Below are positions 1 through 64,000 of a stretch of 64,000 nucleotides of DNA, piece by piece. The notes below the pieces were generated by a model, which saw only the letters and a list, made by a program, of their open reading frames with translations, made no database searches and was not told where the DNA came from. Both the position numbers and the translations under genes were made by a program. Each line of letters begins with the position of its first letter. Within the stretch, counting starts at the first letter, position 1. This stretch comes from an uncultured Paracoccaceae bacterium (GTDB lineage: Bacteria; Pseudomonadota; Alphaproteobacteria; Rhodobacterales; Rhodobacteraceae), in NCBI GenBank assembly GCA_947497985.1, contig CANMIX010000013.1, forward strand, positions 87,641 to 151,640. Reading direction: 5' to 3'.

Positions 1-126
1 CCCACCACCTGCTTTGCGTTTATGCAGGCGATGGGGTTGGTCAATGATCACGCCAAAGGGTGCATCTGCCGCGCCCGCGCTGAACAGGCACGCGCAGAAT
101 TTACACGTCCCCAAATTACAGGCTGA
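1..126 (+). CDS. tag: DNA-3-methyladenine glycosylase I, C-terminal fragment
   Basis: The first 41 codons of the window are open in frame 1 and end at TGA 124-126. They encode a C-terminus containing FMQAMGLVNDH followed by a cysteine pair (GCIC), which matches the end of Tag, the glycosylase that removes 3-methyladenine from alkylated DNA. The start and catalytic part lie outside the window. The stop overlaps by 11 bases the stop of the convergent UPF0173 gene. The call rests on a short motif only. Confidence 0.7.
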   Translation, partial: PTTCFAFMQAMGLVNDHAKGCICRARAEQARAEFTRPQITG

Positions 127-808
127 TCGGCGTCAGGACCTCAGGCTCGATCACATCTACATCTGGCAACGCCGCCGCCAGCTCGTCGGCGCTTTGTTCC
201 AGCAGTGGGAACGTCTTGTAGTGGCAGGGGATCAGCGTCTTGAAGTTGAAATAGCGTTTGGCCGCATAGGCCGCGCCTTTCATCCCCATGGTGAAATGGC
301 CACCAGCCGATAAGATGCCGATCTCGGGCTTATAGAAATCGCCCATCCACTCCATGTCGGCCATGATGTCGGTGTCACCCGAGACATAGACCGTTTTGCC
401 TTCAACCTCGATCATAAAACCCACTTCGGAGCCGGCAGCTTTGAGACCACCATCGGATCCAAAGGTTGAGCTGTGAGAGGCCGCAACCATTGACACTTTG
501 ATCCCGTCTAGATCGACCGTGCCACCTTTGTTAAAGCCTAGCGTTTCAATGCCTTCGGATTCACTCCAGTAATTCATCAGGTCGAACTGCCCCACAACTG
601 GAACGTCCAGTTTTTTGGCCAAGGCAACAATATCCGCGGCGTGATCGAAATGCGCGTGGGTCAACAGAATATGCGTTGTCCCCGCAAGCGCCGCTTCATG
701 CTGCGCGTCCTTCAGCATTGGATTTCCAGTCAGCCAGGGATCGATCAGCAGAACCTTGCCGTCGCTCTCAAGCCGAAAACTCGCATGACCCAACCAAACA
801 ATATTCAT
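116..808 (-). CDS. UPF0173 metal-dependent hydrolase (metallo-beta-lactamase fold)
   Basis: This 230-residue protein begins MNIVWLGHASFRLE and carries the metallo-beta-lactamase metal motif THAHFDHAAD near residue 50, a SGDTD segment near 140 and a late GGHFTMG segment, the pattern of the UPF0173 (YtkL-like) family. Substrates of this family are not established. I chose the ATG at 808 because GGAG lies just upstream and the family starts at this point; an in-frame ATG five codons upstream is possible. It is divergent from the ceramidase-like gene and convergent with tag. Confidence 0.9.
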   Translation of the reverse strand: MNIVWLGHASFRLESDGKVLLIDPWLTGNPMLKDAQHEAALAGTTHILLTHAHFDHAADIVALAKKLDVPVVGQFDLMNYWSESEGIETLGFNKGGTVDLDGIKVSMVAASHSSTFGSDGGLKAAGSEVGFMIEVEGKTVYVSGDTDIMADMEWMGDFYKPEIGILSAGGHFTMGMKGAAYAAKRYFNFKTLIPCHYKTFPLLEQSADELAAALPDVDVIEPEVLTPISL

Positions 809-887
809 AGCGTCTTTCTCCATTTTAGACCTAGGATGGTCCGGACTTCGACCCGTCCTTACCCAAGACATCAACCAGGAGAACCCC

Positions 888-1583
888 ATGGAGCTCACCC
901 GTTATGTCGATGCCTACTGTGAGCGTATTGCACCGCACTATTGGGCGGAACCAGTGAATGCCCTCACCAATCTCAGCTTTGTGATGGCTGCGCTCATGGT
1001 TTGGTTCTTTGCTAGGCAAAGCCGTGCACCGATGACGTTGGCCTTGTGTCTGATCGAAGGCGCTATCGGCTTGGGTAGCTACTTGTTTCACACCCATGCA
1101 CAGGTTTGGGCCTTATGGGCGGATATTCTACCGATCGCATTTTTTGTGCTGGTGTATCTCTTTGCCATCAATCGAGAGGTGTTGCGCTTGCGCCCCGTTC
1201 TTGCGCTGGGCGTGACGGGCGCATTCTTTCCGTTCTACGCGCTGACCTTGCCGTTGTTCCAGATGCTTCCCGGACTGGGCAGCTCGGCCATCTATGGGCC
1301 GGTGCCGTTGTTGATCCTTCTTTATGCGGTGGTTCTGTGGGGAAAACAGCCGGTTATGGCGCGCGGCTTTGCTATAGGTGCTGCAATTCTGGTGCTGTCT
1401 TTGACCTTGCGCACGTTGGATGAACCCCTGTGTCAGATCTTCCCAATGGGCACGCATTTCCTGTGGCATGTGCTGAATGGGGTGATGCTGGGCTGGATGA
1501 TTGTGACCTATGGGCGTGCATGGCATGCGCAAAGCAGCGAAGAGATGTCGCCAACCCTTGCGGGGGACGCGCAGGGGCGGTAA
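888..1583 (+). CDS. ceramidase-family (CREST) integral membrane protein
   Basis: This 231-residue protein has about seven hydrophobic segments. Its motifs fit the alkaline ceramidase/CREST superfamily: an acidic N-terminal motif DAYCER, the Ser-His and Asp elements in GSYLFHTHAQ and ALWADILP, and a late HFLWHVLNG with paired histidines. Members are membrane hydrolases with a zinc-type site that cleave ceramide-like amides. The bacterial substrate is unknown and the assignment is by motif. AGGAGAA precedes the ATG. It stands alone between UPF0173 and gatCA. Confidence 0.85.
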   Translation: MELTRYVDAYCERIAPHYWAEPVNALTNLSFVMAALMVWFFARQSRAPMTLALCLIEGAIGLGSYLFHTHAQVWALWADILPIAFFVLVYLFAINREVLRLRPVLALGVTGAFFPFYALTLPLFQMLPGLGSSAIYGPVPLLILLYAVVLWGKQPVMARGFAIGAAILVLSLTLRTLDEPLCQIFPMGTHFLWHVLNGVMLGWMIVTYGRAWHAQSSEEMSPTLAGDAQGR

Positions 1584-1613
1584 ATGCCGGGTAACAAAAG
1601 ATGAGGGTAATCC

Positions 1614-1901
1614 ATGTCGATTGACCAAAACACCGCCGCCAAAGTGGCGAAACTGGCCCGGATCAAGGTTGAGGACGAGGCGCTGCCAGCGCTTGCGACC
1701 GAATTCAACAACATCCTGGGCTTTATCGAGCAGCTGAACGAGGTGGACGTCGAAGGCGTAGAGCCGATGACCTCGGTGACCCCGCAGCGCTTGAAACGTC
1801 GCGAAGATGTGGTCAGCGATGGCAACCAGCAGGACAAGGTTCTGGCCAATGCGCCGGACGCCCGCGAAGGGTTCTTTGCCGTACCCAAAGTGGTGGAGTA
1901 A
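1614..1901 (+). CDS. gatC: Asp-tRNA(Asn)/Glu-tRNA(Gln) amidotransferase subunit C
   Basis: The 95-residue product starts [19 protein letters not shown] and has the length and N-terminal helix typical of GatC. GatC stabilises GatA in the GatCAB complex, which amidates misacylated Glu-tRNA(Gln) or Asp-tRNA(Asn). It ends only three bases before the gatA start, so the two are one operon. No gatB is seen in the window. Confidence 0.95.
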
Positions 1902-1904
1902 GAC

Positions 1905-3392
1905 ATGACTGAACTGAATAAACTGGGCTTGGCTGAGGCCCGTGATCTGCTGCGCAAGGGCGAAACAACCTCTGTTGAACTGACCGAGGCCTGCATTGGC
2001 GCAATCGACGCTGCAGATGCGCTGAACGCCTATGTTCACAAAACACCCGAGATCGCGCTGGAACGTGCCAGGGCCGCGGATGAACGTCTGAAATCCGGTG
2101 ACGCGCCTGCCATGTGTGGTCTACCCATCGGCATCAAGGATGTGTTCTGCACCGAAGGCGTCGACAGCCAAGCGGGCTCCAACATCCTAAAAGGGTTCAA
2201 GCCTCAGTACGAATCCACCGTAACCCAAAACCTGCGCGACACCGGCGCGGTGATGTTGGGCAAACTGAACATGGACGAATTTGCCATGGGCTCCTCGAAC
2301 GAGAGCTCGTGCTATGGTCCTGTGGTCAACCCGTGGAAACGCGACGGAGACGACACCCAACTGACGCCCGGCGGCTCCTCTGGTGGCTCTTCGGCAGCTG
2401 TTGCGGCCGACCTCTGCCTTGCGGCAACTGGCACAGACACCGGCGGCTCGATCCGCCAGCCCGCAGCCTTTACCGGCACCGTTGGCATCAAACCGACCTA
2501 TGGTCGCTGCTCGCGCTGGGGGGTGGTCTCTTATGCATCCTCGTTGGATCAGGCCGGTCCAATGACCAAGACCGTGCGCGACGCTGCGATCATGCTCGGC
2601 GCGATGGCCGGTCACGACCCCAAGGACAGCACCTCTGCCGATCTGGCCGTGCCAGACTTTGAGGCGCTGCTGACAGGCGATATCCGTGGCAAGAAAATCG
2701 GCCTGCCCAAGGAATACCGCGTCGACGGCATGCCCGAGTCGATCGAGAAACTGTGGAACGAAGGCGCTGAAAAGCTGAAAGCTGCCGGTGCTGAGATCGT
2801 TGAGATCTCGCTGCCCCACACCAAATACGCGCTGCCTGCCTATTACGTGATTGCGCCCGCTGAGGCGTCGTCAAACCTCGCCCGTTATGACGGTGTGCGC
2901 TATGGTGAGCGCGCCACATTGGACGCAGGCGATGGCATCACCGAGATGTATGAAAAATCCCGCGCAGCAGGCTTTGGCCCGGAAACCCAGCGTCGGATTA
3001 TGGTTGGCACCTATGTGCTGTCGGCTGGTTTCTATGACGCCTATTACAACCGTGCCCGCCGTGTGCGCACCTTGATCAAAAAAGATTTCGAGGACGCATT
3101 CGCTTCCGGCATCGATGCAATCCTTGCACCGGTCACTCCGTCTGCAGCTTTTGGTCTGGGCGATATGGCCTCAGCTGATCCGGTTGAAATGTATCTACAG
3201 GACGTCTTCTCAGTCACATTGAACCTTGCCGGTCTGCCCGGAGTGGCAGTACCTGCGGGGCTGAACAGCCAGGGATTGCCGCTGGGCCTACAGCTCATTG
3301 GTAAGCCATGGGAAGAAGGCGATTTGCTGAACACCGCTTACGCGTTGGAACAGGCCACAGGTTTTGTAGCCAAACCGTCGCAGTGGTGGTAA
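1905..3392 (+). CDS. gatA: Asp-tRNA(Asn)/Glu-tRNA(Gln) amidotransferase subunit A
   Basis: This 495-residue amidase-signature protein is the glutaminase/transamidase subunit of GatCAB. The Ser-cisSer-Lys triad is visible: Lys78 in GLPIGIKDV, Ser158 in the [10 protein letters not shown] glycine/serine loop and Ser182 in [10 protein letters not shown]. Length and motif spacing are normal. It follows gatC with a three-base gap. The downstream lipoprotein gene starts 55 bases later and may have its own signals. Confidence 0.97.
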
Positions 3393-3447
3393 CACACTTC
3401 AAAAGCTGAGCAAAACCAACCGAGCATTCCAGACACAGGTCCCACAC

Positions 3448-4254
3448 ATGCGAGCATTTGCCCTTCCCCTTGTTGTAACATCGTTGATTGCCCTCGCGGC
3501 CTGTGAGCCGACGGTGCCAGACAGCGGGGCAGGGGTGCTTGACCCGTTTGAGACACAGCGACCTGCGCCTGGAACGACGATCACTGGGGATCCGCTGGTG
3601 CCTCCGGCGGTTATCTCAACAGAGGCTTTGCCAACCTCCGCAGGCCGTCCGAACCAATCGGTCAGCGACTTTGGCGCCAGCACACCGGCGGCACCTACGC
3701 CCTATGTGCCGCCCAATCAATCAAGTCTGACCTCTGCATCATCCAGCGATGATATCGCACGTGAAACGGCCGCGGCCCTTGGCGCGGTCAACAGCAACTC
3801 GGGCGTGCGCCCAGTGGAAGCCAGCCCGTCGAACCCAGCGCCACAGCTGATCGACAATCCGGGCATCTCAGACGAGAACGACTTTGGCGCGGTATCCTCG
3901 CGCCAATCCATCGAAAGCGATGCACAACGTCTGCAGCGCAATCGTGAACAATTCGAACAGGTTGCCCCAACCGCCTTGCCCCAGCGCCAGGGCGAAAGCG
4001 ATCCCAATATCGTCCGCTTCGCGCTCAGCACATCGCACCCAAAAGGCACGCGCGTCTACAGCCGAGCAGGCATCAACCTGCAGGCGCGGTCACAACGCAA
4101 CTGTGCGCAATTCCGCTCGGGTGATGAAGCCCAGACCGAATTCCTGCGCCTTGGTGGCCCAGAACGTGACCGCAAGGCATTGGACCCCGATGGCGATGGA
4201 TATGCTTGTACCTGGGACCCACGTCCCTTCCGCCTTGCGGTAACCAACCGCTGA
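3448..4254 (+). CDS. excalibur-domain lipoprotein
   Basis: This 268-residue protein has a lipoprotein signal peptide (ending LIALAAC, lipobox Cys near residue 19). A long low-complexity middle rich in Pro, Ser, Ala and Gln follows, about residues 20-190. The C-terminal excalibur-type domain has NCAQF and the acidic loop DPDGDGYACTW, which in this family is thought to bind calcium. It is probably an envelope protein of unknown role. The next gene, an amidase acting on peptidoglycan, begins five bases after its stop, so the two are probably co-transcribed. Confidence 0.85.
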   Translation: MRAFALPLVVTSLIALAACEPTVPDSGAGVLDPFETQRPAPGTTITGDPLVPPAVISTEALPTSAGRPNQSVSDFGASTPAAPTPYVPPNQSSLTSASSSDDIARETAAALGAVNSNSGVRPVEASPSNPAPQLIDNPGISDENDFGAVSSRQSIESDAQRLQRNREQFEQVAPTALPQRQGESDPNIVRFALSTSHPKGTRVYSRAGINLQARSQRNCAQFRSGDEAQTEFLRLGGPERDRKALDPDGDGYACTWDPRPFRLAVTNR

Positions 4255-4258
4255 TCCC

Positions 4259-4921
4259 GTGGCGGATCTCGCGCCCATCCAGCACTCAAGCCCAAATTTC
4301 GGCCCACGCCGTGACAATCTGACGCCAAGTCTCGTGGTGATTCATTACACCGCGATGCAAAGCGCCGAGGCCGCACTCCAGCGTCTCTGTGACCCTCAAT
4401 ACGAAGTCTCAGCCCATTATCTGATCAGCCGCAGCGGAACGCTCTGGCAGATGGTGGCCGAAGACATGCGCGCGTGGCATGCCGGTGCTGGCGAATGGGC
4501 CGGGCAGGGCGATATCAACTCGCGTTCCATCGGTATAGAGCTCGACAATACTGGCTCGCATCCTTTCCCAGAACCACAGATGCAGGTGCTCGAACAGCTC
4601 CTATCGGGCATCCTCATACGCTGGACGATCCCGCCAAAAGGCGTCATCGGTCACTCCGACATGGCACCAGGGCGCAAGATTGATCCGGGCCCAAGGTTTG
4701 ATTGGGCACGCCTAGCTCGCCAGGGGCTTGCAGGCCCGTCCGGCAACAGTGCTTGCACAACGCCGCCCGCATGGGAAACACTTCGCAGCCGCGCTGTGCA
4801 AGCGGGCTACACATCCCCATGTGATGACCAGACGCTTCTGGAGGCGATCCGCCTGCGCCACCGACCATATGCCACAGGCCCACTCTCCGCGGCTGACATC
4901 GCGGCACTTCCGACGCCCTAA
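4259..4921 (+). CDS. N-acetylmuramoyl-L-alanine amidase (amidase_2, AmiD-like)
   Basis: This 220-residue protein has the zinc amidase fold: VVIHYTAM with the first zinc His, SAHYLIS, the MRAWHAGAGEW segment, and the late GHSDMAPGRKIDPG with the last ligands. Such enzymes cut the lactoyl-peptide amide bond of peptidoglycan in wall recycling or remodelling. The start is GTG at 4259, five bases after the excalibur gene; the ribosome site is weak. No signal peptide is obvious. RNase P RNA follows downstream. Confidence 0.9.
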   Translation: MADLAPIQHSSPNFGPRRDNLTPSLVVIHYTAMQSAEAALQRLCDPQYEVSAHYLISRSGTLWQMVAEDMRAWHAGAGEWAGQGDINSRSIGIELDNTGSHPFPEPQMQVLEQLLSGILIRWTIPPKGVIGHSDMAPGRKIDPGPRFDWARLARQGLAGPSGNSACTTPPAWETLRSRAVQAGYTSPCDDQTLLEAIRLRHRPYATGPLSAADIAALPTP

Positions 4922-5010
4922 CCCCTTTCATCTTTTCAAAAATACTTTGCGGTGAATGCGCGCCCCGGCGCGCAGGGGGGGGCAAAGCTCCCAAAATTTC
5001 CCAATCGCCA

Positions 5011-5039
5011 TTGACGCGTATCCCCAATGGGCGTACCCC
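5011..5039 (+). promoter_or_regulatory. likely promoter of rnpB
   Basis: TTGACG at 5011-5016 is a good -35 element. Seventeen bases later comes TACCCC (5034-5039), a weak -10. Transcription would begin near the first base of the P1 helix at about 5048. The -10 match is poor, so this is inference from position and the strong -35. Confidence 0.45.
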
Positions 5040-5047
5040 GGCCCTCG

Positions 5048-5436
5048 CACAGAAGGCTGGACGGCCGCGTTGCAGCAATGCGCGAGGAAAGTCCGGGCTC
5101 CACAAAGCAACGGTGCCGGGTAACGCCCGGGCGGGGTGACCCGACGGAAAGCGCCACAGAAAACAAACCGCCCTGCATGTCGGGGTAAGGATGAAACGGT
5201 GGAGTAAGAGCCCACCGCGCCCTTGGCAACAAGGGTGGCACGGCAAGCCCCACCAGGAGCAATGCCAAATAGGGTCCCCGCGCGGGCAGGTCGGGCAACC
5301 GATACCGCCGCTAGGTAAGCTTTGACCGAGAGGGACCGGGTTGGCAGCTAGAGGTGTCTGGTAACAGGCATCGCAGATGAATGGTCGTCCAGAGGCGTTC
5401 AGCCTTGGACAAAACCCGGCTTACAGGCCTTCTGTG
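5048..5436 (+). ncRNA. rnpB: RNase P RNA (bacterial class A)
   Basis: This is the catalytic RNA that matures the 5' end of tRNAs. The hallmark conserved block GAGGAAAGTCCGGGCTCCAC starts at 5084, a CACAGAAA segment lies near 5155 and the distal block AGATGAATGG begins near 5374. The ends were set by the P1 helix: CACAGAAGG at 5048-5056 pairs exactly with CCTTCTGTG at 5428-5436. About 389 nt is normal for Alphaproteobacteria. Reading frames across it are spurious. Confidence 0.97.
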
Positions 5437-5845
5437 CAAATAGGCTTTCGCAAGCGGACTGGCCACTCTCCCCAAATGGCTTATTTGATTTCATAGACAA
5501 AGCTTTGGCCTTGCACCGCGACCGTGTTCCCTGATCAGCCTTAGTGCATCTCCCGGTCAGACTGATCTCGCACGCGTTGAGTAAAGCCTTGGGCCGCTGA
5601 ACTGTACCGCTGCGAATTGCAAGCAAGCACTGCAACTCATTTTCATATGCATACACGAACATCATTGTTCACCGAATGAGACCTTGGCGACAGTTAGGTC
5701 AATGTCAGCAAGGCGGACGAAGCTGCCGTTCATTCTGACTGCCCAACTGCCTGCTTTGGCCTTTTAGGAGAACTCTAACGATACGCCTCATGATCACTTA
5801 GTTTTAGCGTGTTAATTGTCTGCAGATTTGGCTAGATAAGAACCC
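5437..5845. other. gene-free stretch downstream of rnpB
   Basis: No convincing coding region, RNA or repeat is seen in these 409 bases. The sequence becomes visibly richer in A and T than the rnpB side and continues into the orphan gene at 5846. The only long frame overlaps rnpB on the minus strand and has no recognisable product. Confidence 0.5.
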
Positions 5846-6625
5846 ATGAATATTGAAGAAGTTCTTTTCCAGCACAACAAACTGGACTTACCCCGACCCA
5901 AGATTCTGCGAAGTTACGAGACATTCCGAGAACGTACAGTGCGAGAATTTGGTGCGGATCTAGCTTATGAAATTGATGGGGCCATTGCCGCCATTTTCGA
6001 AGTGATCCTCCTCAAAATTGCCGGAGACCTTTCCCGAGTCGACGCCGTCGCGATTTTCCAAAACCATGGCTGGCGTCCAGTTGCCCAGAATGAACTAGTA
6101 GATCACTTTGCTAGATATCACGATTTTGCGCGCATCGCTCCAAACTTGGAAAGAAAAGGACACTCCCAGTTTGAAAACGCGTTTTTCCTCGAAAGCCTTA
6201 ACAGCAAACATTTTGAGGAAGTTGGAATCCGTACAACAATCTTAGGCCATCCGAAACTGCCAAGTGCAATGGTGGCGATATCTGATCTAGGTGATTTGCC
6301 CCAACCAGAATTCGCATTTGGACTAAAAGCTGTTTTCCCACACTATGCTGACTATCTATTATGGTGGGCTGTACGTTGTTCACCGCTTTGGTCGTACTTC
6401 GCAAACCCCTCCGATCTTGGAACCAACAGTTGGTCTGTCGCCAATGCCTCTTCCGTCGATGATCGTATTAGACCATTTGCTAAAGTAGCACTTGGTGCAA
6501 AAGACCACCGACTAGGCCCCTCCAATAACGAAGAACGATTTTACGCAGCTGCGTTTGTAGCTCCAGAAACTGATCAAAAACTAGAGATCTTGGAAGGCAC
6601 ATATTTGGCTTATCATGTTCTATAA
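5846..6625 (+). CDS. orphan protein of unknown function
   Basis: The 259-residue product is not recognised. It has no signal peptide or clear membrane segment. The N-terminal half is charged (FRERTVREFGADLAYEIDG) and the middle is aromatic-rich (DYLLWWAVRCSPLWSYF, about 165-182), which suggests a soluble globular protein. Base composition is more A/T-rich than the neighbouring housekeeping genes, and gene-free DNA lies on both sides. The ribosome site before the ATG is weak. Recent acquisition is plausible but inferred. Confidence 0.6.
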   Translation: MNIEEVLFQHNKLDLPRPKILRSYETFRERTVREFGADLAYEIDGAIAAIFEVILLKIAGDLSRVDAVAIFQNHGWRPVAQNELVDHFARYHDFARIAPNLERKGHSQFENAFFLESLNSKHFEEVGIRTTILGHPKLPSAMVAISDLGDLPQPEFAFGLKAVFPHYADYLLWWAVRCSPLWSYFANPSDLGTNSWSVANASSVDDRIRPFAKVALGAKDHRLGPSNNEERFYAAAFVAPETDQKLEILEGTYLAYHVL

Positions 6626-6953
6626 CTTTGCAAGCAGACGTTCGCGCATCATGCCGCATTCTGCAATTTGGGCTCACACCCGCCATTAGCTGTATCACCT
6701 CTGAAACGCTACTTTCCCGTAGATTTACAAGTTTGCCATACCTTACTTCACAAGGTCGCCTGACTGATAAACATGGATTCCGCCACTCCGTCCGTTGGGT
6801 TTATCCAATCCCCATTCACAGCCAAAGAATGTTGATGAATCCGTGGGAATTCCCCACCAGACCACTTGACTCCGCGCCCCCTACGTTTAAAAGCGCGGTC
6901 TCATATGGAATTTACCGAGAGGCCCCTGCCTTTTCGGACGCAGGAGAAGCACC
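6626..6953. other. gene-free stretch upstream of rpmG
   Basis: These 328 bases hold no gene I can support. The last 90 bases contain TTGACT at 6866-6871 followed by TTTAAAAG about 15 bases later, the best candidate for the rpmG promoter, and GCAGGAGAAG just before the rpmG start. The first part resembles the A/T-richer DNA around the orphan gene. Confidence 0.45.
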
Positions 6954-7121
6954 ATGGCGAAGCCTACGACAATCAAGATCCGCCTGAACTCGACCGCGGG
7001 CACGGGCCACTTCTACGTGACCAAGAAAAACGCACGCACCATGACCGAGAAAATGGTTGTACGTAAGTATGACCCGGTTGTGCGCAAGCACGTTGAGTAC
7101 AAAGAAGGCAAAATCAAATAA
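6954..7121 (+). CDS. rpmG: 50S ribosomal protein L33
   Basis: The product is 55 residues, [18 protein letters not shown]..., with [11 protein letters not shown] and a C-terminal [19 protein letters not shown], the full-length L33 pattern. It is the cysteine-free form, so it does not bind zinc. AGGAG precedes the ATG with normal spacing. A clean intrinsic terminator follows 25 bases after the stop, so it is probably a single-gene transcript. Confidence 0.97.
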
Positions 7122-7146
7122 GCTTTCTGATCCGGTCAGGATTACA

Positions 7147-7180
7147 AAAAAGGGTCGTGCCTGGGGCGCGGCCCTTTTTC
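7147..7180 (+). terminator. intrinsic terminator of rpmG
   Basis: AAGGGTCGTGCC pairs with GGCGCGGCCCTT (two G-T pairs) around a short loop, followed by a run of five T. It lies 25 bases after the rpmG stop. Confidence 0.9.
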
Positions 7181-7359
7181 TGTCATCTACGGGGAAGAGC
7201 ACAGGGGAAGGTCGGGCGCGGCTTGTCTCAAATACGAGCTATTAAATAATGGTAAAAGAAACGAAATAGGAGCCAATATCGCTCACGCTAAACTGGCTCG
7301 CCTGTGTTTTCGCTCCAATCAGCGACGGAAAACGGGCTCGGCTGCGTGGAGTTTTGGCT

Positions 7360-7521
7360 ATGAAACGTTTGATTGTCTTTCTTGTCCTGGTGATGACAGT
7401 GATGGTGGCTGAAGCCTCGCTCGTGCGCCACCCCAGTGCCACCACCGTGGTCCCTGCTGCCCTGCAAACAACCGTTGTGGTCAGTTCCCCTATTGTCAGG
7501 CTCAGCGACTTACAGCCGTAG
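7360..7521 (+). CDS. possible small exported protein
   Basis: A 53-codon frame starts MKRLIVFLVLVMTVMVAEA, which looks like a signal peptide or single membrane segment. A Val/Thr/Pro-rich tail with no cysteine follows. GGAG lies nine bases before the ATG. Its stop overlaps by 12 bases the stop of the convergent GNAT gene. Nothing similar is recognised, and the evidence is only the signal-like start and ribosome site. Confidence 0.4.
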   Translation: MKRLIVFLVLVMTVMVAEASLVRHPSATTVVPAALQTTVVVSSPIVRLSDLQP

Positions 7522-7983
7522 GTCTGCGTAGATGACGCTGGGCTCAAGCCCCATTGCCTTCATCAGCCCCGCTGAGGCGTCGTTGAAGGGCGCGTAGGTG
7601 GTGGCTAGGGACCTTGCACCGGCTTCCTCGGCAGCATCACGCACGGCTCTCACCAGCGCTTTACCGATCCCCATACGTCGCATGGCAGCAGTGATGGCGA
7701 TGTGGTGCAGCATGAAGCACGTTCCACCCTTTACGATCGGCAAGTCAGGACGATGCTGAACCTCGTAAATTGCGTACCCGAGCAGAGCGCCCATCGGGCT
7801 TTCGGCGACAAGGGCGTGCATGTTGTCTGCACGCAGCCAAGTCTCCAACCATTTGACCAATTCGACTTCGCTGGGGTTCGCAATGTAGCGGCCGGGTTGC
7901 TGGTCCACATGCAATTGGTGCAGATCGGTTAACAGAGGGACCAAACGCGCTGCATGGTCGGCGGGCAGGGGGGAAATCTTCAT
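7510..7983 (-). CDS. GNAT-family N-acetyltransferase
   Basis: This 157-residue protein has the acetyl-CoA binding signature MRRMGIGKALVRAVRDAA near residue 110, preceded by HHIAITAAM (beta-4) and followed by a FNDASAGLMKAMGL motif. The acceptor substrate is unknown. I placed the start at ATG 7983 (MKISPLPADHAARL), where GNAT domains normally begin. No good ribosome site is visible there, and an ATG 12 codons upstream is also possible. Confidence 0.85.
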   Translation of the reverse strand: MKISPLPADHAARLVPLLTDLHQLHVDQQPGRYIANPSEVELVKWLETWLRADNMHALVAESPMGALLGYAIYEVQHRPDLPIVKGGTCFMLHHIAITAAMRRMGIGKALVRAVRDAAEEAGARSLATTYAPFNDASAGLMKAMGLEPSVIYADLRL

Positions 7984-8040
7984 CGGTGTGTCAGAGGGGC
8001 TGCCTCTGCTCCCTTTCATTGGAATGTTTGTTTTACAATA

Positions 8041-8069
8041 GAAAAGGGCGGGTCCAATCTGGCCCGCCC
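8041..8069 (-). terminator. intrinsic terminator of the Bax-inhibitor-1 gene
   Basis: Read on the minus strand, GGGCGGG pairs with CCCGCCC over a short loop and is followed by TTTTCTATTGT. It lies just past the stop of the gene at 8097-8873. Confidence 0.8.
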
Positions 8070-8096
8070 CTCGCTTATTTGGTTGTTGTGTGTCGC

Positions 8097-8873
8097 TTAT
8101 TCGCGATCGCCAAACAGCTGGAGCAGCATCATGAACATGTTGATAAAGTCCAGATAGAGGCTCAGCGCGCCCATGATGGCGGCTTTGCCCAACCATTCTT
8201 GATCCGCAGAATGCGCCATTTCCAGATACGTGTTCTTGATCTTTTGAGTGTCATAGGCTGTGAGGCCCGCAAAGATCAAAACGCCGATTGCAGAAATCGC
8301 AAAGGCCAGCGCCGAAGACGCCAAGAATATATTGACGACAGAGGCCACAAGCAGACCAATCACACCCATGATCAAGAAGGTGCCCATGGCTGTCAGGTCT
8401 TTCTTGGTGGTGTAACCCACCAGCGACAGACCCGCAAAGGCGATGGATGTGATCAAGAAGACCTGAATGATTGACTGACCGGTGAAGACCAGGAAGATCC
8501 AGGAGATCGACAGGCCCATGACGGCTGCAAAAACATAGAAAACAAGCTGTGCTGCTGCTGCGGACAAGCGATTGATGCCCGCGCTAAAGCCAAAGATAAA
8601 GGCCAGCGGTGCGAACATGATCACCCATTTCAGTGGGGACGCAAAAAGCGCATAACCAAGGCCGGTCAGGTACGTATTGGCGTTCAATTGCGCAGCAGCT
8701 GCCGCCGGATCACTGGTTACTGCCAGATTGGAAATCGCCCAAGCCGCAGCAAAGGTGATCAGCATGCCAACCGACATGGTGCCGTAAACTTTGTTAATAT
8801 GGGCGCGCAGGCCCTGGTCGATCTCTGCCGCGCGTGTGCCCGCGGCGGACCGGATGTGGTCAAATTGTGCCAT
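8097..8873 (-). CDS. Bax inhibitor-1/YccA family membrane protein
   Basis: The 258-residue protein has about seven membrane helices. It shows the family pattern of a charged N-terminus (MAQFDHIRSAAGTRAAEIDQG) and conserved late elements (AFAGLSLVGYTTKKDL and GLTAYDTQKIKN) with the acidic residues tied to calcium leak or pH sensing in the BI-1 family. A role in membrane stress is known only for relatives. The start at 8873 follows the family. A terminator lies directly downstream. Confidence 0.92.
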   Translation of the reverse strand: MAQFDHIRSAAGTRAAEIDQGLRAHINKVYGTMSVGMLITFAAAWAISNLAVTSDPAAAAAQLNANTYLTGLGYALFASPLKWVIMFAPLAFIFGFSAGINRLSAAAAQLVFYVFAAVMGLSISWIFLVFTGQSIIQVFLITSIAFAGLSLVGYTTKKDLTAMGTFLIMGVIGLLVASVVNIFLASSALAFAISAIGVLIFAGLTAYDTQKIKNTYLEMAHSADQEWLGKAAIMGALSLYLDFINMFMMLLQLFGDRE

Positions 8874-9084
8874 GTTCAATGGTCTCCGTCGCATAAAATC
8901 CAACCGCTGGAGGATCCCAGACGGCGTTGCGACAGATATTGGGGTAAGTGGGGCAAGGTTCAAGTGTTTTCCGCAGGGATGCGTCATCAAAACACTTAAA
9001 AGATATGCAAGTTTGCACATCTGGCAAACCGAGCCGGGATGGCGGTCATCGCCACCCCTTGGGGTGATGTATCTTCATAGGCAC

Positions 9085-9285
9085 TTAACGACGCGGAAGG
9101 TCCCAGATCGAACGGTCAGCTTCGGCCCGTGCTTGGGCGCGGGTCACGCCGATGTCGGACAGTTCAAGATCGGACATCTGTGCCAGCTGACGGCGTTGAC
9201 GATAGAGTGCGGCCAGGTCACCGATCAGAGCAAAAACAGAACGACGCGCGGGGCGCAGGGATTGTGCAGTGGAGAGATAGGCCAT
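9085..9285 (-). CDS. DUF1127 small protein
   Basis: This 66-residue basic protein has the DUF1127 (YjiS-like) motif in its C-terminal half: QRRQLAQMSDLELSDIGVTR followed by an acidic stretch and IWDLPRR. Alphaproteobacterial DUF1127 proteins have been linked to RNA turnover and phosphate/carbon regulation, but its role here is unknown. GAGGAG stands before the start. It is divergent from a LysR gene with two perfect 5-5-5 palindromes between them. Confidence 0.9.
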   Translation of the reverse strand: MAYLSTAQSLRPARRSVFALIGDLAALYRQRRQLAQMSDLELSDIGVTRAQARAEADRSIWDLPRR

Positions 9286-9326
9286 TTGTAAACTCCTCGT
9301 TAAGATTTGATACGTTTCTCAGTTTC

Positions 9327-9397
9327 ATCAATTTGCTTGATACATATGGCAAAGCGTGACAGATTTTAAAAACGAATGTTTTTGATGAAATACATCA
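9327..9397. promoter_or_regulatory. two LysR-type operators between DUF1127 and lysR genes
   Basis: ATCAA-TTTGC-TTGAT at 9327-9341 and TGATG-AAATA-CATCA at 9383-9397 are perfect inverted repeats with five-base arms. They fit the T-N11-A form of LysR-type sites. The second abuts the AGGAGG of the lysR gene, the place expected for autorepression. Binding by the adjacent LysR is inference. Confidence 0.55.
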
Positions 9398-9406
9398 GGA
9401 GGCGTG

Positions 9407-10288
9407 ATGGTTCGGAATTTAGATATCACCACACTCCGCTCGTTTGTTGCAGTGGCAGACAATGGCGGGGTTACACGGGCTGCGGGCTATCTGCATCTCA
9501 CTCAATCAGCTGTGTCCATGCAGCTTAAACGACTGGAAGAGCTGTTGGGCCTGCAATTGCTGGATCGCAGCGGGCGGACCATCGCGTTGACCTCAGCGGG
9601 GGAACAGATGCTGGCCTATGCCCGGCGTATGGTCGCCCTGAATGATGAGGTGATGGCGCGTCTCACCGATCAGGCGTTTGAGGGCGAAGTGGCGCTTGGC
9701 GTTCCACATGACGTGGTTCACCCGGTGATCCCGCGTGTGTTGAAACTCTTTAACGCAAGCTATCCCCGTGTGCGGGTCAATTTGGTGACCACAAACACCC
9801 GCCACCTTAAGGAAGAGTTCGCGCGAGGTGGCTTTGACGTCATCCTCACCACGGAAAGCAGCGCGCATGAGGGGGCGGAAGTCATCCATGAAATGCCGCT
9901 GCGTTGGATTGGTGCGCCCGGTGGCACCACATGGCGACAACAGCCGTTGCAATTGGGGTTCAGCCGCAACTGCATTTTTCGCGGCATCGCGGTCAAGGCT
10001 TTGGACGATGCGGGCATTCCGTGGGAGATGGCAATAGACAGCGATTCCGATCGCACGGTCGAAGCCACAATCAGCGCGGATCTCGCGATTGGTGTTCTGC
10101 TGGAGGGCACGCAGCCAGATCACCAGGAATTGGTTGAGTCCAACGGTGTGCTTCCAACGTTGCCGATGCAACGCATAAACCTGTATGGCGGCGGCAAAGG
10201 ACATGCGCCGTACATCGAGGAATTGGCCAATCTGGTTCGGCAGGGATTCAACGACATGCGCCCGGCCTCTCTGCGTATTGCCGTGTAA
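9407..10288 (+). CDS. LysR-family transcriptional regulator
   Basis: The 293-residue protein has a winged helix-turn-helix at residues 5-65 (LRSFVAVADNGGVTRAAGYL, then QSAVSMQLKRLEELLG) and a LysR substrate-binding domain from about 90. The inducer is unknown. AGGAGG lies at 9397-9402, and I chose the ATG at 9407 because the GTG at 9404 is only one base from it. The gene is divergent from a DUF1127 gene and ends eight bases from a convergent oxidoreductase gene. Confidence 0.92.
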   Translation: MVRNLDITTLRSFVAVADNGGVTRAAGYLHLTQSAVSMQLKRLEELLGLQLLDRSGRTIALTSAGEQMLAYARRMVALNDEVMARLTDQAFEGEVALGVPHDVVHPVIPRVLKLFNASYPRVRVNLVTTNTRHLKEEFARGGFDVILTTESSAHEGAEVIHEMPLRWIGAPGGTTWRQQPLQLGFSRNCIFRGIAVKALDDAGIPWEMAIDSDSDRTVEATISADLAIGVLLEGTQPDHQELVESNGVLPTLPMQRINLYGGGKGHAPYIEELANLVRQGFNDMRPASLRIAV

Positions 10289-10296
10289 ACGATAGA

Positions 10297-11268
10297 TTAG
10301 GGGGCCTCAGCCCCCGTCATCGTAACAACCACCTTGCCGGTGGACTTGCGACTGCGCAAAAGCGCCAGCGCGTCCTCGACCTGCTCCAGTGGGATCTCGT
10401 GGCTGATATGAGGGCGGATACTGTCGGCCTCGTACCAGGCAAACAGTTTGGCCAAAGTTTCTTGCACCACCTGTGGATGGGATTTCAAAAGCCCGCCAAA
10501 GTAGAGACCAATAACCGTAAGGTTTTTCACCAACAGGTGGTTGGCCGGGATTTGTGGCACGTCCCCACCGGCAAAGCCAATGGGCAGCAGACGACCGCCG
10601 GGGTTTGTCGACCGAAAGGCAGCCGTCCAGACGTCACCGCCAATGGTTTCATAAACCACATCTGCGCCGCCTAGGTCTCGTACGACATTGCGCAGATCAT
10701 CGGAGGCATCTACCAATACATCCGCGCCAGCGGCCTTCGCCACGGCCAGCTTTTCTGCACCGCGCGCATGTGCAATCACCCGCGCTCCCATTTTCTTGCC
10801 AATCTCAACCGCCGTCAGGCCAACACCGCCGGCTGCTCCCGTTACCAAAAGCGTCTCTCCGGGTTGCAATCGGGCGCAATGATCCAAGGCCAGCAGACTT
10901 GTTCCATAAGCGATTTGAAATCCCGCCGCTGTAGGAAAGCTCATTGTCTCCGGAAGTTGCACAACGCGAGAGGCATCAAATACACCGTATTCCGCCAAGC
11001 CGCCTTGCCCGCCAAAGATGGCAACCCGCATGCCAACCTCAAATTCAGTCACGTTTTCACCGACCGACGCAACCCAGCCTGCGACTTCCAAACCGGGCAC
11101 GAAGGGCAGAGCAGGCGTATCCTGATAAGTGCCCTTTTTCATAAGTAAATCTGCGAAATTTAGACCGCATGCGGCGATGCGAACTCCAATCTGACCCGGT
11201 CCAGGCGCATGTTCAGGTAGTGAAACCAATTCGGCGGTTCCCGGCGCTGAAACTTGATATGCCTGCAT
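10297..11268 (-). CDS. NADPH:quinone oxidoreductase family (zeta-crystallin type)
   Basis: This 323-residue medium-chain dehydrogenase/reductase has the GroES-like N-terminal part (FVPGLEVAGWVASVG, 55-70) and the Rossmann dinucleotide motif VTGAAGGVGLTAVEIGKKMG near 143. There is no structural-zinc cysteine cluster, as in quinone oxidoreductases that use NADPH. It is called by family; the substrate could also be an enoyl thioester or another enone. It is convergent with the LysR gene. Confidence 0.88.
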   Translation of the reverse strand: MQAYQVSAPGTAELVSLPEHAPGPGQIGVRIAACGLNFADLLMKKGTYQDTPALPFVPGLEVAGWVASVGENVTEFEVGMRVAIFGGQGGLAEYGVFDASRVVQLPETMSFPTAAGFQIAYGTSLLALDHCARLQPGETLLVTGAAGGVGLTAVEIGKKMGARVIAHARGAEKLAVAKAAGADVLVDASDDLRNVVRDLGGADVVYETIGGDVWTAAFRSTNPGGRLLPIGFAGGDVPQIPANHLLVKNLTVIGLYFGGLLKSHPQVVQETLAKLFAWYEADSIRPHISHEIPLEQVEDALALLRSRKSTGKVVVTMTGAEAP

Positions 11269-11626
11269 CTAATATCATCCTTGAGTTGCGTATATTTACG
11301 TGCCGTGATTCGCGGAAAAGATTAACAGAGGTTATTTCTTTTTACGCTGCGGCAAAGCGTTATCCCGCTGTTACACTTCTAGGCGAATACGATATCTCGG
11401 AAATTTTCCCATGCAAAATCATTATCTTGTTCTGGTCACCCGGAATTGGCGGGCATCGGCGCTTGTATTCAACCGTAAAGAGCGTAAACTTAAGGATGTG
11501 GTATGTCTCAGATTAGGGAATGTGGGGAGTTCTTAGTCGGCGGCGTTAGTTCGGGTGTGGGTCCGAAGTGGCGAGCTTCGGCTGTGATCTGATACTTCCG
11601 CGGTGGAAAACGACTAGGAGAAACCC
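11269..11626. other. long leader/intergenic region before the XRE regulator
   Basis: No gene is supported in these 358 bases. Near the end, CCGAAG (11563-11568) and CTTCGG (11576-11581) form a small hairpin about 45 bases before the regulator start, so a structured 5' leader is possible. The left half is A/T-rich and presumably carries the promoters of both divergent neighbours. Confidence 0.45.
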
Positions 11627-11995
11627 ATGGCTCACCCTGTGGATGTACATGTAGGAAAGAGAATCCGTCATCGCCGATGGCTCATTGGCATGACGCAACA
11701 ACAACTGGCCGAGAAGGTCGGAATCAAATTCCAGCAAATTCAGAAATATGAAACTGGCGCCAACCGCGTCAGTGCCTCAAGACTTTGGGATATTTCTGAT
11801 GCACTGGAAGTACAAGTCAGCTTCTTCTTTGAAGGGCTGCAGGAAGACCAGCAAACCGCAGAAGGCGGTAAGGTCCCTGATGATCTGATGACCGATAAGG
11901 AAGCATTGGATCTGGTACGCTCGTATTACGCGATTCCGGAAAATCAACGTCGTCGCCTCTTCGAATTGGCGCGCGTTCTCAGCGACGTTGCCTAA
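11627..11995 (+). CDS. XRE-family HTH transcriptional regulator
   Basis: The 122-residue product has a Cro/CI helix-turn-helix at about residues 10-65 (KRIRHRRWLIGMTQQQLAEK, then FQQIQKYETGANRVSASRLW) and a C-terminal helical tail rich in Arg and Glu. Short regulators of this type are widespread in Alphaproteobacteria; the target genes are unknown. GGAGAAACCC before the ATG is a good ribosome site. It is divergent from the quinone oxidoreductase gene across a long gap. Confidence 0.92.
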   Translation: MAHPVDVHVGKRIRHRRWLIGMTQQQLAEKVGIKFQQIQKYETGANRVSASRLWDISDALEVQVSFFFEGLQEDQQTAEGGKVPDDLMTDKEALDLVRSYYAIPENQRRRLFELARVLSDVA

Positions 11996-12016
11996 GCTTC
12001 GTTGTTAAGGTGACAC

Positions 12017-12043
12017 CCTCGAAATAACACTCTCATTTCGAGG
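12017..12043. terminator. perfect inverted repeat after the XRE gene
   Basis: CCTCGAAAT (12017-12025) pairs perfectly with ATTTCGAGG (12035-12043) over a nine-base loop, 22 bases past the regulator stop. There is no T run after it, so it is a stem-loop that may act as a 3' end or barrier rather than a classical terminator. Confidence 0.5.
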
Positions 12044-12087
12044 AAATTGCACTTGTAAATTGGGCGGTTCGGTGGCACGCGTGCCGT

Positions 12088-12879
12088 ATGACCCGAGCCG
12101 CCCTTTCCGATCTAGATATTGCGCACAAGCTGGCTGATGCGGCCCGCGCCGCAATCCTTCCATCCTTTCGCAATTTGCCCGAAGATGCCGAGAACAAGCT
12201 GGACGACGGCTTTGATCCGGTCACCGTTGCGGATCGCGCTGCCGAACAGGCCATGCGCGCCGTGCTTGCACAATGGCGTCCCGAAGACGGCATCCTGGGT
12301 GAAGAGTTTCCTGATATCGACGGCACATCGGGTCGCACATGGGTCCTTGACCCAATCGACGGCACCCGTGGTTTTATCAGCGGCACCCCGACCTGGGGCG
12401 TGTTGATTGCCCTGTCAGATGCCAACGGCCCGTTTCTGGGCGTGATTGATCAACCCTATATCGGCGAACGCTTTGTCGGCACACCGGATCTGGCGGAAAT
12501 GTCCGGCCCACTTGGACCAAAGCTGCTCAAAACCAAACAGAACACCGATCTTGCGCAGGCGATCTTGTTCACGACTTTCCCCGAAGTTGGCACGCCTGAG
12601 GATCGGGCAGGTTTTGAACGGGTCTCTGCCCAGGTCAAGCTGACCCGTTTTGGCATGGATTGTTATGCCTATGCGCTGTTGGCCGCTGGTCAGGTGGATC
12701 TGGTGATTGAATCCTGTCTCAATCCTTATGACATTCAGGCGCCAATTGCGGTTATTCAGGCCGCAGGCGGGATTGTCACCAATTGGGAAGGCGGGCCTGC
12801 CCATAACGGGGGACGTGCCTTGGCCGCGGCCACGCCCGAACTGCACGCCGCAGCCCTGTCGCTTTTGCAAAAAGGTTGA
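12088..12879 (+). CDS. hisN: inositol monophosphatase family, likely histidinol-phosphatase
   Basis: This 263-residue lithium-sensitive phosphatase family member shows the metal motifs GEEFPD (about 72-77) and LDPIDGTRGF (about 90-99), and a late QAPIAVIQAAGG. The GTRGF form and total length fit the HisN histidinol-phosphate phosphatase branch, the penultimate step of histidine synthesis, rather than SuhB. A general inositol-phosphatase role is the main alternative. No other his gene is in the window. Confidence 0.85.
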   Translation: MTRAALSDLDIAHKLADAARAAILPSFRNLPEDAENKLDDGFDPVTVADRAAEQAMRAVLAQWRPEDGILGEEFPDIDGTSGRTWVLDPIDGTRGFISGTPTWGVLIALSDANGPFLGVIDQPYIGERFVGTPDLAEMSGPLGPKLLKTKQNTDLAQAILFTTFPEVGTPEDRAGFERVSAQVKLTRFGMDCYAYALLAAGQVDLVIESCLNPYDIQAPIAVIQAAGGIVTNWEGGPAHNGGRALAAATPELHAAALSLLQKG

Positions 12880-12990
12880 GCCTGGGGCAGTCGGCGTAAT
12901 ATAACAGCGCCGATCCGAGTCCTTTGCCCGTCTTCTGTCGGATCCTAACTACACTTCTTACCGAAGCGGGCGCGCAAAAGGAGTGTAGGT

Positions 12991-14349
12991 ATGCGCCAAG
13001 CATTGCCATCAGATGTTCTGTTGAAGAACGCCGATTACATTGTCACCATGGATGATGACCGCCGCGTTTTACGCGCAGCCGACGTGCTGATCCAAGGAGG
13101 GCAGATCGCTGCGGTGGGGCAGGGGCTGTCCACCATCGGATCTACCGTTTCAGCTGCGGGATGTGTGGTGACCCCCGGTCTGGTGAACACCCATCACCAC
13201 CTCTATCAAAACCTGACCCGCGCGGTGCCGGGGGCGCAGGATGCGTTGCTCTTTGGCTGGCTTCAACGGCTCTACCCGATCTGGTCGCGCTTCACGCCGG
13301 ATGACATGCACCTGTCCACGCAGCTTGGCCTGGCCGAGTTGGCTCTGTCGGGCTGTACACTCTCGTCGGACCACCTCTACCTCTATCCAAATGGCGCGAC
13401 ATTGGACGACACGATTGCCGCCGCACGGGACGTCGGCCTGCGCTTCCAGCCAACCCGGGGCGCTATGAGCATCGGCGAAAGCGACGGCGGTCTGCCACCA
13501 GACACTTTGGTCGAAGAGGAGGCTGCGATCCTCAACGATATGATCCGGGTGGTCGACACCTTCCATGACCCGTCCGAGGCGTCAATGGTTCGTGTCGGCC
13601 TCGCGCCCTGTTCGCCTTTTTCGGTCAGTCGCGATTTGATGCGTGACACTGCAATTCTCGCCCGTGACAAGGGCGTGATGCTGCACACCCATTTGGCCGA
13701 AAACGACGAAGACATCGCCTATTCCCTTGAAAAATTCGGCTGCCGCCCCGGCCAATATGCCGAAGACCTCGGCTGGACCGGCGATGACGTCTGGCATGCG
13801 CATTGTGTAAAACTCAACGGGGAAGAGATTGATCTGTTTGCCAGAACCCGCACCGGTGTCGCCCATTGCCCCTGTTCCAACTGCCGTCTTGGCTCAGGTA
13901 TTGCGCCTGTGCGTGCGATGCGGGATGCGGGCGTGCCTGTTGGCCTTGGCGTGGATGGATCTGCCAGCAATGACATGGCGAGCCTGATCGGTGAGGCACG
14001 CCAATCCATGTTGTTGCAGCGCGTCCAAAACGGCGCCGACGCCATGAGCGCCTATGAGGCGCTGGAAATGGCCACCCGTGGCGGAGCCGACGTACTGGGG
14101 CGACCGGAATGCGGGCGGATCATGTCGGGGAAACGCGCGGATCTGGCAATTTGGGACATCAAAACCGTGGCGGCCAGCGGCAGTTGGGATCCTGCGGCCT
14201 TGGTTCTTGCGGGGGCATCTACCGTCAAACATCTGTTTGTCGAAGGGCGCCAAATTGTCGACAATGGACAGATCACCACGTTAGATCTGGAAACCTTGAT
14301 CCAGCGTCACAGCGCGCGTGCAGCTGAGCTTGCGGCACTTTGGAGATAA
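12991..14349 (+). CDS. 8-oxoguanine deaminase (amidohydrolase family)
   Basis: This 452-residue amidohydrolase has the zinc motif NTHHHLYQN (His68/His70), HTHLAEND, the HAHCVKL histidine and GVDGSASND aspartate. The stretch SSDHLYLYPNG is typical of the 8-oxoguanine deaminase branch, which converts 8-oxoguanine to urate and so recycles oxidised purine. Hydroxydechloroatrazine ethylaminohydrolase is a common misannotation of this branch. AAAGGAGTG precedes the start. It is convergent with guanine deaminase. Confidence 0.85.
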   Translation: MRQALPSDVLLKNADYIVTMDDDRRVLRAADVLIQGGQIAAVGQGLSTIGSTVSAAGCVVTPGLVNTHHHLYQNLTRAVPGAQDALLFGWLQRLYPIWSRFTPDDMHLSTQLGLAELALSGCTLSSDHLYLYPNGATLDDTIAAARDVGLRFQPTRGAMSIGESDGGLPPDTLVEEEAAILNDMIRVVDTFHDPSEASMVRVGLAPCSPFSVSRDLMRDTAILARDKGVMLHTHLAENDEDIAYSLEKFGCRPGQYAEDLGWTGDDVWHAHCVKLNGEEIDLFARTRTGVAHCPCSNCRLGSGIAPVRAMRDAGVPVGLGVDGSASNDMASLIGEARQSMLLQRVQNGADAMSAYEALEMATRGGADVLGRPECGRIMSGKRADLAIWDIKTVAASGSWDPAALVLAGASTVKHLFVEGRQIVDNGQITTLDLETLIQRHSARAAELAALWR

Positions 14350-14368
14350 TGGTGTCAGGGGCGGGGGG

Positions 14369-15655
14369 CTAGATAGCGCGCCCGGCCACGTAGACCTGCG
14401 AAACAGCGCGGTCATCGCCCATCATAATGGTGGCAAATGCCGTTTCCCAAAGGTCCTGCGCCTGGGCGCTGCGTTGTGCTATCGCAGGGGTGGAGGCGAG
14501 ATTGATCACCACAAGATCTGCCTCCATTCCGGGTGCAATATTTCCGATCTTTTCTTCCATGCGCAATGCCTGAGCCGATCCTTGGGTCGCCAGCCACAAC
14601 AGTTCTGCGGCGTGCAAGGGGCGACCACGCAATTGGCCGATCTCATAGGCGGCCGCCATTGTCCGTAGCATGGAAAAACTGGATCCGCCGCCCGTGTCCG
14701 TTGCGAGGCCAATGCGCTGCCCCTCAGCCATCAATCCGTCCATGTCAAACAGGCCGGAACCAATGAATGTATTGGAGGTCGGACAATGCACCAAGGCCGC
14801 GCCAAATTCACGCAAACGATGCCGTTCCCGTTCCTCTAGATGGATGGCATGGCCATAAATACCGCGCGCGCCCAACAGGCCAAACATCTCATAGGTATCC
14901 AGATAATCGCGCGCGTTGGGGAACAGCGATTTGACCCAGTCGATCTCATCGGTCTGTTCGCTCAGATGGGTTTGCATCAGACAGGTGGGGTGGGCCCGCC
15001 ACAAGGCGCCCATCGCTTCCAACTGCTCGGGCGTCGAGGTCGGGGAAAACCGCGGTGTGATTGCATATTCCAAACGGTCGATCCCGTGCCAGCGGTCGAT
15101 TAGCGTCTCGCTTTGATCATAGGCCGTCTGTGCGGTGTCGCGCAGACCGTCGGGGGCGTTGCGATCCATGCAGGTTTTCCCGGCAACAACCCGCTGGCCG
15201 CGTGCCTGCGCCGCAGTAAAGAACGCATCAACGCTTTCGGGGTGGATGGTGCAAAAGCTGCACACTGTGGTGGTGCCATGCGCAAGCGTCAGGTCCAGAT
15301 AGCGCCCTGCGATATCATCCGCATAGGCGCGGTCGCCAAATTTCATCTCTTCCGGGAAAGTATAACTGTTCAACCAATCGATCAGCCGTTTGCCCCAGCT
15401 GGCGATCATTGCGGTCTGCGGATAATGCACATGGGCATCGACAAAACCAGCCAGAACCAGATCGCCACCATGATCGCGCAAGGTGGCAGCGGGCGCCAGC
15501 GCTTGCATCGCGGCCCGCGTGCCTAAATCCACCACGGATCCATCGCGGATCAGAACGGCCTCGTGCAGCTGTACGGCCTCGGTTGGGATGTCGCATTCGA
15601 ACGGGGATGCGGTAAAAGAAAGCACCTGACCGGTTATGATAAATTCTTCGCTCAT
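14369..15655 (-). CDS. guaD: guanine deaminase
   Basis: The 428-residue amidohydrolase carries FVDAHVHYPQ, the CSFCTIHPESVDAFF segment, MQTHLSEQ, GHAIHL and LATDTGGG, the guanine deaminase pattern; guanine is converted to xanthine. I set the start at ATG 15655 (MSEEFIITGQ), eight codons inside the longest frame, because GGAGAGG is at correct spacing. It lies tail to tail with the 8-oxoguanine deaminase, 19 bases apart. Confidence 0.92.
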   Translation of the reverse strand: MSEEFIITGQVLSFTASPFECDIPTEAVQLHEAVLIRDGSVVDLGTRAAMQALAPAATLRDHGGDLVLAGFVDAHVHYPQTAMIASWGKRLIDWLNSYTFPEEMKFGDRAYADDIAGRYLDLTLAHGTTTVCSFCTIHPESVDAFFTAAQARGQRVVAGKTCMDRNAPDGLRDTAQTAYDQSETLIDRWHGIDRLEYAITPRFSPTSTPEQLEAMGALWRAHPTCLMQTHLSEQTDEIDWVKSLFPNARDYLDTYEMFGLLGARGIYGHAIHLEERERHRLREFGAALVHCPTSNTFIGSGLFDMDGLMAEGQRIGLATDTGGGSSFSMLRTMAAAYEIGQLRGRPLHAAELLWLATQGSAQALRMEEKIGNIAPGMEADLVVINLASTPAIAQRSAQAQDLWETAFATIMMGDDRAVSQVYVAGRAI

Positions 15656-15792
15656 CGCACCACGACCTCTCCTTGCCAAACTGCAGACCGCAGGATAGCT
15701 GCGTCCATGGTGCCGGTAAATCGGAGTATTGTCATTGTTTTCCGGTAACTGCTTCTTCTATCCTGTAGCAAAGAAAAACGGGGGCAGCGCAG

Positions 15793-17184
15793 ATGAGCAG
15801 CGACAACGAGACAGCCGTTTTCGATGAAACCATAGATGAGCGGTTCGAACTGAGCCGGAAGCTTGTGGCCGGTATCCTCTATGCGGTGGATGCCCAAGAT
15901 CGCCAGACTCTAAGCGAGCTGATGGATCCGCTGCACGCGGCCGACATTGCTGACCTTCTGGAACAGATCAACGCCTACGACCGGCGTCGCCTGATCCAGC
16001 TTTACGATCGCGAATTTGACGGGGATATCCTTTCTGAGCTGGATGAGAGCATCCGCGAAGAGGTCATTGCGATCCTTAACCCGCATGTTCTGGCCGAAGC
16101 GGTGCGGGAACTGGAAAGCGATGATGTTGTTGACCTTCTAGAGGATCTGGAAGAGCCACAACAAGAAGCCATTCTGGATGTGCTGGAAGATTCCGACCGG
16201 GTTGCAGTCGAACAATCCCTGCGTTTCCCGGAAAATTCTGCGGGCCGCTTGATGCAGCGCGAAGTGGTGATGGCTCCGGATCATTGGACCGTGGGACAAG
16301 CCATCGACCATATGCGCGCCCACGAAGGCATGCCCGATCAATTTTACCATGTGGTTGTGGTCGACCCGCGACTGCACCCGGTTGGCAATGTGACGCTTGG
16401 GCGGATCATGGCGACGCATCGCGATGTCCCTCTGTTGGACCTAACCGAAGAAACATTTGAGATTTTTCGCGTCGATATGGACGAGGAAGACGTGGCCTAT
16501 GCGTTCAATCAATACCACCTGATTTCCGCCCCCGTGGTGGATAACGAAGGCCGCCTGGTCGGGGTGATCACCATCGATGACGCGATGGTTGTGCTGGATG
16601 AAGAACATGAAGAGGACATCCTGCGTCTGGCCGGCGTGGGCGAGGAAAGCTCGCTTTCGGACAAGGTGGCCGATACCACCCGTCGCCGTTTCCCCTGGCT
16701 TGCAGTGAATTTGGTGACAGCTGTGCTTGCCTCTATGGTGATCGCGCAGTTTGAAGAAACCATTGCCGGTTTTGTCGCGCTTGCGGTGTTGATGCCAATT
16801 GTTGCCTCTATGGGGGGCAATGCGGGCACCCAATCGCTGACCGTGGCGGTGCGTGCGCTTGCCACCCGTGACCTTACGGGATCCAACGTTTGGCGGGTGA
16901 TCCGACGTGAAGCCTTGGTGGGGCTCGTCAACGGTGTGATCTTTGCCGTTGTGATGGGGGGCGTAGGTATTGTGTGGTTTGGCTCTCCAGCGCTGGGCGC
17001 GGTGATCGCGGTCGCAATGGTGATCAATTTGGTCGTCGCGGGCCTCGCTGGAACTCTGATCCCGATTATCTTGGACAGGCTCAAGGTCGATCCGGCGTTG
17101 GCGTCCGGGGCTTTTGTGACGACGGTGACGGATGTGGTTGGCTTCTTTGCGTTCCTTGGGCTTGCTGCAACTGTTCTTCTGTGA
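15793..17184 (+). CDS. mgtE: magnesium transporter MgtE
   Basis: The 463-residue protein has the MgtE order: an acidic N-domain of helical repeats (about 30-150, with ELMDPLHAADIADLL), a CBS pair (about 150-275, ending VGVITIDDAMVVLDEEHEED), and five membrane helices from about 300 with the pore motif PIVASMGGNAGTQS. It is a Mg-gated Mg2+ channel of the inner membrane. The folate cyclo-ligase gene starts 14 bases after it. Confidence 0.96.
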   Translation: MSSDNETAVFDETIDERFELSRKLVAGILYAVDAQDRQTLSELMDPLHAADIADLLEQINAYDRRRLIQLYDREFDGDILSELDESIREEVIAILNPHVLAEAVRELESDDVVDLLEDLEEPQQEAILDVLEDSDRVAVEQSLRFPENSAGRLMQREVVMAPDHWTVGQAIDHMRAHEGMPDQFYHVVVVDPRLHPVGNVTLGRIMATHRDVPLLDLTEETFEIFRVDMDEEDVAYAFNQYHLISAPVVDNEGRLVGVITIDDAMVVLDEEHEEDILRLAGVGEESSLSDKVADTTRRRFPWLAVNLVTAVLASMVIAQFEETIAGFVALAVLMPIVASMGGNAGTQSLTVAVRALATRDLTGSNVWRVIRREALVGLVNGVIFAVVMGGVGIVWFGSPALGAVIAVAMVINLVVAGLAGTLIPIILDRLKVDPALASGAFVTTVTDVVGFFAFLGLAATVLL

Positions 17185-17197
17185 GGGGGAAACTGGA

Positions 17198-17761
17198 ATG
17201 GATCTGACTGAACAGAAAGCACAGGCACGCAAATCGGCCTTTGCACGTCGAAAACAGGCGCATGAAACACGTCGTCCCGGTGTGGCCGGACATCTGTCAG
17301 AGGTTTTGGCGGGCTATCGCGGCGTGCCGTTGGCGGGGTATATGCCAATTCGCACCGAAATCAGCCCGCTTGCTGCGATGGCAGAGGCCGCCGCCTACGG
17401 ATCTGTAGGTGTTCCGGTGATTTCCGGAGAGGCACAGCCCCTCAACTTCAGCCGTTGGGAGCCTGAGGGCGAAATGCGCGATGGTCCCTTTGGTGCGCAG
17501 ATCCCTGCCGTGGACGATTTCTTTGAACCTGAAATCCTGATCGTGCCGTTGGTGGCGTTTGACACTGCCGGTGGGCGTCTGGGGTATGGCGGAGGGTTCT
17601 ATGACCGCACTCTGGAAATGTTGCGGGCCAAACGGTCCACGCTAGCCATTGGGTTTGCTTATAGCGCGCAAGAGGCAGATGACTTGCCGCTGGAAAACAC
17701 GGATCAGCCGCTTGATATGATTGTGACTGAGGCATCCATCCACGAATTTGGCCGTAAGTGA
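17198..17761 (+). CDS. 5-formyltetrahydrofolate cyclo-ligase
   Basis: The 187-residue product converts 5-formyl-THF to 5,10-methenyl-THF with ATP. It shows the basic N-terminus QARKSAFARRK, PLAGYMPIRTEISP near 45, and the nucleotide/folate loop GGRLGYGGGFYDRTL near 130. The ATG at 17198 is preceded by GGGGGAAA. It is followed after 76 bases by a YmdB-type gene, an adjacency common in Alphaproteobacteria. Confidence 0.93.
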   Translation: MDLTEQKAQARKSAFARRKQAHETRRPGVAGHLSEVLAGYRGVPLAGYMPIRTEISPLAAMAEAAAYGSVGVPVISGEAQPLNFSRWEPEGEMRDGPFGAQIPAVDDFFEPEILIVPLVAFDTAGGRLGYGGGFYDRTLEMLRAKRSTLAIGFAYSAQEADDLPLENTDQPLDMIVTEASIHEFGRK

Positions 17762-17837
17762 TACGATCAATGCGAAAAATGACGCTTCGCGGTCTGCGGC
17801 CCCTTGCTGCACAGGCGCACTCTTCGTAGGGAGTGGC

Positions 17838-18653
17838 ATGCGTATTTTGTTTCTAGGCGATGTGATGGGCCGCGCGGGGCGCAAGGCTGTCATCGAAGGT
17901 CTTCCCAAACTGCGGGAAGAGTGGAAATTGGACTTTGTCATTGTGAACGGCGAAAACGCCTCCAATGGCATGGGGCTGAATGGAGAGCACGCCAAGGCGC
18001 TTTTGGCGGCTGGGGTCGATTGCTTGACTCTGGGTGACCACGCCTTTGATCAAAAGGACATGCTGCAGTTCATTGAGAGTGAAAGCCGCATTGTCCGACC
18101 TCTGAATTTTGCCAAAGGCGCGCCGGGACGTGGCCATCGCCTGTTTTCTGCGCCCGGTGGGCGTAAGGTTCTGGTGCTGCAAGCGCTGGGGCAGGTATTT
18201 ATGAAGCGCGCCTATGACGACCCGTTTGGTGCGGTTGAGGGCGTGTTGAAATCACACCCGCGTGGCGGGTTGGCCCAGGCAATCATCGTGGATATGCATT
18301 GCGAGGCAACGTCCGAGAAGATGGCAATGGGCCATTTCTGCAATGGCAAGGCCTCGCTGGTCGTGGGGACCCATACCCATGTGCCCACAGGCGACGCACA
18401 GATCCTGTCAAATGGTACAGCATATCTGACCGATGCAGGCATGTGTGGTGACTATAATTCTGTAATCGGGATGGAAAAAGCTGAGCCGATGCGTCGCTTC
18501 CTGACTGGGATGCCCAAAGGTCGGTTTACGCCAGCAGAAGGCGAGGCCACACTGTCCGGTGTCTATGTAGAAACTGATGACCGCACAGGCGCGGCGACCA
18601 AAATACGAATGGTGCGCCAAGGTGGTCTGTTGCAGCCAAGCAGCGCAATCTAG
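17838..18653 (+). CDS. YmdB/TIGR00282 family metallophosphoesterase
   Basis: The 271-residue protein begins MRILFLGDVMGRAGRKAV and carries VNGENASNGMG, LGDHAFDQK, DMHCEATSEK and VVGTHTHVPTGDAQIL, the dinuclear metal ligands of the calcineurin-like YmdB family. Bacillus YmdB hydrolyses cyclic nucleotides, so a signalling phosphodiesterase role is a guess here. AGGGAGTGGC precedes the start. A structured repeat (18683-18838) begins 30 bases after the stop. Confidence 0.9.
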   Translation: MRILFLGDVMGRAGRKAVIEGLPKLREEWKLDFVIVNGENASNGMGLNGEHAKALLAAGVDCLTLGDHAFDQKDMLQFIESESRIVRPLNFAKGAPGRGHRLFSAPGGRKVLVLQALGQVFMKRAYDDPFGAVEGVLKSHPRGGLAQAIIVDMHCEATSEKMAMGHFCNGKASLVVGTHTHVPTGDAQILSNGTAYLTDAGMCGDYNSVIGMEKAEPMRRFLTGMPKGRFTPAEGEATLSGVYVETDDRTGAATKIRMVRQGGLLQPSSAI

Positions 18654-18682
18654 GCATCATTCGGACTGTGATCCAGGAAATG

Positions 18683-18838
18683 CTCCCGCCCGTGTCGGCA
18701 CATTCACAGAATGTACCTCTCCCGTTGGGCCGGGCGCCGCGCTGGCGCGCGGCGTGCGCGCCCAAGCGAACGGCGCAGGTGCACATGCTGCGGTTGCAAT
18801 CGTCCTGTTGCGGGCAGAAGCACTTGCCCCGCTGGGAG
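18683..18838 (+). repeat. structured intergenic repeat, copy A (divergent)
   Basis: The copy starts with box CTCCCGCCCGT (18683-18693). A hairpin ACATTC-aca-GAATGT follows, then box TCTCCCGTTGGGC. Next is a perfect 8-bp hairpin CGCCGCGC/GCGCGGCG (18735-18742 with 18747-18754) and a GCGCCCAAG box. The right end at GCTGGGAGGG is uncertain. It shares box order with copies B and C but lacks their second large hairpin. Confidence 0.65.
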
Positions 18839-18939
18839 GGATCCTTCACTGTCGACAGCGGCTTATGTGGTTCCGGTAGTCTGCCCTGCGGTTTTGCCGG
18901 GTGTTTGAATGTACAACAATCTGGGCGAATTGACGGGTA

Positions 18940-20718
18940 ATGACTTTTCTTCAGCTTGGCGCATCTACGGATGCGGTGATCGCGCTGGCCATCGTGCTGA
19001 TCATGTTTATTGGGTTCCTGCGAGAGATTTATCCTACCGAGGTGGTGGCCTTGCTTGGGGTTTCGCTGATGTTGCTTTCGGGCGTTTTGCCCTATGAAGC
19101 GGCGTTGCCGGTTCTAGCCAACCCTGCGCCCTGGACCATTGCGGCAATGTTTATTCTGATGGGGGCTTTGGTACGTACCGGCGCGCTGGATGCCTTTACC
19201 CAGTTGGCACGCAAAAAGGCCGAAGTCAGCCCCAAGATGGCCATCGCCATGTTGATGGCCTTTGTGGTTGCGGCCTCTGCCGTGGTCTCAAATACACCGG
19301 TCGTGGTTGTGATGATCCCGGTCTTTATCCAGATCGCGCGGACCTTGAACGTGTCCGCCTCCAAACTGCTGATCCCGTTGTCCTATGCGGCGATCCTGGG
19401 CGGCACGCTGACCTTGATCGGGACCTCGACCAACCTTTTGGTGGACGGGGTTGCCCGTGCGCAAGGTTTGCAGCCGTTTACGATTTTTGAGGTCACCCCC
19501 TTGGGTTTGGTTTTGGTGGTGTGGGGCATGATCTACTTGCGCTTCATCGCACCAAAACTGCTGCCGGAACGCGACAGCATGGCGATGTTGCTGAGCGATC
19601 GTTCCAAAATGAAATTCTTTACCGAGGCGGTGATCCCCCCCGACAGCAACTTGATCGGGCGCGAAGTGACTGGGGTACAGCTGTTCAAACGCCCAGGCGT
19701 CCGTCTGATCGATGTGGTGCGCGGCGATGTCTCGCTGCGGCGTGAGCTGAAAGGTGTGGAGCTTCAGGTTGGTGACCGGGTGGTTTTGCGGACCCAGATG
19801 ACCGAGCTGTTGAGCCTGCAAAGCAATAAGGAACTGAAACGCGTCGATCAGGTCTCGGCGGTGGAAACCAATACGGTCGAAGTGCTGATCACGCCGGGCT
19901 GCCGCATGGTGGGGCGCTCGCTGGGCGCACTTCGCCTGCGCCGGCGTTACGGTGTCTATGTGCTGGCCGTGCATCGCAAGAACCAGAACATCGGTGTGCA
20001 GATCGATGACCTTGTGGTGCGGGTCGGCGATACGTTGTTGTTGGAGGGCGCGCCGAGCGATATTCAGCGCCTAGCGGCGGATATGGATATGGCCGAAGTG
20101 TCCCAGCCGTCGCAACGTGCCTACCGTCGCAGCCACGCGCCGATTGCGGTTCTGTCCCTTTTTGCCATCGTTTTACTTGCGGCGTTTGGCGTCGCGCCTA
20201 TCTTCTTGCTCGCAGTGGTAACGGTTGCTGTGGTCCTTGCGACGCGTTGTATCGACGCGGATGAGGCGTTCTCCTTTGTTGACGGGCGATTGCTGGCGCT
20301 GATCTTCTCGATGCTGGCCATTGGGGCTGCGTTGGAGCACTCCGGGGCCGTCAAACTGATTGCCAACGCCATTGCTCCGGGCCTGTCGGTTCTGCCGCCG
20401 TTCCTTGTGGTCTGGGCGGTCTATCTGCTGACCTCGGTCCTGACCGAATTGGTATCCAACAACGCTGTTGCCGTTGTCGTGACGCCCATAGCAGTTGGCC
20501 TGGCGCAGGCGATGGGGCTTGATCCACGTCCGCTGGTGGTCGCAGTCATGGTCGCGGCTTCTGCGTCCTTTGCGACGCCGATTGGCTATCAGACCAATAT
20601 GCTGGTCTATGGTCCTGGCGGCTATCGGTTCTCGGATTTCTTGCGTGTGGGCATTCCGCTGAACCTCAGCGTTGGATTGCTGGCCTCGCTGCTGATCCCC
20701 TTCATTTGGCCGCTTTAA
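18940..20718 (+). CDS. SLC13-type permease with RCK_C domains
   Basis: This 592-residue permease has membrane helices in two halves (about 5-190 and 400-592), each ending near a re-entrant motif (SNTPVVVVMIPVF; LTELVSNNAVAVVVTPIAVG). Between them lie two TrkA-C/RCK_C domains (about 215-385, with GDRVVLRTQ and VGDTLLLEGAP). Family members move dicarboxylates, sulfate or other anions with sodium; the substrate cannot be read from sequence. It is convergent with a second member. Confidence 0.9.
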   Translation: MTFLQLGASTDAVIALAIVLIMFIGFLREIYPTEVVALLGVSLMLLSGVLPYEAALPVLANPAPWTIAAMFILMGALVRTGALDAFTQLARKKAEVSPKMAIAMLMAFVVAASAVVSNTPVVVVMIPVFIQIARTLNVSASKLLIPLSYAAILGGTLTLIGTSTNLLVDGVARAQGLQPFTIFEVTPLGLVLVVWGMIYLRFIAPKLLPERDSMAMLLSDRSKMKFFTEAVIPPDSNLIGREVTGVQLFKRPGVRLIDVVRGDVSLRRELKGVELQVGDRVVLRTQMTELLSLQSNKELKRVDQVSAVETNTVEVLITPGCRMVGRSLGALRLRRRYGVYVLAVHRKNQNIGVQIDDLVVRVGDTLLLEGAPSDIQRLAADMDMAEVSQPSQRAYRRSHAPIAVLSLFAIVLLAAFGVAPIFLLAVVTVAVVLATRCIDADEAFSFVDGRLLALIFSMLAIGAALEHSGAVKLIANAIAPGLSVLPPFLVVWAVYLLTSVLTELVSNNAVAVVVTPIAVGLAQAMGLDPRPLVVAVMVAASASFATPIGYQTNMLVYGPGGYRFSDFLRVGIPLNLSVGLLASLLIPFIWPL

Positions 20719-20839
20719 GAGCGAATTTGCGCAAAATTCCCCCTAAAAACAGGGCCAACTTCCGGAATTCCTGCCCCTGATCTGACGTGTTTTGCCCCTA
20801 TATGAAAGGGCAGAGCACGTTACACGAGGAACCGAAGTT

Positions 20840-20920
20840 ATGAAGACCCTACCAACCTTTATCGCCGTCGTCCTGAGCGGCGGTTTGGCAATTGCCTTTG
20901 CATCGTTGCTGTTTGGCTGA
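20840..20920 (+). CDS. putative 26-residue membrane microprotein
   Basis: The short frame encodes MKTLPTFIAVVLSGGLAIAF plus SLLFG, one hydrophobic helix. GAGGAACC lies about 11 bases before the ATG. A leader hairpin sits just upstream: CGTG/CACG (20786-20789 with 20816-20819) enclosing TGCCC/GGGCA. It lies between two convergent SLC13 genes, ending nine bases before the minus-strand stop. Translation is inferred only from start, ribosome site and hydrophobic pattern. Confidence 0.45.
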   Translation: MKTLPTFIAVVLSGGLAIAFASLLFG

Positions 20921-20929
20921 TGCCGCGAC

Positions 20930-22702
20930 CTACATCGGCCAAAAGACCAGAATTGCCGGAATTGTGACCACCACGACCAAGATCTCGAGCGGCAGGCCCA
21001 TGCGCCAGTAGTCGCCAAATCGATACCCTCCGGGGCCAAGAACCAAGGTGTTGTTCTTGTGTCCGATCGGGGTCAGGAACGCAGCAGAAGCGGCCACAGC
21101 AACAGCCATCAGAAACGGATCGGCGGAAACGCCCAGTGTATTGGCCATCTGGATGCCCACGGGCGCGGCGACAATCGCAGTTGCTGTATTGTTCAAGACA
21201 TCTGACAATGTCATCGTGACAATCATCAAAACCGCCAGAATACCCCACGCCGGCAAGCCTTGCGTCAGGGAAATCAGCCCCTGTGCCAGGATCTCTGTCC
21301 CGCCTGATGTTTCCAACGCGGCCCCCAGCGGGATCATTGATCCCAGAAGCACCACAACGGGCCATTCCACGTGATCATAAAGCTGCGCAATCGGCAGGAT
21401 CCCCGCCAGTACGTATGCAACCATCACCAGTCCCAAGGCCACCGGCAGGTAAACCAGCCCCAGCGATGCCGCTAGCACCGCCGCTCCAAAGAGGCCAATG
21501 GCCAGCCAGGTCTTGTCATTGGCGGTGACATCCAGCCCTCGATCTGCCAGCGGCAGGCAGCCGAGCCATTCAATGACATCGCGGGTACGACCGCGTGGAC
21601 ACAGCAAAAGCAAAATGTCACCGGCTTGAATGTCGCTTTGACGAATGTGGCCGGTGACCCGTTTGCCTTGGCGCGACAGACCCATCAACACGGTGCTTTG
21701 TCGCCACGCAAGACCCACGGATTGCGCGGTCCGTCCTGCGATACGCGCATCTTCGGGGACCACGACTTCCACCAACTCCAGCCCTTCGCCGGCGGCGTCC
21801 AGCTTTTCTTGGCGCGCGGCATCCGAGAAGTTCAACGACAGGGCAGAGCGAAATTCGTCCAGTGCTGCAGGCGCAGCCTCTAGGACCAGGGTATCACCGT
21901 CCTGCAACAAGGCACCGGCCGCGCGCCCATACCGGCGTTTGCCCTGACGGATCAGGCCCAATATCGCCACATCGGCCTGTTCAGCCTCGGGATAAAGCGT
22001 TTCAAGGCGTTTACCGATCAGGGGTGAGCCTTCGGGCACGGTGAGTTCCGCGATATAGGGAGCAATCTGCGTGGCTTCACCGCTGCTGTCTTCGCGTTGG
22101 GGGATCAGTCGCCAGCCGACAAGTGCCACAAACAACAGACCCACCACCGCAGCGACGCCGCCGACAGGGGCAAAGTCGAACATATGGAAGGGCTCGCCCA
22201 GCTGTTCTTCGCGAATGCTGGCGATGATGATATTGGGCGGTGTGCCAATCAGCGTCGCCATGCCGCCAAGAATGGTGGCAAAGGACAAGGGCATCAACGA
22301 CAGTCCAGGCCCACGCCCAGCCTTGCGCGCGGTCTGAATATCCACTGGCATCAGCAAAGCCAGGGCCGCGACATTGTTCATAAAGGCCGACAGAACCGCA
22401 CCAACCCCGCCCATGATACCAATATGCGCGCCCAGACTGCGGCTGGCATCCACCAGACTGCGGGTGATCAGATAAACCGCGCCCGACCGCACCAACCCGG
22501 CAGAGACGATCAGGACAAGCGCCACCACCAATGTCGCGGGGTGACCGAACCCGGCAAAAGCATCCTTAGTTGGCACCAACCCGAGCACCACAGCGACCAT
22601 TAGCGCGCCAAAAGCCACAAGGTCGTAACGGTAACGTCCCCACAGCAGCAAACCAAAGACAACGCCAAACAGGCCGAACAGCAGGTATTGATCATAACTC
22701 AT
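20930..22702 (-). CDS. SLC13-type permease with RCK_C domains (second copy)
   Basis: The 590-residue protein has the same design as 18940-20718: two membrane halves with FMNNVAALALLMPV and LSDVLNNTATAIVAAPVGIQ, and two central TrkA-C domains (about 205-385) with GDTLVLEAAP and GDILLLLCP. Similarity to the convergent gene is in architecture and motif, not close identity, so it is an old paralogue. The transported anion is unknown. Confidence 0.9.
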   Translation of the reverse strand: MSYDQYLLFGLFGVVFGLLLWGRYRYDLVAFGALMVAVVLGLVPTKDAFAGFGHPATLVVALVLIVSAGLVRSGAVYLITRSLVDASRSLGAHIGIMGGVGAVLSAFMNNVAALALLMPVDIQTARKAGRGPGLSLMPLSFATILGGMATLIGTPPNIIIASIREEQLGEPFHMFDFAPVGGVAAVVGLLFVALVGWRLIPQREDSSGEATQIAPYIAELTVPEGSPLIGKRLETLYPEAEQADVAILGLIRQGKRRYGRAAGALLQDGDTLVLEAAPAALDEFRSALSLNFSDAARQEKLDAAGEGLELVEVVVPEDARIAGRTAQSVGLAWRQSTVLMGLSRQGKRVTGHIRQSDIQAGDILLLLCPRGRTRDVIEWLGCLPLADRGLDVTANDKTWLAIGLFGAAVLAASLGLVYLPVALGLVMVAYVLAGILPIAQLYDHVEWPVVVLLGSMIPLGAALETSGGTEILAQGLISLTQGLPAWGILAVLMIVTMTLSDVLNNTATAIVAAPVGIQMANTLGVSADPFLMAVAVAASAAFLTPIGHKNNTLVLGPGGYRFGDYWRMGLPLEILVVVVTIPAILVFWPM

Positions 22703-22792
22703 GGCGCCACCTTACCTTTGACTGGCAGTTGGACAAGGGGCCATAAGGACTAGGTGTCCCCACACAGTGCGACCATAGGATGCGGGCAGGCC

Positions 22793-22821
22793 TTGAAAGC
22801 TTGGGCAAAGGGCGGCTATAT
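22793..22821 (+). promoter_or_regulatory. likely promoter of yebC
   Basis: TTGAAA (22793-22798) and CTATAT (22816-22821) are separated by 17 bases and lie about 45 bases before the yebC start. Both match sigma-70 consensus reasonably well. Confidence 0.5.
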
Positions 22822-22866
22822 GAACGCCAATTCGGATATACCAGACTATTAACGCAAGGATGCACC

Positions 22867-23607
22867 ATGGCAGGCCACTCCAAATGGGCAAACATCCAGC
22901 ACCGCAAAGGTCGCCAGGATGCCGCACGTTCCAAACTCTTCTCGAAATTGGCCAAAGAGATCACCGTCGCCGCCAAGATGGGTGATCCTGACCCGGACAA
23001 GAACCCGCGTCTGCGCCTGGCTGTAAAAGAAGCCAAAAGCCAATCCGTCCCCAAGGATGTGATTGAGCGCGCCATCAAAAAGGCCGTGGGCGGAGACGCT
23101 GAAAACTATGACGAGATCCGCTACGAAGGCTACGGCCCTAATGGTGTTGCAGTCATCGTAGAAACCATGACCGACAACAAAAACCGCACCGCATCGACCG
23201 TTCGGTCCACCTTTACCAAGAACGGTGGCAACCTCGGCGAGACAGGTTCGGTTGGGTTTATGTTCGACCGCAAAGGTGAAGTGACTTACGCGGCCTCCGT
23301 TGGAGATGCGGACACTGTGATGATGGCCGCCATTGAGGCGGGTGCTGAGGACGTCGAAAGCTCTGACGAGGGGCACACGATTTACTGTGCGGATACGGAC
23401 CTCAATGAAGTTTCAAGTGCGCTTGAGGCAGATTTGGGTGAATCTGAATCGACCAAGCTGATCTGGAAGCCGACCACCACAACCGAGTTGGGTCTGGAAG
23501 ATATGCAAAAGTTGATGAAACTGGTCGACGCGCTGGAAGATGATGATGACGTGCAACGCGTCACCACCAACTTTGAAGCCTCCGATGAGGTGATGGAGCA
23601 GCTGTAA
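22867..23607 (+). CDS. yebC: YebC/PmpR family protein (TACO1 family)
   Basis: The 246-residue protein begins [19 protein letters not shown], the diagnostic start of the family, and continues with [10 protein letters not shown] and [15 protein letters not shown]. YebC-type proteins were described as regulators and are now linked to relief of ribosome stalling at proline stretches. A strong terminator follows, so it is transcribed alone. Confidence 0.96.
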
Positions 23608-23627
23608 TCAGCCGCCCAATTCAACTG

Positions 23628-23660
23628 TAAAAAGCCCGCCAGTCTTGGTGGGCTTTTATT
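23628..23660 (+). terminator. intrinsic terminator of yebC
   Basis: AAAAGCCCGCCA (23630-23641) pairs with TGGTGGGCTTTT (23646-23657) over a four-base loop and continues into ATTTTG. The stem is perfect. Confidence 0.92.
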
Positions 23661-23904
23661 TTGTTTTCCGAATGTTGCATGGGTTTTGCGCTGGTTTTGC
23701 GCTTATGTTCGCCCGTTATTTGAGCGCGAAGCTTTGGTTATTTGAAATTCTCGTTCTAGCGGCCACAAATTTCGCTTTGGCGGCACAACCCTTAAGAACA
23801 GGTTTACCTTTTCTACCTAGCGCTGTTCTTGCGGCGTATGTGAGCACACCCCGGTCCTCCTCCTGCGGGTGCTGTGGTATCTTTGTGAACGAAGGAAAAC
23901 GAAT

Positions 23905-24594
23905 ATGCATGTGGACCAGGACGACAGCCAGGCCGAAGCTGTGCTTGGGCAATTGATCAACCTGTGTGGCAAAATGCGAATGCTATCCCATCGCGTTGTG
24001 ATGATCGCGCTGCTCGACAACTGCCGTGACGAACAGAAAACCCTTGGGATTGAGGCCTACACCAAGGCGGTCGAAGAGTTCGCAGAGATTGCAGGTCGGA
24101 TTTCCTTGACCCGTGCGCACAGCCCTTTGCCACCCTCGGTCTTGGAGGCCATGAAGGCGGTGAGCGCGATTACACCGGCCCAAGAAGCGCAGCTGAACAA
24201 ATTTCTCAAAGCGGCGCGAAGCCTTGTACCGGACGGCAGCGGCAGCAATCGCAACGAAAGCCGATTGGTTGCGCTGGCGGAATTTGTGGCCTCGACCCTC
24301 TTGGTGACATTGAATGACGTGGTCGCAGGCATTGGACGCGCGCTGGATTTCGCAGTTGAGGAACGCAGCAGCCGAAGTGAGGTGAACCGTAACGTAATCT
24401 CCAAATCCGTGACGGAGATTGAACAGATCAGCCAGGCGGTTTTTATGATCTCAGTCAACGCCTCGATTGAGGCTGCGCGCGCAGGGGAGCAGGGCAAAGG
24501 GTTCTCGATCCTCGCCAGTGAAATCCGCTCTCTCAGCCAGACCTCGGCAGCCTCGGTTCAGCAATTGCGCGATCAATTGGAAGTGCTGCACTGA
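23905..24594 (+). CDS. soluble PilJ-N/MCP-like signalling protein
   Basis: The 229-residue protein lacks membrane segments. Its N-terminus has INLCGKMRMLSHRVVMIALL, like the PilJ-type (type IV pili methyl-accepting) N-domain. The C-terminus (about 170-229) is a short piece of chemoreceptor signalling coil, SVNASIEAARAGEQGKGFSI, without the full hairpin tip. It may read a cytoplasmic cue for a chemosensory array or be a degenerate receptor. AAGGAAA supports the ATG at 23905. Confidence 0.8.
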   Translation: MHVDQDDSQAEAVLGQLINLCGKMRMLSHRVVMIALLDNCRDEQKTLGIEAYTKAVEEFAEIAGRISLTRAHSPLPPSVLEAMKAVSAITPAQEAQLNKFLKAARSLVPDGSGSNRNESRLVALAEFVASTLLVTLNDVVAGIGRALDFAVEERSSRSEVNRNVISKSVTEIEQISQAVFMISVNASIEAARAGEQGKGFSILASEIRSLSQTSAASVQQLRDQLEVLH

Positions 24595-24613
24595 ATTGCA
24601 GCCTATTTGGACG

Positions 24614-25495
24614 TTATTGCTCCAATCCCGCTCGCGCCGCACGTTGAACCGCTTTGGTCAACGGCGCGAGGGCAGGGGCCATTACGCGGCTCACCTGCCA
24701 GCTGAGGTCGATGGCCAGCGTGCTATTGGGTGTCAACCGACACAGGCGACCCTCTTTCAGCAGATCCCGGACCAGATGTTGGGGGTTCATGCCCCAGCCG
24801 ACGCCCGCAAGCGCTGCATCAATAAAGGCCTGAGTGGAGGGAAGGAAATGTTCAGGCGGTGTCACGCGCGTCCCGACATTGATCTCAATCCAGCGTCGCT
24901 GCAGTTGATCCTTCTGGTTAAAGACCAGACATGGCGCAGTGCTCAAAGCCGCAGCGGTCAACCCCTCCGGTAGCCAACGCGCCATGTAATTGGGACTTGC
25001 CGTGGCCTCATAGGTCAGCGCGCCCAGTTTCACCATATCACAACCTGCAACCGGCGTGGACAGAGCTGTCACCGCCGCCGATACCTCTCCCCGCCGCAGC
25101 CAGTCGGCGCTGTGGTCCTGATCATCAATCACCAGATCGAACAGCAACCCGTCGCAATCCGCCATCGCCGCCACAAACCAGGTCGCCAGACTGTCGGCAT
25201 TGACCGCCACCCGGATCCGTGATGGCCGTTGTCCCGGGTCCAAGCCCAGATCGCGCTGCAATGCGGATGTCAGCACCCCGATATCCTCGGCATGTTTGGC
25301 CAGTCGCGCGCCCACCGGCGTTGCAGTGCAGGGCTGGCCCCGATGCACCACAGTTGCCCCCAATCGTTCTTCCAGCGCTTTTATCCGTTGTGAGATGGCC
25401 GAGGCCGTCACATGCAGATCCTGTGCCGCCAGTTCAAACGAGCCCAGGCGCAAAACAGCGGAAAGTGCTGCAAGCTGGTTTTGATCTAGCTGCAT
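24614..25495 (-). CDS. argP: LysR-family regulator ArgP
   Basis: The 293-residue regulator has an N-terminal HTH (about 4-60, FELAAQDLHVTASAISQRIK) and an ArgP/IciA-type ligand domain. It is divergent from an ArgO/LysE exporter gene, the classical arrangement in which ArgP senses arginine or lysine and activates export. The 103-base divergent region holds two perfect palindromes. The name is by family and context. Confidence 0.9.
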   Translation of the reverse strand: MQLDQNQLAALSAVLRLGSFELAAQDLHVTASAISQRIKALEERLGATVVHRGQPCTATPVGARLAKHAEDIGVLTSALQRDLGLDPGQRPSRIRVAVNADSLATWFVAAMADCDGLLFDLVIDDQDHSADWLRRGEVSAAVTALSTPVAGCDMVKLGALTYEATASPNYMARWLPEGLTAAALSTAPCLVFNQKDQLQRRWIEINVGTRVTPPEHFLPSTQAFIDAALAGVGWGMNPQHLVRDLLKEGRLCRLTPNSTLAIDLSWQVSRVMAPALAPLTKAVQRAARAGLEQ

Positions 25496-25503
25496 TAGCA
25501 GTC

Positions 25504-25537
25504 CTAATTTGGGATTAGATGTTTTAATTGGATTAAA
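25504..25537. promoter_or_regulatory. palindromic operators between argP and argO
   Basis: CTAAT-TTGGG-ATTAG (25504-25518) and TTTAAT-TGG-ATTAAA (25523-25537) are perfect inverted repeats side by side; the first has the T-N11-A form of LysR sites. They sit just upstream of argP and about 62 bases before argO. ArgP binding is inferred from position. Confidence 0.6.
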
Positions 25538-25598
25538 TCAGTGTGGTTGGTTAGTCAAACCGGACACGACCTCTTTGAACGACCACAAGGACCACACC

Positions 25599-26198
25599 AT
25601 GACCCCCAGCCTTTTTGCAGGATTTGCCCTCGGCCTCAGCCTGATTGTTGCAATCGGTGCGCAAAACGCCTTTGTGCTGCGTCAGGGGTTGCGCCGCCAG
25701 CATGTCCTGGCCGTTGCTTTGACCTGTGGGGTGTCTGATGCGATCTTGATCGCGGCGGGCATTCTTGGCTTTGGCACGTTGACCCAAATTGTGCCCTGGT
25801 TTGAAGCCGCCATGCGGTTTGGCGGCGCGGCTTTCTTGGTGTGGTACGGGCTGCGCAGCTTTCTGTCTGCCTGGCGCGGTGGTGAGGCTTTGACGGCGGA
25901 TACAGGCGAGGTACAGCGCCTTTGGCCGGTTCTGGCCACCACTTTGGCGCTGACCTGGCTGAACCCGCATGTCTATCTGGATACAGTGGTCTTGCTTGGC
26001 GCAATTGCCGCGCAATATGACGACCCTTTCAGTTTTGGCCTCGGTGCCGCCACGGCCAGCTTCACTTTCTTTTTGGTTTTGTCCTATGGCGCCCGTCTCG
26101 CTGCGCCGCTTTTTGCGCGACCACGGGCGTGGCAGGTGCTGGATGCGCTTGTGGGGCTGGTTATGTGGGCGATTGCAGCGCGTCTGTTGCTGGGATGA
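25599..26198 (+). CDS. argO: LysE/ArgO amino acid exporter
   Basis: The 199-residue protein has six hydrophobic segments and the LysE-family start FALGLSLIVAIGAQNAFVLR. Its other family motif, LTWLNPHVYLDTVVLLGAIA, lies near residue 125. It exports arginine and/or lysine across the inner membrane. The start at 25599 has AAGGA upstream. It is divergent from argP, which presumably controls it. Confidence 0.93.
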   Translation: MTPSLFAGFALGLSLIVAIGAQNAFVLRQGLRRQHVLAVALTCGVSDAILIAAGILGFGTLTQIVPWFEAAMRFGGAAFLVWYGLRSFLSAWRGGEALTADTGEVQRLWPVLATTLALTWLNPHVYLDTVVLLGAIAAQYDDPFSFGLGAATASFTFFLVLSYGARLAAPLFARPRAWQVLDALVGLVMWAIAARLLLG

Positions 26199-26349
26199 GG
26201 TGACCGGCCCGTTCTGTTGGCAACATTATCAGGCAGACGCCAGAAATATTGTACCGACGGAACTTTGATCATTTCGTAAAAATATTGATCATGTTAAGCG
26301 CTGGCGGCCTCCATTTTCTACCCCCTACCTGCCTGCGAAAGACACGACC

Positions 26350-27270
26350 ATGACCGACGCTGCTGTAATGCCGCCCGAAGCCTCGCCCTTGCGCGGGGTT
26401 TTTTGGATGTTTGTCACAGGCATCAACTTTGTTGCGGTGACCGTGGTGATCAAGATCATGGATGGTCGGCTGCCTCCCTATGAAACGGCATTTCTGCGCT
26501 ATGTTCTGGGGTTGGTGTTTTTGCTGCCTGTCGCACGCAGTCTGCTGTCTGCACATTGGACCCGGCGGGCGCATGTGATCCTTGGTGCGCGTGGTCTGCT
26601 GCATGGTATCGGTGTGGGGGGCTGGTTCTATGCGATGGCCCATATCCCCTTGGCCGAAGTCACCGCCATTGGCTATCTCAGCCCTATTTTTATCACAGTG
26701 GGTGCCGTGTTCTTGTTGGGTGAACGCATGGCTGTGCGCCGCATCGCGGCCATTGCGGTGGCCTTTCTCGGAGCGTTGATCATCCTGCGCCCAGGTCTGC
26801 GTGAGATTTCTTTTGGGCATCTGGCGATGCTGGCCACCGCGCTGACATTTGGTGTGTCCCATCTCATGGCCAAGCTTGCCATGCGCGACGCGACCCCAAC
26901 AATGGTTGTGGCGATGCTGTCGCTCTGGGTGCCGGTCGCTTTGGCACCCTTGGCATTTGCCAATTGGGTGCCGCCCAGCACGGCCGATCTCGCGATGTTG
27001 TTTCTGGTGGCCTGTTTTGCAACAATTGGCCATTACACGATGATGCTCGCATTTGCAGCCGCCCCGGTCACGGCGACCCAACCTGTGACCTTCCTCCAAC
27101 TGGTTTGGGCGACGCTGATCGGCACGGTGTTTTTTGGCGAGGCGCTGGACATATGGGTGGTGGTCGGTGGTCTGTTGATCCTCACCTGCATCACCTACAT
27201 CAGCTGGCGCGAAGCAGTCCTCAAGCGGCGTTCTTTGACCCCACCTGTGGTCGCCGCAAAGCTTCCGTGA
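26350..27270 (+). CDS. EamA-family (DMT) transporter
   Basis: The 306-residue protein has about ten membrane helices in two EamA halves: the first ends AIGYLSPIFITVGAVFLLGE, and the second ends QLVWATLIGTVFFGEALD. Such carriers export metabolites or amino acids; the substrate is unknown. It stands alone, 150 bases after argO in the same direction. Confidence 0.9.
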   Translation: MTDAAVMPPEASPLRGVFWMFVTGINFVAVTVVIKIMDGRLPPYETAFLRYVLGLVFLLPVARSLLSAHWTRRAHVILGARGLLHGIGVGGWFYAMAHIPLAEVTAIGYLSPIFITVGAVFLLGERMAVRRIAAIAVAFLGALIILRPGLREISFGHLAMLATALTFGVSHLMAKLAMRDATPTMVVAMLSLWVPVALAPLAFANWVPPSTADLAMLFLVACFATIGHYTMMLAFAAAPVTATQPVTFLQLVWATLIGTVFFGEALDIWVVVGGLLILTCITYISWREAVLKRRSLTPPVVAAKLP

Positions 27271-27400
27271 CGTCAAGAGTGCACACGAGACATCACAATT
27301 TATAAAGTATCTATGTTATAGATTTTCCGTGTTCCGGTTGTGCCTTTCGCAGTTCTGTTACAATTCCGTCCTATCGTCTCGCCCTGCCTAGGAGGGTGCA

Positions 27401-28387
27401 ATGCATTGTTTTCTCAAGAAAATGCTACTGCTGGTTCTGACGATAGCCCCGGCCTCCGCTTGGGCTGGATTTCACGTGTGTAACGACACTATGCAGGATC
27501 AATATGTTGCTGTTTCCAGCAAACAGGACGGGACTTGGCACACCGTCGGCTGGCGCACGGTCGCACAGGATTCTTGTGAGACCGTCTTGGATGCGGATCT
27601 TTCTGGGCGGTTTGTATATCTGCGTCTGAGGGATATGGACGCGCGGTTTATGCACAACTCGGTAAAGTTCTGCGCCTCTGACGAGGATTTTTCCGGAACC
27701 GGGAGCCAAGTCTGCCATACGCAACGCCTCACACCGAAGGATTTTGCCCGTGTCGACGTGGGGCGCGGGACCACTGATTTCTCGGTCGATATCTCTGGTT
27801 TCCTACGAGCTGAACAGGAAGCGGCGGCGCAGGATATCACTGTGAACGCCGTCTTCCAAACCTGTCGTCAGCAGCCATCTGGTGGGTTGTTGTGTTCTTT
27901 TGTTGGTCAAGATCGAGAGCTGATCTCGCATTTGGCAGACGACACGCCGCGCGGCATCATGCGCACTTTGACCGGTTTGCACCGTGGCGCACCAGTCCGG
28001 CTTTCTGGGCACGTGGAAGAAGAATTCCTGAACACAGTTGAAGTGGAAATCGATTTAATTGAACGCCGTCCAGCAGACGCAGCCTATGAATTGCTGGTGG
28101 ATTTGCAGGGCACTTGGGTGTCACAAATAGATCCAAACGACAGTTTCACAGTGGACGGTGCCACTCGGATAAACGCCTATCTTGGCGCGATCACCACCCA
28201 AGAGCTGATCTCTATCTCTGACATGTGTCTCGAGTTTGAGGTCAAAGGCCTGGCTCTGCACAGTTGGAGCAAGGACGACGCAAACGGGCTGTGTTATGAG
28301 ATCGAAAGCCTTGAGGCGGATGCTTTGTCATTGCGGTTCTTGCCGCACGGGCAAGTCCTGACTTATCAACGCAAACCCACCAGCTGA
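27401..28387 (+). CDS. DUF1036 exported protein
   Basis: The 328-residue protein has a signal peptide (MHCFLKKMLLLVLTIAPASA) and directly after it the DUF1036 motif FHVCNDT...GTWHTVGWRTVAQDSCETVL, with paired cysteines. The remaining ~220 residues are not recognised and contain several more cysteines. AGGAGG precedes the ATG. It probably works in the periplasm; function unknown. It ends four bases from convergent betI. Confidence 0.85.
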   Translation: MHCFLKKMLLLVLTIAPASAWAGFHVCNDTMQDQYVAVSSKQDGTWHTVGWRTVAQDSCETVLDADLSGRFVYLRLRDMDARFMHNSVKFCASDEDFSGTGSQVCHTQRLTPKDFARVDVGRGTTDFSVDISGFLRAEQEAAAQDITVNAVFQTCRQQPSGGLLCSFVGQDRELISHLADDTPRGIMRTLTGLHRGAPVRLSGHVEEEFLNTVEVEIDLIERRPADAAYELLVDLQGTWVSQIDPNDSFTVDGATRINAYLGAITTQELISISDMCLEFEVKGLALHSWSKDDANGLCYEIESLEADALSLRFLPHGQVLTYQRKPTS

Positions 28388-28390
28388 TTG

Positions 28391-28966
28391 TCAGCGAATG
28401 ACCAGATCCACCACCTGATGTGCCGCTGCGCGCGCGGCTTGGGGCTCCAGGATAAGGTCAGACTGGGCTGCCTGAAGCCACACGCCATCCATGTAACATT
28501 GCAAAGCTTGGCGTGCAGGTTCGACCTGGTCGGCGGGCAGAAGTTGGTTCAGCTCCGTCAGAAAATGGCTCCGCACGCGAGCACGGTTGATTCTGTGCAG
28601 CCGAGATAAACGGTGAGAGTAGGGCGCGTTGGCCCAGAATTGCATCCAGATGCTGCATTGTTCGACAGTATATAAATCGTCTGCAAAATTGGCATCCATC
28701 ACGGCATAAAGCCGTTCCCGAGGCGTTTTGGCCCGTGCGTAGCCTTGGATCATTGCGTCTTTCAACTTGGTCAGAAGGTGACGCATTGTGGCCTCCATCA
28801 AACCTTCTTTGGAGCCAAAATAATAATTGATAGAAGCTGCCGAAGCCCCGGCTTCGCGTGCGATTTCTGCCATAGTAACAACGCCGTAGCCGTGACGGTG
28901 CACGGCAACAATTGTTGCTTCAATCAGTTCTTCATTGCGAATGTCGCGAATTCGTTTTCTGCCCAT
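28391..28966 (-). CDS. betI: TetR-family repressor BetI
   Basis: The 191-residue protein has a TetR HTH at about residues 10-55 (MAEIAREAGASAASINYYFG) and the BetI body with SIWMQFWANAPYSHRLSRLH. BetI represses choline-betaine genes and is released by choline. It is divergent from the BCCT-betB-betA operon, with inverted repeats in the shared region. Length is normal. Confidence 0.93.
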   Translation of the reverse strand: MGRKRIRDIRNEELIEATIVAVHRHGYGVVTMAEIAREAGASAASINYYFGSKEGLMEATMRHLLTKLKDAMIQGYARAKTPRERLYAVMDANFADDLYTVEQCSIWMQFWANAPYSHRLSRLHRINRARVRSHFLTELNQLLPADQVEPARQALQCYMDGVWLQAAQSDLILEPQAARAAAHQVVDLVIR

Positions 28967-28995
28967 AGTCCAAGTTTTACCGGTTTGATCCGCGG

Positions 28996-29057
28996 GTTCA
29001 ATACCTGAACTCGAGCATCAAATATTAAATGGTCATTCAAAAAATATTTTGGTGAAT
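28996..29057. promoter_or_regulatory. candidate BetI operator region
   Basis: GTTCA-ATACC-TGAAC (28996-29010) is a perfect 5-5-5 palindrome upstream of betI. A second dyad has ATTCA at 29035-29039 and TGAAT at 29053-29057. The region is strongly A/T-rich and divides betI from the BCCT gene, where BetI is expected to bind. The exact site is inference. Confidence 0.45.
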
Positions 29058-29144
29058 CCAAAATTATTGATATATCGTGGGTCCAAGTCCACAAAACGGC
29101 CCGCGTGATCCTACGCGCAGAGCCCATAAAACGGGGAGGACTTG

Positions 29145-30353
29145 ATGACTCTTTTGATTTCATTCGGGATCTTGCTGGCGTTTGCGCTGGTGATCTTTTG
29201 CACTGTGAAATGGTGGAACGTATCGGTTGTGGGTGTCACACCGGTGCCGCTGTTCACCTTTGTCGCGATCCTTTTCACATCTGGACTGGATGTGGGTCTG
29301 ATCATGTTCCCATTGGCGTTTGACTACCCCTTGTATGCGGATGTGGCGACCGAGCCCGCCTATGGGTTCACCAATCCGCTGGCGCTGGAATTTGGCTTCT
29401 GGGGCTTTCTGATCTGGGGCTTTTACTTCCTGACGACCTTCTATTTCTGCGTCATCGAACCACGGGTGAAATTCTTTGAAATCCCGCTGGTGAAGCTGAT
29501 CAACAATATTGTCATTATCGGCACCTGTGCCTTTACCGGCGCGTTGTTCCTGATCTATCTGCCGTATTACGCGACCTTTGTGGGCGACGGCGAGACTGTG
29601 ATCCCTGCGTTTTATGTGGTGACCTTCTTGGTCATTCTGTTCGCGGCGTTCTCATCGACCGACATCAAATATGTGCGCATCCTCTCGGTGGGCTCCACCG
29701 CGTTGTTCCTGACACTGATCTTGGGCATGTGGGCTTATGCGGGCATGGGGATTGGCGAATTCTTTGGCACCGCATCCAACATCGGCGGCTATTTCGCCAA
29801 TATCCACAAATTCATCCTGCCGCTTACCGACTACCATGAATTCTACCTGTTCTGGTGGTTTGCATGGTCCATCATGATCGGCCAGTTTACTTCGCGTTTT
29901 GTTGGCGGATTGAAAACTTGGCAGGTGCTCGCTGCGCTGCTGGTCTTCCCCTCAATCCCGCTCGGCATCTGGTTCTCGGTTTTGTACTACTACCACCTGA
30001 ATGAGATCGCGACGACCACGCTGATCAATATCTCCATGGCGGTTGTGGGTGTGATCTTTGTGATCAACTCGTTTGACTCGCTGATCCGTCTGTACACCGA
30101 CAACCTGAACCTTTCGGCAAAACGTTTTGGCACTGTGCCTTACGTGGTCGGAAACGCGGTTGTTTTGTTCGGTCTGACGCTCGCGTTCCAAAGCCAATGG
30201 CTGCAAATCCAATGGATTGGTGGCGTGGTGATCGGCCTCTATGTGTCTTGTCTGATCTACATCTTTGCGACCAAGCGCCGCGAAGTCATGGCAATCACCG
30301 CATCGCCCGAGGAAAACACCCTCGACTTTGATCGGATCGAAGCGGTCCACTGA
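29145..30353 (+). CDS. short divergent BCCT-family transporter
   Basis: The 402-residue protein is built of membrane helices. The stretch LFWWFAWSIMIGQFTSRFVG near 245 matches the BCCT signature helix, and IPLGIWFSVLYYYH fits the next one. It is about 100 residues shorter than normal BCCT carriers, and the glycine-rich substrate motif near TM3 reads SGLDVGLIMF. Context suggests choline or betaine uptake. I chose ATG 29145 over TTG 29142 for spacing from GGGGAGGA. Confidence 0.75.
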   Translation: MTLLISFGILLAFALVIFCTVKWWNVSVVGVTPVPLFTFVAILFTSGLDVGLIMFPLAFDYPLYADVATEPAYGFTNPLALEFGFWGFLIWGFYFLTTFYFCVIEPRVKFFEIPLVKLINNIVIIGTCAFTGALFLIYLPYYATFVGDGETVIPAFYVVTFLVILFAAFSSTDIKYVRILSVGSTALFLTLILGMWAYAGMGIGEFFGTASNIGGYFANIHKFILPLTDYHEFYLFWWFAWSIMIGQFTSRFVGGLKTWQVLAALLVFPSIPLGIWFSVLYYYHLNEIATTTLINISMAVVGVIFVINSFDSLIRLYTDNLNLSAKRFGTVPYVVGNAVVLFGLTLAFQSQWLQIQWIGGVVIGLYVSCLIYIFATKRREVMAITASPEENTLDFDRIEAVH

Positions 30354-30370
30354 TCGCCTCAAAATCAATG

Positions 30371-30439
30371 CACGTCGCCTTTTAGCAGGCGGCGTGTGTC
30401 GGTGTATTTCAAAGCGACGCCACAAGCTGGGCGTCGTTT
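30371..30439 (+). terminator. two hairpins between the BCCT gene and betB
   Basis: CACGTCGCC/GGCGGCGTG (30371-30379 with 30388-30396) and CGACGCC/GGCGTCG (30415-30421 with 30430-30436) are stable stems; the second is followed by TTT. They may act as a partial terminator or 3'-end protector that sets the transporter apart from betB. Confidence 0.4.
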
Positions 30440-30506
30440 CGAAATGAACCAACCACGCAGCCCCCGGGGATGGGGGCACCGCGTTTGAACGAGGAAAGAA
30501 TTCGAC

Positions 30507-31964
30507 ATGACGCACCCGGCTCAACCTGTCGCCAGTCATTTCATCAACGGCCAATATGTCGAAGACACCGCGGGAGAGGCGATCCCCGTGATCTATGCCG
30601 CCACCGGCCAGCAGATCGCAACGGTTCACGCCGCCACCCCGGCGATTGTGGAGCAGGCGATCACGGCGGCCAAAGCGGCGCAGGTCGCTTGGGGCAAAAT
30701 GACTGGCACCGAACGGGGGCGTATCCTGCGCCGCGCCGCCGACATCATCCGCGACCGCAATCACGACCTGTCGGTGCTGGAAACCTATGACACCGGCAAG
30801 CCTTTGCAGGAAACACTAGTGGCGGATGCCACATCCGGGGCCGATGCGTTGGAGTATTTTGGTGGCCTCGCGGCAACGCTGACCGGTGAACATATCCCGA
30901 TGGGCGAAGACTGGGTCTACACGGTGCGCGAACCCTTGGGGGTCTGCGTTGGCATCGGTGCCTGGAATTACCCGACCCAAATCGCCTGCTGGAAAGGCGC
31001 GCCAGCGCTCGCCTGCGGTAATGCGATGATCTTTAAACCGTCTGAGACCACGCCGCTGTGCGCACTGAAAGTGGCCGAGATCCTGCATGAAGCAGGCCTG
31101 CCTGCGGGACTGTACAACGTGGTTCAGGGCATGGGGCAGGTGGGTGCGGCCTTGGTCACCGACCCACGTGTCGACAAGGTTTCCCTCACCGGCTCGGTTC
31201 CGACGGGCAAGAAAGTCTATGCCGCCGCCGCCGAAGGCATGAAGCACGTCACAATGGAACTGGGTGGAAAATCCCCGCTGATCATCTTTGACGATGCGGA
31301 TATTGACAATGCCGTGGGCGGCGCGATCAACGGCAATTTCTACTCCTCCGGGCAGGTCTGTTCCAACGGCACCCGCGTCTTTGTGCACAAGGACATCAAG
31401 GAGAAGTTCCTGGCCCGTCTGGCAGAACGCGTGGCAACAGCCGTGCTGGGTGATCCGCAGGATGAGGCGACGAATTTCGGCCCCATGGTGTCGGAAAACC
31501 AAATGAATATTGTGCTCGGCTATATTGAGAAAGGCAAAGCCGAAGGGGCGCGTCTGATCTGCGGCGGCGACCGCGCTGCGATGGAGGGCTTCTTTGTCGC
31601 GCCAACCGTATTTGCCGATGTGACCGATGATATGACCATCGCCCGCGAAGAAATCTTTGGCCCTGTGATGGCGGTGCTGGACTTTGAAGATGAGGCCGAG
31701 GTGATCGCCCGCGCCAATGCGACCGAATTTGGCCTGTCGGCGGGTGTCTTTACCCGTGACCTCAGCCGAGCGCACCGCGTGATCGGCGCGTTGGAGGCGG
31801 GAAGCTGTTTCATCAACTCCTATAATGATGCCCCGGTTGAAGCGCCTTTTGGCGGAGTGAAGTCTTCGGGCGTGGGCCGTGAAAACTCCAAAGAAGCGAT
31901 CCAGCATTATAGCCAGGTGAAATCGGTTTACGTGCGGATGGGAGATGTGGAAGCCGCGTTTTAA
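30507..31964 (+). CDS. betB: betaine aldehyde dehydrogenase
   Basis: The 485-residue aldehyde dehydrogenase oxidises betaine aldehyde to glycine betaine with NAD(P). Catalytic residues are visible: Glu251 in TMELGGKSP and Cys285 in GQVCSNGTR; the conserved GAWNYP lies at 151-156. GAGGAAAG precedes the ATG. The stop overlaps the start of the DUF2306 gene (TAATG). Confidence 0.96.
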
Positions 31965-32356
31965 TGACACTCGGCCCGCTCACCCAGGCGGCATCGCCCA
32001 TCCCCCTCCACGCCTATGCAGCCCTCGCTGCATTTGGTCTGGGGGTGGGCCAGTTTGCCTTGCCCAAGGGGACCTTGCCCCATCGGGTGGCAGGATGGCT
32101 CTGGGTGTCCCTGATGATGGCGGTTGCGGTCTCAAGCTTTTTTATCAATGAGATCCGTCTGCTGGGCCCGTTCTCGCCCATCCACCTTCCGTCCATCCTA
32201 ACGCTTGTCGGACTGTGGCAGGCCATCAAATGCGCGCGCCTTGGGCAGATCACGGCCCACCATCGCCATATGCGCAACCTCTTTGTCTATGCGCTGTTGC
32301 TGGCCGGAGCATTCACGTTGCTGCCCGGGCGCATCATGCATCAAATACTCTTTTAG
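31964..32356 (+). CDS. DUF2306 membrane protein
   Basis: The 130-residue protein has four hydrophobic helices, with [12 protein letters not shown] in the third and a histidine-rich loop [11 protein letters not shown], as in DUF2306 proteins. Function is unknown. It overlaps the betB stop by one base and ends eight bases before betA, so it is locked inside the bet operon, an unusual place. Confidence 0.82.
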
Positions 32357-32364
32357 GAGCGGAA

Positions 32365-34020
32365 ATGAACGCCGATTACGTTATTGTTGGAGCCGGTAGC
32401 GCCGGTTGCACCATGGCCTATCGCCTGTCCGAGGCTGGCAAGCGCGTTTTGGTGATCGAACATGGCGGCACGGATGCGGGCCCGTTCATTCAGATGCCCG
32501 GCGCGCTGTCCTATCCGATGAATATGGCGCGCTATGACTGGGGCTATAAGACCCAGCCGGAACCCCATCTGAACAACCGACAGCTGGTCACCCCGCGCGG
32601 CAAGGTCATTGGCGGGTCGTCCTCGATCAACGGCATGGTCTATGTGCGCGGCCATGCGGGGGATTACAATCACTGGTCCGATGCCGGCGCGCAGGGCTGG
32701 GCCTATGCGGATGTGCTGCCCTATTTCAAACGGATGGAAAACTGGAGTGATGGCGGCCACGGCGGTGATCCGGACTGGCGCGGCTCTGACGGCCCCTTGC
32801 ATGTGACCCGCGGCCCCCGCGATAACCCGCTGCACGCGGCCTTTGTGCAGGCAGGCCAGCAGGCGGGATACCCTGTGACCTCTGACTACAACGGTGAACA
32901 GCAAGAGGGCTTTGGCCCGATGGAAATGACCGTCCACAAAGGTCAGCGCTGGTCCGCCGCCAATGCCTATCTCAAACCTGCGCTGAAACGCGACAATTGC
33001 ACCCTGATCCGCGCCTTTGCCCGCAAGATCGTCATCAAAGACGGCCGCGCCACGGGTGTTGAGGTGGAGCGCAATGGCCAGATCGAGGTGATCGAAGCCC
33101 GCGCCGAAGTGATAGTCTCAGCCTCATCGCTCAATTCGCCCAAACTCCTGATGCTCTCGGGCATTGGCCCCGCGGCCCATCTTGCAGAACATGGCATCGA
33201 GGTGATCGCAGACCGCCCCGGCGTCGGCCAGAACCTTCAGGACCATCTGGAATTCTATTTCCAATGGGCCTGCACCCAGCCGATCACCCTGTTCAAATAT
33301 TGGAACCTCTTGGGCAAGGCCTATGTGGGCGCGCAGTGGCTCTTCACCAAAACCGGGCTTGGCGCATCAAACCAGTTTGAAAGCGCGGCTTTTATCCGGT
33401 CTGACAAGGGCGTGGACTACCCGGATATCCAATACCACTTCCTGCCCATCGCCGTGCGCTATGACGGGCAGGCCGCTGCCGAAGGCCACGGGTTTCAGGC
33501 CCATGTCGGCCCCATGCGTTCCCCTTCGCGCGGGGCGGTGACGCTGGCCTCCAGCGATCCAAACGCCGCGCCAAATATCTTTTTCAACTATATGTCGACC
33601 GAACAGGACTGGATCGATTTCCGCAAATGCATCCGCCTCACGCGGGAGATTTTTGGCCAGGACGCCATCACCCCCTTCATCAAACATGAGATCCAGCCGG
33701 GCGACGCCCTGCAATCCGACGCAGAGCTGGACGGTTTCATCCGCGAACACGCCGAAAGCGCCTATCACCCCTGTGGCACCTGCAAGATGGGGGCCGCCAA
33801 TGATCCTATGGCCGTGGTCGATCCCGAATGCCGTGTGATCGGCGTTGAAGGCCTGCGCGTCGCCGACAGCTCGATCTTTCCGCGCATCACCAATGGCAAT
33901 CTGAACGGCCCCTCCATCATGACCGGAGAAAAAGCCGCCGACCACATCCTGGGCCGCCGCTTGCCAGCATCAAACGCCGAACCTTGGGTCAACCCGAATT
34001 GGCAGGTGGCGCAGCGTTAA
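32365..34020 (+). CDS. betA: choline dehydrogenase
   Basis: The 551-residue GMC oxidoreductase oxidises choline to betaine aldehyde at the membrane. It has the FAD motif VGAGSAGC at the N-terminus, the GMC signatures [15 protein letters not shown] and [16 protein letters not shown], and the catalytic [10 protein letters not shown] His with the later NGNLNGPS Asn. ATG 32365 follows AGGAG. A longer frame extends 50 codons upstream but would overlap DUF2306. Confidence 0.95.
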
Positions 34021-34028
34021 TCTTGTTC

Positions 34029-34841
34029 TCAATTTGTGCCTTTATTTGGCGACGTTTGCCTCAAAGCTGCAGAGAAATCTCTGGGTAACTCTTTGAGAAC
34101 GGGTCTAAAAGCCGCGTTTTGCGCACTGCTGCCATCTGGATTGGTTGTATTTAGCCAGTAAGGTCGAAGCGGCGTAAGGAAAAAGCCAATTTCGGTGTTG
34201 GACCCTTTAAGGTGCCGCAGTCCTTTGCCTTGTAGTTGGACGTTCAGCTCTGCGCTTCTGATGGGTATACTGAATTTGTTTTCGCTCTTGATTTTATCAT
34301 CGACAACAAGCTGTATTTCATCTCCATACGTGACTTTGCGAACAAGTAGGTAGTAGGCGTCTGGATTTGCGTATGTTTCACGGAAGAACCATTCGTCAAT
34401 CAATGTCCCACCGTTTCTAATATTCTCAGAGAGATATTGGGTCATTAGAGTAAGGTAGTCGTCGAAAGTTTTGACGTTTGGGTGAGCGACTCTAAATGCG
34501 CTCCTGTTGGCAACTAGGAGGTCGGCTTTGGCTTGGAGTGCGGGATTGCCGCCTTCGAGTCCGAAATCCGCGCCGCTTACGTAGCTTGCAAAGTCGAATT
34601 CCTTGTCGGTTTGAGGTGGAGGCGGAACAAAGCCGGGAATGTCGGACAATGGATAGACGCTATCAGTTTTACTATCCCAAAGAAGGAGGGTCCCTGCTTT
34701 CAGGTCACCGGAATTCAAAAAACCGTAAGTGGTCGTGGCATAGTCTAAGTTTGCCGGGACTGTTTCCACGTTGCGTAGCCAGAAGCAGCCAGACAAACTC
34801 ACTTGAAGAAAAAACAAGATCAAAAAACTAAAAATTCTCAT
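34029..34841 (-). CDS. orphan lipoprotein
   Basis: The 270-residue product starts with a lipoprotein signal, MRIFSFLILFFLQVSLSGC, lipobox LSGC. The mature part is not recognised; it has a Pro-rich stretch (GFVPPPPQTD, about 70) and few cysteines. Codon use is more A/T-rich than in the neighbouring bet genes. It is convergent with betA, eight bases away. Probably envelope-located; function unknown. Confidence 0.65.
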   Translation of the reverse strand: MRIFSFLILFFLQVSLSGCFWLRNVETVPANLDYATTTYGFLNSGDLKAGTLLLWDSKTDSVYPLSDIPGFVPPPPQTDKEFDFASYVSGADFGLEGGNPALQAKADLLVANRSAFRVAHPNVKTFDDYLTLMTQYLSENIRNGGTLIDEWFFRETYANPDAYYLLVRKVTYGDEIQLVVDDKIKSENKFSIPIRSAELNVQLQGKGLRHLKGSNTEIGFFLTPLRPYWLNTTNPDGSSAQNAAFRPVLKELPRDFSAALRQTSPNKGTN

Positions 34842-34942
34842 ATCCCACCCATCTTATAGATTCATTTCCCGAAGTTATGTTGGGTTTGCTCAGGGGTGCA
34901 ATCTTTAGTTGATTTGAGCTCGCGCGTACGTATCTAAATTCC

Positions 34943-34956
34943 TTGATCATGATCAA
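34943..34956 (+). promoter_or_regulatory. FNR/FnrL-type box
   Basis: TTGAT-CATG-ATCAA is a perfect 14-base palindrome identical to the FNR/FnrL consensus. It ends 59 bases before the DUF465 start, a position suited to activation in low oxygen. Rhodobacteraceae carry FnrL and Dnr regulators that read this motif; which one acts here is unknown. Confidence 0.75.
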
Positions 34957-35015
34957 ATCGTGACTCTTTGCATATTCGTATCCTCTCCTCGAACGATCAA
35001 AGAGGAGAGACGCCC

Positions 35016-35255
35016 ATGTCCCACACCCCGCACGAACTGGCAGCTGAATTCCCGGACAAGGCTGACTTGATCAGCGCGCTCAAAACCTCGGACAAACGGT
35101 TTGCGCATCTGGCTGGGAAATATCATGAGGTAAATCGCGCCGTGCACCGCGCCGAAGTTAACGCTGAGCCGATCAGCCAAGAGGCGGAAACCATCCTGCG
35201 CAAAAAGCGCGCGGCCCTCAAGGATGAGATCTGGTCGATCCTGTCTGCAGCGTAA
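35016..35255 (+). CDS. DUF465 (YdcH-like) small protein
   Basis: The 79-residue protein matches the DUF465 helical hairpin: LISALKTSDKRFAHLAGKYH, HRAEVNAEPIS and EETILRKKRAALKDEIW-like end. It is charged and probably a coiled-coil dimer; function unknown. AGAGGAGAG precedes ATG 35016. A perfect FNR-type box lies upstream and a terminator downstream, so it forms its own unit, possibly oxygen-controlled. Confidence 0.9.
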   Translation: MSHTPHELAAEFPDKADLISALKTSDKRFAHLAGKYHEVNRAVHRAEVNAEPISQEAETILRKKRAALKDEIWSILSAA

Positions 35256-35274
35256 GAGACTTTGATATCTCCGA

Positions 35275-35311
35275 GACGGCATCGAACCTTTGGTTCGGTG
35301 TCCTATTTTTG
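35275..35311 (+). terminator. intrinsic terminator of the DUF465 gene
   Basis: GGCATCGAACC (35278-35288) pairs with GGTTCGGTGTC (35292-35302, two wobble pairs) over a TTT loop, then CTATTTTTG. It lies 20 bases past the stop. Confidence 0.8.
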
Positions 35312-35392
35312 ACGTCGAGGTTTTTGGTGGATGGCTGGTGGGAGCCCGAACCGCCTGTCGCGCAAAGCGCCGAAAGGGAGTACAAGTTTGAT

Positions 35393-35836
35393 ATGGCTAC
35401 TCCATTGTACATTCAAAACCTAAGACGAAAGGTCAGCACTGACCGCCTCATGGTTCCATCAGTTGCAGCGGTAATTCGCGATAGTGAAGGCCGTCTACTG
35501 TTGCAACGCAAAGCCGGTTCCGAAGGTTGGAGCTTGCCCGCTGGAGCTATAGAATTTGGGGAGTCTCCTGAAGATACCTTACGTCGGGAAGTCTTTGAAG
35601 AAACGGGTTTTCAGGTTCTATCCGCGTCACTCACCGGCGCGTTTGGTGGACACGACTTCAGGTACACATACCCCAACGGGGATCAGGTTGAGTATACAGT
35701 TCTTTTGTACCGTTGTGACGTTCAGATTTCAGCGGCGGGCCCCATTGACCCGGAAACTGTAGAGCTAAGCTATTTCGATGTGACGAACGCACCGCCTTTA
35801 GCTTTGCCCTACCCAAAATCAGCTCTTTTCGGATGA
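35393..35836 (+). CDS. Nudix hydrolase
   Basis: The 147-residue protein contains a full Nudix box: G-x5-E-x7-REVFEETGF, about residues 49-71, with the loop helix that binds divalent metal. Members hydrolyse nucleoside diphosphates linked to another group; the substrate is unknown. I placed the start at ATG 35393 (MATPLYIQNLRRKV). A longer frame begins at 35309, but the upstream part looks non-conserved. Composition is somewhat A/T-rich. Confidence 0.85.
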   Translation: MATPLYIQNLRRKVSTDRLMVPSVAAVIRDSEGRLLLQRKAGSEGWSLPAGAIEFGESPEDTLRREVFEETGFQVLSASLTGAFGGHDFRYTYPNGDQVEYTVLLYRCDVQISAAGPIDPETVELSYFDVTNAPPLALPYPKSALFG

Positions 35837-36030
35837 CTGAAAACACCGCTTGCCAACGGTTGATGGTACGAAACGTCAGAGGGCTGTGATTTTGTCAGGT
35901 CGATGATTTTGGCTTTTGCAAACCAATTGGATACAAGGGGAAAATATGCTTTATCCCAGTCAAACGCGAAAGGACTGATCCTATCAAAAAGTTTGACCCC
36001 AAGACGCGATCAGTCGCTCATCAAGACGTA

Positions 36031-36558
36031 GTGGACAACACCCGTCGGTGGCTTGAACACATGGTCGTTGACTTAAATCTATGTCCATTTGCCTCGAGTG
36101 TTATCGCCCGAGGCCAAGTGCATTACGCCATTTGTGATGCCACTGCCGATGCAGATCTACAGCAGTTCTATCTAACTGAATTACAGCGCTTGCTCGAGGC
36201 GAATGAACATGAGGTGGCCACCAGCTTGCTCATGTTTACCCAAGGCCTTGAAGAGTTCGATGATTACCTCGCCCTGCTCGATTGGTTTGAGCAGCTGTTG
36301 GAGGAGGCGGAACTGACGCAGCATGTGCAGTTGGCATCCTTTCACCCGCACTACCAATTTGAAGGGGTGGACGCAGACGATCTGAGCCACTTTACCAATC
36401 GCGCGCCTTATCCGACCATCCATCTTCTGCGCCAAGATCAGATGTCCCAAGTTCTTGCGCATGTCTCAGAACCCGAGAAGATTTATTTGGACAACATCGA
36501 GACGTTAAATCGACTTGGCCGTCAAAAGGTCGAAGCGCTCTGCCCCTGGGGTGTATGA
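36031..36558 (+). CDS. DUF1415 family protein
   Basis: The 175-residue protein has the DUF1415 features: TRRWLEHMVVDLNLCPFAS near the start and HPHYQFEG and NRAPYPTIHLLR later. Function is unknown. I used GTG 36031; the open frame extends further upstream without an ATG, and an ATG with GGGGAAAA at 35946 lies in another frame. Relatives are slightly longer at the N-terminus, so the true start is unsure. Confidence 0.8.
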   Translation: MDNTRRWLEHMVVDLNLCPFASSVIARGQVHYAICDATADADLQQFYLTELQRLLEANEHEVATSLLMFTQGLEEFDDYLALLDWFEQLLEEAELTQHVQLASFHPHYQFEGVDADDLSHFTNRAPYPTIHLLRQDQMSQVLAHVSEPEKIYLDNIETLNRLGRQKVEALCPWGV

Positions 36559-36758
36559 GACCTGTTTGCATCTTCTTGAAGCCAATCAGACCGTCAAAAT
36601 TTTGGGGGATGTAATGGCTGTATACACGAAGTGAAAGTTTGGCTCATACAACTTCGTTGTATTGCTTTGGGTAAAGTTTTTGTTCAGCGGCAACGAAGTC
36701 CGCACAACGCGCATTCAGTGCAGCGAAAACCGCAACGCCAGCCAATCGGAACACCCCC

Positions 36759-38159
36759 TCAATTCACCTCATATGGCAAGGTGCCACGGTGGTTGGTGTC
36801 GACCTGCAGGCGGCGCTCCAAGGGGGGGACGGACCGTTGGTGGCAATTGGTGCGTTCGCAGATGCGGCAGGAGATGCCGATGGGCTCATAGGCGGCCGCA
36901 TTGCCCACATCCATTCCATCCGCATAAACCAAGAGGCCGGCGTGTTTGACCTCGCACCCCAGGGCAATCGCATAGCGGCGCAAGGGCGTGCCAAAACGGC
37001 CTGAGGACTTCGACACATCTCGCGCCAATGAGATATAGCGCACCCCATCCGGCGTGGCCGCCAGTTGGCGCAGGAATTGGCCGGGTGTCTCGAACGCCCG
37101 GTGCACGTTCCACAGGGGGCAAGCCCCGCCAAAACGGGCAAATTGCAACCGCGTGGCCGAGTGGCGTTTGGTGATCGTGCCGGCCTGATCCACCCGCACA
37201 AAGAAGAACGGCAGCCCTTTGGCACCGGGGCGTTGCAAGGTCGACAGGCGATGCGCCACCTGCTCGATTGAGGCGCCAAAGCGTGTCGACAGCAGCTCCA
37301 GATCATGCCGATCTGCCTGCGCGTAGGCCAAAAACCGGCCATAGGGCATCAGCGCGGCACCGGCGAAGTAGTTAGCTAGCCCGATTTTGGCAATCGAACG
37401 GGCTTCCTCGCTTTGGAACTTGGCGAAATCCAACGTGGCCTCCAACAGCCCGTTTTGCTGCAACAGCGCCACCTGCATCAGCAGGTGGAATACCTGAGTT
37501 TCGGGCGCTGCCAGCTGCGACAGCTGCAGGATCTTGCGTTCCGGATCATAGTGGCGCACGCCTTCCATGTCCTGCATCACAACTGTGACGCCCGCGTTTT
37601 CCAGCGCGGTCACCGCCTTGGAACGGATCTCAGTCGGGGTGGATGTACCATGACTAAAATGTTCGGCAGCGCGGTCCACGGCATCGATATAGTTGTCGCA
37701 GTAGTGGAAGAAATCGCGCACCTCTTCCCAGGGTGAGGCTTGCAGACGGGCATCTTCGCGCCCCAAAGCCTCATCCAGTGAGGCGAGGCGTTCGTGATTT
37801 TGTCGATAAGACTGATGCAACGCCAAAAAGGCCCGCGCCAAGGCCGGTGCATTTGATGCCGCAAGCCGCAGATCTGCCAGGGGCGGCATGGTCTCGGCAA
37901 AGACCGGATCGGCCAAGGCCTCACGCATATCGCTGACCAGACGCTCGCTGTCGCCGGTGGATAATTCGGTGACATCCAACCCAAATTCCTGCGCCAGCGC
38001 CAGAACAACCGTGGTTGAAACCGGGCGGTTGTTGTTCTCCATCTGGTTCAGATAGGGCAGCGACACCCCCAGTTTGGCGGCAAAATCCTTTTGAGTCAGG
38101 CTCAGCTTGGCGCGCATTTCACGCAGCTTTGCCCCGGCATAGAGCTTTTGAGTGGCCAT
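36759..38159 (-). CDS. pccR: short-chain fatty acyl-CoA regulator PccR
   Basis: The 466-residue ScfR-family regulator has an XRE HTH at about 10-65 (LSLTQKDFAAKLGVSLPYLN), a central IrrE/M78-like domain (about 150-300) and a C-terminal DUF2083 part with a cysteine cluster, GISCRICERTNC. PccR of Rhodobacter sphaeroides activates propionyl-CoA carboxylase genes in response to acyl-CoA. It lies near pccB, and TTTGCAAA-like motifs stand before both genes. Confidence 0.88.
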   Translation of the reverse strand: MATQKLYAGAKLREMRAKLSLTQKDFAAKLGVSLPYLNQMENNNRPVSTTVVLALAQEFGLDVTELSTGDSERLVSDMREALADPVFAETMPPLADLRLAASNAPALARAFLALHQSYRQNHERLASLDEALGREDARLQASPWEEVRDFFHYCDNYIDAVDRAAEHFSHGTSTPTEIRSKAVTALENAGVTVVMQDMEGVRHYDPERKILQLSQLAAPETQVFHLLMQVALLQQNGLLEATLDFAKFQSEEARSIAKIGLANYFAGAALMPYGRFLAYAQADRHDLELLSTRFGASIEQVAHRLSTLQRPGAKGLPFFFVRVDQAGTITKRHSATRLQFARFGGACPLWNVHRAFETPGQFLRQLAATPDGVRYISLARDVSKSSGRFGTPLRRYAIALGCEVKHAGLLVYADGMDVGNAAAYEPIGISCRICERTNCHQRSVPPLERRLQVDTNHRGTLPYEVN

Positions 38160-38171
38160 GGATGGCGTGCC

Positions 38172-38209
38172 TTTGCAAATCGTGGTTCGTCAAACTGTAT
38201 AATTGCAAA
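38172..38209. promoter_or_regulatory. TTTGCAAA-type motifs upstream of pccR
   Basis: TTTGCAAA at 38172-38179 and ATTGCAAA at 38202-38209 lie 13 to 50 bases before pccR. They resemble the paired TTTGCAAA motif known for PccR, though spaced farther apart; autoregulation is likely. Confidence 0.55.
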
Positions 38210-38243
38210 CCGACCAGGGCAAGAGGTCGCGCCGTCGCGGGTG

Positions 38244-39437
38244 CTACAGCGCAAGGGCCAAACGCCGCTCCCGCCGCATAACCATGGCAATTGAGACGAC
38301 GCCTGCAACCGCAGTGGCCCCCATGATCACCAGCAAGGGCAGGGCGGTGGAGCCGGGAACCAGAACGCGTCCCGCCAGCGCAGACAGAACCGCGCCAACC
38401 CCGATCATTACAGCCCCCGCTAGGCCCGAGGCGCTGCCCGCCAGATGCGGGCGCACCGAAATCGCGCCGGTCGTTGCATTGGGGATGACCATTCCATTGC
38501 CAAGCCCGACAAAATTCATCAATCCAAAGAATGTGTAGACGCTGTCGACACCCGCCACCGTCAACGCGGCAGAGACGCTGACGCCAAACAGATTGACCAG
38601 GCAGCCGATAAAGATCATCCGGTTTACCCCAACACGCTGGGAAAACTTGCCAGAGGCGAAATTGCCAAAGAAGTAGCCAATCGCTGGTGCGGACATCAAA
38701 ACCCCCAGCACATCGGGGCGTAGGCCATAAATTTCGGTCCCCACAAAAGGCGCGCCACCCAGATAGGCAAAGAACGCGCCCGATGACAGGCCCGCCGCCA
38801 GCGAATAGCCCCAGAACCGGGGTGAGCGCAGCAATTCCGGATATTCGCGAAACTGATCTGCCAGGCTCTTGCCGCTTTTTGATTTTGTTTCCCCAAAGTC
38901 AAAATAGGCCACCACCACGATCACCGCAGCCATCGCGAACAGGATCCAGAAATTGGCGGTCCATTCAAAATAACGATCCACCACACCACCGATGGCCGGG
39001 CTGAACATCGGCACCACGGCCATCCCCATGGTGACATAGGCGATCTTGCTTGCGGCTTTTTCGGTGTCATGCACGTCGCGAATGGAGGCGCGGCACAGGG
39101 CGAGGATGGCCGCGCTGATCGCTTGACCCATGCGAAACACCAGAAATGTGGTCGCATTGGGCGAAAAGATACAGCCAAGGGTCATCAGCAAAAATAAAAC
39201 GCCGCACCACAGAACCACCGGACGGCGCCCGATTTTGTCAGAGATCGGGCCCGCAACAATCTGAACCACGGCGCTGAAGGCGAGATAAAGCGAGATCGAC
39301 AGCTGCATGATGCGATAGTCCACCGCAAAATACTCCGCCATGCTGGGCAGGGAGGGCAGGAATACATTCATGCTCAAGGCGGCCAGCCCCGTCAACATGA
39401 TCAGCGTGGCAATATGTGGGGGCGTCTTGGCGGACAT
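38244..39437 (-). CDS. Bcr/CflA-family MFS exporter
   Basis: The 397-residue carrier has twelve hydrophobic helices and the MFS loop motif GPISDKIGRRPVV (about 64-76). MLTGLAALSMNVFLPSLP is typical of the Bcr/CflA drug-export branch. The substrate is unknown. It lies between pccR and pccB in the pccR direction; a link to propionate is not shown. Confidence 0.9.
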   Translation of the reverse strand: MSAKTPPHIATLIMLTGLAALSMNVFLPSLPSMAEYFAVDYRIMQLSISLYLAFSAVVQIVAGPISDKIGRRPVVLWCGVLFLLMTLGCIFSPNATTFLVFRMGQAISAAILALCRASIRDVHDTEKAASKIAYVTMGMAVVPMFSPAIGGVVDRYFEWTANFWILFAMAAVIVVVAYFDFGETKSKSGKSLADQFREYPELLRSPRFWGYSLAAGLSSGAFFAYLGGAPFVGTEIYGLRPDVLGVLMSAPAIGYFFGNFASGKFSQRVGVNRMIFIGCLVNLFGVSVSAALTVAGVDSVYTFFGLMNFVGLGNGMVIPNATTGAISVRPHLAGSASGLAGAVMIGVGAVLSALAGRVLVPGSTALPLLVIMGATAVAGVVSIAMVMRRERRLALAL

Positions 39438-39610
39438 TCGGGGCTCATTTCACGGGAGGGAAGCTTTGTGGTTAACAAAGCAACTAAACAATTTGATTTA
39501 GGCTATCGTTAAGCGCAGCTGGAAGGAAGGAAATATAATGTGCTCGCATGCGCAATAGGCTGTGTATTCGGCCTGAACCGCGCTCAAAGGGAGGGCTGAT
39601 CTGGGTGGAG

Positions 39611-39666
39611 TTTGCAATTATTCAACTTTGCAATGCTGCACCGCGAAGTATTTGCAAATTTGCGAG
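39611..39666. promoter_or_regulatory. cluster of TTTGCAAA-type PccR sites before pccB
   Basis: Four motifs fit the PccR half-site: TTTGCAAT at 39611-39618 and 39627-39634 (eight bases between), then TTTGCAAA at 39651-39658 directly followed by TTTGCGAG at 39659-39666. The cluster ends 65 bases before pccB. This is the best candidate for PccR activation of pccB. Confidence 0.75.
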
Positions 39667-39731
39667 TTTTAACTTTGGTCCCGACACAGGCGGGTCTATG
39701 GTCGGCGCAGAATCTAAGAGGGATCCCGGCC

Positions 39732-41264
39732 ATGAAAGACATCCTTGCTGAACTCAACGAACGTCGCAACGATGCGCGCCTCGGTGGCGGACAAAAACGT
39801 ATCGATGCCCAACATGCGCGCGGCAAGCTGACGGCGCGCGAACGGATTGAGCTTCTTCTGGACGAAGACAGCTTTGAAGAGTTCGACATGTTTGTCTCCC
39901 ACCGCTGCACTGATTTCGGGATGGAAAACAATAAACCGGCAGGCGATGGGGTGATCACCGGCTGGGGCACCATCAATGGGCGTCAGGTCTATGTGTTCTC
40001 CCAGGACTTCACCGTTCTGGGCGGCTCGGTCTCGGACACTCACGCGATGAAGATCTGCAAGATCATGGATATGGCCATCCAAAACGGCGCGCCGGTGATT
40101 GGTCTGAACGATTCCGGCGGTGCGCGCATTCAGGAAGGTGTCGACGCGCTGGCCGGCTACGCGGAAATCTTCCAACGCAATATCATGGCCTCGGGCGTGA
40201 TCCCGCAGATCTCGGTCATTATGGGGCCCTGCGCAGGCGGCGCGGTCTATTCGCCTGCGATGACCGACTTTATCTTTATGGTCAAAGACACCTCTTATAT
40301 GTTTGTCACCGGCCCCGATGTGGTCAAGACCGTGACGAATGAGGTGGTCACCGCCGAAGAGCTGGGCGGAGCCTCCACCCATACCAAGAAATCATCGGTG
40401 GCTGACGGCGCGTTTGAAAACGATGTTGAAGCACTGGCCGAGGTGCGCCGTCTGGTCGACTTCCTGCCGCTCAACAATCGCGAAAAACCACCCGTTCGTC
40501 CCTTCTTTGATGAGCCTGCCCGGATTGAAACCAGCCTGGATACGCTGATCCCGGAAAACCCCAACCAGCCCTACGATATGAAAGAGCTGATCCACAAAGT
40601 CGCCGACGAAGGTGATTTTTACGAGATCCAGCAGGACTTTGCAGGCAATATCATCACCGGTTTCATGCGTCTGGAAGGGCAGACCGTCGGCGTGGTGGCG
40701 AACCAGCCGATGGTGCTGGCGGGTTGCTTGGACATCGACTCATCGCGCAAGGCCGCGCGGTTTGTGCGTTTCTGCGACTGCTTTGAAATCCCGATCCTGA
40801 CGCTGGTGGATGTGCCGGGCTTCCTGCCAGGCACCAGCCAGGAATATGGTGGCGTTATCAAACACGGGGCCAAGCTGCTGTTTGCTTACGGTGAAGCCAC
40901 CGTGCCCAAGGTGACTGTCATTACCCGCAAGGCCTATGGCGGCGCCTATGACGTGATGGCGTCCAAACACCTGCGTGGCGATTTCAACTATGCATGGCCC
41001 ACCGCGGAAATCGCGGTGATGGGGGCCAAAGGCGCGACCGAGATCATCCACCGCGCCGATCTGGGCGATGCGGACAAGATTGCAGCCCATGCCAAGGATT
41101 ACGAGGACCGTTTCGCCAATCCCTTTGTGGCTGCCGAACGTGGCTTTATCGACGAGGTGATCCAACCCAAGTCCACCCGCCGCCGCGTCGCGCGAGCTTT
41201 TGCGTCTTTGCGCAACAAGAAACTCGAAAACCCGTGGAAGAAGCACGATAATATTCCTCTTTGA
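39732..41264 (+). CDS. pccB: propionyl-CoA carboxylase beta chain
   Basis: The 510-residue carboxyltransferase moves carboxyl from biotin to propionyl-CoA. It has both crotonase-like halves: [17 protein letters not shown] and [16 protein letters not shown] in the first, and [15 protein letters not shown] and [15 protein letters not shown] in the second. The ATG at 39732 follows AGAGGGATC; a longer frame runs over the PccR sites. pccA lies 2.9 kb downstream behind five small genes. Confidence 0.96.
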
Positions 41265-41311
41265 GTTGATTGGCCCTATGGTCCAAGGGCATTCAATGAA
41301 CGGAGCATAAG

Positions 41312-41773
41312 ATGCGCTACTTTATCACTATTTTGATGTTTCTATTGGCCGTCCCAGTGGTCGCTCAGGAGGGAAACCCTTGCGGCGAAAGAAAGTCATT
41401 TCAACTCACGGATGGATCTATCGGCTGCCTGTTGGAAATCTCGCAGTCTCATTTCACCAGATCACGGACAGTCGATAATTCCCCTGACTGGTCCAAGGAG
41501 GTGCCTTCGATCTTTCTCCACGTGGCAATGTTCGGAGAGTATTCAACCAAATGGCGGAGCACGACACCGCGCCACAAGGAAATCTGCAAAACCTTCCTCG
41601 ACCAGATCAAGACGGAGCAGGCAGGCACCAAGTATCGCAATATCATCACCCATATGAGTTGGCCTGGGGTGGAGCAGCCTGAAAGCGCCAACAGTGAGGA
41701 ATTTGCGTTTCAGTCCGCCTTTCTGACCAAATCCTGCCGCTCGGTGCAGTATTTTGGAACCCGGAGCAACTAA
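41312..41773 (+). CDS. exported protein of unknown function
   Basis: The 153-residue product has a signal peptide, MRYFITILMFLLAVPVVAQE, and mature cysteines at CGERK, GCLLE, ICKT and SCRS that may form disulfides. No domain is recognised. It begins 47 bases after pccB in the same direction and is probably in the pcc transcript. Confidence 0.7.
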   Translation: MRYFITILMFLLAVPVVAQEGNPCGERKSFQLTDGSIGCLLEISQSHFTRSRTVDNSPDWSKEVPSIFLHVAMFGEYSTKWRSTTPRHKEICKTFLDQIKTEQAGTKYRNIITHMSWPGVEQPESANSEEFAFQSAFLTKSCRSVQYFGTRSN

Positions 41774-41798
41774 CTTGGCTAAGTTTGGATAAACAACA

Positions 41799-42161
41799 GT
41801 GCCCAAAAAAACATGGCATATCCTTCGTGAAAACGGCGACATGGGACGGGTGGTGACACTCTCCCGTGAGCTGCCTGCGCACTTTGACGTTGCGGCGGAA
41901 ACAGAGCTGCCCGCCGGAAACCCGGTCAGGTTTGCACATCAAATTCGTCAGGACATGTGGCGAATGTTGCAATCTATGCGTGGGTACTCTCCCGTGGTGC
42001 GTCTCACTGAGCGAGGGCAGGGATGGCATGTTCTGGCGGGCGGTCGGGTTCAAGGAAACGTTCCACCTGGTACGGCTGAACGAATCTCTGACTTGTTGGA
42101 AAATCAATCCAAACGTGGCCGTTGGGTGGCGCAAGCGAAACGTGCGGTTGACAAGAAATGA
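41799..42161 (+). CDS. small basic protein of unknown function
   Basis: The 120-residue protein starts at GTG 41799 (MPKKTWHILRENG). It is soluble and basic, with RFAHQIRQDMWRMLQSM in the middle and a Lys/Arg-rich end. It is not recognised. It follows the previous gene by 25 bases and belongs to the group of small genes between pccB and pccA. Confidence 0.6.
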   Translation: MPKKTWHILRENGDMGRVVTLSRELPAHFDVAAETELPAGNPVRFAHQIRQDMWRMLQSMRGYSPVVRLTERGQGWHVLAGGRVQGNVPPGTAERISDLLENQSKRGRWVAQAKRAVDKK

Positions 42162-42321
42162 TGTATCGAAAACGTCATATTTCTGTGACTTATCCCTTTG
42201 GGAACGCACGTGACTTCAACTTTAGCGTGCGACGCTCTGGCCCCGTGTCTCCTATCGTAAAAACACGTATTTCCACGCGATTCGTGATCACGGTGTTTGA
42301 CAATAGGGACGAATCGCGGCC

Positions 42322-42834
42322 ATGATCACTTCACGCCTTTACAGCACAGCGCGCGCGGCCAGCGCAGCGCCTGCAGCCCCGGCTGGAGGAGGCCCTATTG
42401 CAGGGTGCCGGGGCTGCGGATTTCCCCTGATTTCCGCAGCGATTTTTGCTCTTACTGGTTGTGTCCTGCCACTTGCGGCCAACTCCCAAACGACTGATGA
42501 ATTTTTCACCGTTCCTTCGGGGCAGGCGGTGAAATTGGCTGAAGTGTTACAAGATGAAACACTTGGTGAGCTTTGGCTTAGATTTCGATTTATTGCACCC
42601 AAGATCGCCCATAAAGAAGCCAGTTTTGAAATCAACCGGATGACCGCAGATATGGACCATCTGTGTGACACAGTTGCGCTGAGCTATGTTCGCGACCATC
42701 AGCTGCACCCGGAACGGATTGCGATATCCATGTCGGACCGGCTTGTACCCTTTGGCGATGCGGACCCCTCAGCAACCCAGTTTTTTGAACTCTACAGCTT
42801 AGATGCGGCTACCTGCATATGGGAGGCCTTCTGA
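42322..42834 (+). CDS. DUF6497-like exported protein
   Basis: The 170-residue product has a mature domain from about residue 55, FTVPSGQAVKLAEVL..., with MDHLCDTVALSYV and a C-terminal CIWEAF, like the DUF6497 family of Rhodobacteraceae. A hydrophobic segment ending FALTGC may be a lipobox. The first ~30 residues are Ala/Gly/Pro-rich and lie over two overlapping hairpins in the DNA, so the real start may be farther inside. Confidence 0.65.
   Translation: MITSRLYSTARAASAAPAAPAGGGPIAGCRGCGFPLISAAIFALTGCVLPLAANSQTTDEFFTVPSGQAVKLAEVLQDETLGELWLRFRFIAPKIAHKEASFEINRMTADMDHLCDTVALSYVRDHQLHPERIAISMSDRLVPFGDADPSATQFFELYSLDAATCIWEAF
42373..42440. repeat. two mutually exclusive hairpins
   Basis: GCAGCCCCGGC (42373-42383) pairs perfectly with GCCGGGGCTGC (42407-42417). 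GCTGCGGA (42413-42420) pairs perfectly with TCCGCAGC (42433-42440). The GCTGC at 42413-42417 belongs to both, so only one stem can form at a time. They fall at the 5' part of the DUF6497 gene. Confidence 0.6.
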
Positions 42835-43048
42835 TGCCTCTTCTAAATCTAGTGGTTTCGTCTAAGTGTCGGCAATTTTTTGCGGCTTTGCCGTCACAGG
42901 CGCACCCTCTTGTGCGGGGGGTATGTAATTTTGCAAATGGCTCATGTAACATCGCCGCGGGTTCGGTTTTGCCGACCCACCATCATTGGTTGAGGCGCGC
43001 GGAGCCAAAAGGTTTCGTCAGTTTCACGCAAGTTACCAGGAGACTGAA

Positions 43049-43189
43049 ATGTCCAAGAGCATCAAACTGTTCGCCCTCGTCGGCGTTCTGGCCGCCGTTG
43101 CCGCCTGTGGCAACCGTCAAGAAGAATTCGTTGTTGTCGAGCCCGAGCCCATCTCGCAAGAGCCGACATACACCGGCAAATACAAATAA
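43049..43189 (+). CDS. small lipoprotein (46 residues)
   Basis: The product starts MSKSIKLFALVGVLAAVAAC, a lipoprotein signal whose lipobox Cys is residue 20. The short mature part is acidic and ends PTYTGKYK. CCAGGAGACTG gives a strong ribosome site at ATG 43049. A single TTTGCAAA lies upstream at 42930-42937. A G/C hairpin (about 43198-43223) follows. Function is unknown. Confidence 0.8.
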   Translation: MSKSIKLFALVGVLAAVAACGNRQEEFVVVEPEPISQEPTYTGKYK

Positions 43190-43258
43190 ACCCTTCAGGG
43201 GACCGGCCCTGCGGCCGGCCCCCGCCGCTCCGCTGGGTGCCGGTCGAAAGGCACCATC

Positions 43259-43621
43259 ATGCTAAAGCATCGCGGATTCCCCGGCCGACTGGCCGGCACA
43301 GATTACCAATTCACCCTCCGACGCGCCAATCCCAAAGGGGCCACCCCTTTGACGGCACGCGAACGTTTCCCAGACCGCAGACCGCCAGATCGCAAGGCCG
43401 ACGCCGGTTTCATGCAGGCGCTGTGGGAACATTTCGGCACTGAAGTCTTTGAACGCGGCAACCTTGACGCTGGACGCCTCAGCTGGCTGTTCGGGCGTGA
43501 GGTCGTGGCCGTTGACAAAGAAGGCTTTGATCCCACCGACTATGAGGCCGAACTGCAAATCGACGAAGCCGTTGCGCGCGCGTCCTTCCCGGAAATCTTT
43601 GACGGCAAGGGCAACTGGTAA
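43259..43621 (+). CDS. soluble protein of unknown function
   Basis: The 120-residue product begins MLKHRGFPGRLAGTDYQFTL. It has a basic Arg/Pro-rich middle (ERFPDRRPPDRKADAGFMQ) and an acidic C-terminal half, with WLFGREVVAVDKEGFDP near 80. No domain is recognised. It sits between two small lipoprotein genes in the pcc region, with a hairpin GGTGCC/GGCACC just before its start. Confidence 0.65.
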   Translation: MLKHRGFPGRLAGTDYQFTLRRANPKGATPLTARERFPDRRPPDRKADAGFMQALWEHFGTEVFERGNLDAGRLSWLFGREVVAVDKEGFDPTDYEAELQIDEAVARASFPEIFDGKGNW

Positions 43622-43628
43622 TGGGCAT

Positions 43629-43678
43629 GCGGCTGCTTCATATCTTCTCCTTCGGGAGCAGCCGCGCAGGCCTTTTGG
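43629..43678 (+). terminator. hairpin after the gene at 43259-43621
   Basis: GCGGCTGC (43629-43636) pairs with GCAGCCGC (43658-43665), with an inner CTCC-TTCG-GGAG tetraloop stem, followed by a short T run in GGCCTTTTGG. It is a plausible weak terminator. Confidence 0.45.
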
Positions 43679-43850
43679 GTAATGAAAATCGCAAGCGTGT
43701 GGGGTTTTGGGCAGAGCTTCGCCCACGCCCCGCTCAATTTGCGCAGAGTTTCGCACAGATGACTGTGCCGTCTGGCGCCACCTTGTATGACCTCTCGCAT
43801 CCTGCAACTTCTGGGTCATCCCACGGGACGATGCAGAAAGGATCGAAGCA

Positions 43851-44066
43851 GTGCAGAATACAAAAGGGCGGTCCTGGTTGGCATTGGCCGTCGTCAGTAA
43901 CCTGGGCCTTGCGGCCTGCGGTGAGACAACCGGCGAACAGGCCGTCGTTGGTGCAGCAGCAGGGACCGTTGGGTCCGCGTTGCTCCAAGGTAACCTGGTC
44001 ACAGGCGCAGCCGTCGGGGCTGCGGCCAATGTCATCTATTGCAAGGAATACCCGCGCCGCTGCTAA
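43851..44066 (+). CDS. small glycine-zipper lipoprotein
   Basis: The 71-residue product starts at GTG 43851, after AAAGGATCG, as MQNTKGRSWLALAVVSNLGL, with lipobox AAC. The mature part has AVVGAAAGTVGSALLQG and VTGAAVGAAANV, a glycine-zipper pattern that can sit in membranes, and ends with CKEYPRRC. Function is unknown. A strong terminator follows 40 bases after the stop, close to pccA. Confidence 0.75.
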   Translation: MQNTKGRSWLALAVVSNLGLAACGETTGEQAVVGAAAGTVGSALLQGNLVTGAAVGAAANVIYCKEYPRRC

Positions 44067-44105
44067 AGGGCGCGCAACACCTCACACACCTACATTCGCA
44101 AACTG

Positions 44106-44140
44106 CGCCGCAGCCCGGACAACCGGGCGCGGCGTTTTTT
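44106..44140 (+). terminator. strong intrinsic terminator just before pccA
   Basis: CGCCGC (A bulge) GCCCGG pairs with CCGGGC GCGGCG over an ACAA loop, followed by TTTTTT (44135-44140). It ends 32 bases before the pccA ATG, so it ends the small-gene transcript or acts as an attenuator. Confidence 0.85.
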
Positions 44141-44171
44141 GCGTTCAGACCAACGAGCCGAAGGAGAGCCG

Positions 44172-46202
44172 ATGTTTGACAAGATCCTGATTGCCAACCG
44201 GGGGGAGATTGCCTGCCGCGTCATCAAGACTGCGCGCAAGATGGGGATCAAAACCGTTGCCATCTATTCAGACGCGGACAAGCAGGCGCTGCATGTTCAG
44301 ATGGCGGATGAAGCCATCCATATCGGCCCACCGCCTGCCAACCAGTCTTACATTGTCATCGACAAGGTGATGGAGGCGATCAAACAGACCGGCGCTCAGG
44401 CGGTGCATCCGGGCTATGGTTTCCTGTCGGAAAATTCCAAATTTGCAGAAGCGCTGGCCGATGCCGGTGTGGCCTTCGTCGGACCACCCGTGGGCGCGAT
44501 CGAAAGCATGGGGGACAAGATCACCTCCAAGAAAATCGCACAAGAGGCCGACGTGTCCACCGTGCCCGGCTATATGGGCCTGATCGAAGACGCGGATGAA
44601 GCGGTGAAAATCTCGAACGAGATTGGCTATCCCGTGATGATCAAAGCCTCTGCGGGTGGTGGCGGCAAGGGCATGCGGATCGCCTGGAACGACGAAGAAG
44701 CCCGCGAAGGCTTCCAGTCCTCGAAAAACGAGGCTGCAAATTCCTTTGGCGACGACCGGATCTTTATCGAGAAATTCGTCACCCAGCCGCGCCACATCGA
44801 AATTCAGGTGCTCTGCGACAGCCACGGCAACGGCATTTACTTGGGCGAACGCGAATGTTCGATCCAGCGCCGCAACCAAAAGGTCGTCGAAGAAGCGCCC
44901 AGCCCGTTTTTGGACGAAGAGACCCGCCGCGCCATGGGCGAACAGGCGGTCTCATTGGCCAAGGCCGTGGGCTATGCCTCGGCAGGCACCGTGGAATTCA
45001 TCGTCGACGGAGAGAAGAACTTCTACTTCCTCGAAATGAATACCCGCCTGCAGGTGGAACATCCAGTGACCGAGCTGATCACCGGCGTCGACCTTGTGGA
45101 GCAGATGATCCACGTCGCTGCTGGCAAAGAGCTGGGGATCACGCAGGAGGATGTGAAACTGACCGGCTGGGCGATTGAAAACCGTCTGTACGCAGAGGAT
45201 CCATACCGGAACTTCCTGCCCTCTATCGGCCGTCTGACCCGTTATCGTCCGCCTGCGGAAACCGCAGCCTATACGCCGGGTGTAGCGCCGGGGGATGCAG
45301 GTGACGTGGTGATCCGCAACGACACCGGCGTCTATGAGGGCGGCGAGATCTCGATGTTCTATGACCCGATGATCGCCAAGCTTTGCACCTGGGCTCCGTC
45401 CCGTGAAGCGGCCATCGAAGCCATGCGCACCGCACTCGACAGTTTTGAGGTCGAAGGCATCGGTCACAACCTGCCGTTTCTGTCAGCCGTTATGGACCAT
45501 CCGAAATTCGTATCGGGTGATATGACCACCGCCTTCATCGCCGAGGAATATCCCGACGGGTTTGAAGGGGTCGAACTGCCGGAAGCAGACCTGAAACGCA
45601 TCGCCGCCTCTTGTGCTGCCATGCACCGTGTTGCCGAAATCCGCCGCACGCAGGTCTCGGGCCGAATGGACAACCACGAACGCAAAGTGGGCACGGATTG
45701 GGTTGTCACCCTTCAAGGGCAGACCTACCCGGTGTCCATCGACGCAGACCCCGGTGGGTCCACCGTACGGTTTGATGATGGCAATACCATCCGGGTGACC
45801 TCCGACTGGACGCCTGGCGACCAGCTCGCAGTTGTCGCCGCTGGCGGTGATCCATTGGTGATGAAGGTGGGCAAGATCACCCATGGCTTCACCATTCGCA
45901 GCCGCGGTGCCGAGCTGAAGGTGCATGTGCGCACCCCACGTCAGGCAGAGCTGTCACAGCTGATGCCTGAGAAACTGCCCCCCGATACCTCCAAGCTGCT
46001 TCTGTGCCCAATGCCGGGCCTGATCGTTTCGGTCAATGTTGAGGTGGGCGACGAGGTTCAAGAGGGTCAGGCGCTCTGCAGTGTGGAAGCCATGAAAATG
46101 GAGAATATTCTGCGGGCAGAAAAAAAGGGTGTCGTAACTAAAATTAACGCGACCGCCGGCGATAGCCTCGCCGTTGACGACGTTATCATGGAGTTCGAAT
46201 AA
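44172..46202 (+). CDS. pccA: propionyl-CoA carboxylase alpha chain
   Basis: The 676-residue protein has, in order, a biotin carboxylase part (ILIANRGEIACRV at the start, ATP-grasp loop ASAGGGGKGMRI near 170, EMNTRLQVEHPVTE near 290), a linker domain and a biotin carrier end with the biotinyl lysine Lys642 in EAMKMEN. With PccB it forms the alpha6beta6 enzyme. AAGGAGAGCCG precedes ATG 44172. A terminator-like stem lies just upstream. Confidence 0.97.
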   Translation: MFDKILIANRGEIACRVIKTARKMGIKTVAIYSDADKQALHVQMADEAIHIGPPPANQSYIVIDKVMEAIKQTGAQAVHPGYGFLSENSKFAEALADAGVAFVGPPVGAIESMGDKITSKKIAQEADVSTVPGYMGLIEDADEAVKISNEIGYPVMIKASAGGGGKGMRIAWNDEEAREGFQSSKNEAANSFGDDRIFIEKFVTQPRHIEIQVLCDSHGNGIYLGERECSIQRRNQKVVEEAPSPFLDEETRRAMGEQAVSLAKAVGYASAGTVEFIVDGEKNFYFLEMNTRLQVEHPVTELITGVDLVEQMIHVAAGKELGITQEDVKLTGWAIENRLYAEDPYRNFLPSIGRLTRYRPPAETAAYTPGVAPGDAGDVVIRNDTGVYEGGEISMFYDPMIAKLCTWAPSREAAIEAMRTALDSFEVEGIGHNLPFLSAVMDHPKFVSGDMTTAFIAEEYPDGFEGVELPEADLKRIAASCAAMHRVAEIRRTQVSGRMDNHERKVGTDWVVTLQGQTYPVSIDADPGGSTVRFDDGNTIRVTSDWTPGDQLAVVAAGGDPLVMKVGKITHGFTIRSRGAELKVHVRTPRQAELSQLMPEKLPPDTSKLLLCPMPGLIVSVNVEVGDEVQEGQALCSVEAMKMENILRAEKKGVVTKINATAGDSLAVDDVIMEFE

Positions 46203-46449
46203 GCCCATGACCTGCGCTGCGCCCCACAACCCATTGATATCGCGTGGTCTTCCCGCGTCGATTTCCGGTGGTCAGGTGACGCGGCGCAGTTTTTTTCGCG
46301 CCGGCAGGCTTTCGCGAAATCATTTACGTCAAATTGTAAGCTTAACCCCCTGTAAACAAACTGCATTTACCTTTGAGAAAGACCTTGGTGGGTCTGGGAA
46401 GTATCAGGAACTTTTCAAAGGTTCTTGTTTGAGTAAATGGAGGGGTGTT

Positions 46450-47019
46450 GTGCCTGACTATAAGACGTCCTGGTCCTTGGCCAGGGCTCGGCAACGGCTG
46501 GCCGCACGTGGTCGAACCGCTGCACGCGCCGTTGGCGCCGGGCTGATCTTGCTTGCGATTGCAGGATGTTCCAAACAAAAAGAAGACGACGTTCGTACCC
46601 GGCTTTCTGATTGGGTGAACCTGGGAGAAACCCTTTATTTCTATGCGGATATTGGCTGTTCTGCAGCCGTGTTTGATCTGAAGTCCACCCGGATTTCGTC
46701 AACGGTTACCCGTGCGCGAACCATGCAAAAAGTACAGAAGGTGCTCGACCAAGAGCTGCCGGTGTTCTTAGATATCAAAGGGGAAAGCCCGAATTCGGTC
46801 ACCGAACAGCTGATGAATGTCAGCCTGCACCGGGGGATTGGTTTGGTGTCATCTGGTGTCGCGGCCAAGAACTGCATGACCAAAACCCTGCAGACTTATT
46901 ACCTGCAGGCGCTTCTGGACGAGAATGCGGATCTGGTTTTTGATCCTGAGGAACAGGCGATGATCGTCGTGGACGGCGAAAATCGCTGGCTGTTTTATGC
47001 GCGGGGGGATGGCAAGTGA
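46450..47019 (+). CDS. lipoprotein of unknown function
   Basis: The 189-residue product starts at GTG 46450, after TGGAGGGG, and has a long basic N-region before the hydrophobic stretch ending LLAIAGC (lipobox). The mature part has SDWVNLGETLYFYADIGC and no recognised domain. It lies 247 bases after pccA; a long-range stem CTGCGCC/GGCGCAG with TTTTTTT (46217-46296) may end the pccA transcript. It is convergent with the DUF4174 gene. Confidence 0.75.
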   Translation: MPDYKTSWSLARARQRLAARGRTAARAVGAGLILLAIAGCSKQKEDDVRTRLSDWVNLGETLYFYADIGCSAAVFDLKSTRISSTVTRARTMQKVQKVLDQELPVFLDIKGESPNSVTEQLMNVSLHRGIGLVSSGVAAKNCMTKTLQTYYLQALLDENADLVFDPEEQAMIVVDGENRWLFYARGDGK

Positions 47020-47020
47020 C

Positions 47021-47476
47021 TTATTCGCCCCGCCTTTCCTCAATCTCGCGCACCCGCAATGGGATCTTGTCGATGGTCCGGTTCAATTCCCGAACCGTCC
47101 ACGGGAACGGCTTGCGCAATTTGACGCCGCCATCTTTGCCAACCAACACCAATTGGAAACCACGTGGACGCAATTTCTGCCGCAGCTCAGAACGCTCGGT
47201 TGGGTTGGTATCGGTCAAAATCACCACGTCACGTTCACGCAACGCATCCTCCTGGGAGCGCAGCCGTTCCAGCTGTTCTTGGAATCGCGGATCCGCATCG
47301 GAGTCCGCAAAAACAACAATGGGACGCTTTTTCCATAAAAATTCATTCAAATTTGAATCAAAGTCATCAAGAAACAGCACGTCTTCGGGCGGCATTGTGG
47401 CGTCGCTGGCCCACGTTGCGGGGGCCAGGACAGGGCTAAGAAAAACAGTCAAAACAATAGGTAATAGGGGTCTCAT
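47021..47476 (-). CDS. DUF4174 exported protein
   Basis: The 151-residue protein has a signal peptide (MRPLLPIVLTVFLSPVLAPA) and the DUF4174 domain: RPIVVFADSDADPRFQEQLE and ERDVVILTDTNP, a thioredoxin-like fold without the CxxC. ATG 47476 follows GGAGGACCC; the longer frame upstream is not used. Function is unknown. It is the only minus-strand gene between pccB and scpA. Confidence 0.85.
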   Translation of the reverse strand: MRPLLPIVLTVFLSPVLAPATWASDATMPPEDVLFLDDFDSNLNEFLWKKRPIVVFADSDADPRFQEQLERLRSQEDALRERDVVILTDTNPTERSELRQKLRPRGFQLVLVGKDGGVKLRKPFPWTVRELNRTIDKIPLRVREIEERRGE

Positions 47477-47654
47477 GGGTCCTCCTGTTGTTTTCAATAT
47501 ATGGCATGATGACCAAAATGCGATGGGGGATCTGAAGAAGCCCCGAAAAAAACACACAGTGTTAACCATCTTGGAAGGACCTGCGGAACAAGCTGGCAAC
47601 AGTTTCGCATTCTTTGCTGCTTTGACAGCCTCCGGCAGAAGGACCGGTCCGACC

Positions 47655-48587
47655 ATGAAAGTGTTTTTGCACATCGGCGCCCATCGCTGCGCCACCACAA
47701 CGTTTCAAGAGTATATGCGCCAGAACCGCGCGCAAACCGCCCATGACGGTATCGCCTATTGGGGGCCGCAGGTGACCCGATCCGGTCTGTTCCAAGGGGT
47801 TCTGCCGGGGCCGCAGCTGCTGCCCAAAGGTGACGCCAAACAACGGGCACGCGGTCGGATCAAGCTGAAGCTTGCGAGCGAACGCGCCACCGGTTTTGAC
47901 CAGCTGGTGGTCTCGGATGAAAACATCCTCGGCTCTATGCGCCAGAACCTGCACCTTGGCACGCTTTATGGTGACGCTGGGGATCGGCTCGACCGGTTCA
48001 GCTCCGCGTTTGATGGCGAACTGACGGACGTTGTTGTTAATATTCGTGCGCTGGACCACTATTGGACCTCTGCGCTGACCTATGGTGTGGCACGCGGCTT
48101 CCCGTTCCCAACCGAGGATATGCTGGACCGCTACGCAAAGTCTCAGCGCAGCTGGCGCGATGTGATCACCGATATCGCCACGGCTCTGCCAAACGTGAAC
48201 ATCTGGGTGCAACCCTTTGAAACCTTTGGGGGTCGCCCCAACGCACAGCTCAGCTCGATGACTGGTAAGCGTGCCCCACGTGCCCATGCCCGCATCCGTT
48301 TGGCGCGCTCGCCGCGGGTTGAGGAACTGTCCGCCTATCTGATGGATCAAGACGCCGCCAAACTGGCCGACCAATACGGTCTGTGGCGTCCGTTCAATAC
48401 CGAACAAACCGCGCTGCTGCGCGAGACCTATGCCGATGACATCATGTGGCTGGTCGCGGGGGCCGATGGGCTGGCGCGGATTGCCGAAGACAACCAAGAA
48501 CAAGCGGAAGACGCAAAAACATTCCGCAGAACATTGACACGAGGAAGGCCCAATGACCAAAACCGACGATTGGCGGGATCTGGCTGA
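47655..48587 (+). CDS. sulfotransferase-like protein
   Basis: The 310-residue protein starts [20 protein letters not shown]; the HIGAHR-TTxFQ pattern is like the 5'-PSB phosphate loop of PAPS-dependent sulfotransferases. A VVSDEN motif near 88 and [12 protein letters not shown] near 125 fit the fold. The substrate is unknown; the catalytic assignment is weak. Its last 35 bases overlap scpA, so translation of the two is probably coupled. Confidence 0.7.
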
Positions 48588-50679
48588 AAAAGAGCTGCGC
48601 GGACGCCCGCTTGACGACCTGACCTGGAACACGCTCGAAGGCATCGAGGTCAAGCCGCTCTATACCGAAGACGACACCAAGGAGCTCAACCATATGGGCT
48701 CCTTGCCGGGGTTTGGCCCCTTTACCCGCGGGGTAAAAGCCACAATGTATGCGGGGCGTCCCTGGACCATCCGCCAATACGCTGGCTTCTCCACCGCCGA
48801 GGAATCCAACGCATTTTATCGCCGCAACTTGGCCGCTGGCCAACAGGGCGTTTCGGTCGCCTTTGACCTTGCCACCCACCGGGGCTACGACAGTGACCAC
48901 CCCCGCGTGGTCGGCGATGTGGGCAAGGCCGGCGTTGCCATCGACAGCGTCGAGGATATGAAAATCCTCTTTGATGGCATCCCCTTGGACAAGGTTTCGG
49001 TCTCCATGACCATGAACGGCGCGGTGATCCCGATCCTTGCCAGTTTCATTGTTGCAGGCGAAGAACAGGGCCATGACAAGGCGTTGCTGTCGGGCACCAT
49101 TCAGAACGATATTCTGAAAGAATTTATGGTGCGCAACACCTATATCTATCCGCCCGAACCCTCAATGCGGATCATCTCGGACATTATCGAATATACCTCG
49201 AACGAGATGCCGAAATTCAATTCCATCTCGATCTCCGGCTACCACATGCAAGAGGCTGGCGCGAACCTTGTGCAGGAGCTCGCTTATACGCTGGCGGACG
49301 GGCGCGAATATGTGCGCGCTGCGATGAACGCGGGCATGGATGTTGACAAATTTGCCGGCCGCCTGTCGTTCTTCTTCGCGATCGGCATGAATTTCTTCAT
49401 GGAAATCAGCAAGCTGCGCGCCGCACGGACCCTGTGGCACCGGGTGATGACCGACTTTGGCGCGCAAAACGAACGCTCCAAAATGCTGCGCACCCATTGC
49501 CAGACCTCGGGCGTGTCCTTGCAGGAGCAAGACCCTTATAACAACGTGATCCGCACCGCGTATGAGGCGATGTCAGCGGTTCTGGGTGGCACGCAATCTC
49601 TGCACACCAACGCTCTGGATGAGGCGATCGCGCTGCCCACCGATTTCTCCGCCCGCATCGCCCGCAACACTCAGCTTGTGCTGCAAGAAGAAACCGGTGT
49701 CACCAATGTGGTCGACCCGCTGGCGGGCAGCTACTATGTGGAAAGCCTCACCAATGATCTGATCGAAAAAGCCTGGGCCCTGATGGAAGAGGTCGAGGAG
49801 ATGGGCGGCATGACCAAAGCCGTCGCCTCGGGCATGCCCAAACTGCGGATTGAAGAGTCGGCGGCGCGCCGTCAGGCGATGATCGACCGCGGCGAAGAGG
49901 TGATCGTCGGCGTCAACAAATACCGCAAGGACAAGGAAGACCCGATCGACATTCTGGACGTGGACAATGTCGCCGTGCGCGACAGCCAGATCGCCCGCCT
50001 GGAACAGATCCGCGCAACACGCGATGAGGCCACGTGTGAGGCCGCATTGAATGAACTCACCCGCCGCGCCAAGGATGGCGGCAACCTTCTGGAGGCCGCG
50101 GTTGAGGCGGCCCGTGCACGTGCTTCTGTTGGGGAGATCAGCATGGCAATGGAGAAAGAATTCGGCCGCCACTCGGCGGAAGTGAAGACATTGGCCGGCG
50201 TCTATGGGGCAGCCTATGAAGGCGACGAAGGCTTTGCCGCGATCCAGAAATCAATAGAAGACTTTGCCGAAGAAGAGGGCCGCCGCCCGCGTCTTCTGGT
50301 GGTGAAAATGGGTCAGGATGGCCATGACCGCGGGGCTAAGGTGATTGCCACAGCCTTTGCCGACATCGGCTTTGACGTGGACGTGGGTCCCTTGTTCCAG
50401 ACGCCAGAAGAGGCCGCGCAGGATGCGGTCGACAATGACGTTCATGTGGTGGGCATCTCTTCGCAGGCAGCAGGCCACAAAACACTGGCCCCGCAGCTGG
50501 TAGAAGAGTTGAAGAAGCAAGGTGCCGAAGACATCATCGTGATCTGCGGCGGTGTGATCCCACAGCAGGATTACGACTTCCTCTATGGGGCGGGGGTAAA
50601 GGCGATCTTCGGCCCCGGCACCAATATCCCGGAAGCGGCCGAAGACATCCTGAACCTAATCCGCGCCGCGCGCACCTAA
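48553..50679 (+). CDS. scpA: methylmalonyl-CoA mutase
   Basis: The 708-residue enzyme converts (R)-methylmalonyl-CoA to succinyl-CoA. It has the substrate barrel ([28 protein letters not shown]) and the C-terminal B12 domain (about 575-705) with the base-off motif DGHDRG, then SSQAAGHK and [18 protein letters not shown] precedes the ATG, inside the preceding gene. It completes the pcc pathway; no epimerase gene is seen. Repeat copy B follows. Confidence 0.97.
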
Positions 50680-50712
50680 CCGTTGTGACTCCGGGGCTCA
50701 GGGCGGAGAGAT

Positions 50713-50898
50713 CCTCCCGCGCCCGCAGCTGTACATGCCTTCGGCACATACAGCTTCTGTGCGGCCTTGGGCATGGCAGGCACGCCGGGGAACCCCCGGC
50801 GTGCCTGCTGCGCCTTTGCGCGCTCGTGACGAGCGCGCAAAGGCGCCACCCCCAACGGAAGCCGTCCCACACATTGTGGGGCAGGCGACGGGCGGGAG
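50713..50898 (-). repeat. structured intergenic repeat, copy B
   Basis: Read on the minus strand, the element begins CTCCCGCCCGTC and ends GGGCGCGGGAGG, an inverted end pair. Inside are four stems: CCCACA/TGTGGG (50866-50880); the 18-bp perfect GCGCCTTTGCGCGCTCGT/ACGAGCGCGCAAAGGCGC (50810-50846); the 15-bp perfect GCAGGCACGCCGGGG with its complement (50776-50808); and AGCTGTA/TACAGCT around TGCC-GAA-GGCA. Boxes TTCCGTTGGG and GCCCAAGGCC are shared with copy C. Confidence 0.85.
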
Positions 50899-50969
50899 TG
50901 GACCCTTGGCATTTCGGCAAAAACCGCCATGTTAGAGGTTCGTCAGCTCAGGAAACGAGGGGTGCCTTA

Positions 50970-51569
50970 ATGTTGAACTTGGATCATCTGGTCATCGCGG
51001 GGGAAACTTTGGCAGACGCGCAATACTACGTGGAACAGACCCTTGGTGTAAAAATGCAACCTGGTGGCCAGCACGCAGTTTTTGCCACCCATAACGCGCT
51101 CTTACATTTAGACGACGGGATCTATCTTGAAGCAATTGCTAAAGAGCCTGGAGCTGTCCCTGAACGCAGCCCGTGTTGGTACGCATTGGATCATTTTTCC
51201 GGAGGGCCGCGCCTGTCGAATTGGGCCTGTCGTACCGATCAACCGCAACAGGCCGCCAATCGCTGGCCAGAGGCTGGTTCACCTATTGAGCTGGCACGCG
51301 GCGATCTGCAATGGCAGATGTTTGTTCCGGAAACCGGCAAGCTTCCTTATGATAATCTCTTTCCGGCTTTGCTGTCTTGGCAGGGCGCACATCCGACCGA
51401 GCGCCTTTCACCAAAGGGATGCAGTTTGCGCCGCTTCGTTGTGTCCCATCCTCAGGCGATGGATCTTCGATCCAGCTTGGCTCTTGAGGACAGCAGGTTG
51501 GTTTTTGAAGCTGGTCCGCCGGGACTGCGGGCGGAAATTGAGACGCCACACGGCCTGCGGGTGCTGTGA
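50970..51569 (+). CDS. VOC/glyoxalase-like domain protein
   Basis: The 199-residue protein starts MLNLDHLVIAGETLADAQYY and has LLHLDDGIYLEAIA, like the Glyoxalase_3-type VOC domain. It is longer than methylmalonyl-CoA epimerase and lacks its pattern, so the position beside scpA does not make it the epimerase. Function is unknown. GAGGGG stands before the ATG; the repeat copy B lies upstream. Confidence 0.82.
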   Translation: MLNLDHLVIAGETLADAQYYVEQTLGVKMQPGGQHAVFATHNALLHLDDGIYLEAIAKEPGAVPERSPCWYALDHFSGGPRLSNWACRTDQPQQAANRWPEAGSPIELARGDLQWQMFVPETGKLPYDNLFPALLSWQGAHPTERLSPKGCSLRRFVVSHPQAMDLRSSLALEDSRLVFEAGPPGLRAEIETPHGLRVL

Positions 51570-51676
51570 CGGTGCAAAAGGTGGCACGCACACCGCGTGA
51601 TGCGTCTGCCGTGTTTTCCCCAGTTTGCGACGCTTTGGCCCCTGACATTGCATCCTCCAGCAGATAAGATCAGCAC

Positions 51677-52375
51677 ATGTCACTTTGGACCCGTATATCT
51701 GACGCATTGTCCGCCCTAGCCAAGGGCGCAAGCCTGTCTGAGGTGTTTGAGCACCTGCGTACACCGCCAGAACGTTCGGTGGGTTTTGCCATTGCGGTCG
51801 TCGCTCTGGGAGCCAAAATGGCCAAAGCAGACGGGCTGGTCACACGGGACGAGGTGACCGCGTTTCGTGAGGTGTTTCGCATTGCACCCGGCGATGAACT
51901 GGGGGCTGCAAAAGTCTTTAACCTCGCGCGCCAAGATGTTGCAGGATATCAGGATTATGCTCGCCGCATCCGGGTGATGTTTGCTGATGATCCGACCACT
52001 TTATGTGACTTGATGGAGGGGCTGTTTCACATCGCAATGGCAGATGGGTTTTACCACCCAGGTGAAAATGCCTTTCTCGAAGATGTCAGCGACATTTTTG
52101 GCCAGACACCACAGCAATTCTCAGCCCTGCGCGCGCGCTTTGTGCCGGACGCGCCGCGCGATCCCTATACGGTGCTTGGTGTCAGCCCGGATGCCCCCAA
52201 GGATGAGATCCGCAAACATTGGCGTCGCCTTGTGCGCGAAACCCACCCCGATGCAATGATGGCACGCGGGGTGCCCGAAGAGGCGGTGCGCTTGGCAGAG
52301 AAAAAGATGATCGACATCAATCGCGCCTGGGATCAAATCAACGGCTGTGGTGGTCATGCGTCTCACCACATATAA
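51677..52375 (+). CDS. DjlA-like TerB/DnaJ co-chaperone
   Basis: The 232-residue protein has a TerB-like N-terminal domain (about 25-140, with VVALGAKMAKADGLVT and HIAMADGFYHPGE) and a C-terminal J-domain (about 160-225: DPYTVLGVSPDAPKDEIR, then RRLVRETHPD). The HPD tripeptide is intact, so it should stimulate an Hsp70. No membrane anchor is present, unlike E. coli DjlA. It overlaps the next gene by 20 bases. Confidence 0.9.
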   Translation: MSLWTRISDALSALAKGASLSEVFEHLRTPPERSVGFAIAVVALGAKMAKADGLVTRDEVTAFREVFRIAPGDELGAAKVFNLARQDVAGYQDYARRIRVMFADDPTTLCDLMEGLFHIAMADGFYHPGENAFLEDVSDIFGQTPQQFSALRARFVPDAPRDPYTVLGVSPDAPKDEIRKHWRRLVRETHPDAMMARGVPEEAVRLAEKKMIDINRAWDQINGCGGHASHHI

Positions 52376-53351
52376 CGTTGAATGGTTTGCGACTCTGTTT
52401 GATCAGAACGATGCGCTGATCCTGGACAGCACACGCTCCAGCCGCTTTGACGTCACACGCGCTGAGCAAGCCACAGCATTGGCTACAGTCTTTCAAGCGC
52501 TTGATTCTGATGCGGTTCTGGTGGTGGAGGCCCCAGACACAGGGCGCGGCCAAAGCACCATTCGTGCTCTGGAACATTTCGCCAATTGGGCGGATGTTCG
52601 CGCGCGACGTGCGGTAATCGGCTTTGCCAATGACACTCAGCAAGAGATTGCACTGTTGTATGATCCGGACGTGTTACATGCCCGACACGTGCCACACAGT
52701 CACCCCGGAGCGCCGCAGTTTGATGGTGTTTTCGAGTTGGATCTCGACGTGGATGAACTGGTCGATCAGGTCCGGTTCTCAAAACCACCGCTTGAGCTGG
52801 AGGTCACCGCAGGCAATGGTCGAAAATTGAACGTGATTGGTGCACATCTGAAGTCCAAGGCCCCCCATGGCGCCCGCACGGATGAGGATGTGATGCGGAT
52901 CTCAATTGCCAATCGACGCAAGCAATTGGCGCAAGCAATTTGGTTGCGCCGTAGGGTCGCTTGGCTATTAGAGCAGGGGCACGACCTTTTGGTGATGGGG
53001 GATCTCAATGATGGTCCGGGGCTCGATGAATACGAGGCTCTGTTTGGCCGCTCCTCGGTCGAAATCATTATGGGGGATGAGCTGTTTGACCCTCATGCGC
53101 AGATCCTGTGCCAGCCACGGCCAAGTGGCCTGCCTGCAACTGCGCGGTTTTTTGACAGGGATCACAATCGGTTTTTCGGCGCTTTGCTGGATTATGCAAT
53201 GATCTCACCTGGGCTGCGCGGCTTGAACCCAGAGTGGCGGATTTGGCACCCGTTCGATGATGCTGAGATCTATGCTGATGTTGCCCTGCGTACAGCTCTT
53301 TTGCAGGCCTCGGACCATTTTCCGGTGACACTGGATCTTGAGATCAACTGA
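52356..53351 (+). CDS. endonuclease/exonuclease/phosphatase family protein
   Basis: The 331-residue protein has the EEP fold: LTTYNVEWF at the start, NVIGAHLKSK near 160, GDLNDGPG near 210, YAMISPGL and a final SDHFPVTLDL with the catalytic Asp-His. It could act on phosphodiesters in nucleic acid or lipid; the substrate is unknown. I chose ATG 52356 (MRLTTYNVEW) over upstream GTG codons. It overlaps the djlA-like gene; repeat C follows. Confidence 0.88.
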   Translation: MRLTTYNVEWFATLFDQNDALILDSTRSSRFDVTRAEQATALATVFQALDSDAVLVVEAPDTGRGQSTIRALEHFANWADVRARRAVIGFANDTQQEIALLYDPDVLHARHVPHSHPGAPQFDGVFELDLDVDELVDQVRFSKPPLELEVTAGNGRKLNVIGAHLKSKAPHGARTDEDVMRISIANRRKQLAQAIWLRRRVAWLLEQGHDLLVMGDLNDGPGLDEYEALFGRSSVEIIMGDELFDPHAQILCQPRPSGLPATARFFDRDHNRFFGALLDYAMISPGLRGLNPEWRIWHPFDDAEIYADVALRTALLQASDHFPVTLDLEIN

Positions 53352-53389
53352 ACACAACTGCGGTCAGTGAACGAGTTAGCAAAAAAACT

Positions 53390-53547
53390 CTCCCGCCCGT
53401 CACCTGCTGTGCTGTTGCACAGCGGTTCCCGTTGGGCGTGGCGCGGACCCTTTGGGTCCGCGCGGCAGGCAACCCTGCCGGGTTGCCTGCCCGGCCCAAG
53501 GCCACCAGGGGGCATGCCGAAAGGCAGGTCACGCGTGGGCGCGGGAG
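53390..53547 (+). repeat. structured intergenic repeat, copy C
   Basis: The element begins CTCCCGCCCGTC and ends GGGCGCGGGAG. Stems in order: GCTGTGC/GCACAGC (53406-53423), GCGCGGACCC/GGGTCCGCGC (53441-53463), GGCAGGCAACCC/GGGTTGCCTGCC (53464-53491) and TGCC-GAAA-GGCA. Boxes TTCCCGTTGGGCGTGGCGC and GCCCAAGGCC match copy B, while the stem sequences differ. It lies between two convergent genes. Confidence 0.85.
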
Positions 53548-53590
53548 GGGTTGCTTGTGTCTGGGTGGTCTGCGCGCGTGCGAAGGTGAT

Positions 53591-54475
53591 TTACTCTGCG
53601 GCCTCTTGTTTCAACCACCGTAGAAATAGGTCTGCTGTTTCTGGTGCCGTGCGATGATTGGGCAGGGCGGCCAGAAACCCATCCCGGCCGTGCACAAATC
53701 CCAAAGGCGCGATCAGGCGTCCTTGCTCCAGATCTTGCGCCACCAAGCGCCGTTCCGTCAGTGCCATGCCCATCCCGGCCGCTGCGGCCTCAAGCGCCAG
53801 GATATGATGCGGGTGTTCGCGGATTTCTGGGCTGTGCACCTGACGTCCGGAAATCTCTTCCCAGACCGACCAGGCCGAGGGGCCTCCGGTATGACTAAAG
53901 CGCATCGGCACATGGCCGTCCTCTCCGCGATGTTCAAACGCGTAACCTGGTGCACAAACTGGGCCATAGGACGCATCGCCCATGACCACCGTGCGAAATC
54001 CCGGTCCAATCGGGCCGCGTAAGCGATCATAGCTCAGCAAAATGTCGAAATCCTCGCCCGAATACCGCGGCTGCCCGGCGATCAGGCCGGACATCAGCAG
54101 GGTGATCTCTACCTGCGGGTGGGTTGCGTAAAATCGGGGCAGCCGCGCAGTCAGCCAGCGGGTCGCAAAGGTCGCGCCAACCGCTATTCGCAACAGCCGT
54201 TGATCCGATCCTCCGCGCATCTCAGCGGCCAGCTCACCAATCCGGCGCAGCATCGGCGACAGTTCGGCTTGCAGCCGCTCACCGCGTTCCGTCAGTACCA
54301 AACCAGTGCCAGATTTGCGAAACAGATCGCCACCCAGATCCTGTGCCAGATGTTTGATCTGTTTGCTCACCGCACTATGGGTGCGGCCCAACTCGCTGGC
54401 GGCTGCAGTGACGGATCCCAGTCGGGCTGTGGCTTCAAAAGCGGGTAGGGCGGTGAGGGGCGGTAGATGTGACAT
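53591..54475 (-). CDS. LysR-family regulator (GcvA-like)
   Basis: The 294-residue regulator starts MSHLPPLTALPAFEATARLG, typical of the GcvA-like branch, with HTH at about 20-55 (SVTAAASELGRTHSAVSKQI) and a ligand domain from about 95. The effector is unknown. It is divergent from a DUF1127-like gene, the second such pair in the window, with a dyad in the shared region. Confidence 0.9.
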   Translation of the reverse strand: MSHLPPLTALPAFEATARLGSVTAAASELGRTHSAVSKQIKHLAQDLGGDLFRKSGTGLVLTERGERLQAELSPMLRRIGELAAEMRGGSDQRLLRIAVGATFATRWLTARLPRFYATHPQVEITLLMSGLIAGQPRYSGEDFDILLSYDRLRGPIGPGFRTVVMGDASYGPVCAPGYAFEHRGEDGHVPMRFSHTGGPSAWSVWEEISGRQVHSPEIREHPHHILALEAAAAGMGMALTERRLVAQDLEQGRLIAPLGFVHGRDGFLAALPNHRTAPETADLFLRWLKQEAAE

Positions 54476-54492
54476 TATATGTTCCTACTTCT

Positions 54493-54505
54493 CACATATC
54501 TTGTG
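54493..54505. promoter_or_regulatory. candidate LysR dyad between lysR and DUF1127 genes
   Basis: CACA-TATCT-TGTG at 54493-54505 is a short inverted repeat 18 bases upstream of the LysR start; a looser CACA-N9-TGTG lies near 54552. LysR binding is inferred from position. Confidence 0.4.
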
Positions 54506-54588
54506 CCAATAACTCGATTTTTCTGCCGTATTCGGCGTGCTATATCAGGGTCACAAGACAGAAGTGTGAAGAAAAGGACACAAGGCCC

Positions 54589-54804
54589 ATGGCGCAGGTC
54601 ATCGCTTTCCCACGCCCGTTCACGCAATCCTCAACGCCGGCACGGCCACAGGCACGTGGTCTGGCGCTCTATCTCCAGCGGATCCGGTATCGCCATATGT
54701 TGGCCCGCGACCTGCTGCACGCGCCCGACAGCGCGTTGAAGGATGCGGGTTTTAGTCGTGCTGAGGTGGTGCATGAAATTGCCAAACCCTTCTGGCAGGC
54801 CTGA
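54589..54804 (+). CDS. DUF1127-like small protein
   Basis: The 71-residue basic protein starts MAQVIAFPRPFTQ and has in its C-terminal half IRYRHMLARDLLHAPDSALK followed by DAGFSRAEVVHEI and a final FWQA, matching the DUF1127 helix-turn pattern. Function is unknown. AAAAGGACACAAGG lies upstream. It is divergent from a LysR gene. Confidence 0.85.
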   Translation: MAQVIAFPRPFTQSSTPARPQARGLALYLQRIRYRHMLARDLLHAPDSALKDAGFSRAEVVHEIAKPFWQA

Positions 54805-54923
54805 CGCGGAGATCCGAAACCTCGAGGCGTAATTTCCCCGCGAAATCATCTGTGAATAGCGACGCAATGAGCCTATATAGGGCGCATCATCTCTTGCACC
54901 AACCTCACAGAGGAGAGCAAACC

Positions 54924-55361
54924 GTGATCGACCCTATGCGCCGCTATCGCAATGCACTTATGTCCGCGGCAATCATTGCGTCGCTGGCTCTGTCCACGGC
55001 GACCCTGACCCCCTCCACAGCCTCGGCTCAAAGCCTCTTTTCCAATGACGGCACGGAAACCGAGGCCGAGACGGACAACGGCGGATCCTTGATGGAACGC
55101 GGGGCGGAATTGTTCCTGCGGGGATTGCGTGATGAAATGGCACCCGCCCTCGAAGGTATCCAGGAATTGATGGGAGAGATTGGTCCCTCCATGGGGGAGT
55201 TCCTGTCAACCATGGGTCCCGCCCTAGCGGATATCGCCGCCAAGGTCGAGGATTGGAGCACCTATGAATTGCCCGAGATGCTGCCCAATGGCGATATCAT
55301 CATTCGCAAGAAAACCCGCGACGACACGCCAAAAGACGACAGTTCAGACATCGAAATCTAG
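54924..55361 (+). CDS. exported protein of unknown function
   Basis: The 145-residue product starts at GTG 54924 after AGAGGAG and has a signal peptide ending about STASAQS. The mature part is acidic; ELFLRGLRDEMAPALEGIQE is helical, and the C-terminus is charged (TRDDTPKDDSSDIEI). Similar roseobacter proteins are sometimes labelled AAA+ ATPase, but there is no Walker motif here. ATG 54936 is an alternative start. Confidence 0.75.
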   Translation: MIDPMRRYRNALMSAAIIASLALSTATLTPSTASAQSLFSNDGTETEAETDNGGSLMERGAELFLRGLRDEMAPALEGIQELMGEIGPSMGEFLSTMGPALADIAAKVEDWSTYELPEMLPNGDIIIRKKTRDDTPKDDSSDIEI

Positions 55362-55491
55362 GTCGCAGACTGGATCCCCTATTTGTTTCAGCAGCCGGTA
55401 GGACTGCACGCCACAAGGCGGCTTCCGACAAACCTGGGCCCGATAAAACCGGGCGCAGTTTCTGGCGGCGAATACGGGATGGGGGTCCGGG

Positions 55492-57033
55492 TTAGCGACT
55501 GACGCGTTTGGAACCCTCTGCTTCCAGCGCGTCACAAAGCGACTGAAACCGGGCCTCTGCCGTTTCGGTGAACATTGGCGCGGTGCTCTTGTCCAGCCGC
55601 AATTCCAGCACCTTTTTACGCGGCCGCCACTTTAACGTGCCGATTTTTGTGTCGGTGCTGACCACCAGCATGGCGCCAAACCGCATGGCCCGCCCCAGGA
55701 TTTCGGCCTCTCTGCGCTGCTTGTCGTCGATCAGATCAAACAGCTGCTGAAACCGCGCGGCGGGGCGGCGTTTGCTGTAGCGTGACATCAACGCATGGCC
55801 CAGAAACACCCGTTCGGAATGGCGCAGACCGCCCAGGTTTGCACGCGTTGCATTCTCAAAACAGACCTCAGCGCGATAGTCCGGATGGGCACGCCAGCTT
55901 ACGTCATGCAGCAGGCAGGCCGCTTTGATCAGGCGTTTCTTGTCGAAATCAGCCCGAGGAAACAGCGGCAACACAAAATCATACAGCACGCGTCCAAAAC
56001 CGGGCAGGCGCGCGTCTTTGTCTTCGGCAAAACGGCAGGCCTCAACCAGAGGGTCGCGGTCGCGCAGCGCCTGTGGCATCTGTTCAAACAGCAAGCCTTC
56101 GCGGATCCCATAGCTTGAGATGGCGATATCGCGCGGCTTAAAAGTCTTGACCAGCCGCGACAGAACCTCGGCCGCATAGGGCACCAGCGACATGCGCGAG
56201 CTTGAAATGCCGCACGTCCGGCGCAGCTCTTGCAGGTCGGCCTTGTCGATATATTTGGCTGTGGCTTGCACCGCTTTGACCGACATCCGGTATTCATGCT
56301 GAACCTTGAGCGGGTAACCCCGGCGTTCCATATCGATCCGGGCAATTGCGCGCCAGCTGCCCCCGACCAGAAACAGACGATCGCGCTGTGGACCCATCTG
56401 CGTCTTCAGAGTTCTGACAACGCCATCAATATGGGCTTGCCTGCCGCGTTTGCCGCCTTTGATCTCTTTCAGCTTCAACGGCCCCAGATCCGAGGTGACA
56501 CGCCGACCAACGGTATTGTCCTGGATCTCGGCCAGCTCTAGCGAGGAGCCACCGATGTCGCAGATCAACCCATAGGCTCCGGGCCAGCCCAACAGAACCC
56601 CCTGGGCCGACAGCCGTGCTTCTTCGGGACCGTCGATCACATGGATCGCCAAACCTGTCTCGCGTAGAACATCCGCACAGAAATCGGCACCATCTTGGGA
56701 ATCGCGGACGGCTGCGGTGGCCACCACGGTCAAATGCGGCAGCTTCATCCCATCCGCCAACAGTTTGAACCGCCGCATCGCTGCCAGGGCTCGGTCGCGC
56801 CCCTCTGGGTTCAATTTGCCAGTTTCCGACAGACCTGCGCCCAAGGCGCACATGATTTTTTCGTTAAAGAAATAGGCGGGGCTGCGTGCGGCGCCATCAA
56901 ACACCACCATCCGAACCGAGTTTGACCCAACGTCCACCACTCCCACTCGCGACAGAGCACGCACATCCGGGTCGTTAAACAACGGAGGGCCATAACCTCC
57001 CCAATCTGTTACAATTTCGGAGGCTTCGTTCAT
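55492..57033 (-). CDS. ppx: Ppx/GppA family phosphatase
   Basis: The 513-residue protein has the actin-like phosphatase domains (VVDVGSNSVRMVVFDG near 33, VVATAAVRDSQDG near 105, CDIGGSSLELAEI near 160) and a C-terminal HD-like part (AACLLHDVSWRAHPDY). It degrades polyphosphate or pppGpp. It lies 91 bases downstream of hda; the polyphosphate kinase gene often found between the two is absent. Confidence 0.93.
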   Translation of the reverse strand: MNEASEIVTDWGGYGPPLFNDPDVRALSRVGVVDVGSNSVRMVVFDGAARSPAYFFNEKIMCALGAGLSETGKLNPEGRDRALAAMRRFKLLADGMKLPHLTVVATAAVRDSQDGADFCADVLRETGLAIHVIDGPEEARLSAQGVLLGWPGAYGLICDIGGSSLELAEIQDNTVGRRVTSDLGPLKLKEIKGGKRGRQAHIDGVVRTLKTQMGPQRDRLFLVGGSWRAIARIDMERRGYPLKVQHEYRMSVKAVQATAKYIDKADLQELRRTCGISSSRMSLVPYAAEVLSRLVKTFKPRDIAISSYGIREGLLFEQMPQALRDRDPLVEACRFAEDKDARLPGFGRVLYDFVLPLFPRADFDKKRLIKAACLLHDVSWRAHPDYRAEVCFENATRANLGGLRHSERVFLGHALMSRYSKRRPAARFQQLFDLIDDKQRREAEILGRAMRFGAMLVVSTDTKIGTLKWRPRKKVLELRLDKSTAPMFTETAEARFQSLCDALEAEGSKRVSR

Positions 57034-57124
57034 GGCAGATCCGGGATTCGTGGCAGGGTCATATTCCCCTCAAGCTAACGTGAAACTTTTGGGCAAGCCA
57101 CCACATTTGCTCATAAACTGTGCA

Positions 57125-57826
57125 TTATTCTAAAGGAAGCTCGTCTTGCCCTGGAGACGCCAGATCTGACAGCGCCCGGATGGCCAGCGGACGCGACAGG
57201 CTGCGTTTTTCGCTGAGCGACAGCTGATCCAGTCGCGCCACGATCTGGGCCGCGGTGGCAAAGGTGCGGTCCATATGCGCCACCAAATAGGGAATGACAT
57301 CCGCTTTGGGCGCAATCTGGCGGTCGTTGAACAGTTTCGCCAAGACCACTGCCAGCAGGGCGTCATCGGGGGCTTGCAACTCTGCATGGGTGGCGGCCTG
57401 CACCCGGCTTTGCAGATCGGGCAGGGTCAGCGACCAGTGGTTCGGCGCAGGTCGACCTGTCATCATCATTGCGTGCCCCGCTGCCAGAACCAGATTGTGC
57501 AGATGAAACAACGCCTCTTGCGCGGCAGGATCCAACGCAATATCGGGCACGTCTTCGACCACCACTGGCCCTTCCGACAGGGTCGGGATATCTTCATGGG
57601 GCAGGGCGTGGGCCGGGATGATCCAAGCCCCCGACTGGCGCGCCCACACATGGGCCAGATGGGTTTTGCCAGCGCCTTTGGGACCGGTCAGAACCATCTT
57701 GCCACTGGGCCAATGAAACGCCGGATCCAGCAAGGCCACCGCCATCGCATTCGACGGCGCGACAAAGAAATCCTCCCGCTCCAGCGCCGGTTTTGTCGGC
57801 AGATCAAAGCTGAGCTGTTCGGCCAT
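57125..57826 (-). CDS. hda: DnaA-related regulator HdaA
   Basis: The 233-residue DnaA-like ATPase lacks the DNA-binding domain of DnaA. It begins MAEQLSFDLP, the clamp-binding motif that ties Hda to the beta sliding clamp, and has the Walker A GPKGAGKTH near 48. It stimulates DnaA-ATP hydrolysis after initiation. Its ATG directly abuts the TGA of the AI-2E family gene, so both are one operon. Confidence 0.92.
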   Translation of the reverse strand: MAEQLSFDLPTKPALEREDFFVAPSNAMAVALLDPAFHWPSGKMVLTGPKGAGKTHLAHVWARQSGAWIIPAHALPHEDIPTLSEGPVVVEDVPDIALDPAAQEALFHLHNLVLAAGHAMMMTGRPAPNHWSLTLPDLQSRVQAATHAELQAPDDALLAVVLAKLFNDRQIAPKADVIPYLVAHMDRTFATAAQIVARLDQLSLSEKRSLSRPLAIRALSDLASPGQDELPLE

Positions 57827-58975
57827 TCAGGCCTCGTCCTCGGCCGCCGCCTCTGCTGCTTGCTCGGCCAACCGCTCGTGCACTGTCAATCCGCGATACA
57901 GGCGGCTGTCCAGATATTGATCCACCAGGAACCGGGCCAGAACGCCAAGGGCCGCTGCAATGGGCACCGCGACCAACATGCCGACAAAGCCGAACAAGGC
58001 GCCAAAAACGGACAGGGCCAACAGCAGCCAGACCGGGTGCAGCCCGACCGAATTTCCCACCAGCTTGGGCGTCAGAAAGTTGCCCTCGACCACCTGTCCT
58101 GCAATGAAAATCGCCGCCACAATGCCAATGCGCAGCCAATCTGTTGCATAGGTCACCGTATCGCCATCCACGACCTCAACCGCGCCCCAGTATTGAAACA
58201 ACGCCAGCCCAATCGCCAGCGCGCCCCCAATCAGTGAGCCAAGATAGGGGATGAATGTCACAAGCCCCGCAACAAACCCAACAGCCAGACCAAAGTTCAA
58301 ACCCACCGCCATCAAGGCCACCGCATAATAGGTGCCAAGGATCAGACAGACGGTGCCCATGCCGCGAATAAACGACGCGATGACCGCATCCACATCGCGG
58401 GCCAGCTTGCGGATCACCGGCGCATGGTCCAACGGCAACAGCGCATCAATGCGTTCAATCATCCGGTCCCAGTCCAACAGCAGATAGACCGATACCACCG
58501 GCGCAATCACCAACAGCACCAGCACATTCAACAGCGACACCGCCGAGCCAAGCGCGGTCTCAAGGATCACCACGGATTTCTCGCGCAGCGTGTTGCCGAA
58601 TGTCTCAAGCAGCTGATGGATCCGGCTTTGCTGGTCAAAGATCTGCGGGAATTGCTCTTGCGCAAAACTCCGCAGATTGCCCAGCACATCCGGCAGGACC
58701 CGCACCAGATCGATCATCTGGCCAATCAGGCTCGGCAGAACGATGATCAGCACCAGCAGGAAGACGATCATCGCCCCAATGGTAATCGTCGCCGTCGCAC
58801 CGGTCCGGCTCAGCCCCCAGTCCTCCAGCCGATCCGCCACCGGATCAATCATATAGGCAATCGCCGCGCCAAGGATAAAGGGCAACAGCACATCCCCCAG
58901 CGCCCACATGACCACCGCAAAGACCACGGCCGCAACGCCCCAATATTGAAACTGTTTCTTCGCAGGCAAGGCCAT
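57827..58975 (-). CDS. AI-2E (PerM) family transporter
   Basis: The 382-residue membrane protein has about eight helices with the family pattern: FILGAAIAYMIDPVADRLED early and VTFIPYLGSLIGGALAI late, and VLLALSVFGALFGFVGMLVA near the end. Substrates vary across the family. GAGGAG precedes ATG 58975. It is operonic with hda, an arrangement common in Rhodobacterales. Confidence 0.92.
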   Translation of the reverse strand: MALPAKKQFQYWGVAAVVFAVVMWALGDVLLPFILGAAIAYMIDPVADRLEDWGLSRTGATATITIGAMIVFLLVLIIVLPSLIGQMIDLVRVLPDVLGNLRSFAQEQFPQIFDQQSRIHQLLETFGNTLREKSVVILETALGSAVSLLNVLVLLVIAPVVSVYLLLDWDRMIERIDALLPLDHAPVIRKLARDVDAVIASFIRGMGTVCLILGTYYAVALMAVGLNFGLAVGFVAGLVTFIPYLGSLIGGALAIGLALFQYWGAVEVVDGDTVTYATDWLRIGIVAAIFIAGQVVEGNFLTPKLVGNSVGLHPVWLLLALSVFGALFGFVGMLVAVPIAAALGVLARFLVDQYLDSRLYRGLTVHERLAEQAAEAAAEDEA

Positions 58976-59104
58976 ATCGGCTCCTCAATCGGGGCGTAAA
59001 TTTCCGTTGGCTCATTTCTTCCCCAGCCAGCCTCGCGTTGCAAGCCCCCGCAGAAAGGCGGGCGTGGATAAGCCGGGGACAGAGTGGGATTTTCTGGGGA
59101 TGGG

Positions 59105-60760
59105 CTAGGCGGATAGGGTCGAGAGCCAGTTTTCGTAGGCTTCGTCGTATTCAACCGTTTCCACGGTTTCCTTCGGCCAATGCGCCGGGCGTTCCAATCC
59201 CTCAGGCAAAATGACCGAGCCATCTCCAAAGCTAGCGTTGATTTGGTCTTGTGACAGATGAACATTCAACAACGTCACCTCCTTCCAGAAGGCGGCTTGG
59301 AAATCGGCCCGATGGAAGGCGGTGTTTTCGTCAAAATGTACCCAGCTGAGGTCTGCCCCCTCCATCCTCGCCAGGGTGAGATCTGCCCCCTCCATCCGCA
59401 CCTCGCAGAGGTCTGCCTCCGCCATCTGCGCCATGCCGAGATCTGCCCCCTCCATCCGCGCCCTAGTGAGATTTGCCCCTTCCATCCATGCCATTAAGAG
59501 GTTTGCTCCCTCCATCCTTGCCTCGCCAAGGTTTGCCCCTCCCATCCGCGCCTCGTTGAGGTATGCCCCTTCCAGTCGCACCATAAAAAGGAGTGCGCCT
59601 TCCATTCGTGCTTGGCTGAGGTTTGCCCCCTCCATCCGCGCACCGCTGAGGATTGCTCCCCCCATCCGCGCGCCATACAACAAGGCGCCGGAAAACATAG
59701 CCTTGGAAAGATCCGCCCTTTGTAGATTGGTGTTTCGTAGATCCAAGCGGTACCCTTTATAGGTCCTCACGCGGGTTCTCCATGCTACAAGCCCTGCTTC
59801 GAACTCCTCCAATTCGGCTTTGGTCAGTGCGTCCTTTGCCGGTTCATCCGGCAGACGTTTGAATGTCGCCTCATCAAACACCCATCCTTCTGGTGCGGGG
59901 CCAACATCGGGCCAGTTCGCCTCCACCTTGCGTTGCTCGTATGTTCGCCGTTTCAAAATATTCAGCGCAGTTTGAATGTCTTCGCGCGGTGCCGGCAGGG
60001 AACCTGCCCATTCCTGTGCATCGGGTGCATCGGAAGTCCATGTCTCGCCAAACCGCGCTTTGTGCCACATTTCATGTGTTTCACTCTCTTCTTCGGTTGC
60101 ATCGTCCGGCAGCGGCTCCCAATCCGCCAGCGGAAAATCCACCGCCCCGCTTGCGGGGGCATTCTCTCGTACATAGGCGCAGATGATCTCCATCACCCGC
60201 ACATGGTCGCGGCCTTGGTCATATCGCGTGGAATCCTGCGCGATGCGTTCCAGCGACAAGAGCCCCCCAATGCGCACTTCGATGTTGGGGACGGTTTCCT
60301 CTTTGGTCGCATATTCATTTGGTTGCAAAGTTGCGCCAACTTTTCCTTTGTGAATATCCACAGTTCGCTTCACAACTTTTTCAGCGCCAAGCTGTTCAAC
60401 GGCGGCTGAAATCCGGTCGGTGATATGGCCTTCCTTCTGAAACTCCAGCGCTTTTTGCCGGATCACCGTGCCCCAGATCACAAAAGGCACACCCAACAGC
60501 GCGGTGATCATTGCCCCCACACCAAGGCTTGGACCCGAGCCGCCATCCGTGAAAACGTCCAAGATGGTTTTACTCAGAACCGCAAAAGCGGCGACCAGCG
60601 CTAGGAGAAACAACGCGGGAATGGCAAGGGTTAGCCCGGCACCGACCAGCGAACCCAATCCGCGCGAACGGGTGAAGTTCGGGGGCCATTCAATTGCAAG
60701 CCATGAAAGTAGGGATTGCGGCGTTTGGGCCGGTGCAATTTCGGTCTTCTTGTCGTTCAC
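59105..60760 (-). CDS. pentapeptide-repeat membrane protein
   Basis: The 551-residue protein starts at GTG 60760. It has two membrane helices (about 40-68 and 80-100), a soluble middle (100-330), and a pentapeptide-repeat stretch (about 335-475) of A(D/N)LxxARMEGA units with Met-Glu-Gly almost fixed. The repeat forms a right-handed beta helix. The end after 475 is not recognised. The repeats leave near-identical 15-base units in DNA. Confidence 0.85.
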   Translation of the reverse strand: MNDKKTEIAPAQTPQSLLSWLAIEWPPNFTRSRGLGSLVGAGLTLAIPALFLLALVAAFAVLSKTILDVFTDGGSGPSLGVGAMITALLGVPFVIWGTVIRQKALEFQKEGHITDRISAAVEQLGAEKVVKRTVDIHKGKVGATLQPNEYATKEETVPNIEVRIGGLLSLERIAQDSTRYDQGRDHVRVMEIICAYVRENAPASGAVDFPLADWEPLPDDATEEESETHEMWHKARFGETWTSDAPDAQEWAGSLPAPREDIQTALNILKRRTYEQRKVEANWPDVGPAPEGWVFDEATFKRLPDEPAKDALTKAELEEFEAGLVAWRTRVRTYKGYRLDLRNTNLQRADLSKAMFSGALLYGARMGGAILSGARMEGANLSQARMEGALLFMVRLEGAYLNEARMGGANLGEARMEGANLLMAWMEGANLTRARMEGADLGMAQMAEADLCEVRMEGADLTLARMEGADLSWVHFDENTAFHRADFQAAFWKEVTLLNVHLSQDQINASFGDGSVILPEGLERPAHWPKETVETVEYDEAYENWLSTLSA

Positions 60761-60914
60761 GTGCTAAAATCCGGCTTCGTCATTTCAACGGGTCAAATCA
60801 TCTTTGACGCGAGACTACCGGAGAGGGCGCGCGCTGGCTATGTGCTCGTTTGGCGGGTGGTCCTTTTAGGACCAGACAGGAAACGGACCTGTCTAAACCG
60901 AGGGCATTCCCCCC

Positions 60915-61553
60915 CTAATGCACCACGCCGGTGGGGCCGTGTTTCAGGGTGTGCCATTGCCCATAGGTGTCGCTCAGCTCCAGCGGGATGGCGGTGGTGC
61001 ATTGGGTGCTGGCGCTGCCGATCTCGGCCTGGGTGAACTCTATCCCGCCGGGGATATCAATGCGCACCCGGTGTTCCTCGCCGCCTGCATGGGGGGGCGC
61101 GATGGGCCGTCCGGTAGAGGTCAGCACGGTTCCCACCTTCACATTGGCACGCCGACCGGCAATGTCGGCCTCAAACGCAATCGGCAGATAGAGCGTTTCA
61201 TGCACGTGGTCGCACATGGCGTGAAAGACCCACCAATGGGTCGCCATCTCATCGGTGTCTTGGCCTGTCAGAACCCGCTCCAAGGCGCTGCGCTGCTGGG
61301 GGGAGGCATCCTGATCAATGATCAGCTGCATCTCTCCCCCGCCTTCAAAGATCGCACCGGGCCAAGCATAAATCAGCGCCATTTTGCAACCCGCCAGATC
61401 GGTGGGGCCGAAATGGCCGCGCGTGACCTCCAACACCTCAAACCCGCGGCAATCGCCTTGGGTGGGGCGTTCCTCAAACTGGCAGGGGCAGGCGTATCCG
61501 CAATTGCAACTGCCAAAGCTTGGCCCTTCGATATACCAATCCACATGCGCCAT
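60915..61553 (-). CDS. DUF1326 protein
   Basis: The 212-residue protein starts MAHVDWYIEGPSFGSCNC and has a cysteine cluster SCNCGYACPCQF, typical of DUF1326, which may bind metal. It has no membrane segment or signal. ATG 61553 follows GGAGGAGG. The longer frame upstream is not conserved in style. It is divergent from the tandem membrane protein genes. Confidence 0.87.
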   Translation of the reverse strand: MAHVDWYIEGPSFGSCNCGYACPCQFEERPTQGDCRGFEVLEVTRGHFGPTDLAGCKMALIYAWPGAIFEGGGEMQLIIDQDASPQQRSALERVLTGQDTDEMATHWWVFHAMCDHVHETLYLPIAFEADIAGRRANVKVGTVLTSTGRPIAPPHAGGEEHRVRIDIPGGIEFTQAEIGSASTQCTTAIPLELSDTYGQWHTLKHGPTGVVH

Positions 61554-61781
61554 CTGATGTCCTCCTCCCAGTAGACCCTGCCTGTGTCTGACGCGCCTGT
61601 GCAGCGCGCCGCAGGTTTCCCCTTTCCAGATAGGGCGATGGGGCGGGGTTTCTAATCCGCTGCAACTCGCGTCGATTTGACCGGAGGCGCAAACAGAGTG
61701 TTTCCGGGGCGGCACGCACAAGTGGCTTGCGCGCACCACACGTACCGGTGGTATTAGGGAATTATTTAAACGGACATTTTC

Positions 61782-62741
61782 ATGACCCGAGATTTACTTA
61801 CCAAGTTCTGCGCCGTGTCTTTTGTGTTGGCCTTCTGGGGTGGGGTTGTGGCTTGGGTGATGGACAACGGGCTTTTGACCTATCCGCAGAAATCCCAGAT
61901 CGCCTTTGTCCTTTTGCTCAGTATTGCATTTGGTTCACTGTGGCCGATCGCAGCGTTTGACGATGAGGGTTTCACCACAAAACCACTCAACGAACGCATA
62001 CAAATCGCGGTCTTGGTCGCCTTGCTTATTTGCAGCGCCACTGTGCTGTTTGTTGTCGAATTGCGCACCCCGGTCTGGGTGCCGATGGTCTTATTTGCGC
62101 CGATCACCCTTGCCTTTGTCCTGCCGGGGTTTGCTTTCCAATCTACTGAACACCCAGACCCTGTTGCAGGGATGCCGACGGACCAAGAGCAGGCCGCGCC
62201 AGCGGTGTTTTCCAAATTGCAATGGTGTGCCGCGCTTGCTGTCGTGGCGTTGGTGATCTGGGCGGTGTCGCAAGCGCAATTCTACAATCGGGTTGAACGC
62301 GGAGGAGGTCTCCCGGTTGGCATTCTTTGGTTTGTGCTGGCCTTCCCACCAGCTGCTAAAATAGCGCAATGGCCGTTTGAACCGCTCTTTGCTCTGATAC
62401 GCCGCACAGGCGCTTCGATCGTGCTTCGCTCTTCTGTGATTTTTCTCACGGCGTTCGGTTTTTATTCGTTGTTCGAAGATGTTATGCCCTTCCACATCAC
62501 CAAACACTTTGGGTCCGACACACAATATGAGGCCGTGGTGCGCGGGCGAGCGTGGTATCCAAACCGGCTCTATTGCAAGGGAGAGCTGGTGATCAGCGCG
62601 CGCGGAGGCCGGCCTGACTTCGACCGCTGCTTTGACCACCCATCCGACTATCCCGGCTTTGAATTCGGTGCGCAGGTTCACATCACCCTGCGCGAGTCCT
62701 TAGCGGGCAGCTATGTGAGCGAGATGCGGACGGTGAAGTGA
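61782..62741 (+). CDS. tandem membrane protein, paralogue 1
   Basis: The 319-residue protein starts MTRDLLTKFCAVSFVLAFWG. It has about seven hydrophobic helices in the first 235 residues and a soluble C-terminal domain (about 240-319) with DTQYEAVVRGRAWYPNRLYC, then FDRCFDHPSDYPGFE; two conserved cysteines could form a disulfide. No domain is recognised. A close paralogue follows 109 bases later. There is no weak-codon sign of decay. Confidence 0.75.
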   Translation: MTRDLLTKFCAVSFVLAFWGGVVAWVMDNGLLTYPQKSQIAFVLLLSIAFGSLWPIAAFDDEGFTTKPLNERIQIAVLVALLICSATVLFVVELRTPVWVPMVLFAPITLAFVLPGFAFQSTEHPDPVAGMPTDQEQAAPAVFSKLQWCAALAVVALVIWAVSQAQFYNRVERGGGLPVGILWFVLAFPPAAKIAQWPFEPLFALIRRTGASIVLRSSVIFLTAFGFYSLFEDVMPFHITKHFGSDTQYEAVVRGRAWYPNRLYCKGELVISARGGRPDFDRCFDHPSDYPGFEFGAQVHITLRESLAGSYVSEMRTVK

Positions 62742-62850
62742 TCTCTGTATCTACCAAAAGGTGCTCTCGACATTTTGTGCAAGTGTCGGCCGACGGTTGC
62801 CTGCGCCGGATTATCAGCACTCGAAACTCAGATTTCCAAGGAATATTTCC

Positions 62851-63837
62851 ATGACCCGAGACTTACTTGCTAAGATCTGTGCAGCGTCTTTTGGCCTGAT
62901 ATTCTGCGCTGCTTTTATTGAATGGTTCTCACGTTCTTTGGGACAACCATTTCACGCGCAACACTCGTTGGCCGGCTCGTATTTGACGATGGGTCTCGCC
63001 GCTACCGCAGCCTGTACGTTGTTGAGCGGAACATTTGTAAGCTTCACACGCAAGTACGCGCGAGAAGAGGGACGATGGCAGATTATGTTTTTGCTCGCGT
63101 TTGTCGTTGCTGGTGTTTGCGTGCTTTTTGTTGTGGGACTGCAAGCACCTATCTGGCTTCCCGCGCTGCTGGTTGCGCCCTTTGTGTTGGCCTTTGTCTG
63201 CCCAGGGTTTGCATTTTGGCAATTGGGAGACGTGCCGGTTGCAACGCCCGACGATGAAGACGCCAGCGCAGCCAAAGCAAAGCTCGCACAGACCCTGTCA
63301 GATTTTCCCTGGCTGCAACGCTTGGCGGCACTGGCTGTTGTGCTTTTCATCTTGTGGACAGTCTCTCATGTCCAATTCTATGAACGCACGGACAGCAACC
63401 TCGGCCTCTATATGCTCCTTTGGGTGCTGATGTTCCCGATCTATTTGGGTTCCAAATGGTGCTGGTGGTCCATTGCGCCGCTGGTGTGGATTTCCAGGAA
63501 ACTGGGCGTTGGAGCGATTTTCACAGTGCTGCTTATCTTTGTGCTTGTTTTTGTTGGGTTCAGTTTTGCCGGAGATGCGCTGCCCTACGCCCTCACCAAA
63601 CGCTTTGGCACCGATACCCAGTATGAGGCCGAAGTGCGTGGGCGGGAATGGTATCCAAACCGGCTCTATTGCAAAGGAGAGCTGGAGATCAGCGAAAGCC
63701 GAGGCTGGCGCAATTTCGACCGCTGTTTTGACCACCCATCCGACTATCCCGGCTTTGAAGTGAGTACGCGGGTTCACATCACGCGGCGCGAGTCCTTTGC
63801 CGGGGAATATGTGTCTCAGGTGGAGGTGGCGAAGTGA
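62851..63837 (+). CDS. tandem membrane protein, paralogue 2
   Basis: The 328-residue product is a diverged duplicate of 61782-62741: start MTRDLLAKICAASFGLIFCA, seven or so helices, and an almost identical C-terminal domain with WYPNRLYCKGELEISE and FDRCFDHPSDYPGFE. Identity is strongest at both ends and low in the helices. AAGGAATATTTCC precedes ATG 62851. Function is unknown; the conserved C-terminal domain may be the working part. Confidence 0.75.
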   Translation: MTRDLLAKICAASFGLIFCAAFIEWFSRSLGQPFHAQHSLAGSYLTMGLAATAACTLLSGTFVSFTRKYAREEGRWQIMFLLAFVVAGVCVLFVVGLQAPIWLPALLVAPFVLAFVCPGFAFWQLGDVPVATPDDEDASAAKAKLAQTLSDFPWLQRLAALAVVLFILWTVSHVQFYERTDSNLGLYMLLWVLMFPIYLGSKWCWWSIAPLVWISRKLGVGAIFTVLLIFVLVFVGFSFAGDALPYALTKRFGTDTQYEAEVRGREWYPNRLYCKGELEISESRGWRNFDRCFDHPSDYPGFEVSTRVHITRRESFAGEYVSQVEVAK

Positions 63838-63949
63838 GACACGCATCGCAGAAAACGCCTTCCGCGCAGTGTTTTGAACAGGTTAGCGGGCGACTGACTG
63901 CGCTATGTCACGCGGCAATCCAAGGTGTGAATTTTAAGGAACCTCTTTC

Positions 63950-64000
63950 ATGACACGACTAGGTCTTGCCGCGCTCAGCGCTTTGCTCTTTGGGATGGGC
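63950..64000 (+). CDS. possible third gene of the tandem set, N-terminal fragment
   Basis: ATG 63950 follows TAAGGAACCTCTTTC, like the leader of paralogue 2. It encodes MTRLGLAALSALLFGMG before the window ends. The start resembles a signal or first helix and shares MTR with the two paralogues. The rest is not visible, so membership in the family is inference. Confidence 0.5.
   Translation, partial: MTRLGLAALSALLFGMG

Follow-up and report, generated by a model that had tools for sequence, protein, structure and literature searches.

The window, by which we mean the whole 64-kb stretch of DNA analysed here, holds three copies of a multi-hairpin repeat, each close to a gene end. Copy B lies 34 nt past the stop codon of a methylmalonyl-CoA mutase gene (48553–50679, plus strand). 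Copy C lies between the convergent genes Exo_endo_phos (52347–53351, plus strand) and LysR (53591–54475, minus strand), 38 nt and 43 nt from their respective stop codons. Copy A, which the initial annotation mentioned without giving its location, corresponds to a third copy that we found 29 nt past the stop of a YmdB-like phosphoesterase gene (17838–18653, plus strand). The element proposed at copy B was confirmed, but its start had been placed one base early, at 50713. Each element runs in the order P1, hairpin P2, central P3 and hairpin P4, and its parts are as follows.

50714–50898, minus strand: copy B, whole element, 185 nt, two central stems
50892–50898, minus strand: copy B, P1 5′ arm CTCCCGC, pairs with 50714–50720 (sequence and fold)
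50866–50880, minus strand: copy B, hairpin P2, 6 bp, loop of 3 (sequence and fold)
50810–50846, minus strand: copy B, first central stem, 18 bp, perfect (repeat listing and fold)
50776–50808, minus strand: copy B, second central stem, 15 bp, perfect (repeat listing and fold)
50727–50755, minus strand: copy B, hairpin P4, 13 pairs in the fold (sequence and fold)
53390–53547, plus strand: copy C, whole element, 158 nt
53390–53396, plus strand: copy C, P1 5′ arm CTCCCGC, pairs with 53541–53547 (sequence and fold)
53406–53423, plus strand: copy C, hairpin P2, 7 bp, loop of 4 (sequence and fold)
53432–53499, plus strand: copy C, P3, closed by TTGGGC/GCCCAA (sequence, repeat listing and fold)
53510–53529, plus strand: copy C, hairpin P4, limits approximate (sequence and fold)
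18683–18838, plus strand: copy A, 5′ half and centre recognizable, 3′ (P4) part diverged

The P3 of copy C contains two perfect stems, one of 10 bp at 53441–53463 (from sequence and fold) and one of 12 bp at 53464–53491 (from the repeat listing). The boxes and stems previously described for copies B and C were all present, and the large stems pair without a mismatch (for B, 18 and 15 bp; for C, 10 and 12 bp). CTCCCGCCCGTC and GGGCGCGGGAG each occur exactly twice in the window, once in copy B and once in copy C, and GGCCCAAGGCC is exact in copy C and has one mismatch in copy B. Single boxes with mismatches allowed were not above chance frequency in the window; it is the combination of boxes that counts. 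RNA folding gave z-scores of −11.2 for copy B and −5.9 for copy C, and for each copy none of 200 shuffles was equally stable. Searched against Rfam at the gathering score, the window returned RNase P alone (a bacterial class A RNase P RNA at 5049–5439, plus strand, 295 bits) and no family for the element; searches around individual copies gave weak matches only, below the gathering score. One of these, a partial match of copy C to RT-15 RNA (RF03018; 26.7 bits against a gathering score of 82), was treated as chance, and none of six other copies searched matched RT-15 at E ≤ 1. RT motifs are reportedly the subject of work by Weinberg in 2017.

Distribution and fold of the family

BLAST with copies B and C detected more copies elsewhere in the same genome. 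The initial annotation had named a lack of further copies or of covariation as grounds for rejecting the element, and on both points the outcome favoured it. With a first covariance model built from seven copies, we located 21 distinct places in this 4.19-Mb genome at E ≤ 0.001 (30 matches with both strands counted), and the covariation was strong. All 18 genomes of the genus gave matches with the model, from 2 to 37 each with both strands counted. When the own genome and relatives were searched as a set of 41, 20 matched, namely the 18 genus genomes and two of the seven from other Rhodobacteraceae genera, and none of the 16 genomes from other families did. At least 14 of 295 genomes in a family-wide sample matched at E ≤ 1e-4, with ten candidates scored per genome. 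In a class-wide sample, a second model (R2) matched none of the 288 other genomes, with at most 11 candidates scored per genome, and the own genome was the sole match of the 289.

A pattern scan of named genomes, which also picks up chance matches in unrelated bacteria, gave Leisingera, Phaeobacter, Pseudophaeobacter, Ruegeria, Tropicibacter, Tritonibacter, Epibacterium and others among the matches listed; many of these loci also match the covariance model. Since the pattern requires two conserved boxes, the conservation of those two boxes is inflated in the loci found with it. Three loci titled Nocardioides marinus DP1N28-1 (L020, L048 and L097) were also among the pattern matches listed, two of them (L020 and L097) matching the covariance model as well; this assembly is possibly a misnamed Rhodobacteraceae. 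When a single copy was used as query, plasmid sequences gave four matching records (Parasedimentitalea, Tritonibacter) and phage sequences none. The sole pattern match in a viral contig (L324:10684–10735) lies inside a long open reading frame, UvrD-type helicase-like by eye, and was taken as chance.

The counts below rest on 130 distinct copies (from 136 entries), which are part of the known copies. They include 57 hand-picked matches from outside the genus set, most of which score about 48 bits or higher and are uncut by a locus end, together with 18 taken from the family-wide search. Left out despite scores above about 48 bits were at least L040, L075, L092, L175, L176, L203, L207 and L210; unfetched genus copies and one set of loci used for orthologues only were left out too.

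Elements are mostly about 125–220 nt long, and 80 of the 130 measure 124–138 nt. P1 (CTCCCGC/GCGGGAG) is nearly invariant, P2 is variable, and P4 is a variable hairpin with a GCCGC...GCGGGC foot. In short copies the TTGGGC/GCCCAA of P3 closes a stem of about 18 bp, and in longer copies it closes two or three stems. We aligned 55 non-redundant short copies, which are 125–137 nt long by selection. All but one start with CTCCCGC (CTTCCAC in the other), and 99% of cells in the P1 terminal inverted repeats are paired. Over the whole structure, 87.7% of cells pair, against 38–48% when the partners are slid. With the structure drawn by hand on the same alignment, there were 354 double-change cells compared with 121 after shuffling, a value as high being reached in 0 of 500 shuffles. 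The same was seen at a single site, grouped by its flanking proteins and adjoining a gene that by eye resembles an oligopeptide-transporter ATPase: nine copies there, from several genera (five genus genomes, Leisingera L043 and L066, Pseudophaeobacter L067, and L120), gave 33 double-change cells against 9.2 shuffled, and again none of 500 shuffles reached that value.

Within about 16 nt of the ends, the flanks of the 130 copies show weak, mutually complementary base preferences, with purines and then A before the element and pyrimidines and then T after it. We rejected an extended outer stem: the flanks are complementary in average composition, yet show little covariation copy by copy.

Gene ends, terminators and shared sites

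Genes were called without annotation, using our own codon-usage caller trained on the window. Among the 125 copies that could be classified, some of them orthologous to one another, 73 lie between convergent, 49 between codirectional and 3 between divergent genes; of the other five, three overlap a called gene and two are edge cases. The 260 element-free spacers of at least 100 nt used as control split into 36 convergent, 125 codirectional and 99 divergent (P 6e-19 and 1e-16). Collapsing related sites to 73 groups left 41 convergent, 25 codirectional, 3 divergent and 4 unclassified. The copies of the own genome are 12 convergent, 7 codirectional and 1 divergent, with one overlapping, so that convergent sites make up 12 of 20, compared with 4 of the 31 window spacers that remained after three element spacers were removed by hand (P 6e-4).

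Spacing from the stop codon is tight, with a median of 35 nt (35.5 nt at convergent and 35 nt at codirectional sites); in element-free spacers the median from stop to canonical terminator hairpin is 37 nt (n = 76). In codirectional spacers, the element is nearer the upstream stop in 45 of 49 cases. No orientation preference was seen, 22 elements pointing with the codirectional genes and 27 against them. A canonical terminator lies within 200 nt of 46 of 199 element stops; among control stops the count is 39 of 90 for the convergent ones (P 8e-4) and 63 of 190 for the others. Such a terminator already stands between stop and element at 20 of the 199. Between 50600 and 53800, we detected no terminator-like site in the mutase or the Exo_endo_phos/LysR spacer, the three hits all being intragenic. 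Nor do the 130 copies have a clear U-tract: within 40 nt on the 3′ side, runs of at least four T occur in 19%, against 14% for A runs, and at least six T in eight in 12%, against 7% for A, and there is no matching excess of A runs on the 5′ side (9%).

We then compared sites by their flanking DNA. Fourteen of the 21 places match element-holding stretches of G007, G017, G012 or G002, in a comparison of stretches fetched for their elements, where empty sites could appear at B and C only. In 32 of 33 orthologue comparisons the two elements point the same way, the exception being a near-palindromic pair. In 13 pairs between the own genome and G007, element identity is 0.87, against 0.58 for the aligned 40-nt flanks and 0.36 for unrelated flanks, and changes affect 134 of 1514 paired and 128 of 440 unpaired positions.

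Site B, from the mutase to a glyoxalase-like gene, could be followed in all 18 genus genomes except G015, where it falls at a contig end, and G003, where it is partial at a contig end. The element is full in the own genome, G007 and G017 (with a stretch of N in the last), diverged though still present in G009 and G010, and decayed or truncated in G012, G004, G016, G008, G006 and G001. It was not seen at this site in G011, G014, G002, G005 and G013, and G002 has a canonical terminator there. Site C was comparable in seven relatives: G007 and G017 have a full element there, G012 has a decayed one, and G011, G004, G016 and G001 have none. The spacers lacking the element at B and C are too diverged to place a base-exact empty site. 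The copies are thus common to several species yet can be lost, and because other species lack the element or have it decayed at B and C, it is dispensable at least there. At site B in G004, G016, G008 and G006 (L246, L247, L249 and L255), the CTCCCGC end is lost and two long central stems are kept; decay seems to spare these stems.

Wobble pairs and probable template switching in the stems

In element orientation, P2 carries 48 A-C and 7 G-T pairs (P about 1e-8) and P4 carries 57 G-T and 13 A-C pairs (P about 1e-7), in copies that are not independent. With P2 rich in A-C and P4 rich in G-T, it is the hairpin 3′ of the centre that bears wobble pairs on each strand, a rule that a two-way RNA element would show. 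At codirectional sites the rule is independent of which strand is transcribed, and the transcribed strand has 25 G-U and 32 A-C pairs; strand-specific G-U, looked for there as proof of RNA selection, was not found. Because the rule does not follow local transcription, we kept two other readings of it: it may come from shared ancestry or from dyad-symmetric protein binding.

For the central stem we set the two arms of the 80 short-centred copies against each other ungapped. Of the 1440 positions, 1403 are Watson–Crick, 2 are G-T, 1 is A-C and 34 are other. Across 45 non-independent orthologue comparisons, central-stem positions made 37 switches from one Watson–Crick pair to another and none to G-U or A-C, along with 6 single and 2 double other changes and 765 unchanged. 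Counted as states per column, there are 15 extra Watson–Crick pairs, 1 G-U, 0 A-C and 15 other mismatches, many of these last from one imperfect central variant. By comparison, 15% of pairs are G-U in 146 hairpin-plus-T matches from the same loci, which are not limited to gene ends, and in a Bacillus study G-U is the commonest intermediate in compensatory change (PMC5381666).

Loops can also be inverted between orthologues. This was first spotted by eye and then counted in 41 hairpin pairs, where 5 loops are exact reverse complements, 8 are the same and 28 are other (permutation P 0.0006); the count took all 13 pairs available between the own genome and G007, which gave four of the inversions, and four hand-chosen ones, one of these already known to be inverted. 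Inverted loops occur only in stems of at least 9 bp (5 of 17, against 0 of 24 shorter stems; P 0.008). In PMC8794818, loop inversions and multi-base paired switches are among the template-switch footprints enriched in rRNA genes, and the two together are rare and not enriched there. Watson–Crick switches almost without G-U, and likewise inverted loops, are footprints of DNA template switching, and such switching during replication is probably part of what keeps the long central stems perfect.

This qualifies the earlier view that the fold is selected and not the sequence. The element is structured, covaries and is conserved above its flanks, but for the long central stems the statement goes too far. 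Template switching gives the same pattern of kept fold and changed sequence, so this pattern is not by itself proof of selection there, and the argument for selection rests on conservation above the flanks and on P1, P2 and P4.

A putative two-way 3′-end element and its rivals

The reading that we somewhat favour from context and comparison is a two-way mRNA 3′-end element, dispersed, non-coding and nearly dyad-symmetric, of Roseobacter-group bacteria. RNA from either strand would fold into the closing stem, the first hairpin, the central stem or stems closed by TTGGGC/GCCCAA and the second hairpin, and the element would set or shield the 3′ ends of the mRNAs that reach it from either side. 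It could do so by halting polymerase with no need of a U-tract or, as we judge more likely, by blocking 3′-to-5′ exonucleases after factor-dependent termination; that the element is transcribed at all, and which of the two applies, we infer from the same data. Three options had been put forward initially: a mobile single-stranded DNA element, a structured RNA and a bidirectional terminator. A two-way 3′-end role fits gene context and stop distances best, and the canonical intrinsic form of the terminator falls away for want of a clear U-tract. Several results count against the role we favour. The element is missing or decayed at sites B and C in other species, and the wobble rule is independent of the transcribed strand. 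In the predicted folds of the 33 orthologue comparisons, 181 pairs are broken (with 1450 unchanged and 60 gapped), compared with 86 double and 79 single changes that keep the pair, and a canonical terminator already precedes some of the elements.

A standard intrinsic terminator working in both directions, with a hairpin and a U-tract, would account for position and stop spacing and for the slight 3′-side excess of six or more T in eight, but the low share of copies with a T run (19%, against 14% for A), the missing 5′ A-run excess and a branched form of 130–200 nt with conserved internal boxes, unlike a terminator hairpin, make it very unlikely. Genes for trans-acting small RNAs or strand-specific 3′ UTR RNAs, to which the covarying multi-stem fold would be suited, are hardly credible given the lack of strand preference relative to genes, the absence of an Rfam match at the gathering score in the window, and the fact that the four promoter-like sites in 50600–53800 all fall at 51023–51670, away from the elements. 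A DNA-level element like the BIMEs of E. coli, which bind gyrase, is a more serious but still rather unlikely rival. It would be a gyrase or nucleoid-protein site or a supercoil-absorbing cruciform, with RNA folding incidental. Convergent sites, the lack of orientation preference and the dyad-symmetric hairpin pattern all fit it, as does the near absence of G-U and A-C from the central stem (3 of 1440 positions), at codirectional sites too. Template switching can explain the missing G-U, however, and tight stop spacing also in codirectional pairs, together with fewer canonical terminators, fits an mRNA 3′-end role better.

Mobility was weighed in two forms. The suggestion of a single-stranded DNA element moved in trans by a REP/TnpA-type enzyme found no support: the own genome has no Y1 transposase, target duplication was not found, and sites are shared between species. 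The Y1 family (PF01797) is absent from the own genome and from 15 of the 17 other genus genomes; it occurs in two of the 18 (G010 and G014), and none was found in G000, G007, G012 and G017. Identical flanking words of 3–9 bases, as a target-site duplication would leave, were found in 0 of 130 copies, with about one or fewer expected. A non-autonomous element (MITE) served by a transposase in trans, its gene-end position simply marking where insertions are tolerated, draws on the many dispersed copies, the CTCCCGC/GCGGGAG terminal inverted repeats, the 2 to 37 matches per genus genome (both strands counted) and the lack of the element at B and C in some relatives. We consider it quite improbable in view of the missing duplications, shared sites held in the same orientation, conservation above the flanks, the lack of a phage record matching one copy, and the absence of a transposase from 16 of 18 genus genomes in a search that covered the Y1 family. 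A MITE-like origin is possible for the first spread.

Among known repeats, REP/BIME sequences, with roles in 3′-end protection and attenuation, are likewise dispersed extragenic palindromes (3 of the 130 copies here overlap a called gene). The element most likely works like them without being a member, as the own genome has no RAYT and head motif, size and fold differ: it is mostly about 125–220 nt long, branched and begins with CTCCCGC. ERIC, the RIME of Rhizobium and the CIR of Caulobacter are intergenic palindromic repeats of similar size. GANTC methylation sites are linked with CIR; a Caulobacter-type GANTC repeat was rejected, with GANTC in just 2 of 130 copies. A further difference from these repeats is that R2 matched none of the 288 other genomes sampled across the class, with at most 11 candidates scored in each. 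Titles of RIME and CIR papers appear in the reference list of PMC1273637. Unlike the REP heads and RAYTs described in PMC2817692, the element has no GT(A/G)G head, and copy-rich genomes have no Y1 transposase. The two-way terminators of B. cereus (PMC5381666) are likewise two-way hairpins between convergent genes with compensatory change, but the element here lacks a clear U-tract, is branched and makes its central Watson–Crick switches almost without G-U.

The two-way 3′-end element may also stand for something broader, which we offer as a doubtful extension: one DNA element giving rise to a new strand-symmetric RNA class, with the same branched fold and the same G-U-bearing 3′ hairpin from either strand. 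This RNA would end two convergent mRNAs by a mechanism independent of a U-tract, in which a dedicated protein probably takes part, and template switching would keep the central palindrome perfect and flip its loop.

We found no description of this repeat family of well-studied marine bacteria in Rfam or in the open-licence literature, including the available parts of PMC4809877, PMC2864571, PMC8632094, PMC1273637, PMC2817692, PMC5381666 and PMC8794818. Gene ends that carry the element mostly have no recognizable terminator, and they offer a natural test of U-tract-free ends of convergent transcripts. The family is also a clear case in which compensatory stem change, usually read as proof of RNA selection, bears the marks of template switching, namely few intermediates and inverted loops.
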